The notes under the pieces are model-generated. The model made no database searches, was not told the origin of the DNA, and saw nothing but the letters and a program-made list of their open reading frames with translations. Below, one piece after another: positions 1 to 6,531 of a stretch of DNA of 6,531 nt. The first letter of the stretch is position 1; each line of letters begins with the position of its first letter. The DNA is from Erysipelotrichaceae bacterium (lineage in GTDB: Bacteria > Bacillota_I > Bacilli_A > Erysipelotrichales > Erysipelotrichaceae): positions 1 through 6,531 of the forward strand of contig DMBB01000378.1 of the NCBI GenBank assembly GCA_003446295.1, written 5' to 3'. Position numbers and translations under genes: made by a program.

Positions 1-849
1 CTCTATTTTCTGATCCTGACCAGTGTTCTGAACATTGTTCTGGACCTTCTGTTTGTGATCGTGTTCCATCTCGGAATTGCCGGCGTTGCACTGGCAACGA
101 TCATTTCACAGTTTATCTCTGCACTCCTGATCATCTATCTGCTGACGCATACCTCAGATATCTACCGGTTCACATGGAGTGATATGCATATCAATTTTGA
201 TATTCTGAGAAAGGTATTCTCGGTCGGTCTGCCTGCAGCGATCCAGTCTGTCATCACCGCTTTCTCCAATATCTTTGTTCAGTCTTATATCAACTATTTC
301 GGTTCCGGTGTTATGGCTGCCTGGAGCTGCTATAACAAGATCGACATGTTTATTATGCTGCCGATGAACAGTATGGCTCTGTCCGCGACAACATTCGTCA
401 GCCAGAATATCGGTGCCAATCAGATCAAGCGTGCAAATGACGGCACCAAGACTGCGATCCTGATGACCCTGGGCATCACGGCTGTGATCGCTACTGCGAT
501 CTGGCTGTTTGCAGCAGCAGCCGTCAGTCTGTTTACTTCTGATCAGGAAGTTATCTCTTACGGCGTTATGTTCCTAAGAACAAATGTATATTTTCTGCTG
601 TTCAACTGCATCAACCACGTGCTTGCCGGTGCGCTTCGCGGACGCGGTGATTCCAAGGCACCGATGGTGATCATGCTGACAGGATTTGTTGCGATCCGCC
701 AGATCTATCTGTATGTGATGACGCATTTCATTTCCAATACGCCCCAGATGGTCGGATTCGGCTATCCTGTCGGATGGATGGTGACATGTGTTCTGGAAGT
801 ACTGTACTTCATGGCAAAATGGAACAACAAACAGTCTCTTTCTGCGTAA
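1..849 (+). CDS. MATE-family multidrug/toxin efflux transporter, C-terminal part (5' truncated by window)
   Basis: The reading frame is open from base 1 (beginning LYFLILTSVLNIVLDLLF) to the TAA at 847-849. The true start lies upstream, so the GTG at 55 is an internal Val codon. About 282 codons are present of the roughly 450 usual for the family, covering the end of the N-terminal lobe and the whole C-terminal lobe. Family hallmarks visible are an amphipathic SVGLPAAIQS segment opening the second lobe, the FVSQNIGANQIKRA loop, the GALRGRGDSKAPM loop between late helices and the GYPVGW segment before the last helix. Most of the rest is hydrophobic helix. MATE proteins are inner-membrane antiporters that expel cationic drugs, dyes or metabolites using a Na+ or H+ gradient. 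The substrate cannot be read from sequence. The gene is followed after 7 bases by a strong intrinsic terminator, so it ends its transcription unit. Confidence 0.93.
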   Translation, partial: LYFLILTSVLNIVLDLLFVIVFHLGIAGVALATIISQFISALLIIYLLTHTSDIYRFTWSDMHINFDILRKVFSVGLPAAIQSVITAFSNIFVQSYINYFGSGVMAAWSCYNKIDMFIMLPMNSMALSATTFVSQNIGANQIKRANDGTKTAILMTLGITAVIATAIWLFAAAAVSLFTSDQEVISYGVMFLRTNVYFLLFNCINHVLAGALRGRGDSKAPMVIMLTGFVAIRQIYLYVMTHFISNTPQMVGFGYPVGWMVTCVLEVLYFMAKWNNKQSLSA

Positions 850-856
850 TTGACAA

Positions 857-887
857 GGTCCTGCATATCAATGCAGGGCCGCTTTTT
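857..887 (+). terminator. Strong intrinsic terminator of the MATE gene
   Basis: A ten-pair stem (857-866 with 871-880, one G.U pair, core CCTGCAT/ATGCAGG) closes a four-base loop ATCA and is followed by GC and five T (883-887). It begins 8 bases after the MATE stop. Only 31 bases separate it from the next start codon, so expression of the ferredoxin gene must come from read-through or from a very compact promoter. Confidence 0.9.
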
Positions 888-918
888 CAGACTGATATCA
901 TATTGGGAGAACAAGATC

Positions 919-1800
919 ATGAAAAGACATTTTGACAGGATCCACTGTACCGGCTGCGGAAACTGCATCCGTTTCTGCCCAAAAGGCATTCTGAAGCTCA
1001 GCGAAGAACCTGATGAACAGGGAATCTATATTACGGTAACTGATGAAAAGGCCTGCATATCCTGCAGAAGCTGTGAAACGATGTGCACCAGGGGTGCTTT
1101 CTGGTTTTCAGATACAGATCAGATGCCGGAAGATATCCGGATCATGGGAAGAGAGGGTCTTCCGGATCATGCAGGATGCCAGTTCGGCATCATGGCGCAT
1201 ATGCTTTCCAGGGCAATCGTGAATCTCGGAATCGAAGATCAGGTCACCATTTTCCGGAGTGAGCGCTCTGAAGCGAACCTTCTGGTGGATTCCAGAGGAT
1301 ATGAAGCGCCGCACTTCTTTGAAGAAGGAATAAAGTTCAAACAGGAACACCCGGAACGGCTCGTCATCATTTTCTATTCCGATCCGAAAGCCGGTCCGCA
1401 TGAACATGCGAAAAAACTGTTTTCACAGCTGAAAGATGAAAATATTACGCTGATCCACTGCCTTGGATACTTTGAACAGACAGATGACTATCAGGGATAC
1501 AGGATCCCTTCAGAGCATCTTGCAGAACAGATGGCAGTGAAGGATGGCATATCCTATATTGCAAGGGGAAATCTGACATCAGTGGCTGAGACACTGAAAA
1601 CCGAAAGATATATGGAAGAGGCACTGCGCTGTCAGATGAGAGGGGAAGGCACTTCGGTCACGGAGATCATTTTCCCTTGTTTCTTCAGACTCGAAAACCG
1701 GCCGAAGGATCCGATCACTCCCGAAACAAGAGAGCGGATCCATGCATGGTTCTCAGACAATATCGTTCCGGAATTCAAACCGGGAGTACTTAAGGGATAA
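919..1800 (+). CDS. Two-[4Fe-4S] ferredoxin domain fused to a degenerate 2-oxoacid:ferredoxin oxidoreductase beta-like (TPP-fold) domain
   Basis: The start is ATG 919 (MKRHFDRIHCTGC) because GGGAGA at 905-910 is properly spaced; an in-frame TTG at 850 would run through the terminator. The protein has 293 residues. Residues 10-20 (C10, C13, C16, C20-P) and 46-56 (C46, C49, C52, C56) are two bacterial ferredoxin motifs. From about residue 84 it follows KorB/VorA-type beta subunits in order: AGCQFGIMAHML for CPGCGHGI, RGYEAPHFFEEGIK for HGRAPAVATGIK, ENITLI for the strand after the cofactor loop, DGISYIARGNL, ...EIIFPC, and the tail DNIVPEFKPGVLK. The TPP/Mg2+ motif GDGD...N is missing (FYSDPKAG at 152-159), as are the first Cys of CPGC and the VGCS loop. 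I infer an electron-transfer or regulatory protein rather than an active oxidoreductase. No alpha or gamma subunit lies beside it. A simpler automated name would be 4Fe-4S dicluster domain protein. Confidence 0.85.
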   Translation: MKRHFDRIHCTGCGNCIRFCPKGILKLSEEPDEQGIYITVTDEKACISCRSCETMCTRGAFWFSDTDQMPEDIRIMGREGLPDHAGCQFGIMAHMLSRAIVNLGIEDQVTIFRSERSEANLLVDSRGYEAPHFFEEGIKFKQEHPERLVIIFYSDPKAGPHEHAKKLFSQLKDENITLIHCLGYFEQTDDYQGYRIPSEHLAEQMAVKDGISYIARGNLTSVAETLKTERYMEEALRCQMRGEGTSVTEIIFPCFFRLENRPKDPITPETRERIHAWFSDNIVPEFKPGVLKG

Positions 1801-1842
1801 CAGCAGCCAGACATCCAATAAAAAATATCTGCATGTACAGGC

Positions 1843-1865
1843 ATGAGCGTTTTTCATATGCTCAT
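1843..1865 (+). terminator. Weak hairpin after the ferredoxin-fusion gene, possible terminator
   Basis: ATGAGC (1843-1848) can pair with GCTCAT (1860-1865) around an 11-base T-rich loop, 42 bases after the stop codon at 1800. The stem is only six pairs and the following bases (TTCTGATGCGTTTT) are not a clean T tract, so termination here is doubtful. It is listed because no better terminator is visible between this gene and the next. Confidence 0.25.
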
Positions 1866-1919
1866 TTCTGATGCGTTTTAAGAAGGATGTATTAATCTTT
1901 TCGGCTGTTTTGTAAAATA

Positions 1920-1956
1920 CAGGCAGTTGTTTTCATGCAGAAGGACAACAGGCCTG
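1920..1956. repeat. Bulged inverted repeat in the 1801-2011 intergenic gap
   Basis: CAGGC (1920-1924) pairs with GCCTG (1952-1956), and just inside GTTGT (1926-1930) pairs with ACAAC (1945-1949), with a one-by-two internal loop and a 14-base apical loop. No T tract follows. It sits about 45 bases upstream of the putative -10 box of the L,D-transpeptidase. It could bind a regulator or form an RNA structure at the end of a read-through transcript; chance is also possible. Nothing else is recognised in this 211-base gap. Confidence 0.25.
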
Positions 1957-1999
1957 CTGTACTGAAGAAGAATCACTCCGCAAACTCATTAAAAACTAG

Positions 2000-2012
2000 T
2001 ATACTTTTCGTA
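2000..2012 (+). promoter_or_regulatory. Putative -10 box giving a leaderless L,D-transpeptidase mRNA
   Basis: TATACT at 2000-2005 differs from TATAAT at one position. Only six bases (TTTTCG+T, 2006-2011) separate it from the ATG at 2012, so a normal start point would fall on or beside the A of the start codon. No Shine-Dalgarno sequence occurs in the 40 bases upstream of this ATG, in contrast to most other genes here. No convincing -35 hexamer is seen at the usual distance, so the promoter assignment is tentative. Confidence 0.4.
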
Positions 2013-3136
2013 TGTCTCGAAATAAAAGAAAAAGAAAGATCAACGTATTGAACCTGCTGCTGGTCATCCTGCTGGCAGTATGTACGGTAGCATTGGCTGC
2101 CGCCGGGATCCTGAAGGCTGCAGACTATCTGACCAACAGAAACAGCGGTCTGCAGGATGGAGGCGTGACCGCCGTGGAATACGGTACAGGCTCATCGGAG
2201 CCTCTGGATTATATCGATCAGGATACTGCACAGATCCGTGTGAAAGATGACCGGAAGATCGATACGTATCAGCTTGGCGATCAGGAGATCACATACATCG
2301 TAACGAAGAAAGGTTTGTTCGGCAGTTCCGAAAAAGAGATCACCAGGATATTTACCGTATCGGATACGCAGGCTCCTGTCATCACGACGGTGGAAACAGA
2401 ACTTGCAAGGGCGGTCAATGATGTCCTTGACCTGCAGGATCTGATCCTGTGCACCGATCCGGCTGACGGACAGCTGACATATTCTGATACATTGAGTCCG
2501 GGAACATGGACGAGCACGACAGATGCTGATATGGGGAAAGCAGGAAACTACACTGTGCAGGTACGTGCCATGGACAGCAACGAAAATACCGCAGAGGCGG
2601 TATTAAACCTCAGGGTGATCGGTGATCCGGCCGACAGCAATTCATTCTATGTCAAAGTCAACAGAGCGGCGAATACCGTTACCGTATATGAAAAGAACGC
2701 AGACGGAACGGCAGGAACACCTTTGAAAGCAATGATCTGCTCAACAGGTGACGCAACACCGCTCGGTACATACAGTACATTCAATCGTTCAACATGGAGA
2801 TCATTGTTCGGCGGTGTTTACGGCCAGTATGCAACGGATATCGTAGGGAATATTCTGTTTCATTCCGTTCCGTATTTTTCCGCATCAAAAAATGATCTGG
2901 AATATCTGGAATACAACAAGCTCGGCACTGCTGCATCCATGGGGTGCGTCAGATTATGTGTGCGGGATGTCAAATGGATCTTTGAGAACTGTGCGATCGG
3001 CACAACTGTAGAATTCTACGATGATGCGGAAAATCCCGGTCCGCTGGGAAAACCCGAACCGATCATCATTGATACAGCAAGTGCCAACAGGGGATGGGAT
3101 CCGACGGATCCTGACCCGCAGAATCCATGGAATTGA
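2012..3136 (+). CDS. Membrane-anchored L,D-transpeptidase (YkuD domain) with Ig-like extracellular region
   Basis: The protein has 374 residues. Residues 1-10 are strongly basic (SRNKRKRK), and 11-36 form one hydrophobic helix without a lipobox, giving a type II membrane anchor. Residues about 65-118 and 119-204 resemble two beta-sandwich Ig-like/HYR modules (the second opens SDTQAPVIT and ends AEAVLNLRVIG). Residues about 211-337 are the YkuD catalytic domain, with TPLGTYST (249-256), the catalytic His in FHSVPY (H284) and the nucleophile in SMGCVRL (C312, with R314). These enzymes make 3-3 crosslinks in peptidoglycan or attach proteins to it, outside the membrane. The tail is rich in Asp, Pro and Trp. 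In-frame stop TAG at 1997 rules out a longer start; ATG 2012 keeps the basic stretch in front of the helix. It lies 30 bases before the transporter gene, probably in one operon. Confidence 0.92.
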   Translation: MSRNKRKRKINVLNLLLVILLAVCTVALAAAGILKAADYLTNRNSGLQDGGVTAVEYGTGSSEPLDYIDQDTAQIRVKDDRKIDTYQLGDQEITYIVTKKGLFGSSEKEITRIFTVSDTQAPVITTVETELARAVNDVLDLQDLILCTDPADGQLTYSDTLSPGTWTSTTDADMGKAGNYTVQVRAMDSNENTAEAVLNLRVIGDPADSNSFYVKVNRAANTVTVYEKNADGTAGTPLKAMICSTGDATPLGTYSTFNRSTWRSLFGGVYGQYATDIVGNILFHSVPYFSASKNDLEYLEYNKLGTAASMGCVRLCVRDVKWIFENCAIGTTVEFYDDAENPGPLGKPEPIIIDTASANRGWDPTDPDPQNPWN

Positions 3137-3151
3137 TATAAATACTACAGT

Positions 3152-3157
3152 AAGGGG
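3152..3157 (+). promoter_or_regulatory. Ribosome binding site that fixes the transporter start at 3167
   Basis: AAGGGG at 3152-3157 touches the first possible ATG (3158) with no spacer, but lies nine bases before the second in-frame ATG (3167). The second is therefore the more likely start; it also gives the MTREKFGSRLGF opening typical of the family. Confidence 0.65.
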
Positions 3158-3166
3158 ATGACAACA

Positions 3167-4519
3167 ATGACAAGAGAAAAATTCGGTTCAAGGCTTGGCT
3201 TCCTTCTGGTCAGCGCAGGATGTGCGATCGGAATCGGCAACGTATGGAAGTTTCCGTATGTGACCGGGGAGAACGGCGGAGGTATTTTCGTATTGTTTTA
3301 TCTGCTGTTTCTGCTGATCATGGGCCTGCCTGTATTAACGATGGAGCTGGCAGTAGGCAGAGCTTCACGCAAAAGTGCAGTGCTGGCATATCAGACATTG
3401 GAGAAACCGGGATCCTTCTGGCATCTTCATGGCTGGGTAGCGATCGCAGGATGCTATTTGCTGATGATGTATTACACGACCGTTTCAGGATGGATGGTCA
3501 GCTATTTTGTGAAGTTCATGACCGGAACATTCGCGGGCGTATCTGTGGAAGAAACAACCGGGGTATTCGGCGCGATGATGTCAAATCCGGTAGAAATGAC
3601 GGCTTTCATGGCACTGACCGTATTTGCCGGATTCCTTGTATGCTCGCTTGGACTTCAGAACGGAATTGAGCGCATTACAAAGGTCATGATGCTCGGCCTG
3701 CTGATGCTGATCATCGTACTGGCAGTGCACTGTATTGGTCTTCCGGGAGCCATGAAGGGCGTGTCCTTCTATCTGAAGCCGGATCCTGCAGAAGCATCTC
3801 GTGTCGGTCTGTTCAATGTAATGACCGCTGCGATGAGCCAGTCCTTCTTTACCCTGAGTCTTGGCGTGGCATCCATGGAGATCTTCGGAAGCTACATGAG
3901 CAAAGACAATACACTGATGCAGGAATCCTTCTGGATCTGCATTCTGGATACATTTGTTGCGCTTGTCAGCGGTCTGATCATTTTCCCGGCATGCTTCAGC
4001 TTCGGTATACAGCCTGACGCCGGTCCGGATCTGATCTTCATTACACTTCCTAAAGTATTCATGAGCATGGCCGGAGGAAGACTGTGGGGAACGCTGTTCT
4101 TCCTGTTCATGACATTTGCAAGCTTCTCAACAGTCATCGCGGTATTCGAGAACCTGATCTCCTGCTGCATCGACAACTTCGGATGGAACAGAAAAAAAGC
4201 GGTCACCATCAATCTGCTGTTCATGCTGGCCGCCAGTATGCCTTGTGTTCTCGGTTTCAATGTCTGGAGCAGCTGGCATCCGATCGGAACGATGGATGTG
4301 CTCGGCAGTGAAGACTTTATCGTATCCAATATCCTGCTGCCCGCAGGTGCGCTGATCTATCTCCTGTTCTGCACCACAAAATGGGGCTGGGGATTCGACA
4401 ATTACATTGTCGAAGCAAATACCGGAAGCGGAATGAAGATGCCTGTATGGCTGAAAGGATACTTCCAGTGGATCCTGCCGCTTCTGATCGTCGGTATATT
4501 TGTTACCGGATTACTATAA
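3167..4519 (+). CDS. Neurotransmitter:sodium symporter (NSS/SNF) family amino-acid transporter, 11-helix type
   Basis: From ATG 3167 the protein has 450 residues. Helix 1 carries the family signature GCAIGIGNVWKFPY (18-31; N25 corresponds to a Na+ ligand in LeuT), followed by ENGGGIF and helix 2 ending in PVLTMELAVGR. Helix 6, around SQSFFTLSLGVASMEIF, is the unwound substrate-binding helix. Helix 8, with FASFSTVIAVFE (318-328), supplies Ser/Thr side chains for the second sodium site. Hydrophobic segments by eye are about 9-31, 38-63, 87-115, 143-163, 169-192, 216-240, 254-280, 303-336, 343-362, 382-404 and 430-450, eleven in all, ending directly after helix 11. Bacterial members with eleven helices, such as MhsT, import hydrophobic or aromatic amino acids with Na+; the substrate here is not determined. 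It probably shares a transcript with the L,D-transpeptidase, since the 30-base gap holds no promoter or terminator. Confidence 0.93.
   Translation: MTREKFGSRLGFLLVSAGCAIGIGNVWKFPYVTGENGGGIFVLFYLLFLLIMGLPVLTMELAVGRASRKSAVLAYQTLEKPGSFWHLHGWVAIAGCYLLMMYYTTVSGWMVSYFVKFMTGTFAGVSVEETTGVFGAMMSNPVEMTAFMALTVFAGFLVCSLGLQNGIERITKVMMLGLLMLIIVLAVHCIGLPGAMKGVSFYLKPDPAEASRVGLFNVMTAAMSQSFFTLSLGVASMEIFGSYMSKDNTLMQESFWICILDTFVALVSGLIIFPACFSFGIQPDAGPDLIFITLPKVFMSMAGGRLWGTLFFLFMTFASFSTVIAVFENLISCCIDNFGWNRKKAVTINLLFMLAASMPCVLGFNVWSSWHPIGTMDVLGSEDFIVSNILLPAGALIYLLFCTTKWGWGFDNYIVEANTGSGMKMPVWLKGYFQWILPLLIVGIFVTGLL
4514..4519. other. Tail-to-tail overlap of the transporter and glucosidase stop codons
   Basis: The + strand TAA of the transporter occupies 4517-4519, and the - strand TAG of the GH1 gene occupies 4514-4516 (CTA on +). 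The two convergent genes therefore overlap by six bases and leave no intergenic room for terminators. Confidence 0.9.
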
Positions 4520-5875
4520 TATTTCACCATTTGAAGCTATTACCTGTTTCAGCCAGTAATAGCTTTTTTTAGGTACCCGCTTCATGTCTCTGAGATCATG
4601 GTTGCCGCGGTTGACATATACGACACCGTAGCGCTTCTCCATATCTCCATGGGAACTCAGGATATCGATCAGACCCCAGCCAAGATATCCGAGCACTTCG
4701 ACGCCATCCAGATCCATAGCTTCTTTCATGGCTTTGATGTGAGCTCTGTGATAATCGATCCTGTAGTCATCTTCGATCATATCCGTGCCGTTCCATGTTT
4801 CGCGGACACCGATCCCGTTTTCGATCGGGAATACGGGTATCCTGTATCTGCTGTACATAGCAGTCATGATCGTCCGGAATCCTTCCGGATCGATCTGCCA
4901 TCCCCATTCACTGGCTTTCAGATAAGGATTCTGTACATTGCCGTATTTGCCGTATTCGTAAACAGAGGCACCGGCAGGCAGACGCCCAGAGTCAATGACG
5001 CCTGACTGGTAATAACTGAATGCGATATAGTCGGATCTGCACTGTCCGATCGCTTCCAGTTCTTCTTTTGTCATATCTATACAGATACCGGAAGTGCTGA
5101 GATATTTCATAAACAGCGGAGAATATCCTCTGCCGGCAAATGCATCCATCAGATTGTAATACATCAGTTCGTTGAAGCGCTCGGCTGCCTGTACGTCCTC
5201 CGGCCTGCATGAGGCAGGATAACGCGGCGTATACGCCACCATTCCGCCGATCAGGGCATTGGTATGTTCATGGAGGTAATTGCTTAATATGCAGTGTGCT
5301 GCCATGACATTGTGCGTGATCTGAAGCAGATTCTGCTCTGAGGGCTCTGCCTTGAGAACACCTGCGATCCGGTATGCGATCGGGGAGGAGTAAAGATTCT
5401 GCTCATTGAATGTGATCCAGTACTTCACTTTGTGTGCAAAACGGTCGATGATCTTTTTGCCGAAACGCACAAAACAGCGAACTGTTTCTTTGGAAAGGAA
5501 TCCGTCAAACTGTTCTGCCAGATAAAGCGGCATATCAAAATGATACAGACAGATCATCGGTTCAATACCGCGCTCGATCAGCGCGTCAATGAATCTGTCA
5601 TAATACTGCAGACCTTCTTCGTTGAATTCTCCGCAGCCATCCTTGACGCATCTGCTCCATGAGATCTGGAAACGGTACATGTTCATTCCCAGGTCCTTCA
5701 TCAGATCCATGTCTTCTTCGAAGTGATGATAATTGTCATTGGCAAAGTGCCAGTCGCTTTTATGTTCTTCTGCTTCCTGAATATCATAAACGGATAAGGA
5801 CTTGCCGCCTTCATTCCATCCGCCTTCTGTCTGCATGCTGGAAACACTGTTGCCCCAGAAAAATGAATGATCCAT
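4514..5875 (-). CDS. GH1 family 6-phospho-beta-glucosidase
   Basis: The start is ATG at 5875-5873, chosen because AAGGAG (5884-5889 on +) precedes it by eight bases; an in-frame start at 5929 would overlap the upstream gene and has no such site. The protein has 453 residues, the normal GH1 barrel length. Visible motifs are Q15-T-E-G in the glycone pocket, YHFDMP (111-116), acid/base E158 in TFNEQN, nucleophile E352 in PIENG, and W-G-W at 324-326. S408, K414 and Y416 (SSHGDMEKRYG) match the Ser/Lys/Tyr phosphate-binding pattern of phospho-glycosidases, which supports a phosphorylated substrate such as cellobiose- or arbutin-6-phosphate delivered by a PTS. It acts in the cytoplasm and should yield glucose 6-phosphate plus glucose or an aglycone. 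It follows the deformylase-like gene by 19 bases and probably shares its transcript. 6-Phospho-beta-galactosidase is less likely, because the Trp typical of those enzymes before the phosphate site is absent. Confidence 0.92.
   Translation of the reverse strand: MDHSFFWGNSVSSMQTEGGWNEGGKSLSVYDIQEAEEHKSDWHFANDNYHHFEEDMDLMKDLGMNMYRFQISWSRCVKDGCGEFNEEGLQYYDRFIDALIERGIEPMICLYHFDMPLYLAEQFDGFLSKETVRCFVRFGKKIIDRFAHKVKYWITFNEQNLYSSPIAYRIAGVLKAEPSEQNLLQITHNVMAAHCILSNYLHEHTNALIGGMVAYTPRYPASCRPEDVQAAERFNELMYYNLMDAFAGRGYSPLFMKYLSTSGICIDMTKEELEAIGQCRSDYIAFSYYQSGVIDSGRLPAGASVYEYGKYGNVQNPYLKASEWGWQIDPEGFRTIMTAMYSRYRIPVFPIENGIGVRETWNGTDMIEDDYRIDYHRAHIKAMKEAMDLDGVEVLGYLGWGLIDILSSHGDMEKRYGVVYVNRGNHDLRDMKRVPKKSYYWLKQVIASNGEIL
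4534..4570 (+). terminator. Intrinsic terminator of the transporter operon, located inside the convergent GH1 coding sequence
   Basis: AAGCTATTAC (4534-4543) pairs perfectly with GTAATAGCTT (4556-4565) around a 12-base loop, and a run of seven T lies at 4564-4570. It is 15 bases past the transporter stop. Read on the other strand, the same bases encode the conserved C-terminal GH1 segment KKSYYWLKQVIAS. In that direction the stem is followed by TCAAATGG rather than T residues, so it should act only on + strand transcripts. Confidence 0.85.
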
Positions 5876-5883
5876 AGTGATTG

Positions 5884-5889
5884 CTCCTT
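5884..5889 (-). promoter_or_regulatory. Shine-Dalgarno site deciding the GH1 start
   Basis: On the - strand AAGGAG stands eight bases upstream of the ATG at 5875. It falls in the 19-base gap after the deformylase stop codon and fixes the shorter GH1 start. Confidence 0.75.
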
Positions 5890-5894
5890 GCTGT

Positions 5895-6305
5895 TCAGAT
5901 AACGATCCCGTTGGTATGGTCGATCTCATGCTGAATGATCTGTGCTGTATAACCGGTAAACTTCTGCTGTTTCTTATGGAAAGACAGGTCCTGGTAAGAG
6001 ACAGTGATGTTTTTATAGCGTGTTGTCTTTCTTGTTCCGCTCAGGCTCAGACAGCCTTCTTCTGTTTCATAAGGACCGGATCGTGCGGTAATGACAGGAT
6101 TCATCATGCAGAAAACAGCCGGACCCGTGCTGAAAACAATGATCCGCTTCAATACGCCGATCATATTTGCGGCCATGCCTACGCATGACGCTCTGTGGCT
6201 TTTTAAGGTGTCCATCAGATCCATTGCTGTTGGCAGATCGGAAATATCTGCGTCTTTTGATGGACGTGAAAGAAGAAGCATATCTTTACATATTGTCCGT
6301 TCCAT
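5895..6305 (-). CDS. def: Peptide deformylase-like protein (short Firmicutes type, altered motif 1)
   Basis: The protein has 136 residues and starts at ATG 6305-6303; AAAAGAGG (6310-6317 on +) precedes it with a four-base spacer. Peptide deformylases remove the formyl group from the initiator Met of new proteins in the cytoplasm, using a metal held by one Cys and two His. Motif 2 is EGCLSL (C85) and motif 3 is QHEIDH (H126, E127, H130), so metal ligands and catalytic Glu are intact. Motif 1 reads VGMAANMIG (42-50): the Gln of the usual G-x-G-x-A-A-x-Q, which stabilises the transition state, is Met (M48). This variant recurs, as I recall, in a short Def group in Lachnospiraceae and relatives. 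Such organisms often also have a canonical Def, so this may be a second copy with reduced or different activity. It is the first gene of a probable two-gene operon with the GH1 enzyme. Confidence 0.9.
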   Translation of the reverse strand: MERTICKDMLLLSRPSKDADISDLPTAMDLMDTLKSHRASCVGMAANMIGVLKRIIVFSTGPAVFCMMNPVITARSGPYETEEGCLSLSGTRKTTRYKNITVSYQDLSFHKKQQKFTGYTAQIIQHEIDHTNGIVI

Positions 6306-6350
6306 AAAACCTCTTTTCTGTTCTTGTTAGTTTCCTGTCTTTCTTTTGAT

Positions 6351-6379
6351 TTACTAAAATAGTACAATATCACTAGTAT
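6351..6379 (+). promoter_or_regulatory. Candidate promoter of the sugar kinase gene
   Basis: TTACTA (6351-6356) and TAGTAT (6374-6379) stand 17 bases apart; the second box lies in the first copy of the direct repeat. TACAAT at 6363-6368 is a better -10 match but lacks a -35 partner. Either way the start point would be within the repeat cluster, 30-45 bases before the kinase ATG. Confidence 0.3.
6352..6364. repeat. Palindrome TACTA-AAA-TAGTA in the divergent control region
   Basis: Two five-base arms (6352-6356 and 6360-6364) surround AAA. The right arm overlaps the candidate -10 box of the leftward promoter. It is a possible regulator site. Confidence 0.4.
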
Positions 6380-6388
6380 CAGTGTCAC
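6359..6388 (-). promoter_or_regulatory. Candidate promoter of the deformylase-glucosidase operon
   Basis: Read on the - strand, GTGACA (6388-6383) and TACTAT (6364-6359) are separated by 18 bases, a plausible -35/-10 pair. Transcription would begin near 6352, leaving a leader of about 47 bases before the ATG at 6305. The pair overlaps the repeats and palindromes of the divergent control region, as expected for a regulated promoter, but the match to consensus is moderate. Confidence 0.35.
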
Positions 6389-6398
6389 ACTAGTATCA
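6371..6398. repeat. Direct repeat CACTAGTATCA, two copies 17 bases apart, with palindromic joint
   Basis: Identical 11-base copies occupy 6371-6381 and 6388-6398. The bases joining them make the perfect palindrome AGTGTCACACT (6381-6391). Each copy also contains the palindromic hexamer ACTAGT. The spacing and the position between two divergent genes suggest an operator bound by a dimeric or tetrameric repressor or activator. No regulator gene is in the window. Confidence 0.6.
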
Positions 6399-6407
6399 AT
6401 ATTGATA
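6394..6407. repeat. Perfect 14-base palindrome TATCAATATTGATA next to the kinase ribosome binding site
   Basis: The two halves TATCAAT and ATTGATA are exact complements. It overlaps the end of the second direct-repeat copy and the first base of AGGAGG, so a protein bound here would block entry of polymerase into the kinase gene. It may instead be part of the same operator cluster. Confidence 0.5.
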
Positions 6408-6418
6408 GGAGGAATCGT

Positions 6419-6531
6419 ATGAGTTTAAACAACCGTCCCCAGCTTGATGTTGTTGCTTTGGGAGAACTTTTAATAGACTTCACGGAAAACGGAATGTCTG
6501 AGCAGGGAAATCCTTTGATGGAAGCTAATCC
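6419..6531 (+). CDS. PfkB-family carbohydrate kinase (fructokinase-like), N-terminal part, runs off the window
   Basis: ATG 6419 follows AGGAGG (6407-6412) by six bases. The 37 complete codons read MSLNNRPQLDVVALGE and then LLIDFTENG...NPLMEANP. The segment DVVALGELLIDF is the first beta strand and glycine turn of ribokinase/PfkB-fold kinases, and ending in EANPGG-like sequence is typical of bacterial fructokinases. These cytoplasmic enzymes phosphorylate a sugar with ATP, but the substrate-defining and catalytic (GxGD) parts lie outside the window, so fructose is only a likely guess. Codons such as TTA, ATA, GTT and TTG are more frequent than in the neighbouring CTG/ATC-rich genes, though the sample is small. 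The gene is divergent from the deformylase-glucosidase pair across 113 bases. Confidence 0.85.
   Translation, partial: MSLNNRPQLDVVALGELLIDFTENGMSEQGNPLMEAN

Follow-up and report, generated by a model that had tools for sequence, protein, structure and literature searches.

By sequence, the gene described here belongs to a family of fusions between a KorD-like dicluster ferredoxin and a domain related to KorB, the beta subunit of 2-oxoglutarate:ferredoxin oxidoreductase, in which the thiamine site has been lost. The family libraries that we used do not see this family, and the identification is sharper than that of the preliminary description, a ferredoxin-fused relative of 2-oxoacid:ferredoxin oxidoreductase (OFOR) beta subunits without thiamine diphosphate (TPP) site, which profile comparison, structure, family alignment and gene neighbourhoods all support. 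No description of such a family was found by title or start of abstract among the open-licence PMC papers that the literature searches listed. Sequence and structural model together show the two domains, the loss of the thiamine site, the conservation of the ferredoxin motifs with a modified proximal-cluster site (H84, C87, C254) and purifying selection. The family is conserved, and its probable task is to carry or sense electrons, not to oxidise 2-oxoacids. We tentatively read the protein, at a little under an even chance, as a stand-alone redox protein, a relay or carrier of electrons that would have arisen from a KorD-KorB fusion.

A KorD-like ferredoxin fused to a KorB-like domain

The window, i.e., the whole stretch of 6,531 nucleotides that was analysed, encodes a protein of 293 aa (P0001, the reading of the open frame 919-1800 on the + strand) with the following features:

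905..909, + strand: likely ribosome-binding site GGGAG, read from the sequence, nine bases ahead of the ATG at 919
919..1800, + strand: gene of the KorD-KorB-like fusion protein, a single intact ORF of 293 aa, with relatives from searches
919..1113, + strand: KorD (delta)-like dicluster ferredoxin domain, residues 1-65 (Pfam Fer4_7 2.6e-10; hhalign to KorD, probability 99.4)
946..978, + strand: first 4Fe-4S motif, C10-x2-C13-x2-C16-x3-C20, four Cys invariant in 52/52
1054..1086, + strand: second 4Fe-4S motif, C46-x2-C49-x2-C52-x3-C56, four Cys invariant in 52/52
1123..1797, + strand: KorB (beta)-like domain, residues 69-293

The two intact [4Fe-4S] motifs of the preliminary description (C10/13/16/20 and C46/49/52/56) were confirmed, all eight Cys being invariant in the 52 aligned members. 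With both C-x2-C-x2-C-x3-C motifs complete and a KorD-like sequence, the N-terminal domain has the characters of a KorD-type dicluster ferredoxin. It resembles KorD/OorD (the delta subunit, a dicluster ferredoxin) over its entire length, with 34% identity in the profile alignment, but in the 12 korD-korA-korB operons that we read KorD stands alone as a short protein (68-87 aa as called), whereas here it is fused to the beta domain.

Pfam matched P0001 by 4Fe-4S families only, and the 52 members of our alignment (A3) by 4Fe-4S-type families only, bar a weak match to UL40 in two of them (best 0.0036). The best 25 of the 83 NCBIfam families matching P0001 are iron-sulfur proteins, and it is the ferredoxin part that they match. 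Sequence searches of the PDB showed the ferredoxin part only among the best 60 of 117 and the best 60 of 178 matches, and the top ones among the matches listed were polyferredoxins and photosystem ferredoxins, over approximately the first 85 positions. Pfam and NCBIfam miss the KorB part, which is detected by profile-profile comparison, by tblastn of one relative and by structure. Database names, where there are any, are “4Fe-4S dicluster domain-containing protein” or “hypothetical protein”, which leaves the KorB-derived half overlooked. A plasmid search with the relative P0019 gave two records, a thiamine-dependent enzyme (6e-7 over residues 139-297) and one ferredoxin. In several relatives the family profile matched, within one operon, both a short ferredoxin gene (residues ~4-84) and a frame of 249-280 aa (residues ~196-263); such operons, e.g., G034 C46, are korD-korA-korB.

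We compared the split A3 alignment with profiles of its possible sources using hhalign. The probability was 99.2% with 12 KorB (single-pair E 1.1e-19, 199 columns) and 99.4% with 12 KorD (68 columns). With four C-terminal halves of PFOR, it was 0.1% for the beta part and 95.6% for the ferredoxin part. These values argue that the fusion likely stems from KorD and KorB, with the alpha subunit skipped, and we rejected an origin as a C-terminal piece of PFOR. A control profile of 11 KorA gave 0.1-0.2%, and the idea of a fossil KorA start in the linker (some genome matches span residues 4-84 through the korD stop) was dropped on this value.

The beta-subunit fold of OFORs was found both by hhalign, which places the beta part with KorB, and by comparison of structural models: the model matches KorB/OorB (Helicobacter pylori OorDABC, PDB 8ys5; M. 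marinus OGOR, 6n2n; StOFOR, 5b46-5b48) over residues 69-293. The family shares with KorB/OorB the GC-x2-G motif, the C-terminal cluster Cys and the C-terminal tail, so the KorB-like end noticed earlier stands. It differs in having no GDG at the site and no HGR, in the deletion of the cofactor loops, in the loss of the first and third cluster Cys, in the ferredoxin fused in front and in the lack of an adjoining alpha subunit. Domains V-VI of PFOR (NifJ) have the same order, ferredoxin then beta, and the model aligns with them across the beta domain and a portion of the ferredoxin one; yet by sequence the beta domain of the family is KorB-like rather than PFOR-like, and there is no alpha or gamma part.

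Family members, distribution and phylogeny

A single-sequence search gave 8 proteins and a profile of six gave the same 8. A genome scan of the taxonomic family of L001 revealed four remote full-length relatives (29-33% identity to P0007), and the last protein search, with remote relatives added, gave 52 proteins; 50 have 285-303 aa and the other two, of 225 and 162 aa, are fragments. Of these database proteins 47 entered A3, where P0001 and the translations of four loci (P0010-P0013) complete the 52 rows; P0002 (98% identical), the fragments P0005 and P0009, and P0050 and P0052 (near-copies of P0049) were left out. Counts over 53 members refer to A3 plus the protein of genome G310. P0014 and P0015 are near-copies of P0010 and P0011. 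The 162-aa P0009 matches over approximately its first 80 residues and is then out of register, as in a frame-shifted copy or an assembly error.

Full-length matches occurred in 4 of the 70 genomes of the genus; some match at 0.001 was present in 68 of the 70, the other matches listed spanning ferredoxin or KorB segments. There were full-length matches in at least 8 of 272 genomes at the family level (E 1e-20), at least 9 of 315 at the order level (1e-15), at least 2 of 392 in the phylum sample and at least 2 of 395 in the class sample, which are lower bounds since at most 9, 7, 6 and 6 first-look candidates, respectively, were scored per genome. The family of G310 had a full-length match in one of 43 genomes. 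The first genome scan gave five loci. The four nearest relatives (L001-L004) are in Solobacterium/Erysipelotrichaceae MAGs, two of them titled goat jejunum and dairy cattle duodenum, and the fifth locus (L005, an archaeal MAG) has only a 33-residue ferredoxin match. No relative was found in viral contigs.

The tree of the 53 members and 12 KorB, a narrow outgroup taken from the same order, separated the family from the KorB by a branch supported at 100/100. The window group of six adjoins the other 46 and G310 is outermost, although P0012 and G310 have long branches and their placement is unsure.

Genomic context

The neighbours of the gene in the window are:

1-849: MATE gene, cut by the window start (profile scan)
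857..880, + strand: hairpin and T run between the MATE and fusion genes, probable MATE terminator (terminator-site search)
2012-3136: YkuD L,D-transpeptidase gene (profile scan)
3158-4519: sodium-dependent transporter gene
4514-5929, - strand: GH1 glycosidase gene (profile scan)
opposite strand to the fusion gene: peptide deformylase gene

Profile scans (MATE; YkuD) bore out the MATE and L,D-transpeptidase flanks reported earlier, and the open frames of the window and the neighbourhoods agree with the reported absence of partner subunits beside the gene. The neighbours at L001 are those of the window, whereas at L002 (protein 84% identical) pckA lies upstream in place of MATE. Terminator-like sites were more numerous in the region than expected (4 vs 0.9), and a hairpin akin to that at 857-880 is present by eye in L001, L003 and L004 and not in L002. 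Given the hairpin between MATE and the gene, and the replacement of MATE by pckA, the fusion gene is probably transcribed alone in the window clade; MATE was rejected as a functional partner on the same two observations. No operon partner was seen in the window clade, and an RNA-family scan found one tRNA in L058 and nothing adjoining the gene. The top models for the GH1 gene of the window are 6-phospho-beta-glucosidases, far under their curated cut-offs (359 vs 624 bits). GH1 is largely expanded, with 20-48 matches per genome in all nine genomes considered (G001-G004, G140, G167, G172, G174, G310), and we discarded its proximity to the window gene as evidence.

Some relatives have other surroundings:

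L055 7887-8771, L056 7583-8467 and L057 2217-3104 (G140, G172 and G174): relatives inside operons of a LicT-type antiterminator, PTS IIA and PTS IIBC
L080 8462-10751 (G310): relative and overlapping 6-phospho-beta-glucosidase-type (GH1) gene, overlap of up to 26 nt

The earlier qualification as “orphan” consequently holds in the window clade (neighbourhoods of L001 and L002) and not in these four genomes. The overlap between the gene and the antiterminator ORF is 20 nt in L055, 20 nt in L056 and 4 nt in L057, and PTS IIA comes immediately 3' of the gene, then a beta-glucoside-type IIBC; the IIA ORF as listed starts inside the gene, its likely start being within a few nt of the gene's stop. Profiles were run for L055 and L057 only, L056 being near-identical. 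The best model was LicT (2.8e-68 in L055, 1.5e-67 in L057); L055 matched PTS_EIIA_1, EIIC and EIIB, and L057 matched beta-glucoside PTS models for IIA (3.2e-50) and IIBC (8.5e-132). All these LicT and beta-glucoside PTS scores are under the models' curated cut-offs, whereas the glucose-type IIA domain is over its own. The three loci are probably one inherited arrangement, hence one event, but it has been kept over some distance since P0010 and P0011 fall in different subgroups of the 45-member clade. Upstream of the G310 gene is an RpiR-type regulator, and the same 17 kb include an ORF that by eye has a nitroreductase-like part behind a dicluster ferredoxin (L080 1838-2698, - strand). In G167 a pyridoxal-phosphate synthase (SOR/SNZ) gene is upstream and a flavodoxin-domain gene ~0.8 kb downstream.

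These arrangements could indicate a redox-responsive regulator of sugar uptake, which would sense reduced ferredoxin, oxygen or iron and act on the LicT-type antiterminator or on PTS IIA/IIBC. The antiterminator overlap with IIA and IIBC behind it, kept across subgroups, and the overlap with a glucosidase-type gene in G310 speak for it. However, the antiterminator RNA-binding domain (CAT_RBD) had no match in any of the four closest genomes, G001-G004 (16, 2, 9, 5 and 7 in G140, G167, G172, G174 and G310), the PTS loci probably represent a single event, and GH1 genes are so common that the one in the window means little and the one in G310 may be there by chance. With these base rates, the PTS link is suggestive in one clade and weak elsewhere, and we regard the regulator as possible but rather unlikely. 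Such a redox influence on sugar uptake, if real, would tie PTS control to PFOR-driven fermentation in the Erysipelotrichales of gut and rumen.

We searched the genomes for alpha subunits (POR_N). G001-G004 have one each, in open frames of 1188-1221 aa on contigs shared with TPP_enzyme_C matches: this protein is a one-chain PFOR with its own beta domain, and no separate POR_N protein was found besides it in these four genomes. The frames of 1175-1196 aa in G140, G167, G172, G174 and G310 were taken as PFOR by their length, so that a PFOR-sized POR_N protein is present in all nine genomes examined. In G167, G172, G174 and G310 another POR_N protein also exceeds the cut-off, and G140 has none besides the PFOR-sized one. 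No alpha or gamma partner was found beside the window gene, and the family protein may have a partner of the second-POR_N kind in the four genomes that encode one.

If the protein is an electron relay or carrier, as we tentatively prefer, two or three iron-sulfur centres would form a fixed relay along the chain, which would take electrons from, or hand them to, an outside partner. Reduced ferredoxin made by PFOR would be the obvious donor, given the PFOR-sized protein in all nine genomes. Its role would be electron carriage or redox reporting in sugar-fermenting Erysipelotrichales, and the relatives in PTS operons suggest that there the output bears on sugar uptake.

A modified proximal-cluster site

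Besides the two Cys of its CPGC motif, KorB has two further ones (the third and the C-terminal), which we take to be the remaining ligands of the proximal cluster. In StOFOR2, the proximal 4Fe-4S cluster is ligated by the CXGC loop (PMC5020499). The corresponding features of P0001 are:

1168..1179, + strand: H84-A-G-C87 where KorB has the proximal-cluster motif CPGC, with H, G and C invariant (HxGC in 53/53)
1672..1704, + strand: FPCFFRLENRP, with C254 at the C-terminal Cys of the KorB cluster site, which the family keeps (C in 53/53)

CxGC after residue 66, i.e., in the beta domain, and the third KorB Cys occur in 0/53 members, the C-terminal Cys in 53/53. The earlier observation that CPGC keeps one Cys holds (HAGC), with the refinement that an invariant His lies three residues ahead of it. 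H84 may replace a Cys, or it may be the His of KorB HYCPGC after the loss of two residues, which is how MAFFT aligned it. H84, C87 and C254 are the sole remaining candidate ligands at the proximal site.

The family protein may have a catalytic role. As a new type of enzyme, it would use H84/C87/C254 as a three-ligand, site-differentiated cluster or other metal site to bind and reduce a small molecule, fed by the ferredoxin clusters. The invariance of H84, C87, P253 and C254 in 53/53, and of the aromatic F112 and F185 (the latter at the KorB cofactor-loop place) in 52/52, is in line with this, but there is neither substrate nor pathway context, the His is a presumed ligand, and it may derive from the HYCPGC His; we find such an enzyme improbable. 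Just as doubtful is the broader version, in which a dead OFOR beta subunit would have been turned into a new kind of iron-sulfur enzyme or sensor of metabolites: its thiamine pocket would be closed, and an open-iron cluster held by the His and two Cys would react or sense where the two-cluster wire ends, with PTS wiring in some species. A reactive modified site would be a new iron-sulfur active site.

Loss of the thiamine site

In StOFOR2, Mg near the pyrophosphate of thiamine diphosphate is bound by a Gly-Asp-Gly motif (89-91 of the beta subunit) and by Asn118 of the same subunit (PMC5020499). The joint alignment of the 53 members with KorB gives in P0001:

1378..1389, + strand: S154-D-P-K157, aligned with the Mg/TPP motif GDGD
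1462..1467, + strand: L182-G183, aligned with the Asn-Asn pair of KorB, with the KorB loop after the pair deleted

GDGD is present in 12/12 KorB. The family has SSSK (29), ASSK (10), SDPK (6), NSSK (3), GSSK (2), PTVY, TSYK and TDEE (one each) instead; GDG is at the site in 0/53, a first-position Gly in two, and the lone GDG string of the family (P0044) falls elsewhere. At the Asn-Asn pair we found LN (44), LG (6), NM, MN and QN (one each), i.e., the second Asn is kept in 46/53. The Asp is kept in seven, the window clade (6) and G310, and co-occurs with the second Asn in a single member, the distant G310, whereas the window protein has the Asp without the Asn. HGR is gone from 53/53, all eight positions of its stretch being gaps, as are 11 of the 12 positions of the loop after Asn-Asn in 53/53.

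The losses read earlier from one sequence therefore stand, with corrections. SDPK does replace GDGD, with Asp155 at the GDGD Asp in the window clade; the LGYFEQ proposed in place of N-x-N/Y has LGYF where KorB has NNAI, the partner Asn being Gly in that clade; and HGR was not merely changed, since its stretch and the YGMTGGQMAPTS loop are deleted in 53/53. The scattered retention of Asp, second Asn or both suggests stepwise decay on different branches. On these motifs, the family lacks what defines OFOR enzymes, i.e., GDG with Asn for Mg/TPP, and CxGC with two more Cys, and should not carry the OFOR name. That it might still work as an OFOR beta subunit, with a TPP site of an unusual kind, as the residues kept in 46 members, in the window clade and in the outermost G310 could intimate, is very improbable with GDG in no member, two loops deleted in all and no POR_N besides the PFOR-sized protein in G001-G004 and G140.

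Purifying selection

The dN/dS of the window gene against L001-L004 was 0.083, 0.083, 0.084 and 0.091, and that of four neighbour genes against L001 was 0.079, 0.083, 0.097 and 0.052. The fusion gene is under purifying selection, like its intact neighbours, and the family clearly illustrates how an electron-wiring module can be retained in this way after its catalytic cofactor site has been removed. That the gene is a decaying relic of a kor operon now lost, or a decoy left from it, as the missing catalytic motifs and the lack of POR_N besides PFOR in the four closest genomes might suggest, is hardly credible against these ratios, a long-lived single group (100/100 vs 12 KorB) and 27 columns invariant in 52/52. 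Among the roles first envisaged, redox sensor, electron-transfer adaptor and decoy, the last is also the least likely in G001-G004, since their only POR_N protein is a one-chain PFOR with its own beta domain.
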